Source: Nodosilinea foveolarum (GTDB taxonomy: Bacteria; Cyanobacteriota; Cyanobacteriia; Phormidesmidales; Phormidesmidaceae). Taken from it: a stretch of 64,000 nucleotides of DNA. The position numbers and the translations under genes were made by a program. Under the pieces are notes generated by a model, which worked only from the letters and a program-made list of their open reading frames with translations, was not told the DNA's origin and searched no databases. Shown in pieces: positions 1 to 64,000 of the stretch; position 1 is the stretch's first letter; every line of letters begins with the position of its first letter. The stretch lies in the NCBI GenBank assembly GCA_003242035.1, contig QBMC01000001.1, positions 1 to 64,000 on the forward strand. The letters are read 5' to 3'.

Positions 1-10
1 TACTTAAACA

Positions 11-322
11 TTACTTCATTGCCCCGTCTGCAACCCCCATTCGTGCAACAACGCCGTTTTCGTGCCAAAATATTGCATCGATTCCATTATCTCCTTTTCC
101 ATCAATAACTGACTCAGCCGCTTCACCTGGACTCGTCCCAGCAAGCGAATAAATTGCGTATGCGGCAAATCCTCGACTTAAGAAAGCAGTATCTGTGTCA
201 ATCCTTGAACCCTCTAAGTCGATAAGATCTACTAGATCTTCAAATAGCTGTTTGATCTCACCTTGAAGCTGCTTTACGGCAAATTTACTGGTCTTGCCGA
301 TTGATTGACTACTTGAGGGCAT
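11..322 (-). pseudogene. AIPR (abortive infection phage resistance)-like N-terminal fragment, truncated
   Basis: 103 aa ORF; segment FLSRGFAAYAIYSLAG...AAESVIDGKGDNGIDAIFWHENG resembles the N-terminus of AIPR-family proteins, but the ORF stops shortly afterwards (family members are several hundred aa). Confidence 0.4.
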
Positions 323-460
323 ACGGATAGGTTTTTTTAATAGATTTCTTCATAGACATTTCTATCACATTTTCCGAAAGTAACGCACCAGCGCCATGCA
401 GAAGACTGTGATCTTGAATCATGTCAAGAGCCTATAGAATAAGGAGCTAAAAGATCGCAT

Positions 461-3067
461 TTAGCCAGCAGCTACGGCCTCCTTCTCAATTTTCTCCTCT
501 TCCTCCTTCGGAAGTACTCTACCCTCGTCTTCAAAGCCTTTCATCTCGTTAAAGTTGAGGTAGCGGTATAGCTCATCTGCAAACGGGTCAATTTTGTTGG
601 CAACCACGCTTAGGTATTTCTCCGCTGAGGGAATTTGGCCTAATAAAGAACAAGCAGCGGCGAGTTCGGCTGAGCCTAGATAGACCTGAGCGCCCTTGCC
701 CATTCTGTTGTTAAAGTTGCGGGTAGAAGTGGAGAAAACAGTGGCATTGTCTTCTACTCTCGCTTGGTTACCCATGCAAAGCGAGCAACCGGGCATTTCG
801 GTACGAGCACCTGAGGCGGCGAATGTGCCATAGTAGCCTTCTTCGCGGAGCTGTTTTTCGTCCATGCGGGTCGGTGGGCAAATCCACAGGCGACCTTTTA
901 CGGTGCCTTCGTTTTCTAGCACTTTGGCGGCGGCGCGATAGTGACCGATGTTGGTCATGCAGGAGCCGATGAACACTTCGTCGATTTTCGCGCCGACGAC
1001 ATCTGAAAGCGTTTTTACGTTGTCAGGATCGTTAGGCGCGGCAACGATGGGTTCTTTGAGTTCGTTGAGATCAATCTCAATCACTTCAGCGTATTCTGCG
1101 TCTGCGTCCGCGCTCAGAAGTTTAGGATCGGCTAGCCATTTTTCCATTTCAGCAATGCGACGGGCCAAAGTGCGAGAGTCTTGATAGCCACGAGCGATCA
1201 TGTTTTTCAGCAGGGCTACGTTGGAGCGCAAATATTCGGCAACGGTTTCTTCGCTGAGCTTGATGGTGCAGCCTGCACAGGAGCGTTCGGCTGAGGCGTC
1301 GGTAAGTTCGAAGGCTTGTTCTAGTTTGAGATCGGGTAAGCCTTCCATCTCTAGAACGCGGCCAGAGAAGATGTTCTTTTTGTTCTCTTTGGCAACGGTT
1401 AGAAGACCTTTCTTAATCGCTTCTAGCGGAATGACGTTTACAACATCTCGAAGGGTGATACCGGGCTGGAGTTCTCCTTTGAAGCGAACAAGAATAGATT
1501 CGGGCATGTCTAGGGGCATTGCGCCGATGGCGGCAGCGAAGGCGACTAGGCCAGAACCAGCGGGGAAGGAGATGCCTAAGGGAAAGCGGGTGTGAGAGTC
1601 TCCGCCAGTGCCGACGGTGTCGGGGAGGAGCATTCGGTTGAGCCAGGAGTGGATGATGCCGTCTCCGGGTTCTAGGGCGACGCCACCTCTAGAAGCAAAA
1701 AAGTCAGGTAGCGTGGCGTGGGTTTCTACGTCTACGGGTTTGGGGTAGGCGGCGGTGTGACAGAAGGTTTGCAGGACGAGGCCGGAGCTGAAGCCGAGGC
1801 AGGCTAGCTCTTTCATTTCGTCGCGGGTCATGGGACCGGTTGTGTCTTGAGATCCCACTGTGGTCATGAGGGGTTCGCAGGAGGTGCCGGGGCGGACGCC
1901 GGGGAGTCCGCAGGCTTTGCCGACCATTTTTTGGGCGAGGGTGAAGCCTTTACCCGTGTCGGTGGGGACGGTGGGGCGAACGAAGATTTCTGAAGGGGGA
2001 AGGTCTAGGGCGGTGCGGGTTTTATCGGTGAGGGTGCGCCCGATAATCAGAGGGATTCGTCCGCCTGCTTGGACTTCGTCGAGGATGGCTTCGGGAGTGA
2101 GGGTGAAGGTGGAGATGACTTCGCCTGCTTCGCTGGTGATTTCTCCTTTGTAGGGATGAATGGTGATGACATCGCCCATTTTCATTTTGGAGACGTCGCA
2201 TTCGATGGGGAGTGCGCCAGAGTCTTCGGCGGTGTTGAAGAAGATGGGGGCGATTTTGCTGCCGAGAATGACGCCGCCCGTGCGCTTGTTGGGGACGAAG
2301 GGAATGTCTGCGCCGATGTGCCAGATGACGGAGTTCATGGCGGATTTGCGGGAGGAGCCGGTGCCGACTACATCGCCGACGTAGGCGATCGCCCACCCCT
2401 TCTGCTTCAACTCAGCCAAAGTCTCCAGCGGCTTGTCCATCGTGGACTCTAACATCACCTGAGCATGGAGCGGGATGTCTGGGCGGGTGGTGGCGTGAGG
2501 AGCCGGGGAAAGGTCGTCCGTGTTGGTTTCGCCGGGAACGTTGAAGACGGTGACGGTGATAGTTTCGGGAACTTTGGGTTTGTTCGTGAACCATTCGGCG
2601 TTGGCCCAGGCGTCTACGACTTGTTTGGCGTAGGGGTTCGACTCTGAGAGCGCTATTACGTCGTTGAAGGCATCGTAGACGAGAAGGGTTTTCTTTAGAG
2701 CGTCTGCGGCGAGCTGGGCGATCTCGTCGCGGTCGTCTTTGAGTAGGGCGATCAGGGAGGCGACGTTGTAGCCGCCGAGCATGGTGCCGAGGAGTTCGAC
2801 GGCTTTTTTGGGGGAGAGCAGGGGGCTGTGGGTTTCGCCTTGGGCGATCGCCGTCAAAAACGATGCCTTTACATAGGAGGAAGGGTCAACGCCAGGAGAG
2901 ATGCGATCGCACAGCAACTCCATCAAAAAATCTTCCTCCCCAGCGGGTGGATTTTTGAGCAAATCGCAAAGGGCGGCCGTTTGCTCCGCGTCTAAGGGCA
3001 AAGGCGGCACATTCAAAGCTGCGCGTTCTTGGACGTGTTTGCGATAAGACTCAAGCATACAGATCAC
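461..3067 (-). CDS. acnB: bifunctional aconitate hydratase 2 / 2-methylisocitrate dehydratase
   Basis: 868 aa; AcnB-type architecture and motifs ([43 protein letters not shown]). Confidence 0.97.
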
Positions 3068-3290
3068 TCTCTAGAAAACGGATACGAAATAGATTAGAAA
3101 ATCTTTAGATAACCAGTCTACCGAGAATTGGGGTGACTGATAGGTATCAAGATTGACGGATTCCCGATTCACGACGGCTATTTCTCCGACTGACTTCTAT
3201 TAATTTGTTACTTTCGCGACCGCTTTTGGGTTTATTAGCCATACGTACGCAACGAGAAAAATTGATACGTTAAAAGGGAACAGACTGGCT

Positions 3291-3671
3291 ATGGCTTTAT
3301 CGTCTTTTCAAAGGATGCGAATTTATTTGTATCTGGTGCCGGTTTTTGGCGTGGTGCCGTCCTTATGGACACTTTATGGAAAAGCGCCCGCTGCCGGTGA
3401 AGAGATAGATAGAACCTCAGAAGAAGCGCAGGTGCAGGCGGCTAGTCGGCTTTCTGTGCTGATTGGATTGGGCTGTATTAGTGCGATCGCGCTATTAGGC
3501 GCTGGCGCTGCCACGCAATCTTCCCAAATGGCCAGCCTACGGTTTCTGTTGGCTAGCAGCTTTATCGGGTCGGGTTACTTTTTGCTGAGCCTAGTGCTAA
3601 TGTTTCGAGTGGCAAAAGGTCAGTCCATTCGGATTCCGGGCGTTAGTCAGCTAAGCCGTCGGCTTCCGTAA
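3291..3671 (+). CDS. conserved hypothetical membrane protein
   Basis: 126 aa ORF with hydrophobic segments; not covered by another better ORF. Confidence 0.7.
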   Translation: MALSSFQRMRIYLYLVPVFGVVPSLWTLYGKAPAAGEEIDRTSEEAQVQAASRLSVLIGLGCISAIALLGAGAATQSSQMASLRFLLASSFIGSGYFLLSLVLMFRVAKGQSIRIPGVSQLSRRLP

Positions 3672-3807
3672 ATACCGTGTTGTGCATGGCATAAAGAGCC
3701 GGTTTACTCAGATGGAAAAGCTGCCACACTCTTTATAAATAAAGATCCCACCATCTGTTACAAAAGGTAAATGACCGTTCTGACCACTTTCCTGTACGCT
3801 CGCATCA

Positions 3808-5208
3808 TTGAGGTCATCTGTGTCGTCTCCTAATCCGCGCTCTAGAAACAAGCCACGCGCTTACATGTCGAATAAGAAAAAGAGGAGTTTGCCGAAATGG
3901 GCAGGCGCGGCCGTGTTGCTAGGCGGTATCGCCAGCGCCTCTGCCGCCGCCGGAGCCTTTCTAGCCGTTTCTTTAGGAAGCACACCGCTTCAGCAAAGCA
4001 ACCTTTCTGCCGCAGAAGCCGCCATCTTTACGCAAAACGAGCCGATTTCGAAGTCTAATAGTTTGCAACTGCCACACCTCACCCGGCCGGTAAACGTATT
4101 GCTACTGGGCGTTAAGGTTACTAGCTCCGATCTAGACGACTACGCCGCGATTGATCGAGACGGCTACGATTCGCTGGTCGATTCCTTTGAGGGGCTATCG
4201 GATACGATGCTGATGCTGCGCTTCGATCCGCGCGATGAGCGAGTTTCGGTGCTGTCTATTCCTCGCGATACGCGCACCAATGTAGATGGCGAGGTAACGA
4301 AAATTAATGAGGCCAACCGGGAGGGCGGGCCAGCGCTGAGCGCTCAATCGGTGAGCGAGCTGATGGGTGGTGTGGCGATTGATCGCTACATGCGGATTAA
4401 CGTGCAGGGCGTAGAGAAGCTGATTGATGCGCTTGGTGGCGTCGAGGTCGATGTGCCCAAAGACATGAAATATCAGGACGATAGCCAGCATCTATATATC
4501 AACTTGAAAGCAGGGCCGCAGCGGTTGGATGGCGATAAGGCGATGCAGTTTTTGCGCTATCGCTATGATGATCAAGGCGATATTGGCCGGGTGCAGCGGC
4601 AGCAGGTTTTGATGCGATCGCTCACCGAACAAGCCCTCAACCCAACAACGATTGCTCGCCTACCTAAAATTCTTTCGGTAATTCAGTCGCACGTAGACAC
4701 CAACCTCTCAGTAGAAGAGCTAGTGGCGCTCGTGGGCTACACCGCTCAGACTAACCGCTCCGACGTGCAAATGCTGATGCTACCGGGCGACTTCAGCAGC
4801 TACAACGACTATGAACTGAGCTACTGGCTACCCAATTACTCAGAGATTGACCAAATTTCTGAGCAGTACTTTGGGCTAAGCAATGCCTACAGCGTTTCCG
4901 AGCGCAGAGATCCGTCTGACCTGCGAGTGGTGATTCAAGACAGCACTTACGACGATGTTGCTGTGCAGTCGCTGATTAATTCGCTTTACGATACGGGCTA
5001 CTACAACGTAACGGTGGGCCGCAGCCTGCGCGATCCGATTAGCGATACGCGGATTGTGGCCCAGCGCGGCGATCTGGATAGCGCTAGAGACATTCAGCAG
5101 TTTTTGAATGTGGGCGAGGTGCGAGTAGAAAGCACCGGTAATCTGGACTCTGATATTACGATTCAGCTTGGCGAAGACTGGCTAGGCGAGCACGGTGAGG
5201 CATTATAA
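3808..5208 (+). CDS. LytR-CpsA-Psr (LCP) family cell-envelope ligase
   Basis: N-terminal TM, NVLLLGVK, DTMMLMRFDP, VSVLSIPRDTR, KINEANREGG and RYRYDDQGDIGRVQRQQ motifs; C-terminal LytR_C-like region. Confidence 0.92.
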   Translation: MRSSVSSPNPRSRNKPRAYMSNKKKRSLPKWAGAAVLLGGIASASAAAGAFLAVSLGSTPLQQSNLSAAEAAIFTQNEPISKSNSLQLPHLTRPVNVLLLGVKVTSSDLDDYAAIDRDGYDSLVDSFEGLSDTMLMLRFDPRDERVSVLSIPRDTRTNVDGEVTKINEANREGGPALSAQSVSELMGGVAIDRYMRINVQGVEKLIDALGGVEVDVPKDMKYQDDSQHLYINLKAGPQRLDGDKAMQFLRYRYDDQGDIGRVQRQQVLMRSLTEQALNPTTIARLPKILSVIQSHVDTNLSVEELVALVGYTAQTNRSDVQMLMLPGDFSSYNDYELSYWLPNYSEIDQISEQYFGLSNAYSVSERRDPSDLRVVIQDSTYDDVAVQSLINSLYDTGYYNVTVGRSLRDPISDTRIVAQRGDLDSARDIQQFLNVGEVRVESTGNLDSDITIQLGEDWLGEHGEAL

Positions 5209-5236
5209 GGAAGCGCCGATAAAAAAGGAACCTTAG

Positions 5237-5812
5237 ATGACTCAGGGGCAAATGCCTGCGCCTAACCCAATTCAGCTAAAAATTACGCTGGTAGATAGCG
5301 AGCCTGAAGTTTGGCGACAAGTGGTTGTGCCTGCTGCGGTGACTTTAGCCGATTTGCACGGCATCATTCAAGACGCGATGGGCTGGCAGCGACTGCACGA
5401 CCATAGTTTTCAGATTGGTTTGGGGAACAAAAGGTCGCTGCTAGCTGAGGAAAAATTGCTGTCGGCGGTTTTGACAAAGGCGGGCGATTCTCCCGAGGAG
5501 AGGCTACGCCAACGATCTCTTTACTACAACTACGATGCTGAGAATGGCTGGCAGCATCGGCTGGTGGCGGAGCCTTTGACCGCTATGGAAACGGCAGATG
5601 AGAAAGTCGCAGCGGCTCGTTTACCGGTTTGTCTGGCGGGCGAGGCGGCTTGTCCACCCGAGGGTTCGGGTGGAATTTGGGGCTACGATCAGTTCATGGC
5701 TCAGCTAGAAGATGTTGAAGACCCCGACTACATAACGCTGCTCGATCAATATGGCGACTTCGATCCGAATGCGTTCGATTTGGCGGCTGCTAATGCTCGT
5801 TTGCTGAGATAG
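5237..5812 (+). CDS. plasmid pRiA4b ORF-3 family protein
   Basis: QLKITLVDSEPEVWRQVVVPAAVTLADLHGIIQDAMGWQRLHDHSFQI is typical of this family. Confidence 0.85.
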   Translation: MTQGQMPAPNPIQLKITLVDSEPEVWRQVVVPAAVTLADLHGIIQDAMGWQRLHDHSFQIGLGNKRSLLAEEKLLSAVLTKAGDSPEERLRQRSLYYNYDAENGWQHRLVAEPLTAMETADEKVAAARLPVCLAGEAACPPEGSGGIWGYDQFMAQLEDVEDPDYITLLDQYGDFDPNAFDLAAANARLLR

Positions 5813-6489
5813 AGGTTTGGCTGATCTCCTTGCTGATCTCCATATAACAGACCGACAATGCCGATGCCAGAGAGGGCCGAGATCGCCCCCCAACCCACTA
5901 ACAATCCGACCACTTCACCTAAAAACAAGCCGCTCGCGGTTCGCAGTAGGCCACCTATCAGCCAAGCAAAGGCAATGCCAGTGCCCCAAATTCCTGCGCT
6001 TAGTGGAATCCAACGCCAAGCCTGATTGACTTGCGATCGCAGCACCCACCACTGACCTAGCCCTAGCCCTAGTCCCAAGTAGCTACCGTACAAAACGCCA
6101 GACACGCTGCGTAGAAGAAGGCTTGGCGTCCCCGGTGCGGCCCAACCCACCGAGCCTAAATGCAACAGGCCGAGCAAAATCCAGCTAGTGACCGTGGCAA
6201 TCATCCACCTAGCGGGATGGCGCAGATGAGGCCGCAGCACAAACCACTGCCCAGCGCCTACCAAAGTACCTCCCAACGCGGCTTCTAGCCAGGACACTTC
6301 ACCGGTTTCTCCAATTTCGATAAATAGCAGACTGAGTGCGAAGGCTAGCCACGTCGAGCCTGTCCAGCTTATCCACAAAAGAGCGCCTGCTTTAATGTCT
6401 TCGGGCTGCCAGTTCCATCGCTTACAAAGGGTCAATAGCGGGTGCGCTAGCTGATGGGCGATAGGTTTGGATAAACTAGAAAGAGACAT
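5746..6489 (-). CDS. hypothetical multi-pass membrane protein
   Basis: 247 aa with repeated hydrophobic helices; 3' end overlaps the convergent upstream gene by 67 bp. Confidence 0.7.
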   Translation of the reverse strand: MSLSSLSKPIAHQLAHPLLTLCKRWNWQPEDIKAGALLWISWTGSTWLAFALSLLFIEIGETGEVSWLEAALGGTLVGAGQWFVLRPHLRHPARWMIATVTSWILLGLLHLGSVGWAAPGTPSLLLRSVSGVLYGSYLGLGLGLGQWWVLRSQVNQAWRWIPLSAGIWGTGIAFAWLIGGLLRTASGLFLGEVVGLLVGWGAISALSGIGIVGLLYGDQQGDQPNLYLSKRALAAAKSNAFGSKSPY

Positions 6490-6507
6490 GTTGCTAGGCG
6501 ACCTAGT

Positions 6508-7896
6508 TCAAGAAGCGGTAGGTAATAGAGTGTTTTGCAGGAGCGCTCGAAAGTTTTGGCGGCGCTGCTCTGGCGATTCGGGAGTGAAGTAGCTCCACAG
6601 GGTGTCCCAATAGAAAAATGAGATACCGGCAAATTGGCGATCGCGGCTATGTTCTACCTGCTGCCTAATTTGCTCGAAGGAAATGGGCCTTTGCCAGGTG
6701 CCGGTGAGAATGCCGATACTGACGGGAATGCGATCGCTCGCCTCTTGCAATGCCTGCTTGCCTAGCTCTCCATCAAACTGGGCGATGTCATCTCGGTAGA
6801 TCTGAACGACTAAATCGTCTATCCAACCTTTTTTAACCCACAGCCGCCAGTCTTGCAGGTAAAAGCGATAGGCAAACTTGGCGGGATTGGGCGATAGCGA
6901 AAGCTGGCAGGTCGGACATTTAGCTTTTACACTGGCATGGAGAATTTCGACGAAGCGGCTGAGCTTATCGGCTCGCCAGCGAATCCAATCTTCGTCTGCT
7001 GGGTTGTCAGGCGGCGACTGGCCGGAATGTTCGGCCTGGTAGAGGGCGACAGTATAAGGGTCATAGCCAAATTCTACTGGCAGGCTAAAGTGATCGTCGA
7101 ACTGAACGCCGTCTACTGGGTAGAGCGTGACGACTTCTTCTACCATGTCTAGCAGCAGGGTTTGGACGGCGGGATGCAAGGGATTTAACCAGACAATTTG
7201 CTCGGGCGCACCGCTATTTAACAACCGGGCTAGCCATCCTTTTTTAGGGCCTTTTGAGGGAGCTTCTGCTTCTGGGTTGAAGGTGTCTGCTGGTAGAGCT
7301 TCTGGTTTGCTGTTATCGGTGAGCGATCGCGATCCATTTTGTCGGGTGGTGAGCCAGTCGGGATGCTGCTGGGCGATCGCGGACTTTAGTGGCACCATAA
7401 AGCCGTACTCAAACCAGGGCAGAATGCGGATGTTTTGCTGATGGCTTAACGCGACCATTTCTTGTAACGGATCTTGGCCTAGATGCATCCAGTTTAGGAG
7501 TGGGGCGATCGCCCTCCCAGTCACTTTCTCCAGCGCATCGCTGTGATAGAAGGCTTTTCCCCGATTCCAAACTACCGGGTACACCGTATTGAATTGCAAG
7601 TCGGCAAGCTGATTGATAGCGCGGGGAATGCCCCACGGTGAGAACAAAACACCGCTGGCGACGTTGGTAATCCAGACGCCGCGAATTTCTACGGGCGCGT
7701 TGAGAATGCGAGGGGGTGCGGCTGAGGTTGCAGAGCTGGGTACAGAAAGACTGAACCAGAAGGACACCATCAGGCATCCAGTGACGATGAATCCGACGAT
7801 AGATCGCCGTCTGAATGGTGGGGTCTTGAGTGATCGGGCGCGGGTGCGAAGGAGCCAGAGGGGAAGCCAGATGTGAGATAAACGGAGCGATCGCAT
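6508..7896 (-). CDS. family 10 glycosylhydrolase-like (DUF187/GHL10) protein
   Basis: EIRGVWITNVASGVLFSPWGIPRAINQLADLQFNTVYPVVWNRGKAFY and VDGVQFDDHFSLP motifs. Confidence 0.88.
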   Translation of the reverse strand: MRSLRLSHIWLPLWLLRTRARSLKTPPFRRRSIVGFIVTGCLMVSFWFSLSVPSSATSAAPPRILNAPVEIRGVWITNVASGVLFSPWGIPRAINQLADLQFNTVYPVVWNRGKAFYHSDALEKVTGRAIAPLLNWMHLGQDPLQEMVALSHQQNIRILPWFEYGFMVPLKSAIAQQHPDWLTTRQNGSRSLTDNSKPEALPADTFNPEAEAPSKGPKKGWLARLLNSGAPEQIVWLNPLHPAVQTLLLDMVEEVVTLYPVDGVQFDDHFSLPVEFGYDPYTVALYQAEHSGQSPPDNPADEDWIRWRADKLSRFVEILHASVKAKCPTCQLSLSPNPAKFAYRFYLQDWRLWVKKGWIDDLVVQIYRDDIAQFDGELGKQALQEASDRIPVSIGILTGTWQRPISFEQIRQQVEHSRDRQFAGISFFYWDTLWSYFTPESPEQRRQNFRALLQNTLLPTAS

Positions 7897-7978
7897 AAGC
7901 GTCGGCTGGTCGGTTCGCGAGGGTCAGGTCAAAAGTGTAGCAGGCGTCACCGGGGCAAAGTCAGAAATCTAGAAACTT

Positions 7979-9097
7979 CTATTTTTCCAACTTTTTTGCC
8001 ATTGCCAATCCGGATAGATAAGCGGCCTCAATGTTTTTCGTGAGTGGCGTAGACCCGACGCACCAGTCGCCGCCACAGATTAGCGATCGCTCAATCTCTA
8101 GCGCCGTTTTTGTGTAGCCTACATTGACAAAGGCGTAGCGCCAGCGATGAACCTGAAACCAGTCTGGCTGAGCCATCCAGGTGCTGAATTTGCGGGCGCT
8201 GGCTCGGAGCAAAACGGAGGCGGCTGGCTGTAAGTCGGTGGCGTCTATGTAGCGCTGAGCGAAGGTGCCCTGGGCGTGAATCACAATGACGGGGCCGCTG
8301 GCTTTCTGAGCTTGGCCTTCCTGAGATTGGCCCTTTTGAAACCCTGTGCGCTTGCTGCTATCTAATCCCACCCATTCGGTAGAAGTGCCTGCTTTGTCGG
8401 TTACCATCCAACCGCTCGGATCTAGCTCTCCCATGTCGTGACTGTACTGTTCGTCGTAGCCAGCCATCACGGTGAGGCTGGGCCAGTAGTCTACGGCTTT
8501 TAGCGACTGAATAGCTTGAGAAATAGTGGCGGTTGGATCGCTGAGGCTATCGGCTGCGTAGGTTTTAAGTAGGTGCGCGGCTTGTGGGGCGGGGATGGCG
8601 ATCGCACATTTTTTAGCGGCGATTTTTTGACCATTTTCGCACTCGATTTGCCAACCTTCGACTGAATCTTTGACGATGGGATCGATAGCGATCGCCCGAT
8701 GCTCTAGCAGCAAGTTTTGGTCGCGAACGAAGTCCTTAACAAGATACTTGCCAACGGCACTCATGCCTTCTGGCGCAGCGTAAATCGGCGTTGACTCGTC
8801 GGTTTTTATCGGCGTAATCACTTCGCGCTGAAGAATCTCATAAACGCTCACAGGCCAGGGTTGCAATACATTCGCGGCTAGCAATTCGTCTATTAAAGGC
8901 GCGAGCACGGCGGAAGATTTCCAGTAGCGCAGGCCGTGGTCGATGCGTACTTGGTGCGCCCTTCTCGTGGCGATGCGTCCGCCTAGTCCTCGAGACTTAT
9001 CGAGGAGGCAGACTCGCTGCCCAGCTTGACTCAGCTCGCGAGCGCAAATGAGTCCCGATAGTCCGGCTCCAATTACAGCGACATCCCACATATTCAA
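7979..9097 (-). CDS. FAD-dependent oxidoreductase (renalase-like)
   Basis: Rossmann motif VIGAGLSGLICARELSQAGQRVCLLDKSRGLGGRIATRR. Confidence 0.88.
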   Translation of the reverse strand: MNMWDVAVIGAGLSGLICARELSQAGQRVCLLDKSRGLGGRIATRRAHQVRIDHGLRYWKSSAVLAPLIDELLAANVLQPWPVSVYEILQREVITPIKTDESTPIYAAPEGMSAVGKYLVKDFVRDQNLLLEHRAIAIDPIVKDSVEGWQIECENGQKIAAKKCAIAIPAPQAAHLLKTYAADSLSDPTATISQAIQSLKAVDYWPSLTVMAGYDEQYSHDMGELDPSGWMVTDKAGTSTEWVGLDSSKRTGFQKGQSQEGQAQKASGPVIVIHAQGTFAQRYIDATDLQPAASVLLRASARKFSTWMAQPDWFQVHRWRYAFVNVGYTKTALEIERSLICGGDWCVGSTPLTKNIEAAYLSGLAMAKKLEK

Positions 9098-9163
9098 CCT
9101 GCCTCCTCTTATACTGGTGATAGACTTTTCCGTTTTAACTTCTGACTAGAATTAAACGGCCTC

Positions 9164-10054
9164 ATGCAGACGCGACGGGTAAAGCGAGTGGATGAATTAA
9201 GAAGTGGCCTAGAGCTAGCAACTGATGATGAGCTACATGTGATGACTCAGTTCCTCTTTCAGCCTAAGTTCAATCCGCTAGATTATCTGTATACGCCACA
9301 GCCAGTTGATGTGAGTAAGCATAATCGCCAAGCGCAAATCTGTCTGTTAGAGCAGCGTTTTCGCTATCTGGCCGCTGATGGCCTGACGGTTTTGCAAAAG
9401 CGCACTCATCAGGTGAGCTATCGTCAAACGTTGCTACAGGTTTGCCGGTATCTCAAGGTTACGCGCTATAGCGACCTCTCGACCGCAGAGCTGGAGGCGG
9501 AGGTGTTTTTGGTGCTGTTAGAAAAAACCTGGGAGCAGATGCCACCCGCAGAGCAGCGGCTGGTAGAGAAAAGGTTGCAAAGGGCGATCGCCTGCACTAA
9601 AGAATTTGAGCAATTGCCGGGGGCGCTTCAGCAAAAGCCGACGGCGCTGCTAGCTAAAGGGGGAAGTGCGATGGCGCTGAGCGCGGTGATTAAGCCCTGG
9701 CTGCTGAAGCAAATCGCTGGGCAGATAACGGCTCAGATGGCGCGTTATCAGGTGGCTAAGCAAGTACTGGCAAAAGGAGGACTGAGTTTGGCGGCGCAGG
9801 TGCAGTCTAAGGCGGCGGTAAAGGCGGCGAGTCGAGGGGCGATCGCAGCGTCTGCTCGCTATGGTGCGATGCGGGGAGTGCTCGCTTGCGTGGGGCCTGC
9901 AATGTGGACATGGTTTTTGGCCGATTTGGGCTGGCGAGCGGTGGCGACCAACTATGGGCGGGTGATTCCGGTGGTGTTTGCGATCGCCCAAATTCGTCTA
10001 ACCCGCAGCGATTGGCCAAACGATTCGGCCTGGACAACGGCCCCAGCGATTTAG
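9164..10054 (+). CDS. YaaW-like (UPF0174) family protein
   Basis: LRSGLELATDDELHVMTQFLF N-terminus and hydrophobic Ala/Gly-rich C-terminal half. Confidence 0.65.
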   Translation: MQTRRVKRVDELRSGLELATDDELHVMTQFLFQPKFNPLDYLYTPQPVDVSKHNRQAQICLLEQRFRYLAADGLTVLQKRTHQVSYRQTLLQVCRYLKVTRYSDLSTAELEAEVFLVLLEKTWEQMPPAEQRLVEKRLQRAIACTKEFEQLPGALQQKPTALLAKGGSAMALSAVIKPWLLKQIAGQITAQMARYQVAKQVLAKGGLSLAAQVQSKAAVKAASRGAIAASARYGAMRGVLACVGPAMWTWFLADLGWRAVATNYGRVIPVVFAIAQIRLTRSDWPNDSAWTTAPAI

Positions 10055-10066
10055 GAGCGGACAATC

Positions 10067-10705
10067 GTGAATTCTAACTCTGGTCAGGCTGCTGATGGCC
10101 CCAAAATTTATACGACTCAGTCTACTCCTAGTTACTACACCTTGCTAGGACTGAAGCCCAATGCGTCTGTGCAAGATATTCGGCGGGCCTATCGAGACCT
10201 GAGCAAGCTGTATCACCCGGATACGACTGAGCTGGAAAGTGCGATCGCAGTCTCTAAATTTCAGGCGCTAAATGAAGCCTATGCGACGCTCAGCAGTCCA
10301 GAAAAACGGCTTACTTACGATTACAAATCTGGCTATTCGCGCATGTCGGTGATGCAGCCACTGAGCAGTCAAACCTCTCAAAAAGCTGGCCCGCACGATT
10401 GGTCTGCTAGCTCTTATTTAGATCCGACTGACCGGCCACTGTCTGCCGGGGAGATGTTTGCGCTGTTTATACTAGGTATTACGTTTATCGGCTGTCTGGT
10501 ATTGGTCGTTACGATCGGTCTGACGAAGGGGGATTTGGGTGTGCCAGATTTGGAAACGCTGATGAATTCAGAGCGGGTAATGCCTGAGCGGTCGGGTGCG
10601 ATCACTGCTCCATCTGAAGACCCATCGGACTTACCGCCGACTTCACAATTTCGCCCAGAGCTGCCCGAAACCCTATGGCTAGTGCCCAAAGCGCCCCAAA
10701 TTTAA
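10067..10705 (+). CDS. J domain-containing protein
   Basis: J domain SYYTLLGLKPNASVQDIRRAYRDLSKLYHPDT...EAYATLSSPEKRLTYD with HPD; one C-terminal TM segment. Confidence 0.93.
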   Translation: MNSNSGQAADGPKIYTTQSTPSYYTLLGLKPNASVQDIRRAYRDLSKLYHPDTTELESAIAVSKFQALNEAYATLSSPEKRLTYDYKSGYSRMSVMQPLSSQTSQKAGPHDWSASSYLDPTDRPLSAGEMFALFILGITFIGCLVLVVTIGLTKGDLGVPDLETLMNSERVMPERSGAITAPSEDPSDLPPTSQFRPELPETLWLVPKAPQI

Positions 10706-10763
10706 GGCTCTTTGCTCGTCAGCGAATCTACTTCGATTTGTTCTTTATTTTCACTACCGACCT

Positions 10764-11024
10764 ATGACGCCTAGTTCTAAACCGCTTTACAGCCACGCCT
10801 TACCCGAGATTGAAAATTGGCTCACCGATCAAGGATGCCAGCGCAATCGGGAAGATATTAGCCAGTGGAAAGTTTCGCGTTCCGATTGGTCGGCAGAGCT
10901 TTACCTGGATGTCGATTCTATTGTGGTGGATTACGCCAGCGCCGATGGCACAGAGATTCAGCGCAGCTTTAGGTATTCGCTGAGCAGAAGTGATTTGGAG
11001 GAAGTGATTTTTGCGGGGCCGTAG
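10764..11024 (+). CDS. DUF3143 domain-containing protein
   Basis: 86 aa; LPEIENWLTDQGCQRNREDISQW and DLEEVIFAGP, next to the J-domain gene. Confidence 0.75.
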   Translation: MTPSSKPLYSHALPEIENWLTDQGCQRNREDISQWKVSRSDWSAELYLDVDSIVVDYASADGTEIQRSFRYSLSRSDLEEVIFAGP

Positions 11025-11065
11025 CTTCGACTACGCTCAGCTACCGATGGTGCATAGGTGATGCG

Positions 11066-11479
11066 TTAAGAGGCGGGGCGGCAGGCGTCGTCGGTGCAGA
11101 CGGGGTAGGTGGGTTGATAGGTTTCGGTGCGTTTGCCGAAGAGGTCGTAGCGGTTGTCTCGGACGTATTCGTAAGTTTTGTCTCCGGCGGATTTTGCCCC
11201 TGGCATGGCTCTATATGCTTGGACAAAAAGAGCGCCCATGGGTAGCAGATGGCCGATTTCTTCGGCGGCGGCGCTACCTTGCCAGCGTTGATCGGGGCGG
11301 TCGAGGTTGATTAGAATCATGCCTAGCTCGCAGTCTTGGGCGGTGACGCTGAAGGCGGCTAGGGTGTTTTCGTCTTGCATGGGGACGTAGGTGAAGCGAT
11401 CGCCCCCGTCCAACTTCTCTAAAAGCTGAACTAGCGTGACGCAAAGATTGCAATTTCCGTCGTAAACCACTGCGTACAT
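11066..11479 (-). CDS. thiol-disulfide oxidoreductase DCC family (DUF393)
   Basis: VVYDGNCNLCVTLVQLLEKLD CxxC motif. Confidence 0.88.
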   Translation of the reverse strand: MYAVVYDGNCNLCVTLVQLLEKLDGGDRFTYVPMQDENTLAAFSVTAQDCELGMILINLDRPDQRWQGSAAAEEIGHLLPMGALFVQAYRAMPGAKSAGDKTYEYVRDNRYDLFGKRTETYQPTYPVCTDDACRPAS

Positions 11480-11594
11480 AAGCGTATTTCCGGTGAGGTT
11501 AAGTGAGTGAATCGTAAAAAGTTAGTTAAAAGTTAACCGTTGTTGTGTGGAATACATCCAAAAAAGTAAGAGAGTGCTTACTTAGGTGCAATTC

Positions 11595-11613
11595 CTTAAC
11601 CTAACCTTTACTT
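11595..11613 (+). promoter_or_regulatory. Pho box (SphR/PhoB-type tandem 8-mers)
   Basis: CTTAACCT-aac-CTTTACTT, two 8-mers with a 3-nt spacer, about 125 nt upstream of pstS. Confidence 0.7.
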
Positions 11614-11737
11614 ATAAACGTTAGATTTCCGTCAAAATGCCAATGTGCCTAAGACATGTTGTGTGTTGTTGCCTTATCAAGCACAAGGAACTCACAGATG
11701 GCTAAAGCGTAACTAACGTCTCAACGGGTATTTAGGA

Positions 11738-12754
11738 GTGATAGGTTTCATGCAACTTAATGGCAGATTTGGGAGTCGGACGACTCGTTTGGCTTGTTCT
11801 CTTTCTATTCTAGCGCTAGCTGCTAGCTTGAGCGCTTGTGGCGGTGGCGATACAGCGGGCGGTGATACGGCAAGTGGCGATATGGCTGCAAGTGGCGAAA
11901 GCGTCTCGGGCGATATTCAAATCGACGGCTCCAGTACCGTATATCCGATTGCTGAAGCCATGGCTGAAGAATTTCAGGGTGCGAATCCAGATGCTCGCGT
12001 AACGGTGGGTGTTTCGGGTTCTGGTGGGGGCTTCAAAAAGTTCTGCGCGGGCGAAACGGATATTTCTAATGCGTCTCGGGCTATTAAGGACGAAGAAAAA
12101 GCGGCTTGTGAAGCGGCGGGTGTTGAGTTTGCCGAAGTGCCGATTGCTTACGACGGGATTACGCTCGTGACTAACACTGGCAACGATTTTGCCGAATGTC
12201 TGACTATCGAGCAGCTCAACACCATTTGGTCACCCGATTCAGAAGGGACGGTTACCAACTGGAATCAGGTCGATCCTAGCTTCCCTGACCGGCCGCTAGA
12301 ACTGTATGGCCCTGGTCCGGACTCGGGTACGTTCGACTACTTTACAGAGGAAGTCAATGGCGAAGAAGGTGCCAGCCGAGGCGACTACACCGCGAGTGAA
12401 GATGATAACGTCATCGTCACGGGTGTAGAATCTTCTGCGGGTAGCTTGGGTTACTTTGGGTATGCCTATTACGAAGAGAACCAGGGTGCGCTCAAGGCAT
12501 TAGAAGTTGAGAACGAAGATGGCACTTGCGTTGCGCCTTCTGCTGAGACGATTGCCGACGGTTCTTACAACCCTATGTCGCGGCCTTTGTTTATCTACGT
12601 CAAGAAGGAGGCTTACGAAACCAAGCCTCAGGTTAAGGCGTTTGTGGACTATCAGCTCGCCGCAGAAAACGGCGCGTTGGTGAAGGAAGCGGGTTACATT
12701 ACGCTGCCAGATGCTGACCTAGCGGAGTCTAGATCGAAGGTTGAAAGCCTGTAA
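11738..12754 (+). CDS. pstS: phosphate ABC transporter substrate-binding protein PstS
   Basis: Lipobox [50 protein letters not shown]. Confidence 0.96.
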
Positions 12755-12790
12755 GAGCTTCGTTTTATTGAGTCTCGATTAGATTTGCGG

Positions 12791-12825
12791 GACTAGACAC
12801 AAGCTAGTCTCGCCTGCTGGCGAGA
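12791..12825 (+). promoter_or_regulatory. tandem intercistronic hairpins between pstS and pstC
   Basis: GACTAG-acacaag-CTAGTC (12791-12809), then TCTCGCC-TGCT-GGCGAGA (12808-12825). Confidence 0.6.
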
Positions 12826-12876
12826 AAGTGTTTACTTAAGCCTTACCGTTAATCATTATTTTTTTGAGGGTTTGAA

Positions 12877-13812
12877 ATGACTGCTGAGGCTCCTTTTGAT
12901 ATCGCAACGGGTGAATGGCGACCGCAGCGGGGGCGCGCCAAGCTAATTCAGCTTATTATCAAAATTATCTGCGGGTCATTCGCCGCGATTTCTATCGTCA
13001 CAACGTTGGGAATTGTGGGGACGTTGGTTTTTGAGGCGATCGCCTTTCTCCAAGAAATCCCGCTCTCTCAGTTCCTCACCGATGCCAAGTGGACGCCACT
13101 CTTTGCCAGTAAGGAGTTCGGCATCTTTGTATTGGTCAGCGCCACGATCATGATTTCGGTCATCTCCATCTTGGTAGCTCTACCGTTGGGCCTGCTCTCG
13201 GCGATTTGCCTAAGCGAGTACGCCACGCCCAAAGTCCGACGTATTTTGAAGCCCCTTCTAGAGATTCTGGCAGGCGTTCCGACTGTCGTGTATGGCTACT
13301 TTGCCCTGCTGACCGTAACGCCTCTTCTGCAAACTTTTCTGCCCGGACTTCAAGGCTTTAACGCACTGAGCGCTGGGCTAGTCCTGGGCGTGATGATTAC
13401 ACCGTTGGTGGCGTCGCTCAGTGAAGATGCGCTTTACTCGGTGCCCCGCAGCCTGAAGGATGGGGCGTATGCGCTGGGAGCCACGAAGCGTGAAGCGGTG
13501 ACCTCGGTGATTTTGCCTGCGGCCCTTTCTGGCATTGTGGCCTCGCTGATTTTGGCGGTTTCTCGGGCGATTGGTGAAACCATGATTGTGACGCTGGCGG
13601 CAGGTGCGAACCCTACTTTGGGATTCAATCCTTTTGTGCCCGTGATGACGATGACTGCCTTCATTGTGCAGGTGACTGCGGGCGACGCGCCTCACGGCAC
13701 CATCGAGTACAAAACCATTTATGCCGTGGGCATGACGCTGTTCTTGCTGACGCTGGCGCTCAATGTCTTTAGCTTCTGGTTTGTCCGCCGCTTCCGTGAA
13801 AAATATGAATAG
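12877..13812 (+). CDS. pstC: phosphate ABC transporter permease PstC
   Basis: PstC-like TM domain; ILAGVPTVVYGYFAL; ALGATKREAVTSVILPAALSGI EAA loop. Confidence 0.95.
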   Translation: MTAEAPFDIATGEWRPQRGRAKLIQLIIKIICGSFAAISIVTTLGIVGTLVFEAIAFLQEIPLSQFLTDAKWTPLFASKEFGIFVLVSATIMISVISILVALPLGLLSAICLSEYATPKVRRILKPLLEILAGVPTVVYGYFALLTVTPLLQTFLPGLQGFNALSAGLVLGVMITPLVASLSEDALYSVPRSLKDGAYALGATKREAVTSVILPAALSGIVASLILAVSRAIGETMIVTLAAGANPTLGFNPFVPVMTMTAFIVQVTAGDAPHGTIEYKTIYAVGMTLFLLTLALNVFSFWFVRRFREKYE

Positions 13813-13843
13813 CGCAAAGATTTTTAAGACAGATGCAAACTGA

Positions 13844-14782
13844 TTGGACGACAAAGGTTTTGTGATGGACTCGAGAATTTCTTCTAGGCCCGCTGAGAGG
13901 GATATAAGCAAAAGCGAATTTAAGGGCAATCTCTCAACCCGCTATACGCTAGATCGCGCTTTTGAGATCGCGGCTTGGGCGGCGACCGGGATCGCCGTGC
14001 TTATTCTGGCGTGGTTACTGCTCACCATTTTGATTGACGGGCTGAGTACGCTCAACTGGAACTTTGTCACTAGCTACCCTTCCCGGAATGCGGAAAACGC
14101 TGGCGTGGTGGCGGCTTTGCTAGGTACAGCATGGCTGATGGTTTTGGTAGCGGCTTTTACATTCCCGGTGGGCATAGGTGCGGCTATTTATTTAGAAGAG
14201 TTTTCCAACGATAATTGGTTTACGCGCTTAGTCGAAATCAATATCAGCAACTTGGCAGGCGTTCCCTCTATTATTTATGGTTTGCTAGGACTGGCGGTTT
14301 TTGTGCGCGTGTTCGAGCCGATTACGGGGGGACGCAGCGTTCTTTCGGGTAGTTTGACGCTGTCGCTGCTGATTTTGCCGGTAATTATTGTGGCGACACG
14401 AGAAGCGCTACGAGCAGTGCCAAACAGTCTGCGACTCGCGGGCTACGCGTTGGGTGCGACCCGTTGGCAGGTGGTTTGGAGCCACGTGCTGCCGCAAGCG
14501 ATGCCAGGAATTCTAACGGGCGTTATTCTGGCGCTTTCTAGAGCGATTGGCGAAACGGCTCCACTGATTGCAGTTGGGGCAGCGGTGTTTATTTCCTTTG
14601 CGCCGGAGGGATTGCAGAGTCAGTTCACGGCTATGCCGATTCAAATTTACAACTGGGTGGGCCGTCCGCAGGAGGAGTTTCACCATATTGCGGCTTCGGG
14701 CATCATCGTGCTGATGAGCATGTTGCTGTTTATGAATGCGATCGCCATCTACCTCCGCAACCGCTTTCAAAAAGAAGTTTAA
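13844..14782 (+). CDS. pstA: phosphate ABC transporter permease PstA
   Basis: NLAGVPSIIYGLLGLAVFVR; ALGATRWQVVWSHVLPQAMPGILTG. Confidence 0.95.
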   Translation: MDDKGFVMDSRISSRPAERDISKSEFKGNLSTRYTLDRAFEIAAWAATGIAVLILAWLLLTILIDGLSTLNWNFVTSYPSRNAENAGVVAALLGTAWLMVLVAAFTFPVGIGAAIYLEEFSNDNWFTRLVEINISNLAGVPSIIYGLLGLAVFVRVFEPITGGRSVLSGSLTLSLLILPVIIVATREALRAVPNSLRLAGYALGATRWQVVWSHVLPQAMPGILTGVILALSRAIGETAPLIAVGAAVFISFAPEGLQSQFTAMPIQIYNWVGRPQEEFHHIAASGIIVLMSMLLFMNAIAIYLRNRFQKEV

Positions 14783-14861
14783 AGCTTTTCTCCCTCGTCT
14801 CAGGCTACACCTGTCTTAGTTTTTCCGGTCAACTCCTTATCTTCTCTTACGGTCTTTTATC

Positions 14862-15677
14862 ATGGTTTCTGTTCCCAACACCACTTCTAGTGCGGTCATG
14901 ACCAAGAATGCTTTTCAAGTTGAAAAGGTCTCGGTTTCCTACGGCAGCAATCTAGCTGTCAAAGACGTTTATCTGGACATTCCCGAGCATCAGGTTGTTG
15001 CTTTTATCGGGCCATCGGGCTGCGGTAAGAGTACGATTTTGCGCTGCTTCAATCGCATGAATGACCTGATTCCGAGTGCCAGAGTTGAAGGCAACATTAC
15101 CTTTAATGGCGAAAGCATTACGGGTAAAAAGGTAGACCCGGTTGAGCTACGTCGTCGAGTGGGCATGGTGTTTCAAAAGCCCAACCCGTTTCCCAAGTCG
15201 ATTTACGACAACATTACGTTTGGGGCGAGAATCAACGGCTACCAGGGCAACATGGACGAGCTAGTTGAGAAGTCTTTACGCGGCGCGGCGCTGTGGGATG
15301 AGGTGAAGGACAAGCTCAAGGACAGCGGCTTAGGGCTTTCGGGCGGTCAGCAGCAGCGGCTTTGTATTGCGAGAGCGATCGCCATCGAACCCGAAGTCAT
15401 CTTAATGGACGAGCCTTGCTCCGCACTAGACCCCATTTCTACGCTCAAAGTAGAAGAGCTAATGCACGAGCTAAAAGATCGCTACACCATCATCATCGTG
15501 ACGCACAACATGCAACAGGCGTCTCGCGTTTCAGATCGCACCGCGTTCTTTAATGCCATTGAGACGGATCAAGGCGGCAAGATGGGCTATTTAGTAGAGT
15601 ACGACAAGACTCAAAACATCTTCAGCAATCCGAAAGAAGAATACACCCGCGATTATGTCTCTGGGCGCTTCGGTTAG
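14862..15677 (+). CDS. pstB: phosphate ABC transporter ATP-binding protein PstB
   Basis: Walker [10 protein letters not shown], signature [14 protein letters not shown], Walker [14 protein letters not shown]. Confidence 0.97.
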
Positions 15678-15715
15678 ACCAAATTCCCTTTTAGATTGTC
15701 CAATTTCAGATAACC

Positions 15716-15750
15716 AAAGCCACTGTACAGATATCACTTGCGGTGGCTTT
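15716..15750 (+). terminator. hairpin terminator of the pst operon
   Basis: AAAGCCACTG...CGGTGGCTTT inverted repeat after the pstB stop. Confidence 0.5.
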
Positions 15751-15766
15751 GTCGTTGAGCTAATGC

Positions 15767-16405
15767 CTATCCACCTACTGTCAAAACTTCCTCAGCCGTT
15801 AATCTGAAACTGGGAAAGACGTTAGAGACAATGGATTGGTTGTCTTGGAGTAACTTAATCTCGTATTCTCCATCTATCAGCGTACAGACAGAAAGTGTCG
15901 GTTTCTTAGGCTTGCCGATGTGTCTAACGCCTCCTAGTCCGGCGCAGTCTACAATCCAATATTCTGAGATTCCCAAGGCTGCATAATCTTCGAGCTTTCG
16001 AGCATAGTCATTCTGCCAGTTGCTGCTTACGACTTCTGCTACGAACTTAATCGAACTGCCTAGCGTCAAGATGGACTGTTCGGGCCAAATTGGTTCTTTA
16101 GCCAGTTCTGTTCGATCAACTACTGCAACGTCAGGTCGAAACGCGGTCATCCCCATCGTGGCAATGCTATTAGAAGGGCGGAGTAGCCCCCTTTGTAAGA
16201 CAAACCAGGGTAAGTTTGCGGTGTCTATCTGAACGCAAGCTTTTGTAGTGATGAAGGCCACCACTTCCTCATGCTGGCCGGTTGGCTCCAAGTCGAACAC
16301 CTCTCCGTCAATGAGTTCGTAGCGGTTGTTGTCACCATAGCGGGCTAAAAAATCATCAACGCTTAAGGGTTTAAGCGGTACGAGTCGGTCAGTTGCTAGC
16401 GTCAT
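15767..16405 (-). CDS. Uma2 family endonuclease-like protein (DUF820)
   Basis: NRYELIDGEVFDLEPTGQHEEVVAFI, FRPDVAVVDRTE, KFVAEVVSSNWQNDYARKLEDYAALGISEYWIVD. Confidence 0.9.
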   Translation of the reverse strand: MTLATDRLVPLKPLSVDDFLARYGDNNRYELIDGEVFDLEPTGQHEEVVAFITTKACVQIDTANLPWFVLQRGLLRPSNSIATMGMTAFRPDVAVVDRTELAKEPIWPEQSILTLGSSIKFVAEVVSSNWQNDYARKLEDYAALGISEYWIVDCAGLGGVRHIGKPKKPTLSVCTLIDGEYEIKLLQDNQSIVSNVFPSFRLTAEEVLTVGG

Positions 16406-16455
16406 CGGTTCACTTCAACCCTAGTGCTGCCATTACAGCTTACCAAATGAGCCTC

Positions 16456-17688
16456 TTAGCGCTGTAGAAACAAAAATCCAGCTTGCATTGCGCCAATGGC
16501 AAATCCTAGAATTCCACCCAAGTTCACGATCGCCTGCAATTCACTTTTCACAATGGTTTGAATGGCACCCTCTAGCTCCTTGGGAGAAGTCGCATTTACC
16601 CGGTCAATAATGACCTGATCGATATTGAGGATAGGAATGACCTGTACGATGATGTTTTCCATATCGCGCTCCAAGTAACGCTCTAAAATGAGCGCGAGTT
16701 CCTGGCTCACCATGCCCAAAGATTCCGTCATCACTGGCGAAGATTGCAATCGTCCGAGTAGCTGACTCGCTAGCTTTTCCCAGTTTATCGACTCGCTCAG
16801 TTTCTCTAGTAAGGTGCCCCCATTCTCTTTTAGATAGGTCTTAATCGTTTGTTTCAGCGTCCGCCTAAGCTGCCGTACGGTAGAAACGGGAAGCTCCTGT
16901 AAAGAAAATTTCTGAAGCCATTTTTGTAAGCGCACCTTGATGCCTAAGGCTGCTGTCAGCTCTGCGATGCGAGCATTACTTTTTATGGGTTCTTCGGCGC
17001 AGACGTTGCGCAGCCTAGTGAGGGCGTTGCGGACGCCAAAGATGTTGGCGACGACCCAGTAGGTGCCGCTAGTTTTAGAGCGCAGCGTTTCGTCAATTAC
17101 CTGAATGTTGTAGTCGGTGAGAAAATCTACTAGTAACTGTCGTACTCTGTCGGGGGGCAGTATGCCATTGACTACCCAGTCCGAGATTTGTGCGGCTTGC
17201 TCGTCGTTGAGCTGGAAGTCGAGCAGAACCTGATCGAAAATTTGGTTGATCTGGGCTTCTAAAAAGTCGTCGCGCCGAGACCAGACGCGCAGCAGCCGGG
17301 GTAAGGACTGACCGATGATGTCTTGCAGAATATTGCCGAGGATCTGGGCGGTGCGGGCCTGACCGCTGCCCTGCATTTGCTCTAAAGCGAGCTGCAATAG
17401 CCAGAGAATAGCTTTCTCGGTGCGTTCGGTTTCTAGCAGGCGGCGGGCTAGGCGCTGCATTTCTTCGGGGGTGAGGAGCGATCGCATCATCACATCCGCA
17501 ACCTTAGTCGCTAGCCGCTGCTGGTTGCTCGGAATGAGTCCTGGCGTAAACGGAATGCGTCTGCCCAAAAAATATCTCGGCTGATAAGGCCGAAACAGCA
17601 TTTTAATGGCGATGGCATTGGTGAAATAGCCAATGACGCCGCCTAGTACCGGCGGCAATAAGACTATCCACAGATTTGACGCACTCAT
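16456..17688 (-). CDS. DUF445 family membrane protein
   Basis: PPVLGGVIGYFTNAIAIKMLFRPYQPRYFLGRRIPFTPGLIPSNQQRLA and C-terminal GGILGFAIGAMQAGF. Confidence 0.92.
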   Translation of the reverse strand: MSASNLWIVLLPPVLGGVIGYFTNAIAIKMLFRPYQPRYFLGRRIPFTPGLIPSNQQRLATKVADVMMRSLLTPEEMQRLARRLLETERTEKAILWLLQLALEQMQGSGQARTAQILGNILQDIIGQSLPRLLRVWSRRDDFLEAQINQIFDQVLLDFQLNDEQAAQISDWVVNGILPPDRVRQLLVDFLTDYNIQVIDETLRSKTSGTYWVVANIFGVRNALTRLRNVCAEEPIKSNARIAELTAALGIKVRLQKWLQKFSLQELPVSTVRQLRRTLKQTIKTYLKENGGTLLEKLSESINWEKLASQLLGRLQSSPVMTESLGMVSQELALILERYLERDMENIIVQVIPILNIDQVIIDRVNATSPKELEGAIQTIVKSELQAIVNLGGILGFAIGAMQAGFLFLQR

Positions 17689-17699
17689 AAACGGTTGCT

Positions 17700-18458
17700 C
17701 TAGCCCCTAATCTGGCTCTCGGTCTGGCCCTTAGTCGCCACTAACACGCCCATCATGCCACCCGCAATGGGGTAGTGAATCGCCTCGGTGAATCCGGCTG
17801 CTTTTGCCAGATCTACTTGCCGCGATCCCGATGGAAAGCGATCTACGCTAGGGCTAATGTAAGCATACTCCTCGCTTAGTCCAAACCGCTCTGCCGTGGG
17901 CACGACGATGTTGGCTAAGTACCACTGCTGAAACTGTCGTACGAGTGGATTAGTAGGGGTGTGAAAATCTAGAATGGCCACTTTTGCACCCGGTTTGACA
18001 ACCCGGTGTAGTTCGCTTAGCCCCTGCGGAATATCGGTGAGGTTGCGCAGTCCGTAGGCCATGGTGACGGCATCGAATTCGCTGTTCTCGAAGGGTAGAT
18101 CGAGGGCGTCGGATTCTATCCAACTAAGTCTAGCTTGGAGATGGGGGTTTCTTTGTGCGGCGATCGCCAACTGCTCTACTGCAAAGTCTGCGCCGATCAC
18201 CTGTCCGGTTTCGCCTACCTGACGAGCCAGCAGCAGCGCCAGATCGCCACTGCCACAGCACAAGTCCAGAGCGTGATCGCCTGCTTCAGCACCGCTCCAG
18301 CGCACGGCCATTTGCTTCCATACCCGATGCAAACCTAGGCTCAAATCCTGATTGAGCTGATCGTACTGAGGGGCAATCCGGTCGAAGAGCTGACGAATGC
18401 GGTCGGCTTCTGGCTGAACGGGCGAGGCGAGGGGCTGGTCAGCTATCTGATTAGCCAT
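17700..18458 (-). CDS. menG: demethylphylloquinone/demethylmenaquinone methyltransferase (UbiE/MenG)
   Basis: IRQLFDRIAPQYDQLN; ALDLCCGSGDLA; AYGLRNLTDIPQGLSELHRVVKPG. Confidence 0.93.
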   Translation of the reverse strand: MANQIADQPLASPVQPEADRIRQLFDRIAPQYDQLNQDLSLGLHRVWKQMAVRWSGAEAGDHALDLCCGSGDLALLLARQVGETGQVIGADFAVEQLAIAAQRNPHLQARLSWIESDALDLPFENSEFDAVTMAYGLRNLTDIPQGLSELHRVVKPGAKVAILDFHTPTNPLVRQFQQWYLANIVVPTAERFGLSEEYAYISPSVDRFPSGSRQVDLAKAAGFTEAIHYPIAGGMMGVLVATKGQTESQIRG

Positions 18459-18516
18459 CTAGTGATAAGAGCCTGAGGGTGAGGCTTGGCGAACTACCGA
18501 ACCATCATGACACAGC

Positions 18517-19437
18517 TTATTGCGCGGTGGCTTTCAGGCAGAGGGCTATTTGGGGGCTAATTAAACCAACTAAGCTAACCACATCGCCTACGGTTGCATA
18601 GGCTCGGTTCCACTGTAAGGAGAGGGAGGCTAGCGTTTCGCCCTGGTAGACGATGGGGGTGGCTACATGGCATTCGGTGCCGTTGGCGTAGAGGGCATCA
18701 GTGGCGATCTTTACTGTAGATTGAATGCTGACGGCGGACTGTGCGGTTTGAGTGGCGATCGCTTCCTTCACCAATTCGTTTTGAGCGATCGCACCCACAT
18801 CTACGCTGCCATAGCAACCCGCTAACCCAGCCATCATCACGCCACAGCCATCTGCACCCAAAATCTGACCGAATCCATTGGCTAAAAACGTTAGCACTTC
18901 TTCTAGCGACATAGACTGTGCCGCTATTTGGCCGACGGTCACCATCAGCTTCGTTTGCTTTTCGGCTACGTGCAGCGCCTCATTCTGCTGCTTAATCAGA
19001 TCGTAAGTTTCAGAGGCCCTGTCAACAACAGTTTTCAGCTCTTCAGGGTCCCAAGGCTTAGTAATGTAGCGATACACCTGGCCAGCATTAATCGCATCCA
19101 CCAAATCTTCTACATCGGTAAAGCCCGTCAAGATGATGCGTACCGTATCTGGAAACTCAGGGACAGTCTTGCTCAAAAACTCAGTCCCTTTCATTTCGGG
19201 CATCCGCTGGTCGGAGATAATGACCGCCACTTCGCCTTCTTCTGCCAGCACTTTCAGCGCCGCTGTACCGCTCTCTGCTCGAAGTACCTTAAAACTACGG
19301 CGAAATGTACGATACAACAGATCCAAATTGTCAGGTTCGTCATCGACAACCAGCATCAGAGGCTTCTTAGACAGAGTATGACTAGCGATGGTTAGCGGAC
19401 TAATAGCGCTCATAGGATTCGCTTCTTGAGATAGCAA
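18517..19437 (-). CDS. response regulator with receiver domain and C-terminal GAF-like region
   Basis: LVVDDEPDNLDLLYRTFRRSFKVLRAESG, ISDQRMPEMKGTEF, YRYITKPW. Confidence 0.88.
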   Translation of the reverse strand: MLSQEANPMSAISPLTIASHTLSKKPLMLVVDDEPDNLDLLYRTFRRSFKVLRAESGTAALKVLAEEGEVAVIISDQRMPEMKGTEFLSKTVPEFPDTVRIILTGFTDVEDLVDAINAGQVYRYITKPWDPEELKTVVDRASETYDLIKQQNEALHVAEKQTKLMVTVGQIAAQSMSLEEVLTFLANGFGQILGADGCGVMMAGLAGCYGSVDVGAIAQNELVKEAIATQTAQSAVSIQSTVKIATDALYANGTECHVATPIVYQGETLASLSLQWNRAYATVGDVVSLVGLISPQIALCLKATAQ

Positions 19438-19646
19438 GGTGATATACAGGCAAAGGATCAGGCAGCGATTCGACCGCGCTTTCAGAATTGTGAATTTATG
19501 ATTTTGAACGCACGGTTAGTTAGCTGCTTGTCTCTCAGTAAACCCAGCAATACATCAAAAATAACCTTGGTAACTACGTATGCAAGCTGTATAAAACTAG
19601 ACTTAAAATCCGCTTGAAAGTCAGCAAATTTGACCGCAGGCTAGGA

Positions 19647-20015
19647 TTAGCTTTCTATTTGAAGTAACTCTATGGTGTTGCCGTCAGGGTCTTTGACAAA
19701 GAGGGCAGCTCGCCCCGAAGAACTCATTTGAAAGGGCACTTGCTGCTCTGTTAAATTGAGCTTTACCTGGTCTAAGTCGTCGATGGCAAATGTTATATGA
19801 GGATGCCGTCCCCATTTGGTTTCTCGGACTGGATTCACGGCCCAGTCGCTCACAATTAGATGTAGCTGAAAGTCACCGATTTGATACCAAGAGCCGGGAA
19901 AGGTTAGCTGCCGATCTACTTTTTTTAGTCCGACTACTCGGGAGTAAAAGTCTTCTGCCTTCTCTAAGTCGCTCACTTGCAGGGCTACGTGCAGCGGGTA
20001 CAGAATATTTGCCAT
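19647..20015 (-). CDS. VOC family (glyoxalase-like) protein
   Basis: LHVALQVSDLEKAEDFYSRVVGLKKVDR and LFVKDPDGNTIELLQ. Confidence 0.9.
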   Translation of the reverse strand: MANILYPLHVALQVSDLEKAEDFYSRVVGLKKVDRQLTFPGSWYQIGDFQLHLIVSDWAVNPVRETKWGRHPHITFAIDDLDQVKLNLTEQQVPFQMSSSGRAALFVKDPDGNTIELLQIES

Positions 20016-20122
20016 AGGGGTTGCCGACTTCTTTTGTTAGTTTTTTCGTGGGGCGATCGCTTTCCCATCATCACGTTCACTCTATTATTTAGTGAGTTTG
20101 CCAGCGGGTTCAACCCCTAGAC

Positions 20123-21073
20123 TTGTCAATGAAAGTTTTTCTCCTTATCAGTGGACTTCTCGGAGCCTTAATGGTGGTCGAGATGACGCTCAGAGTGGGC
20201 TTCGGCTTTGGTCATCCACCGCTCTACATAGGCGATGATCGCATTGGCTACTTGCTTGCGCCCAATCAAAAGGTGAGGCGCTTTGGCAATCGTATTGAGA
20301 TTAATGAGTATTCCATGCGGGCAGAGGCGATCGCTGTCAAACTCCCCACGACCCTACGTCTTTTCCTACTAGGAGACTCCCTCGCCAACGGCGGCTGGTG
20401 GACCGATCAAAAAGACGTGCTCTCTTACAGAATTGCGCACTATCTGCAACCTAATCTACCTGCCCCCTACCAAATGATAGAAGCGCTCAATGCCTCGGCG
20501 AACTCTTGGGGGCCGCGCAATGAGCTGGCCTATTTAGATCGCTATGGCCTGTTTGACTCGACTATTTTGCTGCTGCTGCTGAATACGGATGATTTATTTG
20601 GGACACCGCCGACGCCTTTGCAAGTGGGGCGCGATCGCAGCTACCCAGCCCAAAAGCCATTTTCGGCTATTTCCGAAGTGCTGAGCCGCTATCTCCAGAA
20701 AAATCAGCCGATTCCAGGACTTAAGGATATTCAAAATGAAGGGGGCGATCGCGTGGGTAAAAATCTCACGGCTATCGACGGGATTCGTCAAAAGGCGATG
20801 GACAATGGCAGTCAGTTTATTTTGGTTTTGTCGCCGCTCAAGCGAGAAATTCCAGGCCCTAGAGATTACGAGCTGGTGGCTCGTCAGCGGTTAAAAGACT
20901 GGGCCACAGATGCCGACGTGCCTTACCTCGATTTGTTGAAAACTTATCAAACGCATCTGCCCCACGCTGATGAGCTTTATCGAGATCATATTCACTTGAG
21001 TCCGCTGGGGAATGAGCTGGTTGGGGAGGCGATCGCTGATGTTATCCTTACTCTCCAGCAAAATTCAAAGTGA
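20123..21073 (+). CDS. SGNH/GDSL hydrolase-like protein
   Basis: N-terminal signal/TM; LLGDSLANGG block; C-terminal DHIHLSPLGNELVGE. Confidence 0.8.
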   Translation: MSMKVFLLISGLLGALMVVEMTLRVGFGFGHPPLYIGDDRIGYLLAPNQKVRRFGNRIEINEYSMRAEAIAVKLPTTLRLFLLGDSLANGGWWTDQKDVLSYRIAHYLQPNLPAPYQMIEALNASANSWGPRNELAYLDRYGLFDSTILLLLLNTDDLFGTPPTPLQVGRDRSYPAQKPFSAISEVLSRYLQKNQPIPGLKDIQNEGGDRVGKNLTAIDGIRQKAMDNGSQFILVLSPLKREIPGPRDYELVARQRLKDWATDADVPYLDLLKTYQTHLPHADELYRDHIHLSPLGNELVGEAIADVILTLQQNSK

Positions 21074-21115
21074 AAATTCGCAGTGAAGATCCAGGTTTAA
21101 CGCTACCCTGATTCA

Positions 21116-22231
21116 TCATCCCAAAGCCGACGCCATCGTCATCGGCCCCAATGCCAATCGCAGCTCATCTTGAGACTTCCAAGCCTGTCCATCTAAGGCC
21201 ATTTGCTCAATCACACTGGCCAACCGCAGTGCCTTCAGCGCTTGCTCGCCGCCGACAGAGGGCTGATCGCCACCGCGTACGCAGTGTACAAAATGCTCTA
21301 GCTCGGCGTGCAGCGGTTCTGTATTACTGGTGTACACCTGCTCGATCAGTCCATCTTGCCGGTAAAGCACTTGGCCATAGTCTGTCGAACAGTTTTCTGT
21401 GGTTTGCCGATGAATGGCTATTTTGTTGTTGAGAAAATCGGCTTCTGTTAAGGAATTGCGACAGTGGGCCGAAATCGTTCTAATTTTTCGATGCGTCACC
21501 TTACTAGCCGTAACGGTGGCTACCACCCCATTTGCAAACCCCAGCGTAGCGGTCACATAGTCTAGATAAGGAGAATTATCTCCCCGGCTGCCATTTGCCG
21601 TTAGCTTGGTCACGGGCGCACCTGCAAGCTCCAAAATTAGGTCAATATCGTGAATCATCAAGTCCAGTACGACTGACACATCATTGGCCCGTTTGGAATA
21701 GGGGCTCATCCGCCGAGCCTCTAGTGCTAGCACGTCCTCCGTCTTTAGCACGTTGTGCAATTCCTTGAAGGCCGGATTAAATCGCTCAATATGGCCAACC
21801 TGTAGGATGCAGTCAAAGTCTGCCGCCGCGTTTACCAACGACTCGGCCTCGGCGATACTGGCGGCAATGGGCTTTTCTATGAGTACATGGACGCCCGCTT
21901 TTAGGCATGCCATCCCGACGGCATGATGTAGCCGGGTGGGGACGGCCACACAAACGGCATCTACCTGCTTTAGCAGCTCTGTGTAGTCTTCAAAATAGTG
22001 AACTTTGTACTTGCTAGCGGTTTCGATGCCTAGCTCTACGTTCACATCGGCTAGACCGACCAAATGAACATCTTTTAGCCTGGAAAGGACCCGTGCATGG
22101 TGCTGACCCATGTTGCCAATGCCAATAACGCCCACTTTCACAGGCTCTAGTGAGCTTCGCCCACGCGCCCTGGTACTGGACAGCGGTGCGTTCTTCTCTA
22201 ATGGTAAAGATTCGCTCTGCACAGGTCTCAT
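21116..22231 (-). CDS. Gfo/Idh/MocA family oxidoreductase
   Basis: KVGVIGIGNMGQHHARVLSRL; HVLIEKPIAASIAEAE; QVGHIERFNPAF. Confidence 0.93.
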   Translation of the reverse strand: MRPVQSESLPLEKNAPLSSTRARGRSSLEPVKVGVIGIGNMGQHHARVLSRLKDVHLVGLADVNVELGIETASKYKVHYFEDYTELLKQVDAVCVAVPTRLHHAVGMACLKAGVHVLIEKPIAASIAEAESLVNAAADFDCILQVGHIERFNPAFKELHNVLKTEDVLALEARRMSPYSKRANDVSVVLDLMIHDIDLILELAGAPVTKLTANGSRGDNSPYLDYVTATLGFANGVVATVTASKVTHRKIRTISAHCRNSLTEADFLNNKIAIHRQTTENCSTDYGQVLYRQDGLIEQVYTSNTEPLHAELEHFVHCVRGGDQPSVGGEQALKALRLASVIEQMALDGQAWKSQDELRLALGPMTMASALG

Positions 22232-22529
22232 TTACACCTCGTAAAAATAGAAAAACGTTCTGAGCCACAGCGCTCGGCGGATCTTTACCGATTCTGAGGA
22301 TACGTAAACACTACTACACAAACCCTGGGAAATAGGGTTCAAGTTCGGCTGTATCAGTTGTAGTAGCTAGATAATTGGCTTCACTAGGTGGCACGTACAT
22401 ATCTAATACAGCGATCGCTCCACCTTTACTCTCTTTTCTTTTACAAAAAATGGCGGTTTCAGCTAACCACCTTTAGGACTGTCTACTGCTCTGATTCGGC
22501 TCTCTTGACTCTAGCTGCTTCATTTATTT

Positions 22530-24038
22530 TTAGCTGCGCGACTGATAGCGCTGCGTGCCCTTGCGGTTTCGCAGTCTTGGCTTATCCGCTGCTTTTCTGA
22601 CTGCCGCTGGTGCAAACGCATTCGCTACTTTCAACGTCTGTAGCGGACTATGAATTTGAATTTTGCCTAGCCTTGGCCCTTCTGCGGCGACGACCGTAAA
22701 CTCCAGGTCTCGGTAGGTAAGCTGTTCGTCTACCTGGGGGATCTTTTGCATTTCAAAGATAATGAATCCGCCGAGCGTTAAATAGTCGTCGCTAGCGGGT
22801 AGCGTGATGCCTAGCCGTTCGTTGACATCTTCCAAGTCGGTTTGCGCTGGGAAGATAACGGTATGGCTGTCTCTTTGAACAATCTGCACCTCTGGAGAGG
22901 TGTTGCTCACATCGCCTAAGATCTCGGCAGTGAGGTCTCTAAAGGTAACCAGACCCGCCGTGCCGCCGTACTCGTCCATCACAATCACCATTTCTCTGGC
23001 CGACTGCCGCATTTGAGTGAGCAATTCATTGAGTGGGAGCGTCTTGGGGACGACTCTAGCAGGCCGCAGCCATGAAACGACCGGCGTTGTAGGGCCTAAT
23101 TCTCCTTGCGAAAGTGGCACCGCCAGATCATTAAAGTTAAGGATGCCTAAAATATTGTCTAGGGACTCTCCGGTGACCGGATAGCGAGAATGTCCTGAGC
23201 GCACGATTTCATCTAAGAGATCTTGAAATGTGGCTTCCTGGGTGATGGCGGCAATGTTAGTTCGAGGCACCATCACTTCTTCGACGGTGGTGCCCCGAAA
23301 TTCAAAGACATTGCTCAAAATTTCCCGTTCTGCTTTCTCCAGATCAGGAATTTCGGTCGCGGTAGTAATTAATAGCCTGAGTTCTTCGGGGGTAACTCGG
23401 CCATAGTGACCGGGAGCGGCTTCTTTTACGCCTACGAGCGACAGCAGTATCCGAGTCGATTGATTGAGCAGCCAGATGAAAGGACTGAGCATCTTGGCAA
23501 TGGTGAGGCTGGGGGGGCCTAATACGCGGGCAATTTTTTCGGGGTAGATCAGGGCAAATGACTTGGGGCAAAGCTCTCCAAGTACGATTTGAAAATAGGC
23601 TAACAGCAGAAACGCAACGGGTAACGATATGGAGTGCGAAAGAAACATGCTGGTCTCAGCGGAGACAGGCAGTAGCCCTAGCCAATGCTTGATCAGGGCG
23701 GCCATGGTGTGTTCGCCAATCCAACCGAGGGCAAGGCTAGAGAGGGTGATGCCGAGCTGCGTGGTAGAAAGTAGGCTGCCGAGCTGACGCTGAAGTTTTT
23801 GGACGGTGCGGGCCTGCATGTCGCCATCGGCCACTAGCTGATTGATGCGCGATCGCCGAACCGAGACAATCGAAAATTCCACCGTCACAAAAAAGGCATT
23901 CAGCACAATGAGCGCGACTACCGACAGCAGCCGCGTTGCAATATCTGACCAGGTGAGCGTTACTGAAGTTGTTTGCAGCAGCAACGGATAGGGCAACTCA
24001 GCGGTAAATAAAAACGATAGCAAAGCAGGCGAAACCAT
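22530..24038 (-). CDS. hemolysin family protein (CNNM + CBS + CorC/HlyC)
   Basis: VALIVLNAFFVTVEFSIVSVRRSRI; EVMVPRTNIAAI; CBS region; YGGTAGLVTFRDLTAEILGDV. Confidence 0.92.
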   Translation of the reverse strand: MVSPALLSFLFTAELPYPLLLQTTSVTLTWSDIATRLLSVVALIVLNAFFVTVEFSIVSVRRSRINQLVADGDMQARTVQKLQRQLGSLLSTTQLGITLSSLALGWIGEHTMAALIKHWLGLLPVSAETSMFLSHSISLPVAFLLLAYFQIVLGELCPKSFALIYPEKIARVLGPPSLTIAKMLSPFIWLLNQSTRILLSLVGVKEAAPGHYGRVTPEELRLLITTATEIPDLEKAEREILSNVFEFRGTTVEEVMVPRTNIAAITQEATFQDLLDEIVRSGHSRYPVTGESLDNILGILNFNDLAVPLSQGELGPTTPVVSWLRPARVVPKTLPLNELLTQMRQSAREMVIVMDEYGGTAGLVTFRDLTAEILGDVSNTSPEVQIVQRDSHTVIFPAQTDLEDVNERLGITLPASDDYLTLGGFIIFEMQKIPQVDEQLTYRDLEFTVVAAEGPRLGKIQIHSPLQTLKVANAFAPAAVRKAADKPRLRNRKGTQRYQSRS

Positions 24039-24095
24039 AGGGCTGCAATGGCAATCTATCGACGAAAAAGGCGTGAAGGAGACGGCGACAAGGGG

Positions 24096-24347
24096 TTAGT
24101 TTCCTCCGTCGTTGATGCGAGCTTCTACAGCTTCAATAATCTTGGTTTCATCTAGCAAGACGAGTTGTTTGTGCGACTCGCCGCTGCGGTTAGCTGCTGC
24201 CGCATTCGAAGGCCGAGTCTCAGGCTGACGGACGCCGGTCAGGGCCTGTCTACCCAGTGCGTATCCCCAGGAAGAACTCACAATTCCCGCGCCAAACATC
24301 AGCGTTAGTAGGATCAGCGTGAAAGCAACGGCTGGGTTAATTCTCAT
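24096..24347 (-). CDS. hypothetical small membrane-anchored protein
   Basis: 83 aa with one N-terminal TM helix. Confidence 0.55.
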   Translation of the reverse strand: MRINPAVAFTLILLTLMFGAGIVSSSWGYALGRQALTGVRQPETRPSNAAAANRSGESHKQLVLLDETKIIEAVEARINDGGN

Positions 24348-24551
24348 AGGAGCGAGGCGGCAACATTAACAGAAGGGGTCGTCTTGGGAGTCTACCCGAT
24401 ATATGCCTAACTTAGCGCGACTTGCCACCTTTTTTCTCTGGCCTTTTCTCAATTTTCTCATCGGATCGTAGTCAATCGCCGCAAAACAATGTTAAAAGAG
24501 AGTGCTTGCACTTTGACGATGTACGAGTTTTTGTACGTTCTCACCATTTTC

Positions 24552-24624
24552 CCAGGGTTGGCCGAGCGGATTAGGCAGCGAACTCATAATTCGCCCCAGG
24601 CAGGTTCAACTCCTGCACCCTGGA
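24552..24624 (+). tRNA. tRNA with CAT anticodon (tRNA-Ile2(CAU) or elongator tRNA-Met)
   Basis: Manual cloverleaf: acceptor CCAGGGT/ACCCTGG + A73, D-stem GCC/GGC, anticodon arm GCGAA-CTCATAA-TTCGC, T-arm GCAGG-TTCAACT-CCTGC; CCA not encoded. Layout resembles chloroplast trnI-CAU. Confidence 0.93.
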
Positions 24625-24674
24625 CTTTTTTCCAAGTTAGAAGCTGCTTTAGTTGAGCAAACGTCAGGTAGACA

Positions 24675-24709
24675 AAAGGGGAGGCGATCAGTGCGATCGC
24701 CTCCCCTTT
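24675..24709. terminator. perfect 15-bp inverted repeat with 5-nt loop (bidirectional terminator-like)
   Basis: AAAGGGGAGGCGATC-agtgc-GATCGCCTCCCCTTT, between the tRNA and the 3' end of the minus-strand gene at 24737. Confidence 0.65.
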
Positions 24710-24736
24710 CGTGCATCTTCATCAAAATTCAGTGAC

Positions 24737-25159
24737 TTATCGACGAGGCAACGGCTCAAAGTTCAGCTCGCTGCCGACAACTCGACTGTTGAATTGAGAA
24801 GCCGGTAATAGCTGAACGGAAGTTGTATAGGGATTGGGCAAGTCTGGCACTCTTACGGTAGGAGTACTTTGCGTCTGTAGTATCAGCAGCTCTTGATAGG
24901 CTCCTGAAGTTGCGGCGGCATCCCGATTGACTCTTTGGTCGGCAAATCCGCCCAGGCCCGTGATGAAGTTAAACTGGCTTAAGCTAGTGCGGTGCTTGTA
25001 ATAGTCTCCAGAACGACGCTCGGTGATGCCTTCTAGGGTGTCTAGTAAGGGTTCTGTTTCTTGGGCGCTCACGATAGGCGAGATCGCTCCCAAAACGGTC
25101 AGTGCACTGACTAATGCCAAGGTGCTACTAGCCATATCCCTAATTCCAATCATCATCAC
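24737..25159 (-). CDS. hypothetical exported protein
   Basis: 140 aa with a signal-peptide-like N-terminus. Confidence 0.65.
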   Translation of the reverse strand: MMMIGIRDMASSTLALVSALTVLGAISPIVSAQETEPLLDTLEGITERRSGDYYKHRTSLSQFNFITGLGGFADQRVNRDAAATSGAYQELLILQTQSTPTVRVPDLPNPYTTSVQLLPASQFNSRVVGSELNFEPLPRR

Positions 25160-25294
25160 AGTTACTTCTCCCCAAAAGGCACATACGAATATTCTCTTAC
25201 AAGGTTACCCGGCTAGAAGATTAATCTTGGCACCCCATACACTAATCAAGCACTTTGAATATATGCTGATGCAGCGCTCACTCTGGATGCCGAT

Positions 25295-25900
25295 ATGCCT
25301 ACTTCCGCTCTTGCTTTGACTGATTTACCAACTGCTAATCTCGATAATTTACGTCAGGCTTTATTAGACCTGCTGTGCGAGGTGGCGTACAAGGAAGGCG
25401 ACTTTACGCTGTCGTCTGGGAAAAAAAGCGACTATTACATCAACGGTAAGCAGGTGACTTTGCACGCAGAAGGTGGCTTGATGGTGGCCAGGTTGCTGCT
25501 GAATATGCTGCCTGCGGGAACGGTGGGAGTCGGTGGGCTAACTTTGGGTGCCGATCCGATGGTGAGTGCGATTAGCGTTGTGGGTGCTTATGAAAATCAG
25601 CCGGTGACGCCGCTGATTATTCGTAAGGAAGCTAAGGGGCATGGAACGAGGGCCTATATTGAAGGGCCAACGCTGCCGGAAGGAAGTGTGATCGCTATCA
25701 TCGAAGATGTAGTGACAACGGGAGCCTCTGCGCTCAAAGCCGTAGAGAGACTGCGCGACGCGGGCTATGTCGTGAATGATATTTTTGCGCTGGTTGATCG
25801 GCAGCAAGGCGGCGAGGAACTCTATGCAAAAGAGGGTCTGAACTTTAAGCCAATATTTACGATCGAAGAAGTGAAAACAAACTGGCGCGCTCAAAATTAG
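25295..25900 (+). CDS. pyrE: orotate phosphoribosyltransferase
   Basis: FTLSSGKKSDYYINGKQVTLHAEG; VAIIEDVVTTGASALKAVERL PRPP loop. Confidence 0.95.
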   Translation: MPTSALALTDLPTANLDNLRQALLDLLCEVAYKEGDFTLSSGKKSDYYINGKQVTLHAEGGLMVARLLLNMLPAGTVGVGGLTLGADPMVSAISVVGAYENQPVTPLIIRKEAKGHGTRAYIEGPTLPEGSVIAIIEDVVTTGASALKAVERLRDAGYVVNDIFALVDRQQGGEELYAKEGLNFKPIFTIEEVKTNWRAQN

Positions 25901-25959
25901 GTCTCGAATATTACTGAGCTGTTGAGAGAAAAGGCTTTCTCCCAACAGCTATCTATCAC

Positions 25960-26718
25960 TTACTGCGCTGCTGCGGTGACTTTCACAGTCTGCATTGCTT
26001 CAGCCAAGCTACGCACGACGGCAACCATCGCCAGCGGATCGTTCAGCCTGTGTACCGCCGACCCGACGCCAACCCCAGCGGCACCAGCGGCTAAAGCCAT
26101 AGGAGCCGTGACATCAGAAATGCCGGACGCGCAGAGTACAGGCACCGAAACCGCATGTGAGATGGCGTGGGCGGCGGCTAGTGTGGGAGATGCTTTTTCA
26201 ATTAGGCCCAAAATGCCGCTGTGTACGGGCGCGCTGCTGGTGCCGCCTTCGGTTTGAATAATGTTGGCCCCGGCGACTACGAGGTCTTCAGCGAGCTGTA
26301 CTTGAGCGTCTAGCGTCAGAATGTGAGGGACGGTGACGGATAGTAGGATGTTGGGGAGGAGCGATCGCGTTTCTTTAGTCAATGCCAAGACTTCTGCGGC
26401 TTCAAACCGTCGTCCTTCGGCATAGAAGGCGTCGAAATTGCCAATTTCAATCAAGTCAGCGCCTGCTTCTACGGCAGACACAAACTTTTCTGGCTCGACG
26501 GCTGATACGCAAATAGGTAGGTCAACCAACCCTTTAACCATGCGGACAAGATCGGCATCGGCAGCGATATCTACAAAAGTCGCGCCGCCTGCTTGAGCTG
26601 CTTTTACAACGTCTGCAACATTCTGCGGATTGTAGTTAGTGAGGCCGCTGATGATTTTGAGCGCTGTCCGGTGGTCTAAGGCTCGCTGGAAATCGATCCA
26701 CTGATTCGAAGTAGTCAT
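25960..26718 (-). CDS. DUF561 domain-containing (TIM-barrel-like) protein
   Basis: ALKIISGLTNYNPQNVADVVKAAQAGGATFVDIAAD; PVLCASGISDVTAPMALAAGAAGVGVGSAVHRL. Confidence 0.88.
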   Translation of the reverse strand: MTTSNQWIDFQRALDHRTALKIISGLTNYNPQNVADVVKAAQAGGATFVDIAADADLVRMVKGLVDLPICVSAVEPEKFVSAVEAGADLIEIGNFDAFYAEGRRFEAAEVLALTKETRSLLPNILLSVTVPHILTLDAQVQLAEDLVVAGANIIQTEGGTSSAPVHSGILGLIEKASPTLAAAHAISHAVSVPVLCASGISDVTAPMALAAGAAGVGVGSAVHRLNDPLAMVAVVRSLAEAMQTVKVTAAAQ

Positions 26719-26905
26719 GAAATTTCTCTAAATATGTCGGAAGTGTGAGCTAGATAAGCCTCACGCTGCTAGAGATTATAGTGCCAGAGATTTGAGGGCA
26801 GCGTAGCGGCTGCGACGGGAATTGAAGCAGGTCTTAACCTTGCAATCATTATGAATTCAGGGTACGCTTGACAACTGCGAAGTAAAAACAAAGCAAACTT
26901 ATATC

Positions 26906-27103
26906 ATGCCTAAGCTAAAAACCCGCCGCGCTGCCGCTAAACGGTTTCGCCGCAGTGGAAGTGGTAAAATTATGCGCCGCAAAGCGTTCAAAAACCACCT
27001 TCTAGAGCATAAGTCTCAGGACAAAAAGCGCAAGTTTTCGAAAATTGCCACTGTGCATGAAAGCGATGTGCCTAACGTAGAATTGATGCTGCCTTATTTG
27101 TAA
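26906..27103 (+). CDS. rpmI: 50S ribosomal protein L35
   Basis: [37 protein letters not shown]. Confidence 0.98.
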
Positions 27104-27239
27104 ACGCCTGCTGAATTGAATGCCTACGGGCATCTGCAAGCGCTCATCTCTCAATATCTGGCCTCAGCGGATTCGTCTCACTAGTTGCGACTGCAAGCTA
27201 CTGGGGCGCCCAACAAGATTCAACAAGGAAAATTAAAAA

Positions 27240-27590
27240 ATGGCTCGTGTTAAGCGCGGTAATGTAGCTCGCAAACGCCGCAAGAAAGTTCTTAAGCTCG
27301 CTAAAGGTTTTAGAGGATCGCACTCTAAGCTGTTTCGGACGGCTAATCAGCAGGTGATGAAGGCGTTGCGCAATGCCTATCGCGATCGCCGTCGTAAAAA
27401 GCGTGATTTCCGTCGCCTGTGGATTGCTCGAATTAACGCAGCGGCTCGTCTCAACGGCACTACCTACAGCCGTTTGATCGGGGATCTAAAGACCGCAGAT
27501 ATTCAGATTAACCGCAAGATGCTGGCACAGTTGGCGGTGCTGAGTCCTGCCTCCTTTACTAAGGTTGTGGAATCTGCGAGCAGCAAGTAA
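27240..27590 (+). CDS. rplT: 50S ribosomal protein L20
   Basis: [58 protein letters not shown]. Confidence 0.99.
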
Positions 27591-27615
27591 AGCTAGATTA
27601 GGGCTTGAAAAGGCA

Positions 27616-28509
27616 ATGACAAGGCTCAAATCATTTAAGAATTTGAGTTTGATATTGGGGGCGCACTTAGTGTTGTCCCCAATTTTTGTGTTTGCAGGCG
27701 GGATGTTGGGAGTTTCTGAGGCGGCTGCGGTTGAGCTGTTAGAGATACGCGATCGCGGCTACATTACTATTGGCGTTAAAGACAATCGAGCGCCGCTGAG
27801 CTTTTTGGATGACAGTGGGGATTACACTGGCTACGAAATAGAGATTGCTCGGCGACTGGCTAAGGAACTACTGGGCGATGAGGCGGCTGTGCAGTTTGTG
27901 CCCGTGCAAAATATTGAGCGGCTAGATGCGGTGATCTCAGAACGGGTGGATATTGCGATCGCCAATATCACACTAACGGAACCCCGCCGCCGCCTCGTAG
28001 ATTTTAGCTATCCCTATTATTTAGATGGCACTGCCTTTATTACCCAGCAGCCAAATATTACTGATTTAAAAGATCTACGCCTTGGCAGAATCGCCTTGCT
28101 GGATCGCTCTAGCAGTGTGGCGCACGTTCGCTATATTTTGCCAGGTGCTCGACTGATTGGCGTTGGCTCTTATGCAGAAGGTCAGGCGCTATTAGCCAGT
28201 GGAGAAGCGGATGCTTTTGCAGGCGATGCTTCAGTGCTAACGGGTTGGATTCAGACTTCGCCTGCTTTGAGTGAGTACCGGCTATTGCCTAATCTTTTGT
28301 CTGCCGATCCTTTGGCGATCGCCATTCCAAAAGGCATTCGCCACGACGAGCTAAGAACAGAAATTAATGCGGCGCTGCGGCGCTGGTATCAGGAAGGCTG
28401 GCTGCAAGATCGAGCTGATTATTGGGGTTTACCGGCGGGGGTTAGTCAGTTTGTGAATTTGTCGCCCTCAGGGGATATTCCGGTATTGAATGGCGAAGAA
28501 GAACGCTGA
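27616..28509 (+). CDS. periplasmic amino-acid-type substrate-binding protein (SBP_bac_3)
   Basis: Start moved from 27565 to ATG 27616 because the longer ORF overlaps rplT; RDRGYITIGVKDNRAPLSFLDDSGDYTGYEIEIARRLAKELLG. Confidence 0.9.
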   Translation: MTRLKSFKNLSLILGAHLVLSPIFVFAGGMLGVSEAAAVELLEIRDRGYITIGVKDNRAPLSFLDDSGDYTGYEIEIARRLAKELLGDEAAVQFVPVQNIERLDAVISERVDIAIANITLTEPRRRLVDFSYPYYLDGTAFITQQPNITDLKDLRLGRIALLDRSSSVAHVRYILPGARLIGVGSYAEGQALLASGEADAFAGDASVLTGWIQTSPALSEYRLLPNLLSADPLAIAIPKGIRHDELRTEINAALRRWYQEGWLQDRADYWGLPAGVSQFVNLSPSGDIPVLNGEEER

Positions 28510-28608
28510 AGAATTAAGACAGCTCTCGTTGAATCGGGCGATCGCCGATGGCAATGCTATAAAATGCCAAGGAAGTAAAAACATTTGATTTAACCGCTGA
28601 GTATCCCT

Positions 28609-29133
28609 ATGGAAAATGGCAACTACCTAGTTGTTTATTTGAGTATTTTGCTGGCGCTCCTTAGCGTAGCGACCTTTTTTGTGGTTCGTCAGGTATTGGT
28701 CACTCGTAGAGTAGAGACGACGCTCTCTGATCTTCAGCAAAAGCTGTCTAGTACTCAGGGGACGGCACTGGACTACTACGAAATCGGCAGCATTCTGCTA
28801 GATAAGAAGCTATATGTTCAAGCCTCTGTATACCTGAAGCAAGCGCTGAAACAGTTGAGCGAGGAAGAGGCTGAGAATGCCGTTTTAATTCATAATGCGC
28901 TGGGCTATGCTTACTTTGCGCAGGAGCAGTTTGATTTGGCTATGCGAGAATATAAAGAGGCGCTGGAGCTTCGTCCTGACTATGTGACGGCGCTGAACAA
29001 TTTGGCCAATGCTTACGAGCGTAAGCAGATGATCCCGCAGGCATTGGAGACTTATGAAAAGTCCTTGGCTACTGAGCCTGACAATGAAACGGCGAAGCGT
29101 AGAGCGGCTTCTTTGCGTAAGCGTGTGGCTTAG
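28609..29133 (+). CDS. TPR repeat protein, membrane anchored
   Basis: N-terminal TM; TPR motifs ALGYAYFAQEQFDLAMREYKEALELRPDYVTALNNLANAYERKQMIPQALETYEKSL. Confidence 0.9.
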   Translation: MENGNYLVVYLSILLALLSVATFFVVRQVLVTRRVETTLSDLQQKLSSTQGTALDYYEIGSILLDKKLYVQASVYLKQALKQLSEEEAENAVLIHNALGYAYFAQEQFDLAMREYKEALELRPDYVTALNNLANAYERKQMIPQALETYEKSLATEPDNETAKRRAASLRKRVA

Positions 29134-29136
29134 AGT

Positions 29137-29823
29137 TTGGTGGCGCGTTTAGACTCCGTTAAGGTAGCTGCGCTCAGGCAGAACTGGCTAACGTTGCTGA
29201 AGCGTCACCCGGCGATCGCAATCATCCGTGCGGCTGACGTACAAACAGGTCTATTAATGGCCAAAGCTGCTGCATCAGGCGGATTTGAGCTGATTGAGGT
29301 GGCCTGGAATCACAATGCTGACCCGCCGCAAATGATGGCGAAAATTCAGCAAGCCCTGCCCGATTGCACGGTGGGAGCTGGCACCCTTTTAGATGAGGGT
29401 GATTTGATGAGCGCGATCGCCTCGGGCGCTAAGTTTTGCTTTACGCCGCATACCGATAGTGTGTTGATTGAAGCGGCGATCGCGCAGAATATTCCTCTTA
29501 TAGCCGGTGCGATGACGCCAACCGAGATTTTAAAAGCTTGGCGAAGTGGGGCGGCGAGCATAAAGGTTTTTCCGATTTCAACGCTAGGAAATGCGGCTTA
29601 TATTCGGAGTCTGCGAGGCCCGCTGAATTCGATTCCGTTGATTCCGACGGGCGGGGTAACCAGTGAGAGTGCGCCCGCCTTATTATCCGCAGGCGCAGTC
29701 GCGGTGGGTCTTTCGACGGCGTTGTTTCCGGCGGCAGAGGTGGCGCGAGCAGATTGGGCGGCGATTGAGGCGCGATCGCGTTATCTGCTGACGCTGCTTT
29801 CTAGCCCAGCGGTAATAGATTGA
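29137..29823 (+). CDS. eda: bifunctional 4-hydroxy-2-oxoglutarate/KDPG aldolase
   Basis: PAIAIIRAADVQTGLLMAKAAASGGFELIEVAWNH; VGAGTLLD; SIKVFPISTLG; LIPTGGVT. Confidence 0.9.
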   Translation: MVARLDSVKVAALRQNWLTLLKRHPAIAIIRAADVQTGLLMAKAAASGGFELIEVAWNHNADPPQMMAKIQQALPDCTVGAGTLLDEGDLMSAIASGAKFCFTPHTDSVLIEAAIAQNIPLIAGAMTPTEILKAWRSGAASIKVFPISTLGNAAYIRSLRGPLNSIPLIPTGGVTSESAPALLSAGAVAVGLSTALFPAAEVARADWAAIEARSRYLLTLLSSPAVID

Positions 29824-29831
29824 ACGGCCCT

Positions 29832-30266
29832 TTAGCTGCCTAGCTTGAAGGCTTCGACAAATAGACCGTAGATTAAGCCTAGCTTGAAGGCATTGAGAGA
29901 TTCCATTAGGGTAGAGCGCGATCGCACTGGCCCAGGGTCAATTCCTGGCGGCACAATCACATCTGGCGCGTTCAGTGAAGGCAGCACCGTGGGGCCATCA
30001 TCTTGAGCCAGCCTAATTTCTCGGCGGCGGGGCCTAAAGCGGTAGTAAGTCCAGCTAATGAGTTCTACTAGAATCACCAACATTGCCGAAATGGTGACGT
30101 CTAGCTTAGCGGCTTGTCCGGCTGTGGCGGAAATAGCGGTCGCAAAGAAATTACCAAACAGGAGGCTGAGGGTAATGAGGGATAGCCGTCGCCATGGGTT
30201 GAATACCCACTGCCGAAAGCGTAGCGACACCTGATCAAACAGCGTATTTAGTCGAGTTCTTTGCAT
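29832..30266 (-). CDS. DUF565/Ycf20-like family protein
   Basis: TRLNTLFDQVSLRFRQWVFNPWRRLSLITLSLLFGNFFATAISATAGQAAKLDV. Confidence 0.8.
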   Translation of the reverse strand: MQRTRLNTLFDQVSLRFRQWVFNPWRRLSLITLSLLFGNFFATAISATAGQAAKLDVTISAMLVILVELISWTYYRFRPRRREIRLAQDDGPTVLPSLNAPDVIVPPGIDPGPVRSRSTLMESLNAFKLGLIYGLFVEAFKLGS

Positions 30267-30602
30267 AGCAAGCCGTGAGAGCCGTTGAATATAGGGTATG
30301 CATTGCGCCCATCTACTGTGGGTACTAGCCCTACAAAAAGAGCTTAGCGCACGGTAGTCTTACCAGTCCTGGAGTCAGCCCAGTTACGGTTACAATCGGG
30401 CGATTTTACCGATTCCATTCTATGAACTGTCACAGGTTTCGTAATATCCGCCAACCCTAGAAGGCTACGATTTAACTGTAAATACGTATCGGGCGATACT
30501 AACTAACCCACCATCTTTCGCGCTGTCTACCGGGAGGTGGCTATTCGGAAAAATGGTTAGCGTTTTACACCGTTCCTGTTAATCTGACTTTCAAGGGTTC
30601 TT

Positions 30603-31010
30603 ATGCGACGTTATTCTTCTCTTTTGCTGGCTTTAGCGGCTGTAGTTTCTACTAGTTCAGCGGCGATCGCTCAGCCTTCTACGACCCGTACACCTCTAGC
30701 TGCGCCGGTCGAGCTAAGGGGCCAAACGGGTGGCTCTCAGTCTTCAGTTTGCGGCAATATCAACCCGTCTGCGGCGCAGCTTGTACAGGTTACCGAATCA
30801 TTCGCTGCTTTGGATTTTGAGGTTCAGAGCGAAGGCAACTATACGCTGCTAATTAAAGGGCCGGGTGGCTTTGAGGAATGCGTGTTTGCTCACAATTACG
30901 ATGGCGGCGTGATTAAGTCGCCTGGTTTGTTGAATCAGGGTGAGTATCAGGTGTTTGTGGGCGATCGCGATGGTAAAAGTCATCCTTACACGCTTTCTAT
31001 CCGTCAGTAA
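30603..31010 (+). CDS. hypothetical exported protein
   Basis: Signal peptide, then a compact beta-rich domain (SEGNYTLLIKGPGGFEECVFAHNYDGGVIKSPGLLNQGEYQVFVGDRDG). Confidence 0.75.
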   Translation: MRRYSSLLLALAAVVSTSSAAIAQPSTTRTPLAAPVELRGQTGGSQSSVCGNINPSAAQLVQVTESFAALDFEVQSEGNYTLLIKGPGGFEECVFAHNYDGGVIKSPGLLNQGEYQVFVGDRDGKSHPYTLSIRQ

Positions 31011-31016
31011 AGATAT

Positions 31017-31700
31017 CTATGGCACGATCTCAACTAATGTCCCTTGGCTAAGAACCTCGTAAATTTCGTCAACGTCTTTGTTCTTAAGTGATATACAGCC
31101 CCAAGTCCAGTTGGTTCGAGCGTCGATCAGCGCGTTCGATCCGTTGGGTACACCGTGGATGCCTACCTCACTGCCGATAGTAGCTGTCGCGGCGATGTCT
31201 CCGGCGAGCTGAGCGGCTGTATGCTCTTGCCAGTCTTGCGGCGTTGGATAGTCTAGCCAGATGAATTTTGACCAGGCTGGATGCAAATATAAGTCTCGAA
31301 TGTGGTAGATGCCTTCTGGGGTTTTGCGATCGCCCTCAGCCAACTTATCGCCAACTGGCGCGCTCCCAAAAACGCTCGAATAGGCTTTAACCGGTTCAGA
31401 ATCGTAGAACACAGTCAGTCTGTACGCCGACTTTTCCACGAGTACAGAGACTTTTTCGGGGTCAAAGTCAGCGCCAATTAGATTTTTTACAGAGCGCGGC
31501 TCTTCTAATGCTTGATCGCGAGGTTTCGTTTTGGTAGCGATCGCATGAAAAGGCTTTTCAGACTCACAATTAGATGCGCATAACGCCGTAGGTAAATTGA
31601 CAGACGGCACGATCTTGGGTGGTCTAGTTAGTAAACCGTAGAGCGTAGCCCCGCAGCCTGCAAGCAATCCAAACGCTAGAAAGTATTTTCTACCTATCAC
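31017..31700 (-). CDS. L,D-transpeptidase (YkuD) family protein
   Basis: VGIHGVPNGSNALIDARTNWTWGCISLKNKDVDEIYEVL. Confidence 0.9.
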   Translation of the reverse strand: MIGRKYFLAFGLLAGCGATLYGLLTRPPKIVPSVNLPTALCASNCESEKPFHAIATKTKPRDQALEEPRSVKNLIGADFDPEKVSVLVEKSAYRLTVFYDSEPVKAYSSVFGSAPVGDKLAEGDRKTPEGIYHIRDLYLHPAWSKFIWLDYPTPQDWQEHTAAQLAGDIAATATIGSEVGIHGVPNGSNALIDARTNWTWGCISLKNKDVDEIYEVLSQGTLVEIVP

Positions 31701-32142
31701 CTTCCGGCAACCGCTGAACTTTTACGTCAATAGTTGTTGGGGTGATATTCCCATCATCAGCCGAGCTAAAGTCAACCGAACTGCTTTGAATATCGACCGC
31801 CTGAACGTCGATAACACCTTCAGGTGCAAACCGCTCAAAGCCGTCTTCTGTAGTCGTTAGCTGAGTTTCACAGTTCGGGCAGGCCAACTTCACGCTCTTC
31901 AGGCTAGTTAAAGATTGATCGCACACCGGACAGTTACCTTCAACCAGATTTTTCTTAATCCAAAATCTAGCCACTATCAATACAATGACCGGTGTCAGTA
32001 TCAGAAACAGCACGAGTGCAAAGATTGATTTGACGATACCGCCCAGACCAATTGCGCCTAAAAGCCAAGCGCTCCCCAGTACGAATATCCAGCAGCCAAG
32101 TCCTGGAAAGCGGACTCGCATTTGGTTAAAGTTTTGGTTCAT
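31690..32142 (-). CDS. hypothetical membrane protein with zinc-ribbon CPVC...CPNC
   Basis: NCPVCDQSLTSLKSVKLACPNCETQL; 11-bp overlap with the downstream transpeptidase. Confidence 0.75.
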   Translation of the reverse strand: MNQNFNQMRVRFPGLGCWIFVLGSAWLLGAIGLGGIVKSIFALVLFLILTPVIVLIVARFWIKKNLVEGNCPVCDQSLTSLKSVKLACPNCETQLTTTEDGFERFAPEGVIDVQAVDIQSSSVDFSSADDGNITPTTIDVKVQRLPEGDR

Positions 32143-32316
32143 AGCACGGCCCTCAACGGTTGTCGGTTTGACGATTCACGATATCGGTCGGTTGTCTGCT
32201 TCTATCGTAGTGCTCGGTTTCAGCGGTGCAAAGGGCATAAACCGTACTCGGTAAGATATACAACAATGTAAACCGCTCGATCTTAAACGGGTCAAACTAC
32301 ATCAAAGCCTTTACCT

Positions 32317-33513
32317 TCAGCGTCCAGATTTAGCGGTTGTATCGGTTCTGGTAGTTAGCGGTTGGATGGCGTCTTCTCCTATATTCAATAATTCACGGAG
32401 CCGTGTCACTAGGGCCGGTGCGCTAAAGTGAGCCAGCGTTTGCTGCCTTAGCCAATCGCCCTCACACCGCTGGTCTGTTCCGCTAAGCGCCTCGATACAG
32501 GCGATCGCGACTTGCTCTGGGTCTCTATGCGGAACTTGCCAGCCTACTTGCCCATCTTGCAGCGGATCTGCCGAACCATCGTCATCTCCGGCAATCACTG
32601 GAATGCCACAGGCCATCGCTTCTAAATACACAATGCCAAAGCCTTCTTTTGAGGGCATCACGTATACATCGGCCAGCCGATAATGATCAATGAGCGCTTC
32701 GTCTGGTACAAATCCAGCGAAAATGACTTGGTTAGCCACGCCTAAATCGGCTGCTAGCTGAGCCAACCTGGGCTGATCGTCACCTCGACCAATCACGACG
32801 TACTTCACGTTAGGAAAAGCGTTTGTAATGGTGGGTAGCGCTCGGATAGTGACGTCTACGCCCTTATAAATATCGCCCTTCCATAGCCGTGCGACGGTTG
32901 TTAGGACTCGACTGCCTTGAAGCTGATAGCGCTCAATCAGTTCGGCGGGGGGGGAGCCTGGGGTAAAAACGGTGCCATCGACGACGCAGGGAAGCATATC
33001 GAATTTATTAGCGGGGATGCTGTTAGCTTGACAGGCCAAGTCTCGACTATAGCGGCTGATTGTCCATACCCGCTCAGCAGCGGCTAATGCTTTTTGGTCT
33101 TTGGTTGGTAGGGTGTCCCAGACTTCTTTTCCGTAGGTGAGAACGGTATAGGGAATTTTGAACGTGCGACAGAGCTTCCCGACCATAGGAGCCAAATTGA
33201 TATGACCGCAGTAAACATGCGCTGGCCGATGCGTGATTAGGTAGGTGGCCAGTGCCAGAGTTAGCCGAATACGTCCAGTCATCGAGCGGTTGTTCGTTTC
33301 GGCGGCTGCCTCGTTTTTGAAATAGTGATAGTTGAAGCAGTCGTCCTTTAAGTCGCTGTGGATTGGCTCATCTCTAAGCAGAAAAACGTCTGCAATCATT
33401 GAATGGTCGGCGGCTTTGGCTAGCTGGGCGTAGGCTCCTAGTACATCTTGAATATAGGACTGAATGCCGCCTTCGCAGCCAAAGACTTCAATAAATACAA
33501 AAGCGTGTTTCAT
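32317..33513 (-). CDS. glycosyltransferase family 4
   Basis: ARLWKGDIYKGVDVTIRALP; DVYVMPSKEGFGIVYLEAMACGIPVIAGDDDGSADPLQDG. Confidence 0.93.
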   Translation of the reverse strand: MKHAFVFIEVFGCEGGIQSYIQDVLGAYAQLAKAADHSMIADVFLLRDEPIHSDLKDDCFNYHYFKNEAAAETNNRSMTGRIRLTLALATYLITHRPAHVYCGHINLAPMVGKLCRTFKIPYTVLTYGKEVWDTLPTKDQKALAAAERVWTISRYSRDLACQANSIPANKFDMLPCVVDGTVFTPGSPPAELIERYQLQGSRVLTTVARLWKGDIYKGVDVTIRALPTITNAFPNVKYVVIGRGDDQPRLAQLAADLGVANQVIFAGFVPDEALIDHYRLADVYVMPSKEGFGIVYLEAMACGIPVIAGDDDGSADPLQDGQVGWQVPHRDPEQVAIACIEALSGTDQRCEGDWLRQQTLAHFSAPALVTRLRELLNIGEDAIQPLTTRTDTTAKSGR

Positions 33514-34502
33514 GAGTGAATTCCTACGGTGCTAAGGTTGTTCGCTACTAGCCGCTTTAGATCTGCTTGAACCATCGTTTCTACGAGCTGCTCGAACCTC
33601 ACCTGGGGCTTCCAGTTGAGGTTGCGCATTGCTTTAGAGGGATCGGCGACTAGCTGGAAGTGTTCGTCTTCCCTGACAAGTTCTGGGTCGGTCTCTACAT
33701 ATTTTTGCCAGTCTAGGCCGACGCAGCTAAAGGCGGCGCTGACTAAGTCTCGAACGGTGTGGAGCTTGCCAGTGCCAATGACGTAGTCTTCGGCTGTGGC
33801 GGCCTGGAGCATTCGCCACATGGCTTCTACATGGTCGCCAGCAAAGCCCCAGTCTCGTTTGGCGTCGAGGTTGCCGATGGAGAGGCGATCGCGCAGACCC
33901 AGCTTAATGGCCGCTGCTGCCAAAGTAATTTTGCGGGTAACAAACTGGGGCGGGCGTCTGGGAGATTCGTGGTTGTACAAAATGCCGCTACAGGCGAATA
34001 GTCCGTAGCGATCGCGATGATGAACCATCGTCCAGTGCGCATGTAGTTTGGCTGCGCCGTATGGATTCTTAGGTCGAAAGGGCGTTTCCTCAGACTGTGG
34101 CGCAGATTGCACATCGCCAAAGATTTCTGAGGAGCTGGCCTGATAGAACCGTGTGGCTAGTCCTAACTGACGCGTTGCGCTGAGCAGCCTGGTTGCTGTT
34201 CCAGTAATCAAATCTAAAGTTCCTAATGGATCGTCCCAGGAGGCAGGGACGAAGCTGGGGGCCGCCAGGTTGTAAATTTCTGTTGGCTGAAGCTGCTCTA
34301 CCGCCTGAGTAAGGGCGGCTGCGTCGGTCAAGTCTACGGAGTATATTTCGACTCTCTCGGCCAAATCGCCTAGTTTGACGATACTGCTCTGTCTGGTAGG
34401 CGGAATTAGACCTACCACCCGATAGCCTTTCCCCAGCATGAGATGGCTCAAGTAATAGCCATCTTGTCCTGTAATCCCGGTGATGAGTGCAGTTTTGGTC
34501 AT
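33510..34502 (-). CDS. GDP-mannose 4,6-dehydratase-like NAD-dependent epimerase/dehydratase
   Basis: ALITGITGQDGYYLSHLMLGKGYRVVGL; YQASSSEIFGDVQSAPQSEETPFRPKNPYGAAKLHAHW; LSIGNLDAKRDWGFAGDHVEAMW; ATGA overlap with the downstream GT4. Confidence 0.93.
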   Translation of the reverse strand: MTKTALITGITGQDGYYLSHLMLGKGYRVVGLIPPTRQSSIVKLGDLAERVEIYSVDLTDAAALTQAVEQLQPTEIYNLAAPSFVPASWDDPLGTLDLITGTATRLLSATRQLGLATRFYQASSSEIFGDVQSAPQSEETPFRPKNPYGAAKLHAHWTMVHHRDRYGLFACSGILYNHESPRRPPQFVTRKITLAAAAIKLGLRDRLSIGNLDAKRDWGFAGDHVEAMWRMLQAATAEDYVIGTGKLHTVRDLVSAAFSCVGLDWQKYVETDPELVREDEHFQLVADPSKAMRNLNWKPQVRFEQLVETMVQADLKRLVANNLSTVGIHS

Positions 34503-34608
34503 GACTCCCTTCTTCTTATGTAAGCCTGTGTGGGCTAACGCTCAGCAGCTATGGCTACTGAGGACGCCAGCTAACGATCCGAGGTGGGGCGATCGCTACT
34601 TCTACAGT

Positions 34609-35103
34609 TCACATATTCTTCGAAGTTTTCACAATACTTAGGCAGTTAAGCCGATCTTGAACGCAGTCGTAGCTGACGCGATCTGCCAATCGTCTCAGCA
34701 AGAACCACCCATAGCCGCCCTCTCTAAGTGCTCCTGGCTTAGGTTCTATTAAGCTATTGGGATCGAAAGGCTCGCCGCGATCAAAGATTCGGATTTCGAG
34801 CTCCTGAGAACTTACCGTTAGCTCTATATCAATGGGCGTTGCTTCTGGCAAATTGGCATGGGCATGTCTGACAGCATTGGTAAAGCCTTCTGCCAGCGCC
34901 AGATTAAGCTGATCGAATTGGTCGTCAATCCAAGGCATATCTACAGACATGCGCAAGATCAGTGTGCGAAACCAATGCTGAACCCCAGATAGCTCTTCTA
35001 AATGACTTCGAACCGTCAGGCGAGCCTGATTGGGCATTTCAAATGCCACTCCTGTACGACTGTAAGCGGGTGTTCTAAAAGCAGAATTGATTAGCTTTCT
35101 CAA
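34609..35103 (-). CDS. ATP-binding anti-sigma regulatory (RsbW-like HATPase) protein
   Basis: LNLALAEGFTNAVRHAHANL; ELEIRIFDRGEPFDP; EGGYGWFLLRRLAD. Confidence 0.88.
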   Translation of the reverse strand: MRKLINSAFRTPAYSRTGVAFEMPNQARLTVRSHLEELSGVQHWFRTLILRMSVDMPWIDDQFDQLNLALAEGFTNAVRHAHANLPEATPIDIELTVSSQELEIRIFDRGEPFDPNSLIEPKPGALREGGYGWFLLRRLADRVSYDCVQDRLNCLSIVKTSKNM

Positions 35104-35276
35104 TTTATCATCCCGTTTGTTTAAGCCTGCGGCTGACCACTGCTATATCAATTTTCCCAATGAATAGCGTAGAAACATTAGTTGTTGAATAGAAAGTAGT
35201 CAATTCTCTGGGCAAAAATTGGATAGAGAACCGGATACAAACCAATTGGCTGCGAACAAAAGCACCCGTAACAGCA

Positions 35277-35311
35277 AAATCGCTCAGGCTTTCAAAGCTT
35301 GAGCGATTTTA
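35277..35311 (-). terminator. terminator downstream of petBD
   Basis: AAAATCGCTCA...TGAGCGATTTT inverted repeat. Confidence 0.6.
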
Positions 35312-35361
35312 GTTTGCGCAGTTATGAATTTGCTAGAACCATTTTCTGTGTTCTGCTAAAT

Positions 35362-35844
35362 TTAGAAGAGGCCCAAAGTCAAAGATTTGTCGATTGGGAA
35401 AGTGGCGCCAATTCCGAGCCATAGCGTTACAGCGGTTCCGAAGAGGAAAACAGCCGTTGCTACAGGGCGACGGAATGGATTTTGGAACTTGTTAACGTTC
35501 TCAATGAAGGGAACGAGAATGAGACCCAAAGGAATTGCCGTCATGGCTGCGATTCCGAGCAGCTTGTTAGGCAATACGCGCAGCATCTGGAACGTGGGGT
35601 ACAAATACCACTCAGGTAGAATCTCTAGCGGTGTGGCGAAGGGATTCGCTGGTTCGCCAACTAGCGCTGGGTCGAGAACTGCGAGCGCCGTGCAACAAGC
35701 AATCGTACCCATAATCACGATAGGGAAAACGTAGAGCAGGTCGTTCGGCCAGGCAGGTTCACCGTAGTAGTTGTGACCCATACCTTTTTTGAGCTTCTCT
35801 CTCAGCATTGGATCGGTAAGATCCGGCTTTTTAAGGATAGACAT
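35362..35844 (-). CDS. petD: cytochrome b6-f complex subunit IV
   Basis: [47 protein letters not shown]. Confidence 0.99.
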
Positions 35845-35962
35845 TGATTAACTTCCTAGAATAATGACATCAACAGCTAGTAAACAGTTTATCCTGAGCA
35901 GCATCCCTCTCAACACATCCTTCTGAAGCATTGTTAAGAGGGTACAGCAGCTATTTAGCTGC

Positions 35963-36631
35963 TTACAAAGGACCAGAGATGCCTTGCTTACGAATCATGA
36001 TGAAGTGAAGCAGCATGAAGACCGCGATGAACCAAGGCAACACAAAGGTGTGCAGACTGTAGAAGCGAGTGAGCGTAGCTTGGCCAACGCTTTCGCTACC
36101 GCGCATTAGCTCGACGATAGTGCCGCCTACAACAGGAATTGCACCGGGAACGCCAGATACAATGTTAACGGCCCAGTAGCCAACCTGGTCCCAAGGTAGG
36201 GAGTAGCCAGTTACGCCGAAGGAAACGGTGATAACAGCCAGGATAACGCCGGTTACCCAGGTAAGTTCGCGAGGCTTTTTAAAGCCGCCAGTGAGGTACA
36301 CACGGAAGGTGTGCAGGATCATCACGAGTACCATCATGCTGGCAGACCAGCGGTGAACGGAGCGGATGAGCCAGCCGAAGTTAACGTCGGTCATCAGGTA
36401 CTGAACGGACGCGAAGGCATCGGTCACAGTGGGGCGGTAGTAAAAGGTCATTGCAAATCCAGTGGCGAACTGGATGATGAAGCAAACGAGCGTGATACCG
36501 CCTAAGCAATAGAAAATATTGACGTGGGGTGGAACGTACTTGCTGGAGATGTCATCAGCGAGCGCCTGAATCTCTAGCCGTTCATCGAACCACTGATAGG
36601 GTTTGGAGTCGGTGACTTGCTTAGTAAACAT
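35963..36631 (-). CDS. petB: cytochrome b6
   Basis: [58 protein letters not shown]. Confidence 0.99.
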
Positions 36632-37010
36632 GAAGCAAAATTTTGGGTTTAAGGGTGGTATACCAATACTAAAAAATGTAACACAATCGAAGGATAAAGG
36701 ACTTCACAGCTTTAAGGAGTTGGCCGGTAGAAAGGACTTCTTAGCGATTCTTTAATGATTTTAGTGAGGTCTCAAGTTGCTGATTGTTCTGTCTAAGTGG
36801 GTTTCTGCTGAAAATTACGAGCTGTGGCGCTTATAAACTTTAAGAAAAACTGATCGTTCATATTGTTTACATAGCTTTACAATTTAGTCTGTACGATTTG
36901 CGACTTGCGACTTTGTCACAGCGCAGACCCGCTTGGGTGCAGACTGTCTTTTCTGACAGGTTGTATCTTAAAGATTAGGGATGAAACGCCCCGATTCTCT
37001 GTAGGCGCGT

Positions 37011-38336
37011 GTGCTGTTGCTGGGCTGGATTTTTAGGAAGAAATGGATGAACAAGAGAGTGGTTCGAGCATTAGTCGTGGCGAGTTTAGCGATCGCTCTC
37101 TGTTTCAGCCCAGCGCTGAACTTTTTACCGATAGTCGATGCGTCGTCTAGCGCTTTTGCATTTACGAACCAGCAGCAGATGGTGATGGAAGTGTGGCGCA
37201 TTGTGAACCGCAGCTACGTAGACGAACGGTTTAATCATCAAAACTGGTGGTCGGTGCGTCAGAAAGTCTTGCGCAAATCGCTCCCTACCTGGGCGGATAC
37301 CTACCAAGAAATTCAGGACATGCTGGCGCTGCTAGATGATCCTTACACGCGCTTTTTGCCGCCCGACCAGTATCAGAGCTTGCAGACGAATACGAATGGT
37401 GAGCTGCTAGGCGTGGGGCTGCAAATTGCTAAGGATGAGGAAGATTCGCCGCTGCGGGTGATTGCGCCGATTGAAGGATCGCCCGCTGAAGCGGTGGGTC
37501 TTTTGCCTCAAGATGAGATTTTGGCCATTAATGGAACGCTGACTCGAACGCTAACTTTGGATGAGGCGGCGGCTAGGATGCGCGGGGCGATTGGTTCTCA
37601 GGTGTCGTTGACAATAGGACGGGCTGAAGAGGCTGAGTTTAATGTGAATGTGACGCGCGATCGCATCGAGATTAATCCAGTAGTGGCTGAGCTGCGGACG
37701 GAGCCGGGTTTGCCTAAAGTAGGCTATCTGCGGTTGGGGCAGTTTAACGGGAATGCAGCGGCTGAGCTGAAGTCGTCTCTACAGGATTTAGAACGTCAGG
37801 GAGCAGACGCCTACGTGCTAGATTTGCGGAATAATCCGGGCGGGTTGCTGCAAGCTGGGATTGAGATTGCCAGAATGTGGATAGATGACGGGACGGTGGT
37901 GTATACCGTGAATCGTCAGGGGTCGCTAGGAAATTACGACGCTATCGGTCAGGCGATTACGTCTGATCCGCTGGTGGTGCTGGTGAACAAAGGATCGGCT
38001 AGTGCCAGTGAGATTTTGGCTGGGGCGCTGCAAGACAATGGGCGAGCGCAGCTAGTGGGTGAAACGACGTTTGGTAAGGGGCTAATTCAGTCGCTGTTTG
38101 ACTTGCCAAATGGGGCTGGGCTAGCGGTGACGATCGCTAGGTACGAAACGCCCGATCATCACGATATTAATAAGCTGGGGATTAAGCCCGATTTAGAGGT
38201 GGAAGGCACGATTGAAAAGCGTAAACAATTTGGGACACCTGAAGATGCTCAGTATCTAGCTGCAGTTGATTTGCTCGCTAGTCGAATGGCTAAGAACGAT
38301 GCTTCCGAGCAGGTAACGGCTCAACTAGAAGGCTAG
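37011..38336 (+). CDS. ctpA: carboxyl-terminal processing protease (S41)
   Basis: PDZ domain; VLVNKGSASASEILAGALQDNGRAQLVGETTFGKGLIQ; catalytic Ser/Lys present; start may be ATG 37044. Confidence 0.95.
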   Translation: MLLLGWIFRKKWMNKRVVRALVVASLAIALCFSPALNFLPIVDASSSAFAFTNQQQMVMEVWRIVNRSYVDERFNHQNWWSVRQKVLRKSLPTWADTYQEIQDMLALLDDPYTRFLPPDQYQSLQTNTNGELLGVGLQIAKDEEDSPLRVIAPIEGSPAEAVGLLPQDEILAINGTLTRTLTLDEAAARMRGAIGSQVSLTIGRAEEAEFNVNVTRDRIEINPVVAELRTEPGLPKVGYLRLGQFNGNAAAELKSSLQDLERQGADAYVLDLRNNPGGLLQAGIEIARMWIDDGTVVYTVNRQGSLGNYDAIGQAITSDPLVVLVNKGSASASEILAGALQDNGRAQLVGETTFGKGLIQSLFDLPNGAGLAVTIARYETPDHHDINKLGIKPDLEVEGTIEKRKQFGTPEDAQYLAAVDLLASRMAKNDASEQVTAQLEG

Positions 38337-38339
38337 TTT

Positions 38340-39611
38340 ATGCGCACCTACCACGATCCGCTGCACGGTGCGATTACGCTAGACGGTGACGATCCGGTTG
38401 AGGCTTTGCTGACTGAGCTGATTGATACGCCTGCTTTTCAACGGCTGCGGCGGATTCGCCAGTTGGGGCCAGCTAGCCTGACCTTTCACGGAGCGGAAAT
38501 GTCGCGCTTTACGCATTCGCTGGGCGTGTTAGCGGTGACGCGTCGGGCGTTTGATCGGCTGGCTGGACTGCATCAGGAGTTGAAAGCTCACCGAGCGATC
38601 GCCCTGTGTGCGGCGTTGCTACACGATGTGGGTCATGGCCCCTTTAGCCATACGGCTGAGGAACTATTTGGCACTCAGCATGAGTATTGGACGATGGCGA
38701 TTGTGGAGCGGTCGGCGGATGTGCGATCGCTCCTCGATCAATTTCATCCCGACCTGTGGCAATCGATCAACCAGGTTTACCGGCATGAGTATCCGGTGCC
38801 TTGCGTTTGGCAGTTGGTGTCGAGTCAGTTGGACTGCGATCGCATTGATTACCTAATGCGAGATAGCTATTTTACCGGTGCGTCCTACGGGCAGCTAGAT
38901 TTAGACCGGCTAGTGCTGGCAATGAATTACGACTTGCCTAGCCGCAGCCTGATTGTGGAAAAAAAAGGGCTGGCCGCCGTTGAGCATTATTTAGTAGTGC
39001 GTTCTTTTATGTACGCGCAGATTTACAACCATCCTAAAAATCTCTCGGCAACCTGGATTTTAGAACAAGCCTTTAACCGCGCTCGCGAGCTGCTGAAGCG
39101 CAGCGAAATTAACGCTGATCCGACTGTAACGGCTTGGTTGCTAGGGAAGGGAGACGATCTTTCTATCGAGCACTATTTAGCAGGTGACGACACCGTCTTT
39201 ACCTATCATCTTCAGCGCTGGCAGCATCATCCAGATTCGATATTGTCTGATTTTTGTCGCCGATTTCTCAATCGCCGGTTGCTCAAAGCTTTAGAAGTCA
39301 CTCATGCTACGCAGTCTGAGCGGGAGAGCTTGCTGATGAATGTGCAGCAACAGCTAGTGGCCAAAGGGGTGGAGGCTCATCGCTATAGCGGGCTGCGCCA
39401 TACCTGGAGTAAGGGCTATAGCGATTATCAAAAGGGTATTCAGATCAGAACGCGTCGAGGGCTAGAAGATATCAATCGACTTTCGCCCCTGGTGCGGACG
39501 TTGACGAAGCCAGCGCAAAGAACCTGGCTGATTTATCCGGGTGAACTTGTGATTGGTCTATGCTCGTTGAGCGATCAACTACGGACTGATGCTGATTTGT
39601 TGGCTTCTTAA
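38340..39611 (+). CDS. HD domain-containing protein (metal-dependent phosphohydrolase)
   Basis: DTPAFQRLRRIRQLGPASLTFHGAEMSRFTHSLGV; ALLHDVGHGPFSHTAE; QLDCDRIDYLMRDS. Confidence 0.93.
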   Translation: MRTYHDPLHGAITLDGDDPVEALLTELIDTPAFQRLRRIRQLGPASLTFHGAEMSRFTHSLGVLAVTRRAFDRLAGLHQELKAHRAIALCAALLHDVGHGPFSHTAEELFGTQHEYWTMAIVERSADVRSLLDQFHPDLWQSINQVYRHEYPVPCVWQLVSSQLDCDRIDYLMRDSYFTGASYGQLDLDRLVLAMNYDLPSRSLIVEKKGLAAVEHYLVVRSFMYAQIYNHPKNLSATWILEQAFNRARELLKRSEINADPTVTAWLLGKGDDLSIEHYLAGDDTVFTYHLQRWQHHPDSILSDFCRRFLNRRLLKALEVTHATQSERESLLMNVQQQLVAKGVEAHRYSGLRHTWSKGYSDYQKGIQIRTRRGLEDINRLSPLVRTLTKPAQRTWLIYPGELVIGLCSLSDQLRTDADLLAS

Positions 39612-39616
39612 CGTTT

Positions 39617-40336
39617 CTATAGTTTTGCTGCTGCCGTCGCCAGCTTTTCCCAATCTGCGGTTTTAAGCCGCTCGTAAGCTGACTCTATCTTTTTTTCGCC
39701 GCGTAGGAAGCCGGTGCTAGCGCCGGGGCAGATATAGCTGAGATTTTCGGGGGTGAAGTCTATAAGAAGCTGGTTTGCGTTGCGCAGTTGGCGCGGCCAG
39801 TGGAAGGTTTTGGACTGTCTGAGGGGGCGGGGGTCGCCGTTGCGGTTGGGTAGGAGGTGGCGTCCGGTAAATAGAATGCCGCCGTAGGGTTGGTGGTAAA
39901 GACAGGCAGAGCCGGGAGAGTGCCCTGAATTCCAGAAGACTCGACTGGTTGGGCTAAGGATGCGATCGCGCTCAAAAGTCTCTATTTCTACAGTGGGTAG
40001 CAAATAGGCTTCTTGCTCTTGAATGATGACTTGAGCGTTGAAAGCTTTCTGAAACTTAGGTGCGTCGGCCATGCCGCCCCGATGCGTGATAAATAAGGTA
40101 CTAATGCCGCCTTTTTCTGCGATAAAGTCTTGATTGGTGTCGTTGAACGCCGGACAGTCTACCAATATGTTGGCGCGGTCAGGATCGCTTCTGCTTTCGC
40201 TAGCGCTTTTCATAGTTCCTGATGTGCCTGCTGTTTCCAGTATTAAATAAGCGGTGCCGCCCAGGGTTTCTCTATTAGGTGGGAAGGCAAAAACGGTGTC
40301 GAAGACGGCTTGGGGCGTTTTGGTCGAAACCGGCAT
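39617..40336 (-). CDS. metallo-beta-lactamase fold protein, apparently lacking several metal ligands
   Basis: LFITHRGGMADAPKF; VFWNSGHSPGSACLYH; GGILFTGRHLLPN. Confidence 0.8.
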   Translation of the reverse strand: MPVSTKTPQAVFDTVFAFPPNRETLGGTAYLILETAGTSGTMKSASESRSDPDRANILVDCPAFNDTNQDFIAEKGGISTLFITHRGGMADAPKFQKAFNAQVIIQEQEAYLLPTVEIETFERDRILSPTSRVFWNSGHSPGSACLYHQPYGGILFTGRHLLPNRNGDPRPLRQSKTFHWPRQLRNANQLLIDFTPENLSYICPGASTGFLRGEKKIESAYERLKTADWEKLATAAAKL

Positions 40337-40587
40337 GAAAAAGGAACCTGCGATCGCTAGCTCTTCAACTTATCAAATTTCTTGCTTACTCTTGATATTT
40401 ATCAAGTGCAGTCTCGACATTCGACCCTGAATCTACAAAGACCTACAGCAGGCTATGCGTACATTTCCTCAGCAAACTGACTGACTGACCTACAATGTTC
40501 GAAAGGGAGTGGCGAAAGGGTAGCGATCGCGGTACTTTTTGTAGCCAGCTCCAACTATATTATCCGCCTTAAAGGCAGGCGATCTTC

Positions 40588-42099
40588 ATGCCTCTTGTTC
40601 TCTTTGCGCTACTTCTAGGGGTGGTGACGTATCTGATGATTCGTCGCTTCACCGCCATGACCACCACGCCGGTTTGGATGCTCTGGCTGGTGATGATGAC
40701 CCCTGTGCTGGTTCTGATGATGTGGGTTTTGGTGAAGGGTGAAGAACCGCCACCTGCTGTGCTGACCTATGGCCTGCTGATTCTGTGCCCGCTGCTGTAT
40801 GCCGTGATGGTGCTGGTGGGCGCGACGACGGCTCAAAAGGATGCGGCAAAAGCGGCGATCGCAGCCCGGAAAACAGAGGGCAATACATCCGCTAAACCTA
40901 AGGCCCCGCCAAAACCGCTGACGCGAGATGAAGAGACGGTTTTGCAGCGGTGCTTTCCCTGGTCGGTGTATTACTTACAGGACATTGAGTACAGGCCGCA
41001 GGCCATGATCTGTAAAGGCAAGCTCAAGGCGGCTCCTCAAGATGCCTACGCAGCGGTACAAAAGAACGTGCAGACTAGCTTCGGCGATCGCTTCCTGGTA
41101 CTTTTGCGAGAAGGGCTAGGCGACGCTCCGTTTTTTGCGCTGGTGCCCAATCCGCAGGCGAAGAACGCGGCGGCGGCTGAAGGACTGTCGCGCATTCAGG
41201 CTGAGCGCATCCGCCAGATGAACGCTCCGGCTTTTCGCCCAGTGCTGGCTTTGGGATTGGCGATCGCCACGCTATTAACGACTACTTTTGTCGGCGCTTT
41301 GTCGTTTGGCGGGGTAACGCCTGAAGCTTTGCAAGCCGATCCGTCTTTACTAAAGGCAGGCTTGGCCTATGGTCTGTCTCTCATGATTATCTTAGGCGTT
41401 CACGAAGGCGGTCAATACTGGGCCACCCGCCACCATCATCTCAAGTCCACGCTACCGTACTTTATTCCGGTGCCCTTCTTTTTAGGGACGTTTGGTGCGT
41501 TCATGCAAACGCACAGCCCCATTCCTAACCGCCGTGTCCTGTTTGACGTAGGCGTAACTGGCCCGCTGGCCGGTTTGTTTGTTAGCCTACCTATCTTGCT
41601 CTGGGGGCTGGCCCAATCTACGGTGATCCCGTTGGGCGACCAGTCTCAGCTATTCAACTTCGAGTCTGTCGATCCAACGCGATCGGCGCTGCTACTGTTA
41701 GCAAGCAAACTGACGCTCGGCGATCTGCTGGTTTCCGGCAGCGCTATTCAGCTACACCCGCTGGCAATTTCTGGCTGCTTGGGTTTGATCGTAACGGCGC
41801 TGAATCTAATGCCGGTGGGTCAGTTAGATGGCGGTCACATTGTCCACGCAATGTACGGGCAGCGGACGGCGGCAGTAGTCAGTCAGGTGGCGCGGCTGAT
41901 GATGTTGGCGCTGTCTTTTGTGTACAGAGATTACTTACTGTGGGCCATTCTGCTACTGTTTATTCCAGCCGCAGAACCAGCTTTAAATGACGTGAGCGAA
42001 CTAAATAGCCTGCGGGACTTTGTTGGGCTGTTTGCGCTGACGCTGCTGGTGCTGATTATTCTGCCTGCACCCGCAGCGCTTCAGGGTTGGCTGGTTTAG
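40588..42099 (+). CDS. site-2 protease family (EGY-like) membrane protein with altered HExxH (HEGGQ)
   Basis: IILGVHEGGQYWATRHHHLKSTLPYFIPVPFFLGTFGAFMQ; LNLMPVGQLDGGHIVHAMYG. Confidence 0.88.
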   Translation: MPLVLFALLLGVVTYLMIRRFTAMTTTPVWMLWLVMMTPVLVLMMWVLVKGEEPPPAVLTYGLLILCPLLYAVMVLVGATTAQKDAAKAAIAARKTEGNTSAKPKAPPKPLTRDEETVLQRCFPWSVYYLQDIEYRPQAMICKGKLKAAPQDAYAAVQKNVQTSFGDRFLVLLREGLGDAPFFALVPNPQAKNAAAAEGLSRIQAERIRQMNAPAFRPVLALGLAIATLLTTTFVGALSFGGVTPEALQADPSLLKAGLAYGLSLMIILGVHEGGQYWATRHHHLKSTLPYFIPVPFFLGTFGAFMQTHSPIPNRRVLFDVGVTGPLAGLFVSLPILLWGLAQSTVIPLGDQSQLFNFESVDPTRSALLLLASKLTLGDLLVSGSAIQLHPLAISGCLGLIVTALNLMPVGQLDGGHIVHAMYGQRTAAVVSQVARLMMLALSFVYRDYLLWAILLLFIPAAEPALNDVSELNSLRDFVGLFALTLLVLIILPAPAALQGWLV

Positions 42100-42141
42100 G
42101 ACGGGTTTTTGAGTGGCTAAGTTGGGTAGTGTTAGGAGAAT

Positions 42142-42597
42142 TTGAGGTTGATGAGCGAGAACGTTTCTCAGGTTTCTCAGTGGCTCGCCGAAATTCAGTC
42201 GCTTCAGCAACAAATTGCTGAGCTAAAAAAAGAGCGATCGCAAGCCTATGCCAGCGTAGATAACTGGCGCAATGCCTACGACGCAGAAGCTCAGCAGCGC
42301 CGTCGCGACACGGAGATGTATCAAACCGAAATAGATCGGCTAGCGCAAACGCTGGCAGACCGGCAAAAGGCTTCACAAGTCTCGGGAGGGGTATCGGCGG
42401 TAGAGCTAGATGAGATTAAAGGCAGTCAGTCGATAGCGCAGCTTCAGGAGCAGTTGATAGCCGCTAAGCGAGAGGGCGATCGCCTCAAAACCCAACTGCA
42501 AACTGAACAAGCCGAACACCTCAGCACCCGCGCAAGCCTGACTGCCGCGCTAGGAGATGCGGTGGATTTGCTTTCAAAAGAGCGAAATGAGCGTTAG
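42142..42597 (+). CDS. hypothetical coiled-coil protein
   Basis: 151 aa, heptad-rich (SLQQQIAELKKERSQA..., QLQEQLIAAKREGDRLKTQLQ). Confidence 0.75.
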   Translation: MRLMSENVSQVSQWLAEIQSLQQQIAELKKERSQAYASVDNWRNAYDAEAQQRRRDTEMYQTEIDRLAQTLADRQKASQVSGGVSAVELDEIKGSQSIAQLQEQLIAAKREGDRLKTQLQTEQAEHLSTRASLTAALGDAVDLLSKERNER

Positions 42598-42640
42598 TTA
42601 GTTTGTGCCAGTTCACCTGAGTTTTCTGAAATCTAGTTCT

Positions 42641-43768
42641 TCAGAATCCCATCACCTTTGCCAAACTATCGGCATCCGAATCCAGCGCGCCCCGAAATTT
42701 AGGACTTCGGTCTATCGCCGACTGCGGATCTTTTAGACCATTGCCGGTGAGGACGCAAACAATCCGTGCGCCTTCAGGAACCTGATCTTTAACCTTGAGC
42801 AATCCGGCTACAGAGGCGGCGCTAGCTGGTTCGCAAAAGATGCCTTCTTCTGCGGCTAAAAGGCTGTAAGCTGCGCCAATTTCATCATCGGTAACTGAAT
42901 GGAATGCGCCGCCACTTTCGGTTTGAGCGTTGACGGCCTTGTCCCAGCTCGCTGGATTGCCGATACGAATAGCCGTTGCAAAGGTCTCTGGCGCATCGAA
43001 TCGACGATTAAAGACTAGCGGGGCGGCTCCTTCGGCCTGGAAACCCATCATTTGGGGAAGCTGTTTGGACTTTCCGGCCTGCTGGTACTCCTTGAAGCCT
43101 TGCCAATAGGCGGTGATGTTGCCTGCATTACCGACGGGAATGCACAGCCAGTCGGGGGCATCGCCAAGGGCGTCTACGAGTTCGAAAGCGGCTGTTTTTT
43201 GGCCTTCGATGCGGTAGGGGTTGACTGAGTTGACCAACTGAATGGGATAGCGTTTGGCCACTTCGCAAACAGAGTGTAGTGCCTGGTCGAAGTTACCTTT
43301 AATCGCTAGGATCTCCGCCCCGTAGAGCAGAGCTTGGGCCAGCTTACCCATAGCTACATAGCCATCTGGAATGACGACATAGGCCCGCATCCCGCCCCGT
43401 TTGGCATAGGCGGCGGCGGCGGCAGAAGTGTTGCCTGTGCTCGCACAAATAACGGCCTTAGCCCCGGCTTCTTTGGCCTTAGTCACGGCCATGGTCATGC
43501 CGCGATCTTTGAAGCTGCCGGTGGGATTGAGGCCGTCGTACTTGATGAAGACCTGAACGGATTTGCCGATTTTTTGAGCGATCGCCGGAGCCGGAATCAG
43601 GGGCGTGTTGCCCTCGTGCAGCGTGACTATCGGCGTTGTGTCGCTAACCGGTAGATATTGACGATAATTTTCGATTAGCCCTGGCCAACCCTGGTGTTTA
43701 GCGGCAGGCTGTGTGGAAACTGCTGGGGGATGAGGTTTATCTAGGCTCAGAGTCACAATATTTTCCAA
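42641..43768 (-). CDS. thrC: threonine synthase
   Basis: [42 protein letters not shown]. Confidence 0.96.
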
Positions 43769-44137
43769 ATACCAAATCTTTCTGAAGGCGTCTCTACTTT
43801 GCGCCTGCTGGTGTACCCACTTTTAGTCTACCGCGAAGCCTTACGATGCATTGAGCAAAGCTCAAACTGCTTGCTTCCAGTCGTTGAAGTGCCACAGACG
43901 CTGTTATTCAACGGCTTGGGGTTCGCTAATATCAACTTTAGTATTTAAGTTACAATGCCATAACTTTTAATGAGTACAAATTACTAGTAACCTAGCAACG
44001 GTCTCTGGCTGCAAACTCTATTGGCCCCTTAAACTTTGACCTTTTTAGGATTGTCAATACGCTTCAAATCTAGAGGCTTCAATCGAGCAGAGACCTTTGT
44101 TGTTCCTATTGCTGTAAGTAAAATCGTGAGTCAGACT

Positions 44138-44374
44138 ATGCATCAAACCGCTCAGAGAAACCAGCCAGCTTCGACAATGCCCCACCGCGCCGAGAGTAGA
44201 AGGGAAGTCTTCAAGCTTGAGGCGAACAATCGACTGGTGACGGCTGCGAAGCCATTTCCCTATCAACCAGGTCATCAGGTGGAACTGCTGCATCTACAAG
44301 CTGAGGCAGATGCGCTGATTTTGAAGCTACAGGCGGCTGGGCAGAGGCAAATAGCTCAGGCTCAATCGCTGTAG
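44138..44374 (+). CDS. hypothetical small protein
   Basis: Probable start at ATG 44138 within ORF 44036-44374; C-terminal YQPGHQVELLHLQAEADALILKLQ. Confidence 0.6.
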   Translation: MHQTAQRNQPASTMPHRAESRREVFKLEANNRLVTAAKPFPYQPGHQVELLHLQAEADALILKLQAAGQRQIAQAQSL

Positions 44375-44539
44375 CTTTGCCGCATCGGTTGAGTCGCCGC
44401 ATCGATTGAGTCTCAGTAACTAGCCTTGGCTGACTGGCTAGCCAGCTAGTTTTGGTCTGTTAAGAATTTGAGACTGTCTAACACAGTAGATTTTGAGCCA
44501 ATTATCTTTAGAGAAGATAGTGCGAAACCAGGGTTTTAG

Positions 44540-45091
44540 ATGGGTGAGTTTGGACATCGTCGGCTACAGATTGACGAGCGGTATGACAGCGAGGCTAGTA
44601 GCCCTCAAGCCATAGGCCGGAAGGTGCTCTCTTATGAGGAGACTTATCGGTGTCCTGCCTGTGCTAGCGGTGAGTTGAGTGCGATCGCGCTGATGGACAT
44701 TTTTGCCTGCGATTTTTGTCGCCACATGTTCTCAGCGAACTTAGAAAATCAATCAGTGCATTTGGCCGATAGCCTTCAGCCAATGGGCTGGCAATGGAAC
44801 GGCTGGCGTTGGCAAACGGCACAGCAAAGCGATACGGCAGCGGTCGTGATATGGGCGTTTACCCTTGGGCTGACGCTGGCCCCGGTTGGCATTATTGCGC
44901 TATCGAACTATGTTTTCCCGCCTCTGGACAGCACGGGCTTTCCGCACATGTGGACGGCGCTGACGTTGGGGAGCCACAGCACTATTTCTATATGGCTATT
45001 GGCTGAGTATTACCGTTGGCCCTGGTACATTTCGAGTCGCATTCGGCTAAACAGACTAAGAGAACGTTTGTTTTCCTCAGATGATGCGTAA
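44540..45091 (+). CDS. hypothetical membrane protein with zinc-finger-like motif
   Basis: CPACASGELSAIALMDIFACDFCRHMF plus two TM segments. Confidence 0.75.
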   Translation: MGEFGHRRLQIDERYDSEASSPQAIGRKVLSYEETYRCPACASGELSAIALMDIFACDFCRHMFSANLENQSVHLADSLQPMGWQWNGWRWQTAQQSDTAAVVIWAFTLGLTLAPVGIIALSNYVFPPLDSTGFPHMWTALTLGSHSTISIWLLAEYYRWPWYISSRIRLNRLRERLFSSDDA

Positions 45092-45140
45092 CTAGGTTGC
45101 TCAGATAGTTAAGCTAGCTTGTTTTCAACGCTGTGGGCTT

Positions 45141-45653
45141 TCAACGCTGTAGACTTTGCGACTGCTTTTTAAGAAAATATTGCTGATGGTCGGCGGTGGC
45201 AGGCCAGTAGTCTTTGGCGGGTTTAATTTCGGTGACGATGGGATTGGGATGGGTGCCTGAGACGGTTAGCTTGGCCTTTGAGGTTTGGGCGGCGATCGCT
45301 TGCTCTGGCGTGTGATAGAAAATGACCGACCGATATTGCTCGCCGAGATCAGGACCTTGCCGGTTGAGCGTGGTTGGATCGTGACACTGCCAAAAAATAA
45401 CCAATAGCTGCTCGTAGCTGACAAGCTCAGGATCGTAATGAATCTGAGCTGCCTCCGCATGTCCAGTGATACGAGAGAGTACATCTAGATAGCCAGGATG
45501 CTCAAAGTCTCCGCCCATATAGCCAACTGAAGTAGCTAAAACGCCGCGTTGAGTTCTAAACGTTTCTTCTACATGCCAAAAGCAGCCCGCTCCGAAAGTC
45601 GCCAGCTCGCTAGTAGTTTTAAATGAGGATTTAGATCGAGCTTGAGCATCCAT
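45141..45653 (-). CDS. msrA: peptide-methionine (S)-S-oxide reductase
   Basis: TFGAGCFWHVEETFRTQRGVLATSVGYMGG; GHAEAAQIHYDPELVSYEQLL. Confidence 0.95.
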   Translation of the reverse strand: MDAQARSKSSFKTTSELATFGAGCFWHVEETFRTQRGVLATSVGYMGGDFEHPGYLDVLSRITGHAEAAQIHYDPELVSYEQLLVIFWQCHDPTTLNRQGPDLGEQYRSVIFYHTPEQAIAAQTSKAKLTVSGTHPNPIVTEIKPAKDYWPATADHQQYFLKKQSQSLQR

Positions 45654-46357
45654 AGCAACATCTATTAAAAAGTTGTTAATCGGTACAGTAAAACGTAAGC
45701 AAATGGCCGTGGGTAAAAGGGCCTACCTTCCTAACAAGAACAGTGTGACACGCGTCAGTTCCATGCGTTAGAGAGATTTTGAGCAGACTAAATGTTACCA
45801 AGCTCAGTGTTTTCTCTAGCAGCGGGTATCGCATAGTTGAAACGATTTCGGCATATGCGGATGTGTATGGACTTAGCGGCGTTTAGGTTCTTAAAGTCGT
45901 TATAAAGTGACTGTGATTTTTTCCAGCAAGCGACGAACCGGATCTGCCTAAGGTGAGATCTATACTCCTGATTTTTGTCTGAATTGATGATCTGTGAAGA
46001 TGTTAGGCCAATTTCTGAAAGGGAACTTTGTATGGCAAGAGAGTGCATAAGTCAACCGTGTCTGCAATGTAAGTTTTGACTCATCTACCCGTATAAGTAT
46101 TTGACGATTAAGCGATCTGGAAAAGGACGCTCGAAGCATCAATTAAGCCAATCGCAATCATCCAACTGACGTACAGTCGTGCATCCTGTTTGCTGTATCT
46201 GCCAGTTGCTGCTGAGTGTCCACTGATCTTTTTCACTTTTTATCTGCTGTGCGCTTAAAGCTCTTCGCTTTGAGCACGGATTCGATTGCCTGTTTGAGCG
46301 TAGGACACGGAGTTTCTAGCTGCGCTGAAAGGCTGTTCTCTAAATTTTAGGATTATT

Positions 46358-47212
46358 TTGATGAGATGGACTGCTTGGTGGAGTATTGCCCTGGTGGGTC
46401 TAATGACGACGAGTTGCGGTGGCGTGGGTGGTAAATCGCTGGGTGCTAATGGAAATAGCGCTAGCGGTGGCGGGATAGAAGTTTCTACGGTCTCTGGAGA
46501 CTGTGCGTATTTGAACGACTTCTTTTCTGAGCTGCTAGATTTGACGAATGAGGCTCGCCGGGATGCGGGCCTTAAGCCGTTGCGGAGTTCTTACTTGCTG
46601 GGAGAGTCTGCACAGAAATACGCAGAGGATTTAGCGACTCAAAACTTCTTTAGCCATCGGGGTAAGGATGGTTCTACGCTTTCTAGCCGAGTGGCGGCAA
46701 CGGGATATGATTTTGCGGCGGCGGGTGAAAATATTGCGGCTGGGCAGAGGTCTGCTCGCATTGTGTTTGAGGGCTGGATGAATAGCGACGGACATCGCAA
46801 AAATATTTTGGCGGCAGACTATACGGAAGTTGGATTTGGCTTGTTTGATTCGACGGGTAGCTCTGACTATGGCAAATACTGGGTGCAAAACTTTGGTAAG
46901 CCTGACAAGGGCAGCAGCCAGGAGGGTGTCTACATTCCGAATAGCTGCGGCGCGCGGATGGCGAATGCCTCGGGCGGTGATTTGAAGGTGGCGGGGGTTT
47001 CTATCGTTTCTACTCAGATCTTGCCGGCTGATGCTCAAACGGAGCAAGTGCCTAAGCCAGCAGCGCTGATTGGACTGGCTGCTTCAGGGTTGGCTTTGTG
47101 GGGCGATCGCCCAATTAGCGTCGGGAAATTCGGCTCCGGCGAAAAAGGCGATGGCAAAAATGACGAGCGTTTGTCCAATGCCGATCACGCTATGGGCAAG
47201 AAAAGTGCCTAA
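46358..47212 (+). CDS. CAP (CRISP/PR-1/SCP) domain-containing lipoprotein-like protein with aberrant C-terminus
   Basis: LTNEARRDAGLKPL...AQKYAEDLATQNFFSHRGKDGSTLSSRV...GENIAAGQ; last ~40 codons are antisense to a permease fragment. Confidence 0.85.
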   Translation: MMRWTAWWSIALVGLMTTSCGGVGGKSLGANGNSASGGGIEVSTVSGDCAYLNDFFSELLDLTNEARRDAGLKPLRSSYLLGESAQKYAEDLATQNFFSHRGKDGSTLSSRVAATGYDFAAAGENIAAGQRSARIVFEGWMNSDGHRKNILAADYTEVGFGLFDSTGSSDYGKYWVQNFGKPDKGSSQEGVYIPNSCGARMANASGGDLKVAGVSIVSTQILPADAQTEQVPKPAALIGLAASGLALWGDRPISVGKFGSGEKGDGKNDERLSNADHAMGKKSA

Positions 47213-47590
47213 GAAATAAGACACGCCGCTAAGCGGAGAGAGAAAGAGGCGCTTGAGGGTTTGCTGTTCTCGTTCGGAGACGATGGTGGCGACGCCGCCG
47301 CCTAAACAGCTAAAAAATAGGGCTGCGCCGACTAGGGTGGCGGGGGCGGCAATTTCGAAGGCTTCTTGGGTGGTGAAATTGTTTTGTTTGCCCCCGGTAA
47401 TCATGCCGTTGAGGATGAGAATGGTGGCTGGAAAAATCATCCAGGCAATGAGGCTGCGCTTTCTTCTAAATAGCTCGGTGAGGATGCGATGCGCGATCGC
47501 CCAGCTTTCGCGCCAGTATTTTTGAGCGTATTTAAGAAGATGTTTGACCATAGCTAGCTCGCAAGATTTTGAATACTGCCGCGAGCGCAT
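47084..47590 (-). pseudogene. ABC-2 type permease, 3'-truncated
   Basis: ILTELFRRKRSLIAWMIFPATILILNG...AAPATLVGAALFFSCLGGGVATIVSEREQQTLKRLFLSPLSGVSYFLGTFLAHSVIG; stops at 168 aa, just after a HIP1 palindrome; no ATPase gene adjacent. Confidence 0.75.
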
Positions 47591-47625
47591 TATAAACTTG
47601 GGATAGCTTTTTATTTATTAGGTCT

Positions 47626-48183
47626 ATGACGCTTCGTCGTACTTTTTTGGCGCTTTGCTTGGGTGGTTTATTGGCGATCGCGGCTACATTCATTTCACCC
47701 TTTGTGCCTGCGGCTTATGCACTAGGCGGAATACAACCCACTATTGACGAACCGGCTCCGGACTTTACGCTGCCGACTAATAGCGGCGATGGCGCGGTTT
47801 CTCTAACAGATTACAGAGGTGAATGGGTGGTGCTCTATTTCTATCCACGCGATTTTACGCCCGGTTGTACGTTAGAAGCTCAGCGGTTTCAACGCGATTT
47901 GACGGAGTATCAGGCTCGCAATGCGGAGATTGTAGGCGTTAGCGCTGATGATGTGGCTTCTCATGAGGAGTTTTGTGAGTCGGAGGCGTTGGAGTTTCCG
48001 CTGCTATCGGATACCGATGGCGCAGTGAGTAAGGCTTATGGATCTTGGATTAAGCCGATGTCGCGGCGGCATACTTATTTGATCGATCCTGATGGGGTTT
48101 TGCGAGAGCGGTTTTTGGGCGTCCGTCCGCCGATTCACAGTCAGGAAGTGCTCGCGAGATTGGACGAGCTGCAAGCTAGCTGA
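47626..48183 (+). CDS. bcp: peroxiredoxin Q/BCP, with signal peptide
   Basis: APDFTLPTNSGDGAVSLTDYRGEWVVLYFYPRDFTPGCTLEAQRF. Confidence 0.94.
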   Translation: MTLRRTFLALCLGGLLAIAATFISPFVPAAYALGGIQPTIDEPAPDFTLPTNSGDGAVSLTDYRGEWVVLYFYPRDFTPGCTLEAQRFQRDLTEYQARNAEIVGVSADDVASHEEFCESEALEFPLLSDTDGAVSKAYGSWIKPMSRRHTYLIDPDGVLRERFLGVRPPIHSQEVLARLDELQAS

Positions 48184-48200
48184 CCGATAGGGTTGATCGA

Positions 48201-48728
48201 TTAGAAGCTAGTGTCTGCTTCTTCGTTGACGGGCGCAATATACCGTAAGTTTGCTCTGACGTAGCAGTCTTTGGGTTCGCTGCGATCGTCCTCCTCAGAG
48301 GACATAGGTATCACTAAACTCTCTGTGCCTATGACGTGCAGCCAGGGACGGCCAATGGAAAGATCGATGGCGTCGGCGGCTGGATTGGGCGGCCCACCGC
48401 GACCTTGTAGCTGAAGGGGGCCATTGAATATTGCCTGGATAATGGCACCAGGAGCAATTCTTGATTTAATTCTGCCATTGGGCGATTCGCGGCAGTTGAG
48501 GACACCACTGCTGTCTGGTTGAGGCATAACCAGCCATCGGGTGTTGGGATAATAGCTGCCTGCATTGCCTCGCAAGACTGCCGTATTGAAGTCACCGTTG
48601 CGATCAGGCTGTGGAACCTCGGCTACTTGGGCGATCGCGCTCTGACTCAGGGGGGCGATCACCTGCTCTGCTATGCCTATGGCCAGTGACAATCCCAAGA
48701 CAACTAGCCAGTTAAACCCGTTACGCAT
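48201..48728 (-). CDS. hypothetical exported SH3-like protein
   Basis: Signal peptide; CRESPNGRIKSRIAPGAIIQAIFNG resembles bacterial SH3 repeats. Confidence 0.65.
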   Translation of the reverse strand: MRNGFNWLVVLGLSLAIGIAEQVIAPLSQSAIAQVAEVPQPDRNGDFNTAVLRGNAGSYYPNTRWLVMPQPDSSGVLNCRESPNGRIKSRIAPGAIIQAIFNGPLQLQGRGGPPNPAADAIDLSIGRPWLHVIGTESLVIPMSSEEDDRSEPKDCYVRANLRYIAPVNEEADTSF

Positions 48729-48889
48729 AATCTTAACCTGCTATAAACTCGCTCAGAAGCTATCACATAGTCTACGTTTCGGACGAAAAGAGAAGCTGGT
48801 TTGTGAGATGCATCTTTATATTCTTTATGTAACGCCAGCCGACTGTTCAACCGCTAGACTAGAGTAATCATTCAACTGGAGAAATAGCT

Positions 48890-49129
48890 ATGGCGACTCT
48901 CGCCCTAACCGAGCCTAATGTAGAGCAGGTGCTCGACGAACTGCGTCCTTATTTAATCGCCGATGGTGGTAACGTGGAGCTCGTAGAGCTTGATGGCCCC
49001 ATTGTAAAACTGCGTTTACAGGGTGCTTGCGGTAGCTGTCCTAGCTCGGCCATGACCTTGCGGATGGGTATCGAGCGCAGACTGCGTGAGTTTATTCCTG
49101 AGATTGCTGAGATTCAGCAGGTTCAGTAG
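48890..49129 (+). CDS. NifU-like Fe-S scaffold protein
   Basis: [55 protein letters not shown]. Confidence 0.96.
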
Positions 49130-49185
49130 GTCGGCAGCTTAGTGTAAATAAGTGCTTCAACTGCATCCTTTGACTGACTAGTCTG

Positions 49186-49220
49186 AAGGGGCGGCAGGGT
49201 TTAACCTTGACCGCCCCTTT
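49186..49220 (+). terminator. rho-independent-like terminator
   Basis: AAGGGGCGG...CCGCCCCTTT inverted repeat with paired inner segment, 3' of the nifU-like gene. Confidence 0.65.
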
Positions 49221-49294
49221 GTGGTGTTAACCTTGCTTATGGGAATTTACCGCGTCAAAAAACGCTGTCCCTCTCTAATAAGGAAATTAAGACT

Positions 49295-50581
49295 GTGCTG
49301 GATATCAAGCTGATTCGCAATCAAACTGAGCAAGTGAAAGCCGCCCTGAGTAAAAGAGGCAATTATGATTTGCAGCCGTTGCTGAGTCTAGACGAGCAGC
49401 AGCGCGAGATTGAGCAGCAGCGGTCTGAGTTGCAGGCGCGCAGTAATGAAGTGGGCAAGTCGGTGGGTCAAAAAATTCGCGAGGGAGCCGATCCGAAGGG
49501 GGATGAGGTGGCGGCGCTGCGGGAGGAAGGCAATCGAGTGAAGCATCAGATTGGTGAACTGGAGCCGCAAGAGCGCGAGCTGAAGGCGCAGATGGAAGAA
49601 ATTTTGCTGATGATTCCAAATTTGCCCAGTGAGTCTACGCCGCTGGGTAAGCGTGAGGATGACAACGTAGAGGTGCGGCGCTGGGGCGATGAGTATATTC
49701 CTGCTAAGGACGACCGACTGGCTCACTACGAGATTGGTGAGAAGCTGGGGATTATGAGTTTTGAGCGGTCGGCGAAGATTGCGCAGAGTCGGTTTGTGAC
49801 TTTGATTGGAGCCGGGGCAGCGCTGGAGCGATCGCTGATTTCGTTTATGCTGGCGCGGCATACGGGGGCGGGCTATACGGAGATGCTGCCGCCGATTTTG
49901 GTGAATTCAGCCTCGATGCAGGGATCGGGGCAGTTACCGAAGTTTGCTGAGGATGGGTTTAAGTGCGATCGCGATGACCTATGGCTCACTCCTACTGCCG
50001 AAGTTCCGCTGACAAACTTTCACCGCGACGAAGTGCTCGAAGCCGATCAGCTCCCGATTAATTACTGCGCCTACACGCCCTGCTTTCGTCGTGAGGCCGG
50101 TAGCTATGGCCGCGACACCCGAGGACTAATTCGTCTGCACCAGTTCAACAAAGTAGAGATGTACAAATTTGTCCATCCCGACCACTCTTTCGACGAGTTG
50201 GAAAAGCTGACTCGCGACGCGGAAGATATTTTGCAGCAACTGAAGCTGCCCTACCGAGTGGTAGAGCTTTGCACGGGCGACATCGGATTTAGTGCGGCTA
50301 AAACCTACGACTTGGAAGTTTGGCTCCCGTCGTCTGACAAATATAGAGAAATTTCTAGCTGCTCGAACTGCGTCGATTTTCAGGGCCGTCGGGCAAATAT
50401 CCGATTTAAAGCGGCGGGTAAGAAAGGGACGCAGTTTGTCCATACGCTCAATGGTTCTGGTTTGGCGGTTGGTCGAACGATGGCGGCGATTTTGGAGAAT
50501 TATCAGCAGCCAGATGGCAGCGTGAAGGTGCCGGAGGTGCTGCAAAAGTATATGGGTGTGGATGCGATCAGTGCGGGATGA
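49295..50581 (+). CDS. serS: serine--tRNA ligase
   Basis: [22 protein letters not shown]; class II motifs [42 protein letters not shown]. Confidence 0.98.
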
Positions 50582-50663
50582 TTCGGTGAGCCACACCTTT
50601 TGGCGCACACGAACCGTTGGCTAGCCTTGTACAATACAAAAGTTAACCTGACGCAGCGCTGCT

Positions 50664-51734
50664 ATGACCGTATTGGCCGTAATAGGGGTTCTGGCCCTTT
50701 TGATTTTTGTGCACGAGCTTGGCCACTTTATGGCGGCGCGATTACAAAAAATTCATGTAAACCGCTTTTCGATTGGCTTTGGGCCTATTTTGTGGAAATT
50801 TCAGGGGCCGGAGACGGAGTACGCACTGCGGGCAATTCCGTTGGGTGGCTTTGTGGGCTTTCCCGACGACGATCCTGAAAGTGAGATTCCGCCGAACGAT
50901 CCTGACCTGCTGCGCAATCGCCCCGTGTTAGATCGGGCGATTGTGATTAGTGCGGGCGTAATTGCCAACATGGTTTTTGCCTACTTAGTGTTTGTGCTAC
51001 AGTTTGGGATTTTGGGCGTTCCGGAACCGGTTGCTGGCGTGTATATTCCGCAGGTGGTGGCGCAGAGTCCGGCGGACTTGGCGGGTATTCAGAACGGCGA
51101 TGTGGTAATTGCGGCAAACGCGCAAAGACTCGATCTTGGTGAAGGCGTTGATAAAAAGCTGATTGGCATTATTCATGACAGTCCAAACCAGTCAGTGAAC
51201 CTCACGCTTCAACGTAAAGACAAGGAGCTAGACGTGGCGGTGACGCCTCAGGTGAGTCCGACTTCGGGAGAGGCGGTGATTGGGATTAGTTTGAGTACGG
51301 TTGCGCCGCGCCCGATTCGAAATCCGATAGAGCTTTTGTCGATTGCGGCGGTGCAGTTTCAGGAGCAGACCAAGCTGGTAGCTGGCGGTATGCTGGCGCT
51401 GTTTACCAACTTCTCTGAGATGTCTGGGCAGGTGGGCAGCCCGGTGAAAATTGTTGAGCAGGGTGCAAAGCTGTCGTCGGAGAACATCAGATTTTTGTTT
51501 CCGTTTGCGGCAATTATTAGCATTAACCTGGCAATGATCAACATTCTGCCTTTGCCTGCGCTAGATGGCGGCCAGCTTGCCTTTTTGCTAATTGAGGCGA
51601 TTAGAGGAAAGCCCTTGCCAATGCGACTACAAGAAAGCGTGATGCAAACCGGTATCTTTTTACTGTTGGGCTTAGGTATCTTTTTGATTATTCGTGATAC
51701 CACTCAGCTTGAAGTTCTGCAAAACCTTCGATAG
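50664..51734 (+). CDS. rseP: RIP metalloprotease RseP-like (site-2 protease, PDZ)
   Basis: LLIFVHELGHFMAARLQKIHVNRFSIGFGP; NILPLPALDGGQLAFLLIEAIRGKPL. Confidence 0.94.
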   Translation: MTVLAVIGVLALLIFVHELGHFMAARLQKIHVNRFSIGFGPILWKFQGPETEYALRAIPLGGFVGFPDDDPESEIPPNDPDLLRNRPVLDRAIVISAGVIANMVFAYLVFVLQFGILGVPEPVAGVYIPQVVAQSPADLAGIQNGDVVIAANAQRLDLGEGVDKKLIGIIHDSPNQSVNLTLQRKDKELDVAVTPQVSPTSGEAVIGISLSTVAPRPIRNPIELLSIAAVQFQEQTKLVAGGMLALFTNFSEMSGQVGSPVKIVEQGAKLSSENIRFLFPFAAIISINLAMINILPLPALDGGQLAFLLIEAIRGKPLPMRLQESVMQTGIFLLLGLGIFLIIRDTTQLEVLQNLR

Positions 51735-52561
51735 TGAATTCTGACTCATCAAAAAAATCCCCTTGGGCACCGCCGAGTTCAGCCAATGGCTACAAGGCGG
51801 TGCCTGTTCCGTTAGGAGATAGGCTGCCGCCACCGCTGAGGGAGGCGCAGAAGTTACCTAAAAAACAGCGGGCTTTGGAGATACTGCGGCGGCTGAAGCT
51901 AATGTACCCGGAAGCGCCTTGTTCTTTAGATTATGAGTCGCCGGTGCAGCTAATGGTGGCGACGATATTAGCTGCGCAGTGTACGGATGCTCGGGTGAAT
52001 TTGGTGACGCCTGCACTGTTTGAGCGGTTTCCAGATGTGGGAGCGATCGCCCACTCAAACATTTCCGAACTAGAAGACCTCATCCGCTCCACCGGCTTCT
52101 ACCGCAACAAAGCCAAAAACATCCAGGCTGCTTGCCAAAGGCTAATCGCAGAGTTCGACGGCGAAATGCCGAGCACAATAGCTGAGTTAACGACGCTACC
52201 AGGTGTTGCGAGAAAGACGGCGAACGTGGTGCTAGCTCATATCTTTGACGTGCATGAGGGCGTGACAGTCGATACGCATGTGAAGCGAATTTCTGGATTG
52301 CTGGGCGTGACAAAGCAGACTGACCCGGTGAGAATTGAGCAGGATTTGATGAAGCTGCTGCCGCGTCCGGATTGGGAGAACTGGTCGATCCGACTGGTGT
52401 ATCACGGTCGAGCAATTTGTACGGCGCGGAGTCCGGACTGTATGCGGTGCGATTTGTTAGATATCTGTCCGGGGGCGATTAGGCTGAGGAAAGAAGCTGC
52501 AAAGGTCGCTAAAGCAAAGGCGAATCAATCGGCTAAGGCTAAGAAAGAGGAGGCTAGGTAG
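51734..52561 (+). CDS. nth: endonuclease III
   Basis: HhH TLPGVARKTANVVLAHIF; VDTHVKRISGLLG; Fe-S cysteines CTARSPDCMRCDLLDIC. Confidence 0.95.
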   Translation: MNSDSSKKSPWAPPSSANGYKAVPVPLGDRLPPPLREAQKLPKKQRALEILRRLKLMYPEAPCSLDYESPVQLMVATILAAQCTDARVNLVTPALFERFPDVGAIAHSNISELEDLIRSTGFYRNKAKNIQAACQRLIAEFDGEMPSTIAELTTLPGVARKTANVVLAHIFDVHEGVTVDTHVKRISGLLGVTKQTDPVRIEQDLMKLLPRPDWENWSIRLVYHGRAICTARSPDCMRCDLLDICPGAIRLRKEAAKVAKAKANQSAKAKKEEAR

Positions 52562-52698
52562 AAAGCACTAAAAGCTAAAAGTTGAGGATACAGCGGTCAA
52601 AAATCCTGAGAGAATCCGTATAGTCAGGTGGTTTACAAAAGCTGCTTTGACCCTTTAATATTAGTAACTGTGTAATAAAATAAACTAGAACCTGCCTC

Positions 52699-53001
52699 AT
52701 GGCTAAGAAAAGCATGATCGCGCGTCAGAAAAAGCGCGAAAAAATAGTAGAGCAGTACGCCGATAAGCGTCAGGCTTTGCTAAAAGAATTTGAAGAAGCG
52801 CCTAACCAGGCTCAGAAGCTGAAGATTCACCGAAAGATTCAGCAGTTGCCTCGCAACAGTGCGCCTAGTCGGTTGAATAACCGCTGCTGGAAGACCGGGC
52901 GTCCTCGGGGTTACTACCGCGACTTTGGGCTGTGCCGGAATGCGCTGCGTGAGATGGCTCATCAGGGTTTGCTACCGGGCGTTGTGAAGTCTAGTTGGTA
53001 G
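52699..53001 (+). CDS. rpsN: 30S ribosomal protein S14
   Basis: [69 protein letters not shown]. Confidence 0.98.
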
Positions 53002-53085
53002 TCCTTTTTCCGGTTTTCTTTGCTTTAGAGATCGTTGAAAGGCTATTAGCTGCTTGATGTTCAAAAGTGAGATTATAAAAAATTA

Positions 53086-53117
53086 GCCTCGTTGAGCTTG
53101 ATGTTCAGCGGGGCTTT
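53086..53117 (+). terminator. terminator downstream of rpsN
   Basis: GCCTCGTTGAGC-TTGAT-GTTCAGCGGGGC followed by TTT. Confidence 0.65.
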
Positions 53118-53172
53118 GGCTTTATATGGGCTGATCGAAGGACTCGGATTGTGTAGCTTATTCTGAGCTGAT

Positions 53173-53619
53173 TCAGTCGTTGGGCTGCTCGTTGTTGCCG
53201 CAGCACTTTTCGATGCCGAGGCTTTCTAGGAGTAGGTCGCCGACGGCGTTGGCGATCGCAAACTCACTGTAAAAACTTTTCGAAAAATCATAGCCCTGCA
53301 TCTCCGTTAGCACGGCTAGAACCAGCGCGTTGAGGTTGTTTTCACCTTCCATTCGCTGCCGAGTAAAGACCTGCGCGGCTCTAGCGGCAATATGCTCGTT
53401 TATAATCTCGGGCAGGAACTCTTCATTTAGCCATCTGTGCAACGTTGCTTTTAGCCACTGGCCTTCCTGTACTGCATCCTCTGGCGGTGGCAGCTCGATT
53501 GACTCGATGGTCGAAACCTCAGCACCAGAATCGGCGTTTTGGGCAGATTCTTTCGAGAGAAAATCTTTTGAATCGGGCATACCTTCTCGCTCAGCGCCAG
53601 CAGTCGTAGTCTCCTTCAA
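53173..53619 (-). CDS. conserved hypothetical protein
   Basis: 148 aa; acidic N-terminus, helical C-terminus (WLKATLHRWLNEEFLPEIINEHIAARAAQVFTRQRMEGENNL). Confidence 0.7.
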   Translation of the reverse strand: MKETTTAGAEREGMPDSKDFLSKESAQNADSGAEVSTIESIELPPPEDAVQEGQWLKATLHRWLNEEFLPEIINEHIAARAAQVFTRQRMEGENNLNALVLAVLTEMQGYDFSKSFYSEFAIANAVGDLLLESLGIEKCCGNNEQPND

Positions 53620-53761
53620 GGCTAAAGGTTTTTGTGAGAATCTGACATGAAAGCCGAGATTAGTTTACGTGCCGTTACGATGGGGAGATGGCTTTGGCAA
53701 CCTCCGACCTTTAAGTTCAGCAAGTTCAGCAAATCGCGCTAGAAGGCAACTCTCAGGCAAA

Positions 53762-54340
53762 ATGGTCTATTCCGTTCCTCAAATTCTTCAGTGCTATGCT
53801 CAAGGCTATTTTTTAATGGCTGATGAAGAAAGTCATTCGCTGAACTGGTATTCGAGCGATCGCCGAGCACTGATTCCCTTAGACACCCGCTTTCGATATC
53901 CCAAATCTCTACAGCGCGTCCTGAATAGGCAACAATTCCAACCGGCTATTAATAAAGACTTCTCGGCGGTAGTAGAAGGCTGCGCAGACAGAGAGACTAC
54001 CTGGATTTCTGATGAGCTGAAAGAGGTTTACCACCGGCTGCACAGAGCAGGCTATGCGCACAGCTTTGAAACTTGGCAGGGACGCGAGCTAGCCGGTGGG
54101 TTTTTGGGGATTGTGCTGGGGGGGGTGTTTATTGGGGAGTCGATGTTTTATCGCATTCCAGAGGGATCGAAGGTGGCGATGGTGATGCTAGTGGAGCATT
54201 TGCGATCGCGCAACTTCCTACTATTCGATGCCCAGCTTACCAACCCACATCTAGAGCGTTTTGGCGCTTTTGAGGTAGAGCGGCTGGTTTACGAGGCTAC
54301 CCTATCTGAGGCGCTTCAGCGTCGCTGCCAGTTCTTGTAG
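53762..54340 (+). CDS. aat: leucyl/phenylalanyl-tRNA--protein transferase
   Basis: [63 protein letters not shown]; start chosen at ATG 53762 in ORF 53669-54340. Confidence 0.95.
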
Positions 54341-54360
54341 AGGCGGTTTTTAGACGTTGG

Positions 54361-55227
54361 CTATTGGCCTGCCTTGGCTTCTATTCGAGTCAGCAGTACG
54401 GGGCAGTTGGCATAGACGCGCATGTAGTCGGAAAGCGACTCGCCTAGCAGCTTGTCCAGATCGGGCATGGCTTTGGCAATGCTGGGTCGGCGATCTGGAG
54501 AGCCGACGATGAGCAGGTTGATGTTGAGATCGTCGATGAGTTTGCAGAGGCGATCACCCGGTTTACCTTCTGGAGCCATACAGCGACAGGAAATTCCCAT
54601 GCGGCGAACTTTATACAGCGCGTCTGCCAGGACTGGATCGTTCTCAGGATTTTCTTTAACGGCATCTTCTAGCTTATTGCTAAGCTTAGGCACCGTATGC
54701 ACCAAAATAATCTCGCTCTTCTCAATGTCGCGAGCCAGGTCAATTGCGACTTGCAGGCTTTCTTTAGCGACATCAGATTTGTCAATAGAAACCAGAATGC
54801 GCTTGATAGGCTTAATCGCATACAGATCGTCTTTTACCAGCAGCATAGGCCGCTCAGAGAGCTGAAAGACATACTGGCTGACTGAATTTCCTAGAATCGC
54901 TTTGAGTCCTTTTAGTCCTCTAGATCCCATAACGACCAGATCTGCGTTAATTTCGTTAGCGACTTTGCCAACTAGGTCTTTGGGTTCGCCTTCTCTGAGA
55001 ACGGCGTTTACCCGAGCCGGATCTAAATTAAGTTCGCTGACGGCTTCTGCTAGCGTTCTGCCACCTTTTTCCCAGCCTTCAGTCATTGCCATCGAGCCGG
55101 ACTGGGAAGGCACCACATGGAGAATGGTAATAGATGAGCGATTCAGGCGAGGAATTTCCATCAGCCGCTTCATCATGTCTCGGGTATTACCAGTGCCGGA
55201 ATCTGCCAACAAAATATTTTCGATCAT
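54361..55227 (-). CDS. universal stress protein (tandem Usp domains)
   Basis: NADLVVMGSRGLKGLKAILGNSVSQYVF; second repeat RILVSIDKSDVAKESLQVAIDLAR. Confidence 0.9.
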   Translation of the reverse strand: MIENILLADSGTGNTRDMMKRLMEIPRLNRSSITILHVVPSQSGSMAMTEGWEKGGRTLAEAVSELNLDPARVNAVLREGEPKDLVGKVANEINADLVVMGSRGLKGLKAILGNSVSQYVFQLSERPMLLVKDDLYAIKPIKRILVSIDKSDVAKESLQVAIDLARDIEKSEIILVHTVPKLSNKLEDAVKENPENDPVLADALYKVRRMGISCRCMAPEGKPGDRLCKLIDDLNINLLIVGSPDRRPSIAKAMPDLDKLLGESLSDYMRVYANCPVLLTRIEAKAGQ

Positions 55228-55642
55228 GGCGAAAACCCTCTTTCCTAAAATTTAGGACTAAACATTACAGAACTAAGATGGTGGAAGCTCTGATGTATTC
55301 ATCCTAAAACGGCTGTTGCTAGAAGCTACGTTAGATAGACATTTGCGAAGATATTTGAATAAATATCTACGGGCAATTTCTACCATAGGGCTTACGCATT
55401 GACGCCGTGACTGGTTTGACGGGGCAAGTGGCTTGGTGACGGTGGATGTGGACCGGCGGCAGGTGGTGAGGCGGATGCCGGATGAGGTAAGGGCGATCGC
55501 GGCTAAAGTAACGGCTGGCCTCAGCATAGAACAACGCTGATTCGAAAGTGAAAAAAGGTCTCATCTTCAGCATTAACTGTCAAGAGAGCGCCGAGAATTG
55601 ATAATTGCTCATAATGTTACAACTCTTATTATTTGAGGCGAC

Positions 55643-55727
55643 TTCTCCACAGGTTTTCCACAGATTATGAAGCGGTTATCCACAGGTTAAGACGTGGATT
55701 GGTGGTTTTGCTCTCTTTTGTGGATTA
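55643..55727. promoter_or_regulatory. cluster of DnaA-box-like 9-mers
   Basis: TTCTCCACA 55643-55651, TTTTCCACA 55654-55662, TTATCCACA 55676-55684 (perfect consensus), TGTGGATTA 55719-55727 (reverse). Confidence 0.65.
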
Positions 55728-56026
55728 CTTTTGGCTTGGTTAAAAAGAGACGGTGCGGCGCATTATCGTTAAGCTAAGTAACAAAAAGGGGCTTGAAATA
55801 GCTATTTTTTTGCGAAATTTTTTTTGTCAAGGGGAGGCAGCAACTTTGAATCAGTTGCCTTTTATAGAAGTATCTACCACAATAAAGCTCCGCTTGAGAG
55901 AAACGTTGTTTTTACGCGAATGCGAGCTTTGTTTGTATGGTGCGATACTCCGTAAGAGTGGCCTTGCGATCGCGGTATTACTCAGCGTTTTCTAAGGCGA
56001 AATTTTTTCAAAAAGGAGTCGTTGCG

Positions 56027-56257
56027 ATGCAGCAATCTATTAGCTTGTCAGTTGAAATTCCTGAGGATCTGCATGCTTCCGTTCAATACTATTTAGATAT
56101 TCATTCTGGCTGGAGCCAGGATCGGTTATTTTGTGCAGCACTGTCTTTATTCTTGATGCAGAATGGTGTTACCGAGCGGCAGATTAGCCGAATTTATTTA
56201 GATAGTCTGTTTGGCCAGCAGCCAGGAAGTAGAGAAATGGCTAATTCTAACCCTTAG
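56027..56257 (+). CDS. DUF2811 domain-containing protein
   Basis: RBS AAGGAG at about 56013, ATG 56027; MQQSISLSVEIPEDLHASVQYYLDIHSGWSQDRLFCAALSLFLMQNG. Confidence 0.82.
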   Translation: MQQSISLSVEIPEDLHASVQYYLDIHSGWSQDRLFCAALSLFLMQNGVTERQISRIYLDSLFGQQPGSREMANSNP

Positions 56258-56385
56258 TTTTAGAAGTTGTTTTCTGGTTTTAGTATTTGCTATATGAGGC
56301 TGGCTGGCTGCGCTTATTATAAAATTAGTGGAGTGAGTTGGCTTTGTAGACGATCACCCCACTGCTGCGCGACCTCTGCAATTCC

Positions 56386-56745
56386 TTATCGCTCAGACTC
56401 GCTGTTCCATAACTCAGACCAATTAAGTTTCCATCGGCTGAGCTGACGCTCAAGAGACAACAACTCAGTCGCAAAATCTATATACGTGTCGAGATTGATA
56501 GTAGGAACAGACCACTCAATGAAGAACTGACTTTTTCTGACTAGTTGATAGGCAACCGGTTTCTCTATCCCAGCCGTCGCCACTACCTGAAGTTCAATGA
56601 GGCTAAGACTTACACTCTTCATCTGTGAGGCTTGACCAGTTTGGAGATATTGAGTTTTTAGCATATCCCAGCTCATTGCTATTAAGCGATCATAATGTAG
56701 AAGCGGCGCTAACTGTAAGTCGTTAACGCCGCTTCTATTTTGCAA
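56386..56745 (-). CDS. hypothetical protein
   Basis: 119 aa ORF in its own interval. Confidence 0.55.
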   Translation of the reverse strand: MQNRSGVNDLQLAPLLHYDRLIAMSWDMLKTQYLQTGQASQMKSVSLSLIELQVVATAGIEKPVAYQLVRKSQFFIEWSVPTINLDTYIDFATELLSLERQLSRWKLNWSELWNSESER

Positions 56746-56766
56746 GATAATCAGGCCAATAGAAGA

Positions 56767-58683
56767 TTAATCTAGATGCGATCGCACCGCGTTCTCCAAC
56801 ACATCCGCCATACTCACGCCCTGCTCTTTAGCCATGACCTTCAGCTTAGAGAATAGCTCGTCTGAGATGCCGATTCGATTGCGACGCCGCCCGGTGCCAA
56901 CTGCTTTCATTGGCTCGTAGGTTTGAGTAAATTGGCGGAGGTTTTCGAAGCCGTAGCGATCGCAAAAATCGCCAAAGCTTTCGCCCTCGTTACGGTTCTG
57001 CTTAAAGCAGGCGAACAACGGCTCAAATTCCCTCTCCAAGTCGTCTTCGTGCAGCCTTTCCAGGTAAGGGCGCGCCAAGCGAATCTGATTAGGCGAGCCA
57101 CCCAGCCATAGCTGATAGCTTTTAGGCGCTTGACCGACAAAGCCTATCTCCGCCATATAAGGACGCGCACATCCGTTCGGACAACCTGTCATCCGGGTTG
57201 TAAACGTCTCGTTTTTAAGTCCTAACTTGTTCGTTAGCTTGCGAATTCTCTCTAACAGGCTAGGGATGATGCGCTCGGACTCGGTAACGGCTAGGCCGCA
57301 GGTGGGTAGGGCGGGGCAGGCCATGGAGTAGCGCTCTAGCGAGTCTACTTTACTGTCGGGCGTGATGCCGTCGCGGTCTAGAATCGCTTGAATGGCGGGT
57401 TTGTCTGCCGGGTCGATGTCGCAGAGAATGACGCTTTGGTTGGGCGTAACTCGCATGGAGACGTTGAACTTTTCAACAATCTCACGCAGGGCGGTTTTGT
57501 TGCGCAGCTTGCCCTGATTGTGGACGCGGCCATTGCGAATGTGAACGCCAACGAACAGCTTGCCGTCGCCTTGCTCGTGCCAGCCCAGATAGTCTTCAAA
57601 CTTCCATTCGGGAAGATCCTTCCAGGGTTCTAGCTTTTTGCCATAGCGCTTTTCGACTTCTTCAATGAACTTAGGCAGTCCCCAGCGGTGAACTAAGTAC
57701 TTCATTCTTGACTGGCGACGGTTAAATCTTTCGCCGTAGTCGCGCTGGGTAAAGACGATGGCCCGCACAAAGTCGTAAATGTCGTCTTTGTCTATATAGC
57801 CGAGGTGGTCGGCAGTGCGGGCAAAGGTTTCTTCTTTGTTATGGGTGCGACCCATGCCGCCGCCTGCCATTACGTTAAAGCCTTGCAGCTCGCCGTTGTC
57901 ATCGGTGATGACGACCAGCCCTACGTCTTGCGTGTAGATATCGACGGAGTTATCGCCCGGTACAGTGACGGCGCATTTGAACTTGCGCGGCATGTACTGT
58001 GCGCCGTAGATCGGTTCAATTTCTTGTCCGGGGATCACGCTACTGTCTTGGCCTGTACGCGTTGCGACAACCTTAGGATCTTCTTCGGTGGTAACGACTT
58101 TCTCGCCGTCTACCCAAATTTCGTAGTAGGCGGGCGTTTGCGGCGTGAGCAGATCGGCGATGTTGTCTGCGTATTGGCGAGCGAGGATGTACTCGGGCTT
58201 GTTGGTGTAAGGCGCGGGTGGGGCCATGACGTTGCGGTTAAGATCGCCGCAGGCTCCCAGGGTAGACCCCATACTGCGAATAATGTCGCCCAGGCTAGCC
58301 TTGAGGTTTTTCTTGAGGATGCCGTGGAGCTGGAAGGCTTGGCGTGTGGTGGCCCGCAGGGTGTTGTTGCCGTACTTGTCGGAGATATCGTCTAGCGTGA
58401 GATAGAGCTGAGGGGGGATGTAGCCGCCTGGATTGCGTAGGCGAAGCATCATGGAGTAGGGCTTTTCCTGACCTCGGACTACCTCGTCGCGGTTGTATTG
58501 CTGGTAAGAGCCGTGAAATTTGAGGATCTGAATTCCGGCTTCGGTGAAGTGAGTGGTGTCTTCTTTTAGCTCGGTGAGCAAAGGCTCGCGCAGGAATGAA
58601 CTGCGTTCTTTGATGCCTTCCATCTTAGAGACTTTTTTCTCTACGTTCTCTACAGTTTGGGCTTGAAGTGGCGTTTGAACCAT
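56767..58683 (-). CDS. sir: ferredoxin-sulfite reductase
   Basis: Start set at ATG complement(58681-58683), MVQTPLQAQTVENVEKKVSKMEGIKERSSFLREPL; CPALPTCGLAVTESER and GCPNGCARPYMAEIGFVG. Confidence 0.95.
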   Translation of the reverse strand: MVQTPLQAQTVENVEKKVSKMEGIKERSSFLREPLLTELKEDTTHFTEAGIQILKFHGSYQQYNRDEVVRGQEKPYSMMLRLRNPGGYIPPQLYLTLDDISDKYGNNTLRATTRQAFQLHGILKKNLKASLGDIIRSMGSTLGACGDLNRNVMAPPAPYTNKPEYILARQYADNIADLLTPQTPAYYEIWVDGEKVVTTEEDPKVVATRTGQDSSVIPGQEIEPIYGAQYMPRKFKCAVTVPGDNSVDIYTQDVGLVVITDDNGELQGFNVMAGGGMGRTHNKEETFARTADHLGYIDKDDIYDFVRAIVFTQRDYGERFNRRQSRMKYLVHRWGLPKFIEEVEKRYGKKLEPWKDLPEWKFEDYLGWHEQGDGKLFVGVHIRNGRVHNQGKLRNKTALREIVEKFNVSMRVTPNQSVILCDIDPADKPAIQAILDRDGITPDSKVDSLERYSMACPALPTCGLAVTESERIIPSLLERIRKLTNKLGLKNETFTTRMTGCPNGCARPYMAEIGFVGQAPKSYQLWLGGSPNQIRLARPYLERLHEDDLEREFEPLFACFKQNRNEGESFGDFCDRYGFENLRQFTQTYEPMKAVGTGRRRNRIGISDELFSKLKVMAKEQGVSMADVLENAVRSHLD

Positions 58684-58850
58684 GAGGATAGGCGTCTGGC
58701 GTGATGGATCTATCGAATGACCGGTAACCCGGTCGGGATAGCGGGGAATATGTAAGAATTCTAACACTGCGATCGCGGAGCCGGTTTTAGACTTTATGAA
58801 AATGACCGATTGCGATCGCATAATTTGATATTGTTTAACCCTTCGCCCCC

Positions 58851-59108
58851 ATGACCGATTCCATGATGTACGCAGAGGAAATGTACGTATTCCTCACTCC
58901 CGATGCCGTAGAGACGTTTATGACGCCGCCAGAACTTGCGGCCAAGCTACAAGCCATCCTTGAAAATCACGATGGTCCAATGCCTAGAGAATTACAGGGC
59001 TTAGGCTCTCATGCGGAGCAAGCCAAATTTCTGCTGGAAAATCACTGCGACTTTGAAGTGAACCCTGGCGAGTCTGTCCAATGGTATGCCGTTCGATTGG
59101 AGAAATAG
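58851..59108 (+). CDS. chlororespiratory reduction protein 7 (CRR7)-like
   Basis: 85 aa; EMYVFLTPDAVETFMTPPELAAKLQAILENHDGPMPRELQGL. Confidence 0.7.
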   Translation: MTDSMMYAEEMYVFLTPDAVETFMTPPELAAKLQAILENHDGPMPRELQGLGSHAEQAKFLLENHCDFEVNPGESVQWYAVRLEK

Positions 59109-59158
59109 CCGCTCTACATCATGTTTTTCTCGGCTAATGCGCTTTAATTTGCTGAACT

Positions 59159-59746
59159 TTATGCAACGACCGCCTTCATTGCTAGATCTACCTTTTTATC
59201 AGCGGGTTGAGTCACTTCAGCTTCAATTCCAGGGCCAAAGAATTTCTCAATTTTAGACTGCTTTTCCTGCCATTTCTCAAAGGTGACGTAGGGCGAATCA
59301 AATTCGAGTACAAGGGTGTAAGCACCGTCTCTTTGCTCTTCGCGCAGTCCTGCGAGTACAGGGCGCTGAGTGTCATTAGGACTTAGCCCCAGGCGCTCTA
59401 GCGCCTCGTCTAAATGGGCTTCTTGGCCGTAGCGATATCGCGTGACGTCTTTGCGTACTTGCTCCTGAGTTTGCGTAGCCTGATCGCGTAGGGCCATAAC
59501 AGCTTCGCTAGTGAGCTGCGTGTAAGGTGCGGGCCTTAGCTCTGCTGCACGCAAGGCCAGTCCACCTAACAGGATCGGGATGCCGTAGAAGAACCCGATC
59601 AGGTTTAGCGTGGCGTTTTCTTGGGCGTAGGCGACGAAACCGATAATGGTAAGAACGCCGCCGACGGAGAGGAGGACGATGCCTAGTGGGATTTTGCGCA
59701 GCATGAGGTCGGGTTCTCTGATTTCAAAGGGATAGTGATTATGCAA
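59159..59746 (-). CDS. DUF2854 domain-containing protein
   Basis: MLRKIPLGIVLLSVGGVLTIIGFVAYAQENATLNLIGFFYGIPILLGGLALRAAELRPAP. Confidence 0.88.
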   Translation of the reverse strand: MHNHYPFEIREPDLMLRKIPLGIVLLSVGGVLTIIGFVAYAQENATLNLIGFFYGIPILLGGLALRAAELRPAPYTQLTSEAVMALRDQATQTQEQVRKDVTRYRYGQEAHLDEALERLGLSPNDTQRPVLAGLREEQRDGAYTLVLEFDSPYVTFEKWQEKQSKIEKFFGPGIEAEVTQPADKKVDLAMKAVVA

Positions 59747-59902
59747 GCGATCGCCTGCAAACTCGCACTACAGACAGGTGCTGATGACGGTCTTATGCAA
59801 GTAGACTTTTTGATATAAATTTCAGTGCGGTGTAGATGCCGCGACTGATATAGGTATGCTTAACCTATAAAGAAATGTAACTCAGTCGGAGTCCCCTTTT
59901 TC

Positions 59903-60073
59903 ATGGAATTTGCAGCCCTCCAAACCAGAATCGATCTCATTCGCACAAAGCGTCAGTCTTTACTGCGCCTGCTAGAGCAGCCTGGTATTGGCACTTTGCG
60001 TATTGATATCAACCAGGCGCTAGAAGAAATTGACGACTTGTTAGAAGAGTTTGATCGGGCTTTTCCAGCTTAG
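59903..60073 (+). CDS. hypothetical small protein (56 aa), absent from the supplied ORF track
   Basis: MEFAALQTRIDLIRTKRQSLLRLLEQPGIGTLRIDINQALEEIDDLLEEFDRAFPA; uninterrupted ORF filling an otherwise empty interval. Confidence 0.65.
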   Translation: MEFAALQTRIDLIRTKRQSLLRLLEQPGIGTLRIDINQALEEIDDLLEEFDRAFPA

Positions 60074-60139
60074 GAATGTGCAGGTCAACGCGAAGTGTCA
60101 GCATCCGTACTACTCTAGATATTGCGATAAGACACGGCG

Positions 60140-60481
60140 ATGGGCCTTCGATTAGTCATGGGTAAGACATTTTCAGTTGAGATTAGCCATCAGGGATCGA
60201 CGCATACGATTCAGGTGCCGGAAGATCAGACTATATTAGAGGCCGCTCATGCAGAGGGTTTGGATTTGCCGGTTTCTTGTAGCGCCGGGGTTTGTACGAC
60301 CTGCGCGGCGTTGATTTCTGAGGGCAGCGTGAATCAGGCAGATGGCATGGGTGTGGGCACCGAGCTACAGGCGGATGGCTTTGCGCTGCTTTGCGTCGCC
60401 TATCCAACCTCAGATATTAAGCTTGAGACCGAGAAAGAAGATGAGGTTTATAAGCGGCAATTTCCTCAGCCCGGTCAATAG
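60140..60481 (+). CDS. [2Fe-2S] ferredoxin
   Basis: CSAGVCTTC (Cx4Cx2C) plus a fourth Cys in LLCVAYP; start may be ATG 60158 (MGKTFSVEISHQG). Confidence 0.94.
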   Translation: MGLRLVMGKTFSVEISHQGSTHTIQVPEDQTILEAAHAEGLDLPVSCSAGVCTTCAALISEGSVNQADGMGVGTELQADGFALLCVAYPTSDIKLETEKEDEVYKRQFPQPGQ

Positions 60482-60496
60482 TCCTTTCGTTCTTGA

Positions 60497-60718
60497 ATGC
60501 AGACTGAACTGATTACGCTTGAAGTATCTTTGCAGACGCCGCCCGGAAAGCTACGAGCGGCGATCGCTGGATCGGATTTATTACGGTCTGATGCGTTGCG
60601 ATCGCACATAGAAACTAAACTCACGGAACATGGCACGCCTCTCCGCTGGGCCATTACCGCTGTAGATCAGGCTAACCAAACCGCCAAAGTAGAAGCCATC
60701 GTTACCACCGTCACGTAA
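60497..60718 (+). CDS. hypothetical small protein
   Basis: 73 aa between the ferredoxin and DUF3326 genes, same strand, tight spacing. Confidence 0.7.
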   Translation: MQTELITLEVSLQTPPGKLRAAIAGSDLLRSDALRSHIETKLTEHGTPLRWAITAVDQANQTAKVEAIVTTVT

Positions 60719-60722
60719 TGCT

Positions 60723-61811
60723 TTGATAGCGCCTAAGTTACATACGACTGTTTTAATTGTGCCGACTGGCGTGGGCGCAGCTATTGGCGGCTACGCGGGA
60801 GATGCTTTGCCGGTGGCTAAGGCGGTGGCGCAGGTGAGCGACCGGCTGATTACGCATCCGAATGTGCTGAACGGGGCGCAGCTTTATTGGCCGATGGACA
60901 ATGCCTACTATGTTGAAGGCTATGGGCTAGACCAGTTTGCGGCGGGGAACTGGCAGCTACAGCCTGTGCATCAAAATTCGATTGGGCTGGTGATTGACCA
61001 GGCGGTAGAAGACGATCTGCGCTGGCGACATTTGCAGGCGGCGGATGCGGCGATCGCAACTCTGGGGCTAGACGTGCGGGCCTACGTGACGACTGATATG
61101 CCTTTGGGCGTGACGCTGAAGACGACGGACTCTGGGGCTTCTTGGGGGACGCTGGAAAATCCGGGTAGCTTGCTGCGAGCGGCAGAGCGGCTGATTGCTG
61201 AGGCACAGGTGCGGGCGATCGCCGTAATCGCCCGTTTCCCAGACGACGAAGATTCTCCGGAACTGGAAGCCTATCGACAGGGCAAAGGCGTCGATCCACT
61301 GGCGGGCGTTGAGGCGGTGATTAGTCATTTAGTGGTGCGCACTTTCAAAATTCCCTGTGCTCATGCGCCTGCGCTTTTGCCCTTGCCCCTAGACCCTAAT
61401 ATTTCACCTCGTTCGGCAGCGGAAGAAATTGGTTACACCTTTCTACCTTGCGTTCTAGCAGGTCTGAGTCGGGCACCTCAGTTTGTGTGCGATGAAGCTG
61501 CTCTGGCGGCTGAGACAATTTGTTCTAGCCACGTAGACGCGGTAATTGTCCCAGCTTCTGCGTTTGGGGGCAGTGCGGTGATGAGTTTGGCTCCGATGCT
61601 GAATCGGCGGGGCGGACAGGTGATTGCGGTGGGCGAAAATGCGACGACGATGGCGGTGCGAGCGGCGGATTTGGGCATTCGGGCGATCGCTGTCGAGACC
61701 TATTTAGAAGCAGTAGGCGCGATCGCGGCTTATCGGGCTGGAGTGGTGCCAGATGCTTTGCGGGCGGGCGATCGCCGAATGACTGATCTTGGTGGCGATC
61801 TTCCTCATTAA
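60723..61811 (+). CDS. DUF3326 domain-containing protein
   Basis: VLIVPTGVGAAIGGYAGDALPVAKAVAQVSDRLITHPNVLNGAQLYWPMDNAYYVEGYGLDQFAAG. Confidence 0.88.
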   Translation: MIAPKLHTTVLIVPTGVGAAIGGYAGDALPVAKAVAQVSDRLITHPNVLNGAQLYWPMDNAYYVEGYGLDQFAAGNWQLQPVHQNSIGLVIDQAVEDDLRWRHLQAADAAIATLGLDVRAYVTTDMPLGVTLKTTDSGASWGTLENPGSLLRAAERLIAEAQVRAIAVIARFPDDEDSPELEAYRQGKGVDPLAGVEAVISHLVVRTFKIPCAHAPALLPLPLDPNISPRSAAEEIGYTFLPCVLAGLSRAPQFVCDEAALAAETICSSHVDAVIVPASAFGGSAVMSLAPMLNRRGGQVIAVGENATTMAVRAADLGIRAIAVETYLEAVGAIAAYRAGVVPDALRAGDRRMTDLGGDLPH

Positions 61812-62044
61812 AGAATGCAGCCTTCCTAAAGCTGACTGACTTTTATATTGCTATAAGTAGCTCTAAGGGTCGGAAATCTGCCTTTTGCAGTGCGGCTATC
61901 CAACCGGGCGGCTGTCTATACTGTTACTAGCCGATATAACGATGCCTAAAACTGGTGAGCGCAAGCTGTTCTAATCGCTCAAAGTTAGGCTAGGTTTATT
62001 TATATAAGCTTTTATCCATTCATGCAGATCTGAGGAAGAAAGAC

Positions 62045-62830
62045 ATGGGATTGTTTGATCGCGTTAGCCGGGTGGTGCGCTCTAATCTAAACGCAGCAGT
62101 GAGTTCTGCGGAAGATCCTGGAAAAATCCTGGATCAAGCGATTATGGATATGCAGGAAGATTTGGTGCAGATGCGTCAAGCTGTGGCTGGGGCAATCGCC
62201 TCCCAAAAGCGCGTACAAATGCAGGCTAGTAAGGCGCAGACAGGCGCAACTCAGTGGCAGCAAAGAGCGCAGCTAGCATTGCAAAAGGGCGACGAGAATT
62301 TGGCTCGCGAAGCGCTAGTAAGGAAGAAAACTCAAGCTGAAACAGCGTCGGCATTACAGGCCCAACTCGATCAGCAGGCGGGAACAGTCGATGCGCTAAA
62401 GCGGCAGCTAATTGCGCTGGAGAGCAAAATCTCTGAGGCGAAGACTAAGAAAGACATGCTCAAGGCCAGAGCGAGCGCGGCAAAGGCGAACGAGCGGCTG
62501 CAAAACAGCGTTAGCAGTATGAGTACGAACAGCTCTATGGGCGCGTTTGAGCGGATGGAGGAGAAAGTACTGCAAATGGAAGCTACGGGCGAAGCAGCGG
62601 CTGAATTAGCTGGAGCTAATTTGGAGAGTCAGTTTGCGCGGCTAGAGTCTGGCAGTGACGTGGACTATGAGTTGGAGGCTTTGAAAGCCTCAATGGGAGG
62701 TGGGACGCTGCCACCGGGACAGGAATCTCGGGGTGCTTTGCCAGCAGGCGAGGAGCAGACTTCTGAGGTGAAGGACAAAGCTGTTGATACTGAGTTGGAA
62801 GCTTTGAAGTCTGAATTGGATAGTTTGTAA
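62045..62830 (+). CDS. PspA/IM30 (Vipp1-like) family protein
   Basis: MGLFDRVSRVVRSNLNAAVSSAEDPGKILDQAIMDMQEDLVQMRQAVAGAIASQKR; C-terminal extension. Confidence 0.95.
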   Translation: MGLFDRVSRVVRSNLNAAVSSAEDPGKILDQAIMDMQEDLVQMRQAVAGAIASQKRVQMQASKAQTGATQWQQRAQLALQKGDENLAREALVRKKTQAETASALQAQLDQQAGTVDALKRQLIALESKISEAKTKKDMLKARASAAKANERLQNSVSSMSTNSSMGAFERMEEKVLQMEATGEAAAELAGANLESQFARLESGSDVDYELEALKASMGGGTLPPGQESRGALPAGEEQTSEVKDKAVDTELEALKSELDSL

Positions 62831-62935
62831 TTAATCCGATTTAATCTGCATTGCTTGATTCCCCTGTTTGGATGTATGTCCGGGCAGGGGCTGCTATTTT
62901 AAACTTTTCGTAACCACTTACCTTCTAGTTTGACT

Positions 62936-64000
62936 ATGCAAATTGCTGATCGTTTAGCGCCGCTGCAAACCAATGTTTTTGCCGATATGGATCGGGCTAA
63001 GGCGCAGGCGATCGCCAACGGCAAGCCCCTAATCGACTTCTCATTAGGATCGTCCGATTTGCCGACGCCGCCTCACGTGCTAGAAGCAATTGCCAAGGCG
63101 CTGAACGATCCTGAAACTCACGGCTACGCGCTGTTCAATAGTACGAAAGATTTTAGGATAGCGGCGGCGCAGTGGTACGAGCGGAAATTTGGAATTGCCG
63201 TTGATCCTGAGACCGAGGTGATGCCGTTGATTGGCTCGCAGGAAGGTACAGCGCATCTGCCGTTAGCGATCATGAATCCGGGCGATGTGGCGCTGCTGTT
63301 AGACCCTGGCTATCCTTCGCATGTGGGCGGAGTGTATTTGGCGGGCGGCGAGATTTATCCGATGCCGATTGTGGCTGAGCATGACTTTTTGCCAGTGTTG
63401 AGTGATATTCCCTCGGCGGTGGTGGAAAAGGCCACGATGATGGTATTGAGCTACCCGCATAATCCGACGACGGCGATCGCCCCGCTCACGTTCTTCAAAG
63501 AGGCCGTTGCCTTTTGCCAGCAGCACAACATTGTGTTGGTACACGATTTTCCCTATGCCGATTTATATTTCGAAACTGACCCGGTGCCTTCGATTATTCA
63601 GGCCGATCCAGAGAAGTCGGTTTCGATTGAGTTTTTCTCGCTGTCGAAGTCTTACAACATGGGCGGCTTTCGGGTGGCCTATGCCATTGGCAACGCGCAG
63701 CTCATTCAGGGACTGCGGCAGGTAAAGGCGACGGTAGATTTCAATCAGTATCGCGGGATTTTGCGGGGAGCGATCGCCGCCTTAAATGGCCCTCAAGACT
63801 GCGTATCGGATATGGTCAATACGTTTGCGAGTCGGCGAAATGCGGCGGTCTCGGCGCTGCAATCTATCGGTTGGCCGGTTGCAGCGCCTTTGTCCACGAT
63901 GTATATCTGGGCGAAGCTGCCGGTGGATTTGCCTCACGGCTGGGCAACGAACTCGATTGAATTTTGTCAGGAACTGGTTGCAGCGACGGGGGTTGCCCTG
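62936..64000 (+). CDS. class I/II aminotransferase (LL-diaminopimelate aminotransferase-like), runs off the window
   Basis: Open from ATG 62936 to the end; MQIADRLAPLQTNVFADMDRAKAQAIANGKPLIDFSLGSSDLPTP; SLSKSYNMGGFRVAYAIG PLP-Lys motif. Confidence 0.92.
   Translation, partial: MQIADRLAPLQTNVFADMDRAKAQAIANGKPLIDFSLGSSDLPTPPHVLEAIAKALNDPETHGYALFNSTKDFRIAAAQWYERKFGIAVDPETEVMPLIGSQEGTAHLPLAIMNPGDVALLLDPGYPSHVGGVYLAGGEIYPMPIVAEHDFLPVLSDIPSAVVEKATMMVLSYPHNPTTAIAPLTFFKEAVAFCQQHNIVLVHDFPYADLYFETDPVPSIIQADPEKSVSIEFFSLSKSYNMGGFRVAYAIGNAQLIQGLRQVKATVDFNQYRGILRGAIAALNGPQDCVSDMVNTFASRRNAAVSALQSIGWPVAAPLSTMYIWAKLPVDLPHGWATNSIEFCQELVAATGVAL

Follow-up and report, generated by a model that had tools for sequence, protein, structure and literature searches.

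A phased DnaA-box cluster conserved upstream of the DUF2811 gene is probably a DnaA control site of Cyanobacteriia and not a replication origin

A tight cluster of DnaA boxes at a distance from any dnaA or dnaN gene raises the question of whether it starts replication, captures DnaA or controls a gene. For the cluster considered here, the original prediction had named the chromosomal oriC, a secondary or relic origin, a DnaA titration site and a DnaA-regulated promoter of the DUF2811 gene as candidates. Comparison of the window (the whole 64-kb stretch of DNA analysed) with other genomes of the class indicates, with high probability, that the cluster is not oriC but an ancient DnaA control site in front of DUF2811, present nearly class-wide. 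The elements of the locus are as follows.

55616-55633, no strand assigned: AT-rich block GTTACAACTCTTATTATT preceding the boxes, conserved among genus members, with a similar block in Nostocales and no TAG-trio repeat
55643-55651, plus strand: DnaA box 1, TTCTCCACA, one mismatch, 2-bp gap before box 2, aligning with boxes of genus relatives
55654-55662, plus strand: DnaA box 2, TTTTCCACA, exact, the usual cyanobacterial form, identical in 7 of 7 aligned genus members
55676-55684, plus strand: DnaA box 3, TTATCCACA, exact, 22 bp after box 2, position conserved in the genus
55719-55727, minus strand: inverted DnaA box, TAATCCACA, one mismatch, beginning 43 bp after box 3
55765-55782, minus strand: weak, tentative HLR1-like (RpaB-type) element, three mismatches here and 0-1 in some relatives
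55855-55883, plus strand: predicted DUF2811 promoter, TTGCCT-N17-CACAAT, aligned to the TTGACA-N17-19-CANAATNA of relatives
56027-56257, plus strand: DUF2811 gene (PF10929, Pfam E 3.4e-23), 76 aa, the proposed target of the DnaA site

A motif scan recovered every box that had been proposed, at 55643, 55654, 55676 and, in reverse, 55719, and the starts of the three direct boxes are indeed 11 and 22 bp apart; the site at 55692, described as weaker, is too weak to count as a DnaA box. The AT-rich left flank is likewise present, and its core at 55616-55633 is conserved within the genus. Sites with at most one mismatch to TTWTCCACA number 25 in the 64-kb window, of which 4 fall within the 85 bp from 55643 to 55727, whereas in 150 first-order Markov shuffles of the window, scored at the same threshold, the maximum in any 85 bp was one box (85 times), two (64 times) or three (once), and never four. 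The window shows no general enrichment in boxes (75 degenerate matches against 82 expected), and isolated boxes occur near background, because exact TTWTCCACA is found 79 times genome-wide compared with 63 for reversed-motif controls. Tight pairs (TCCACAN{2,13}TTWTCCACA), on the other hand, are restricted in this genome to the window site, oriC and the region upstream of a DUF2811 paralogue on contig C294. A structured RNA at the cluster was ruled out, the 50-62 kb interval giving no Rfam match.

Conservation argues strongly for a regulatory role. A DNA search with 55560-55860 returned short matches that, in other genera and families, lie 300-500 bp before DUF2811, and 2-6 boxes are found about 200-600 bp upstream of DUF2811 in more than 20 families, marine picocyanobacteria included. 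These boxes lie mainly on the sense strand with modal spacings of 11/12 and 21/22 bp, often followed 43/44 bp downstream by an inverted box, a distance that recurs across families; pairs separated by 2-3 bp are part of the pattern, as in the 2-bp gap between the boxes at 55643 and 55654. Among 172 distinct DUF2811 upstream regions of Cyanobacteriia, drawn from species representatives, 135 carry a strict phased cluster, as against 0 of 3,440 shuffles, and exact boxes average 1.69 per region, whereas shuffles give 0.019, the reversed motif 0.017 and downstream sequence 0.13. Many of the 37 regions failing the strict test do so because all their boxes carry one mismatch. The arrangement also accompanies paralogues: the copy on C294 is preceded by boxes, the inverted sequence and TTGACA-N17-CAAAAT, and one picocyanobacterium has three DUF2811 paralogues, all with boxes. 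The other neighbours of the window gene are not common beyond close relatives; Usp occurs at 15 of 192 DUF2811 loci, almost all of the same genus, sulfite reductase adjoins DUF2811 in this genome only, and across 20 diverse loci no neighbour family recurs in more than five. The divergent Usp gene was considered as the true target and rejected, Usp not being a conserved neighbour. The site is thus kept beside DUF2811 and its paralogues even as the other genes around them differ, and the proposal of a DnaA-regulated promoter for DUF2811 finds strong support in this conservation; we regard the cluster as very likely a DnaA-controlled cis-element of that gene.

A sigma70-like promoter motif, TTGACA-N17-19-CA(C/G/A)AAT(G)A, also proves conserved when upstream regions are aligned, whether from the genus, from Nostocales or from other Leptolyngbyaceae. 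It follows the boxes at a distance of about 150-200 bp and as a rule precedes the start codon by 120-275 bp. The strict form of this motif is present in 78 of the 172 upstream regions, compared with 0.2% of shuffles and one control region. A generic promoter scan did not report 55855-55883, so that the predicted promoter of the window is an assignment by alignment; transcription would start from it at about 55890. Between boxes and promoter, an HLR1-like element is enriched in some relatives and weak in the window; the presence of this RpaB-type repeat in several relatives suggests that light/redox and replication control might act jointly on the gene.

A second line of evidence links the gene family to DnaA itself. 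In a sample of 390 genomes of the class, each at least 95% complete, DUF2811 is present in 370 of the 372 genomes with dnaA, and the two lacking it are both fragmented drafts whose congeners have the gene. Of 18 genomes without dnaA, 13 have no DUF2811, two retain stop-interrupted remnants and three (G106, G230 and G313) keep it intact. The resulting comparison (370 with and 2 without DUF2811 among dnaA-positive genomes, 5 and 13 among dnaA-less ones) gives a Fisher value of 1.4e-18, which overstates the significance because the genomes share ancestry. Counted by genus and family labels and not on a tree, the losses nevertheless represent roughly 6-8 separate lineages: dnaA is missing in f28/g46, f28/g45, f28/g200, f31, f38, f29/g76, f30/g47 and f27/g73, and DUF2811 is gone or broken in f28/g46, f28/g45, f28/g200, f31, f38, f29/g76 and one of three g73 genomes. 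Generic gene loss was rejected as the cause, since DUF3007, another family of small cyanobacterial proteins, is retained in 17 of the 18 dnaA-less genomes. Upstream boxes, too, are mostly or wholly lost in genomes without dnaA; for example, G106 has none before DUF2811 whereas its dnaA-positive congener G170 has four, and six of the nine dnaA-less genomes tested contain no tight pairs. The usual co-loss of DUF2811 with dnaA therefore connects an uncharacterised protein with replication control. Outside the class, members of the phylum with dnaA lack DUF2811, except for one marginal match.

In the dnaA-less genomes G530 (L303) and G196 (L304), DUF2811 remnants carry in-frame stops and the upstream boxes are mostly gone, an apparent decay of the gene after the loss of dnaA. 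The four genomes of genus g40 possess both dnaA and DUF2811 with almost no boxes upstream of the latter, and in one of them, G069, the region retrieved around dnaA contains no exact box; this genus may be partway through losing its dependence on DnaA. Boxes before DUF2811 are eroded, with dnaA present, at L097, L103, L104 and L105 of g40 and also at L297.

As to mechanism, DnaA would bind the paired boxes cooperatively, an 11/12-bp distance between starts leaving a gap of 2-3 bp, with further DnaA one or two turns away; the DnaA of E. coli binds cooperatively and prefers boxes paired 2-3 bp apart (PMC11317965). From its position about 200 bp upstream, bound DnaA would then alter the transcription of DUF2811, probably activating it and possibly by looping, such that the level of DUF2811 would follow active DnaA or replication status, and the protein would act in a pathway that serves a purpose only in the presence of DnaA, for which feedback on DnaA or initiation, or the coupling of replication to another process, are candidates. 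From the comparative data, activation appears the better guess than repression, by a modest preference: the co-loss speaks mildly for activation, or for a protein that is of use only together with DnaA. The boxes are, however, about 150-200 bp from the promoter, a long way for activation of the classical kind.

The best functional analogue is sda of Bacillus subtilis, where DnaA directly activates the gene for a small checkpoint protein (PMC4447404, PMC8203912); the reading preferred here is that DnaA would regulate DUF2811 transcription directly in an analogous way. Both systems place a multi-box DnaA cluster outside oriC and upstream of the gene for a very small protein. They differ in that the DUF2811 boxes lie about 150-200 bp upstream of the predicted promoter and in that DUF2811 matches its own Pfam family only; co-loss with dnaA, examined here in DUF2811, was found for that family.

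The protein itself is 60-90 aa long across the family, with the consensus VSILAEIPExLHESLxxYLExHPxWDQDRVFxAALSLFLLQNG..ARVYLDTLF. Its AlphaFold model (pLDDT 81, pTM 0.62) has an extended N-terminus followed by three helices. The order of extended N-terminus, helix 13-25 and helix 31-45 resembles that of ribbon-helix-helix (RHH) proteins of the CopG/Arc type, and we read the modelled topology as compatible with the RHH order, an unproven assignment; in contrast to those proteins, DUF2811 has an additional third helix and a near-invariant Glu in the putative strand. Searches for an RHH identity, in which NCBIfam was included, gave no RHH match by Pfam (even at E<=10, where DUF2811 matched only its own family), PDB sequence or Foldseek; the PDB yielded neither a sequence match nor a confident fold match. 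In the 5.39 million papers of the open-licence PMC literature searched, DUF2811 is mentioned neither by name nor by accession, and nothing relevant to it was found on cyanobacterial DnaA ChIP-seq.

These observations bear on a known puzzle. DnaA-dependent replication, or dnaA itself, has been lost several times in cyanobacteria; Nostoc sp. PCC 7120 can replicate without DnaA, and in Synechocystis DnaA is both dispensable and undetectable (PMC7198777). Deletion of dnaA is viable in Nostoc sp. PCC 7120 and Synechococcus sp. PCC 7002, and strains with HA-tagged DnaA, together with an oriC assay, exist for S. elongatus PCC 7942 (PMC7198777). According to Ohbayashi et al. 2020 (PMC7198777), what DnaA does in species that retain it although their replication does not require it is unclear. 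A putative class-wide target gene with phased boxes, belonging to a family gone or decayed in most lineages that lost dnaA, offers a concrete and testable answer. Tentatively, and at somewhat below even chances, DUF2811 could be a dedicated partner or output of DnaA, a small regulator switched by DnaA that acts back on initiation or links replication with the physiology of the cell, and where DnaA is retained while dispensable for replication, control of DUF2811 might be what keeps dnaA under selection. The class-wide conservation of the boxes and the co-loss of DUF2811 with dnaA go beyond what the reading of a single sequence could show; they give an initial clue to the function of DUF2811, and the cis-element could be used in cyanobacteria to report DnaA activity.

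Of the other explanations, the one that survives best, improbable as it is, would make the cluster a chromosomal titration or conversion site for DnaA comparable with datA or DARS, with DUF2811 a nearby partner or bystander. Multiple boxes of the high-affinity type outside oriC would be expected of such a site, and datA, DARS and the DnaA-binding region at gcp-ydiF of B. subtilis are likewise box clusters away from oriC; moreover, several genomes contain 3-box arrays of a different class, not associated with DUF2811, so that these bacteria do have DnaA sites other than promoters. Those known regions, however, have not been described as promoting a gene conserved alongside them, whereas the site studied here follows a gene family. 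Pure titration fits poorly because the cluster stays with DUF2811, and stands before its paralogues too, despite the change of neighbours; in addition, a promoter motif lies between boxes and gene, and the disappearance of the protein along with dnaA would be left unexplained.

Still less probable is that another protein with a similar motif binds the boxes and that their connection with dnaA is indirect, as might arise from a change in ploidy or in the mode of replication. Loss of dnaA does accompany polyploidy and replication independent of DnaA (PMC7198777), and DUF2811 could thereby become dispensable in another way, but the motif equals the boxes of the genomes' own oriC, down to the 11-bp spacing, and it is lost where dnaA is lost. 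Nostocales retain boxes and gene even though Nostoc sp. PCC 7120 does not need DnaA to replicate.

The remaining possibility, that DnaA starts replication at this cluster as main, secondary or relic origin, is barely credible: box number, 11-bp phasing and the AT-rich left flank are oriC-like, but the oriC of this genome, with nine exact boxes in 186 bp, lies on another contig between dnaN and dnaA (G000:C221:21418-21603). These two genes are, as the original prediction held, absent from the window, and finding the denser cluster beside them refutes the oriC reading in just the way that it had foreseen. At C221 the boxes adjoin AAGTAGTAGTAGTAG, a TAGx4 repeat of the DnaA-trio type, an origin element (PMC8287927), which is missing at the window site; in other genomes, 8 of 11 inspected regions that are dense in boxes or close to dnaA contain TAG repeats, as against 0 of 172 DUF2811 upstream regions scanned for TAGx3. 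The site thus shares TTTTCCACA boxes and 11-bp phasing with the cyanobacterial oriC of the dnaA-dnaN region but has fewer boxes, lacks the TAG DnaA-trios and lies away from those genes. A secondary or relic origin is unsupported because the trio is absent at all 172 sites and the copies follow the gene family; some genomes would require up to five such origins, each beside a DUF2811 paralogue. GC skew, a weak test on a single contig, is positive throughout 50-62 kb with no sign change at the site.

Box arrays in other settings were also encountered. Three exact boxes 20-22 bp apart, intergenic and without DUF2811, are present around position 2250 in L153-L159 and L161, from several families, and constitute candidate datA/DARS-like sites. 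The 3-box array adjoins guaA (GMP synthase) in L153, L154, L156, L157 and L164, is near a cation-efflux-type gene in L155-L157 and lies between convergent genes in L156 and L157; no array of this class was found in the window genome. In G069, two near-identical 4-box DnaA arrays (L162 and L163, at G069:C1:902739 and 2973233) each stand beside duplicated ORFs and possibly represent a mobile element carrying DnaA boxes.
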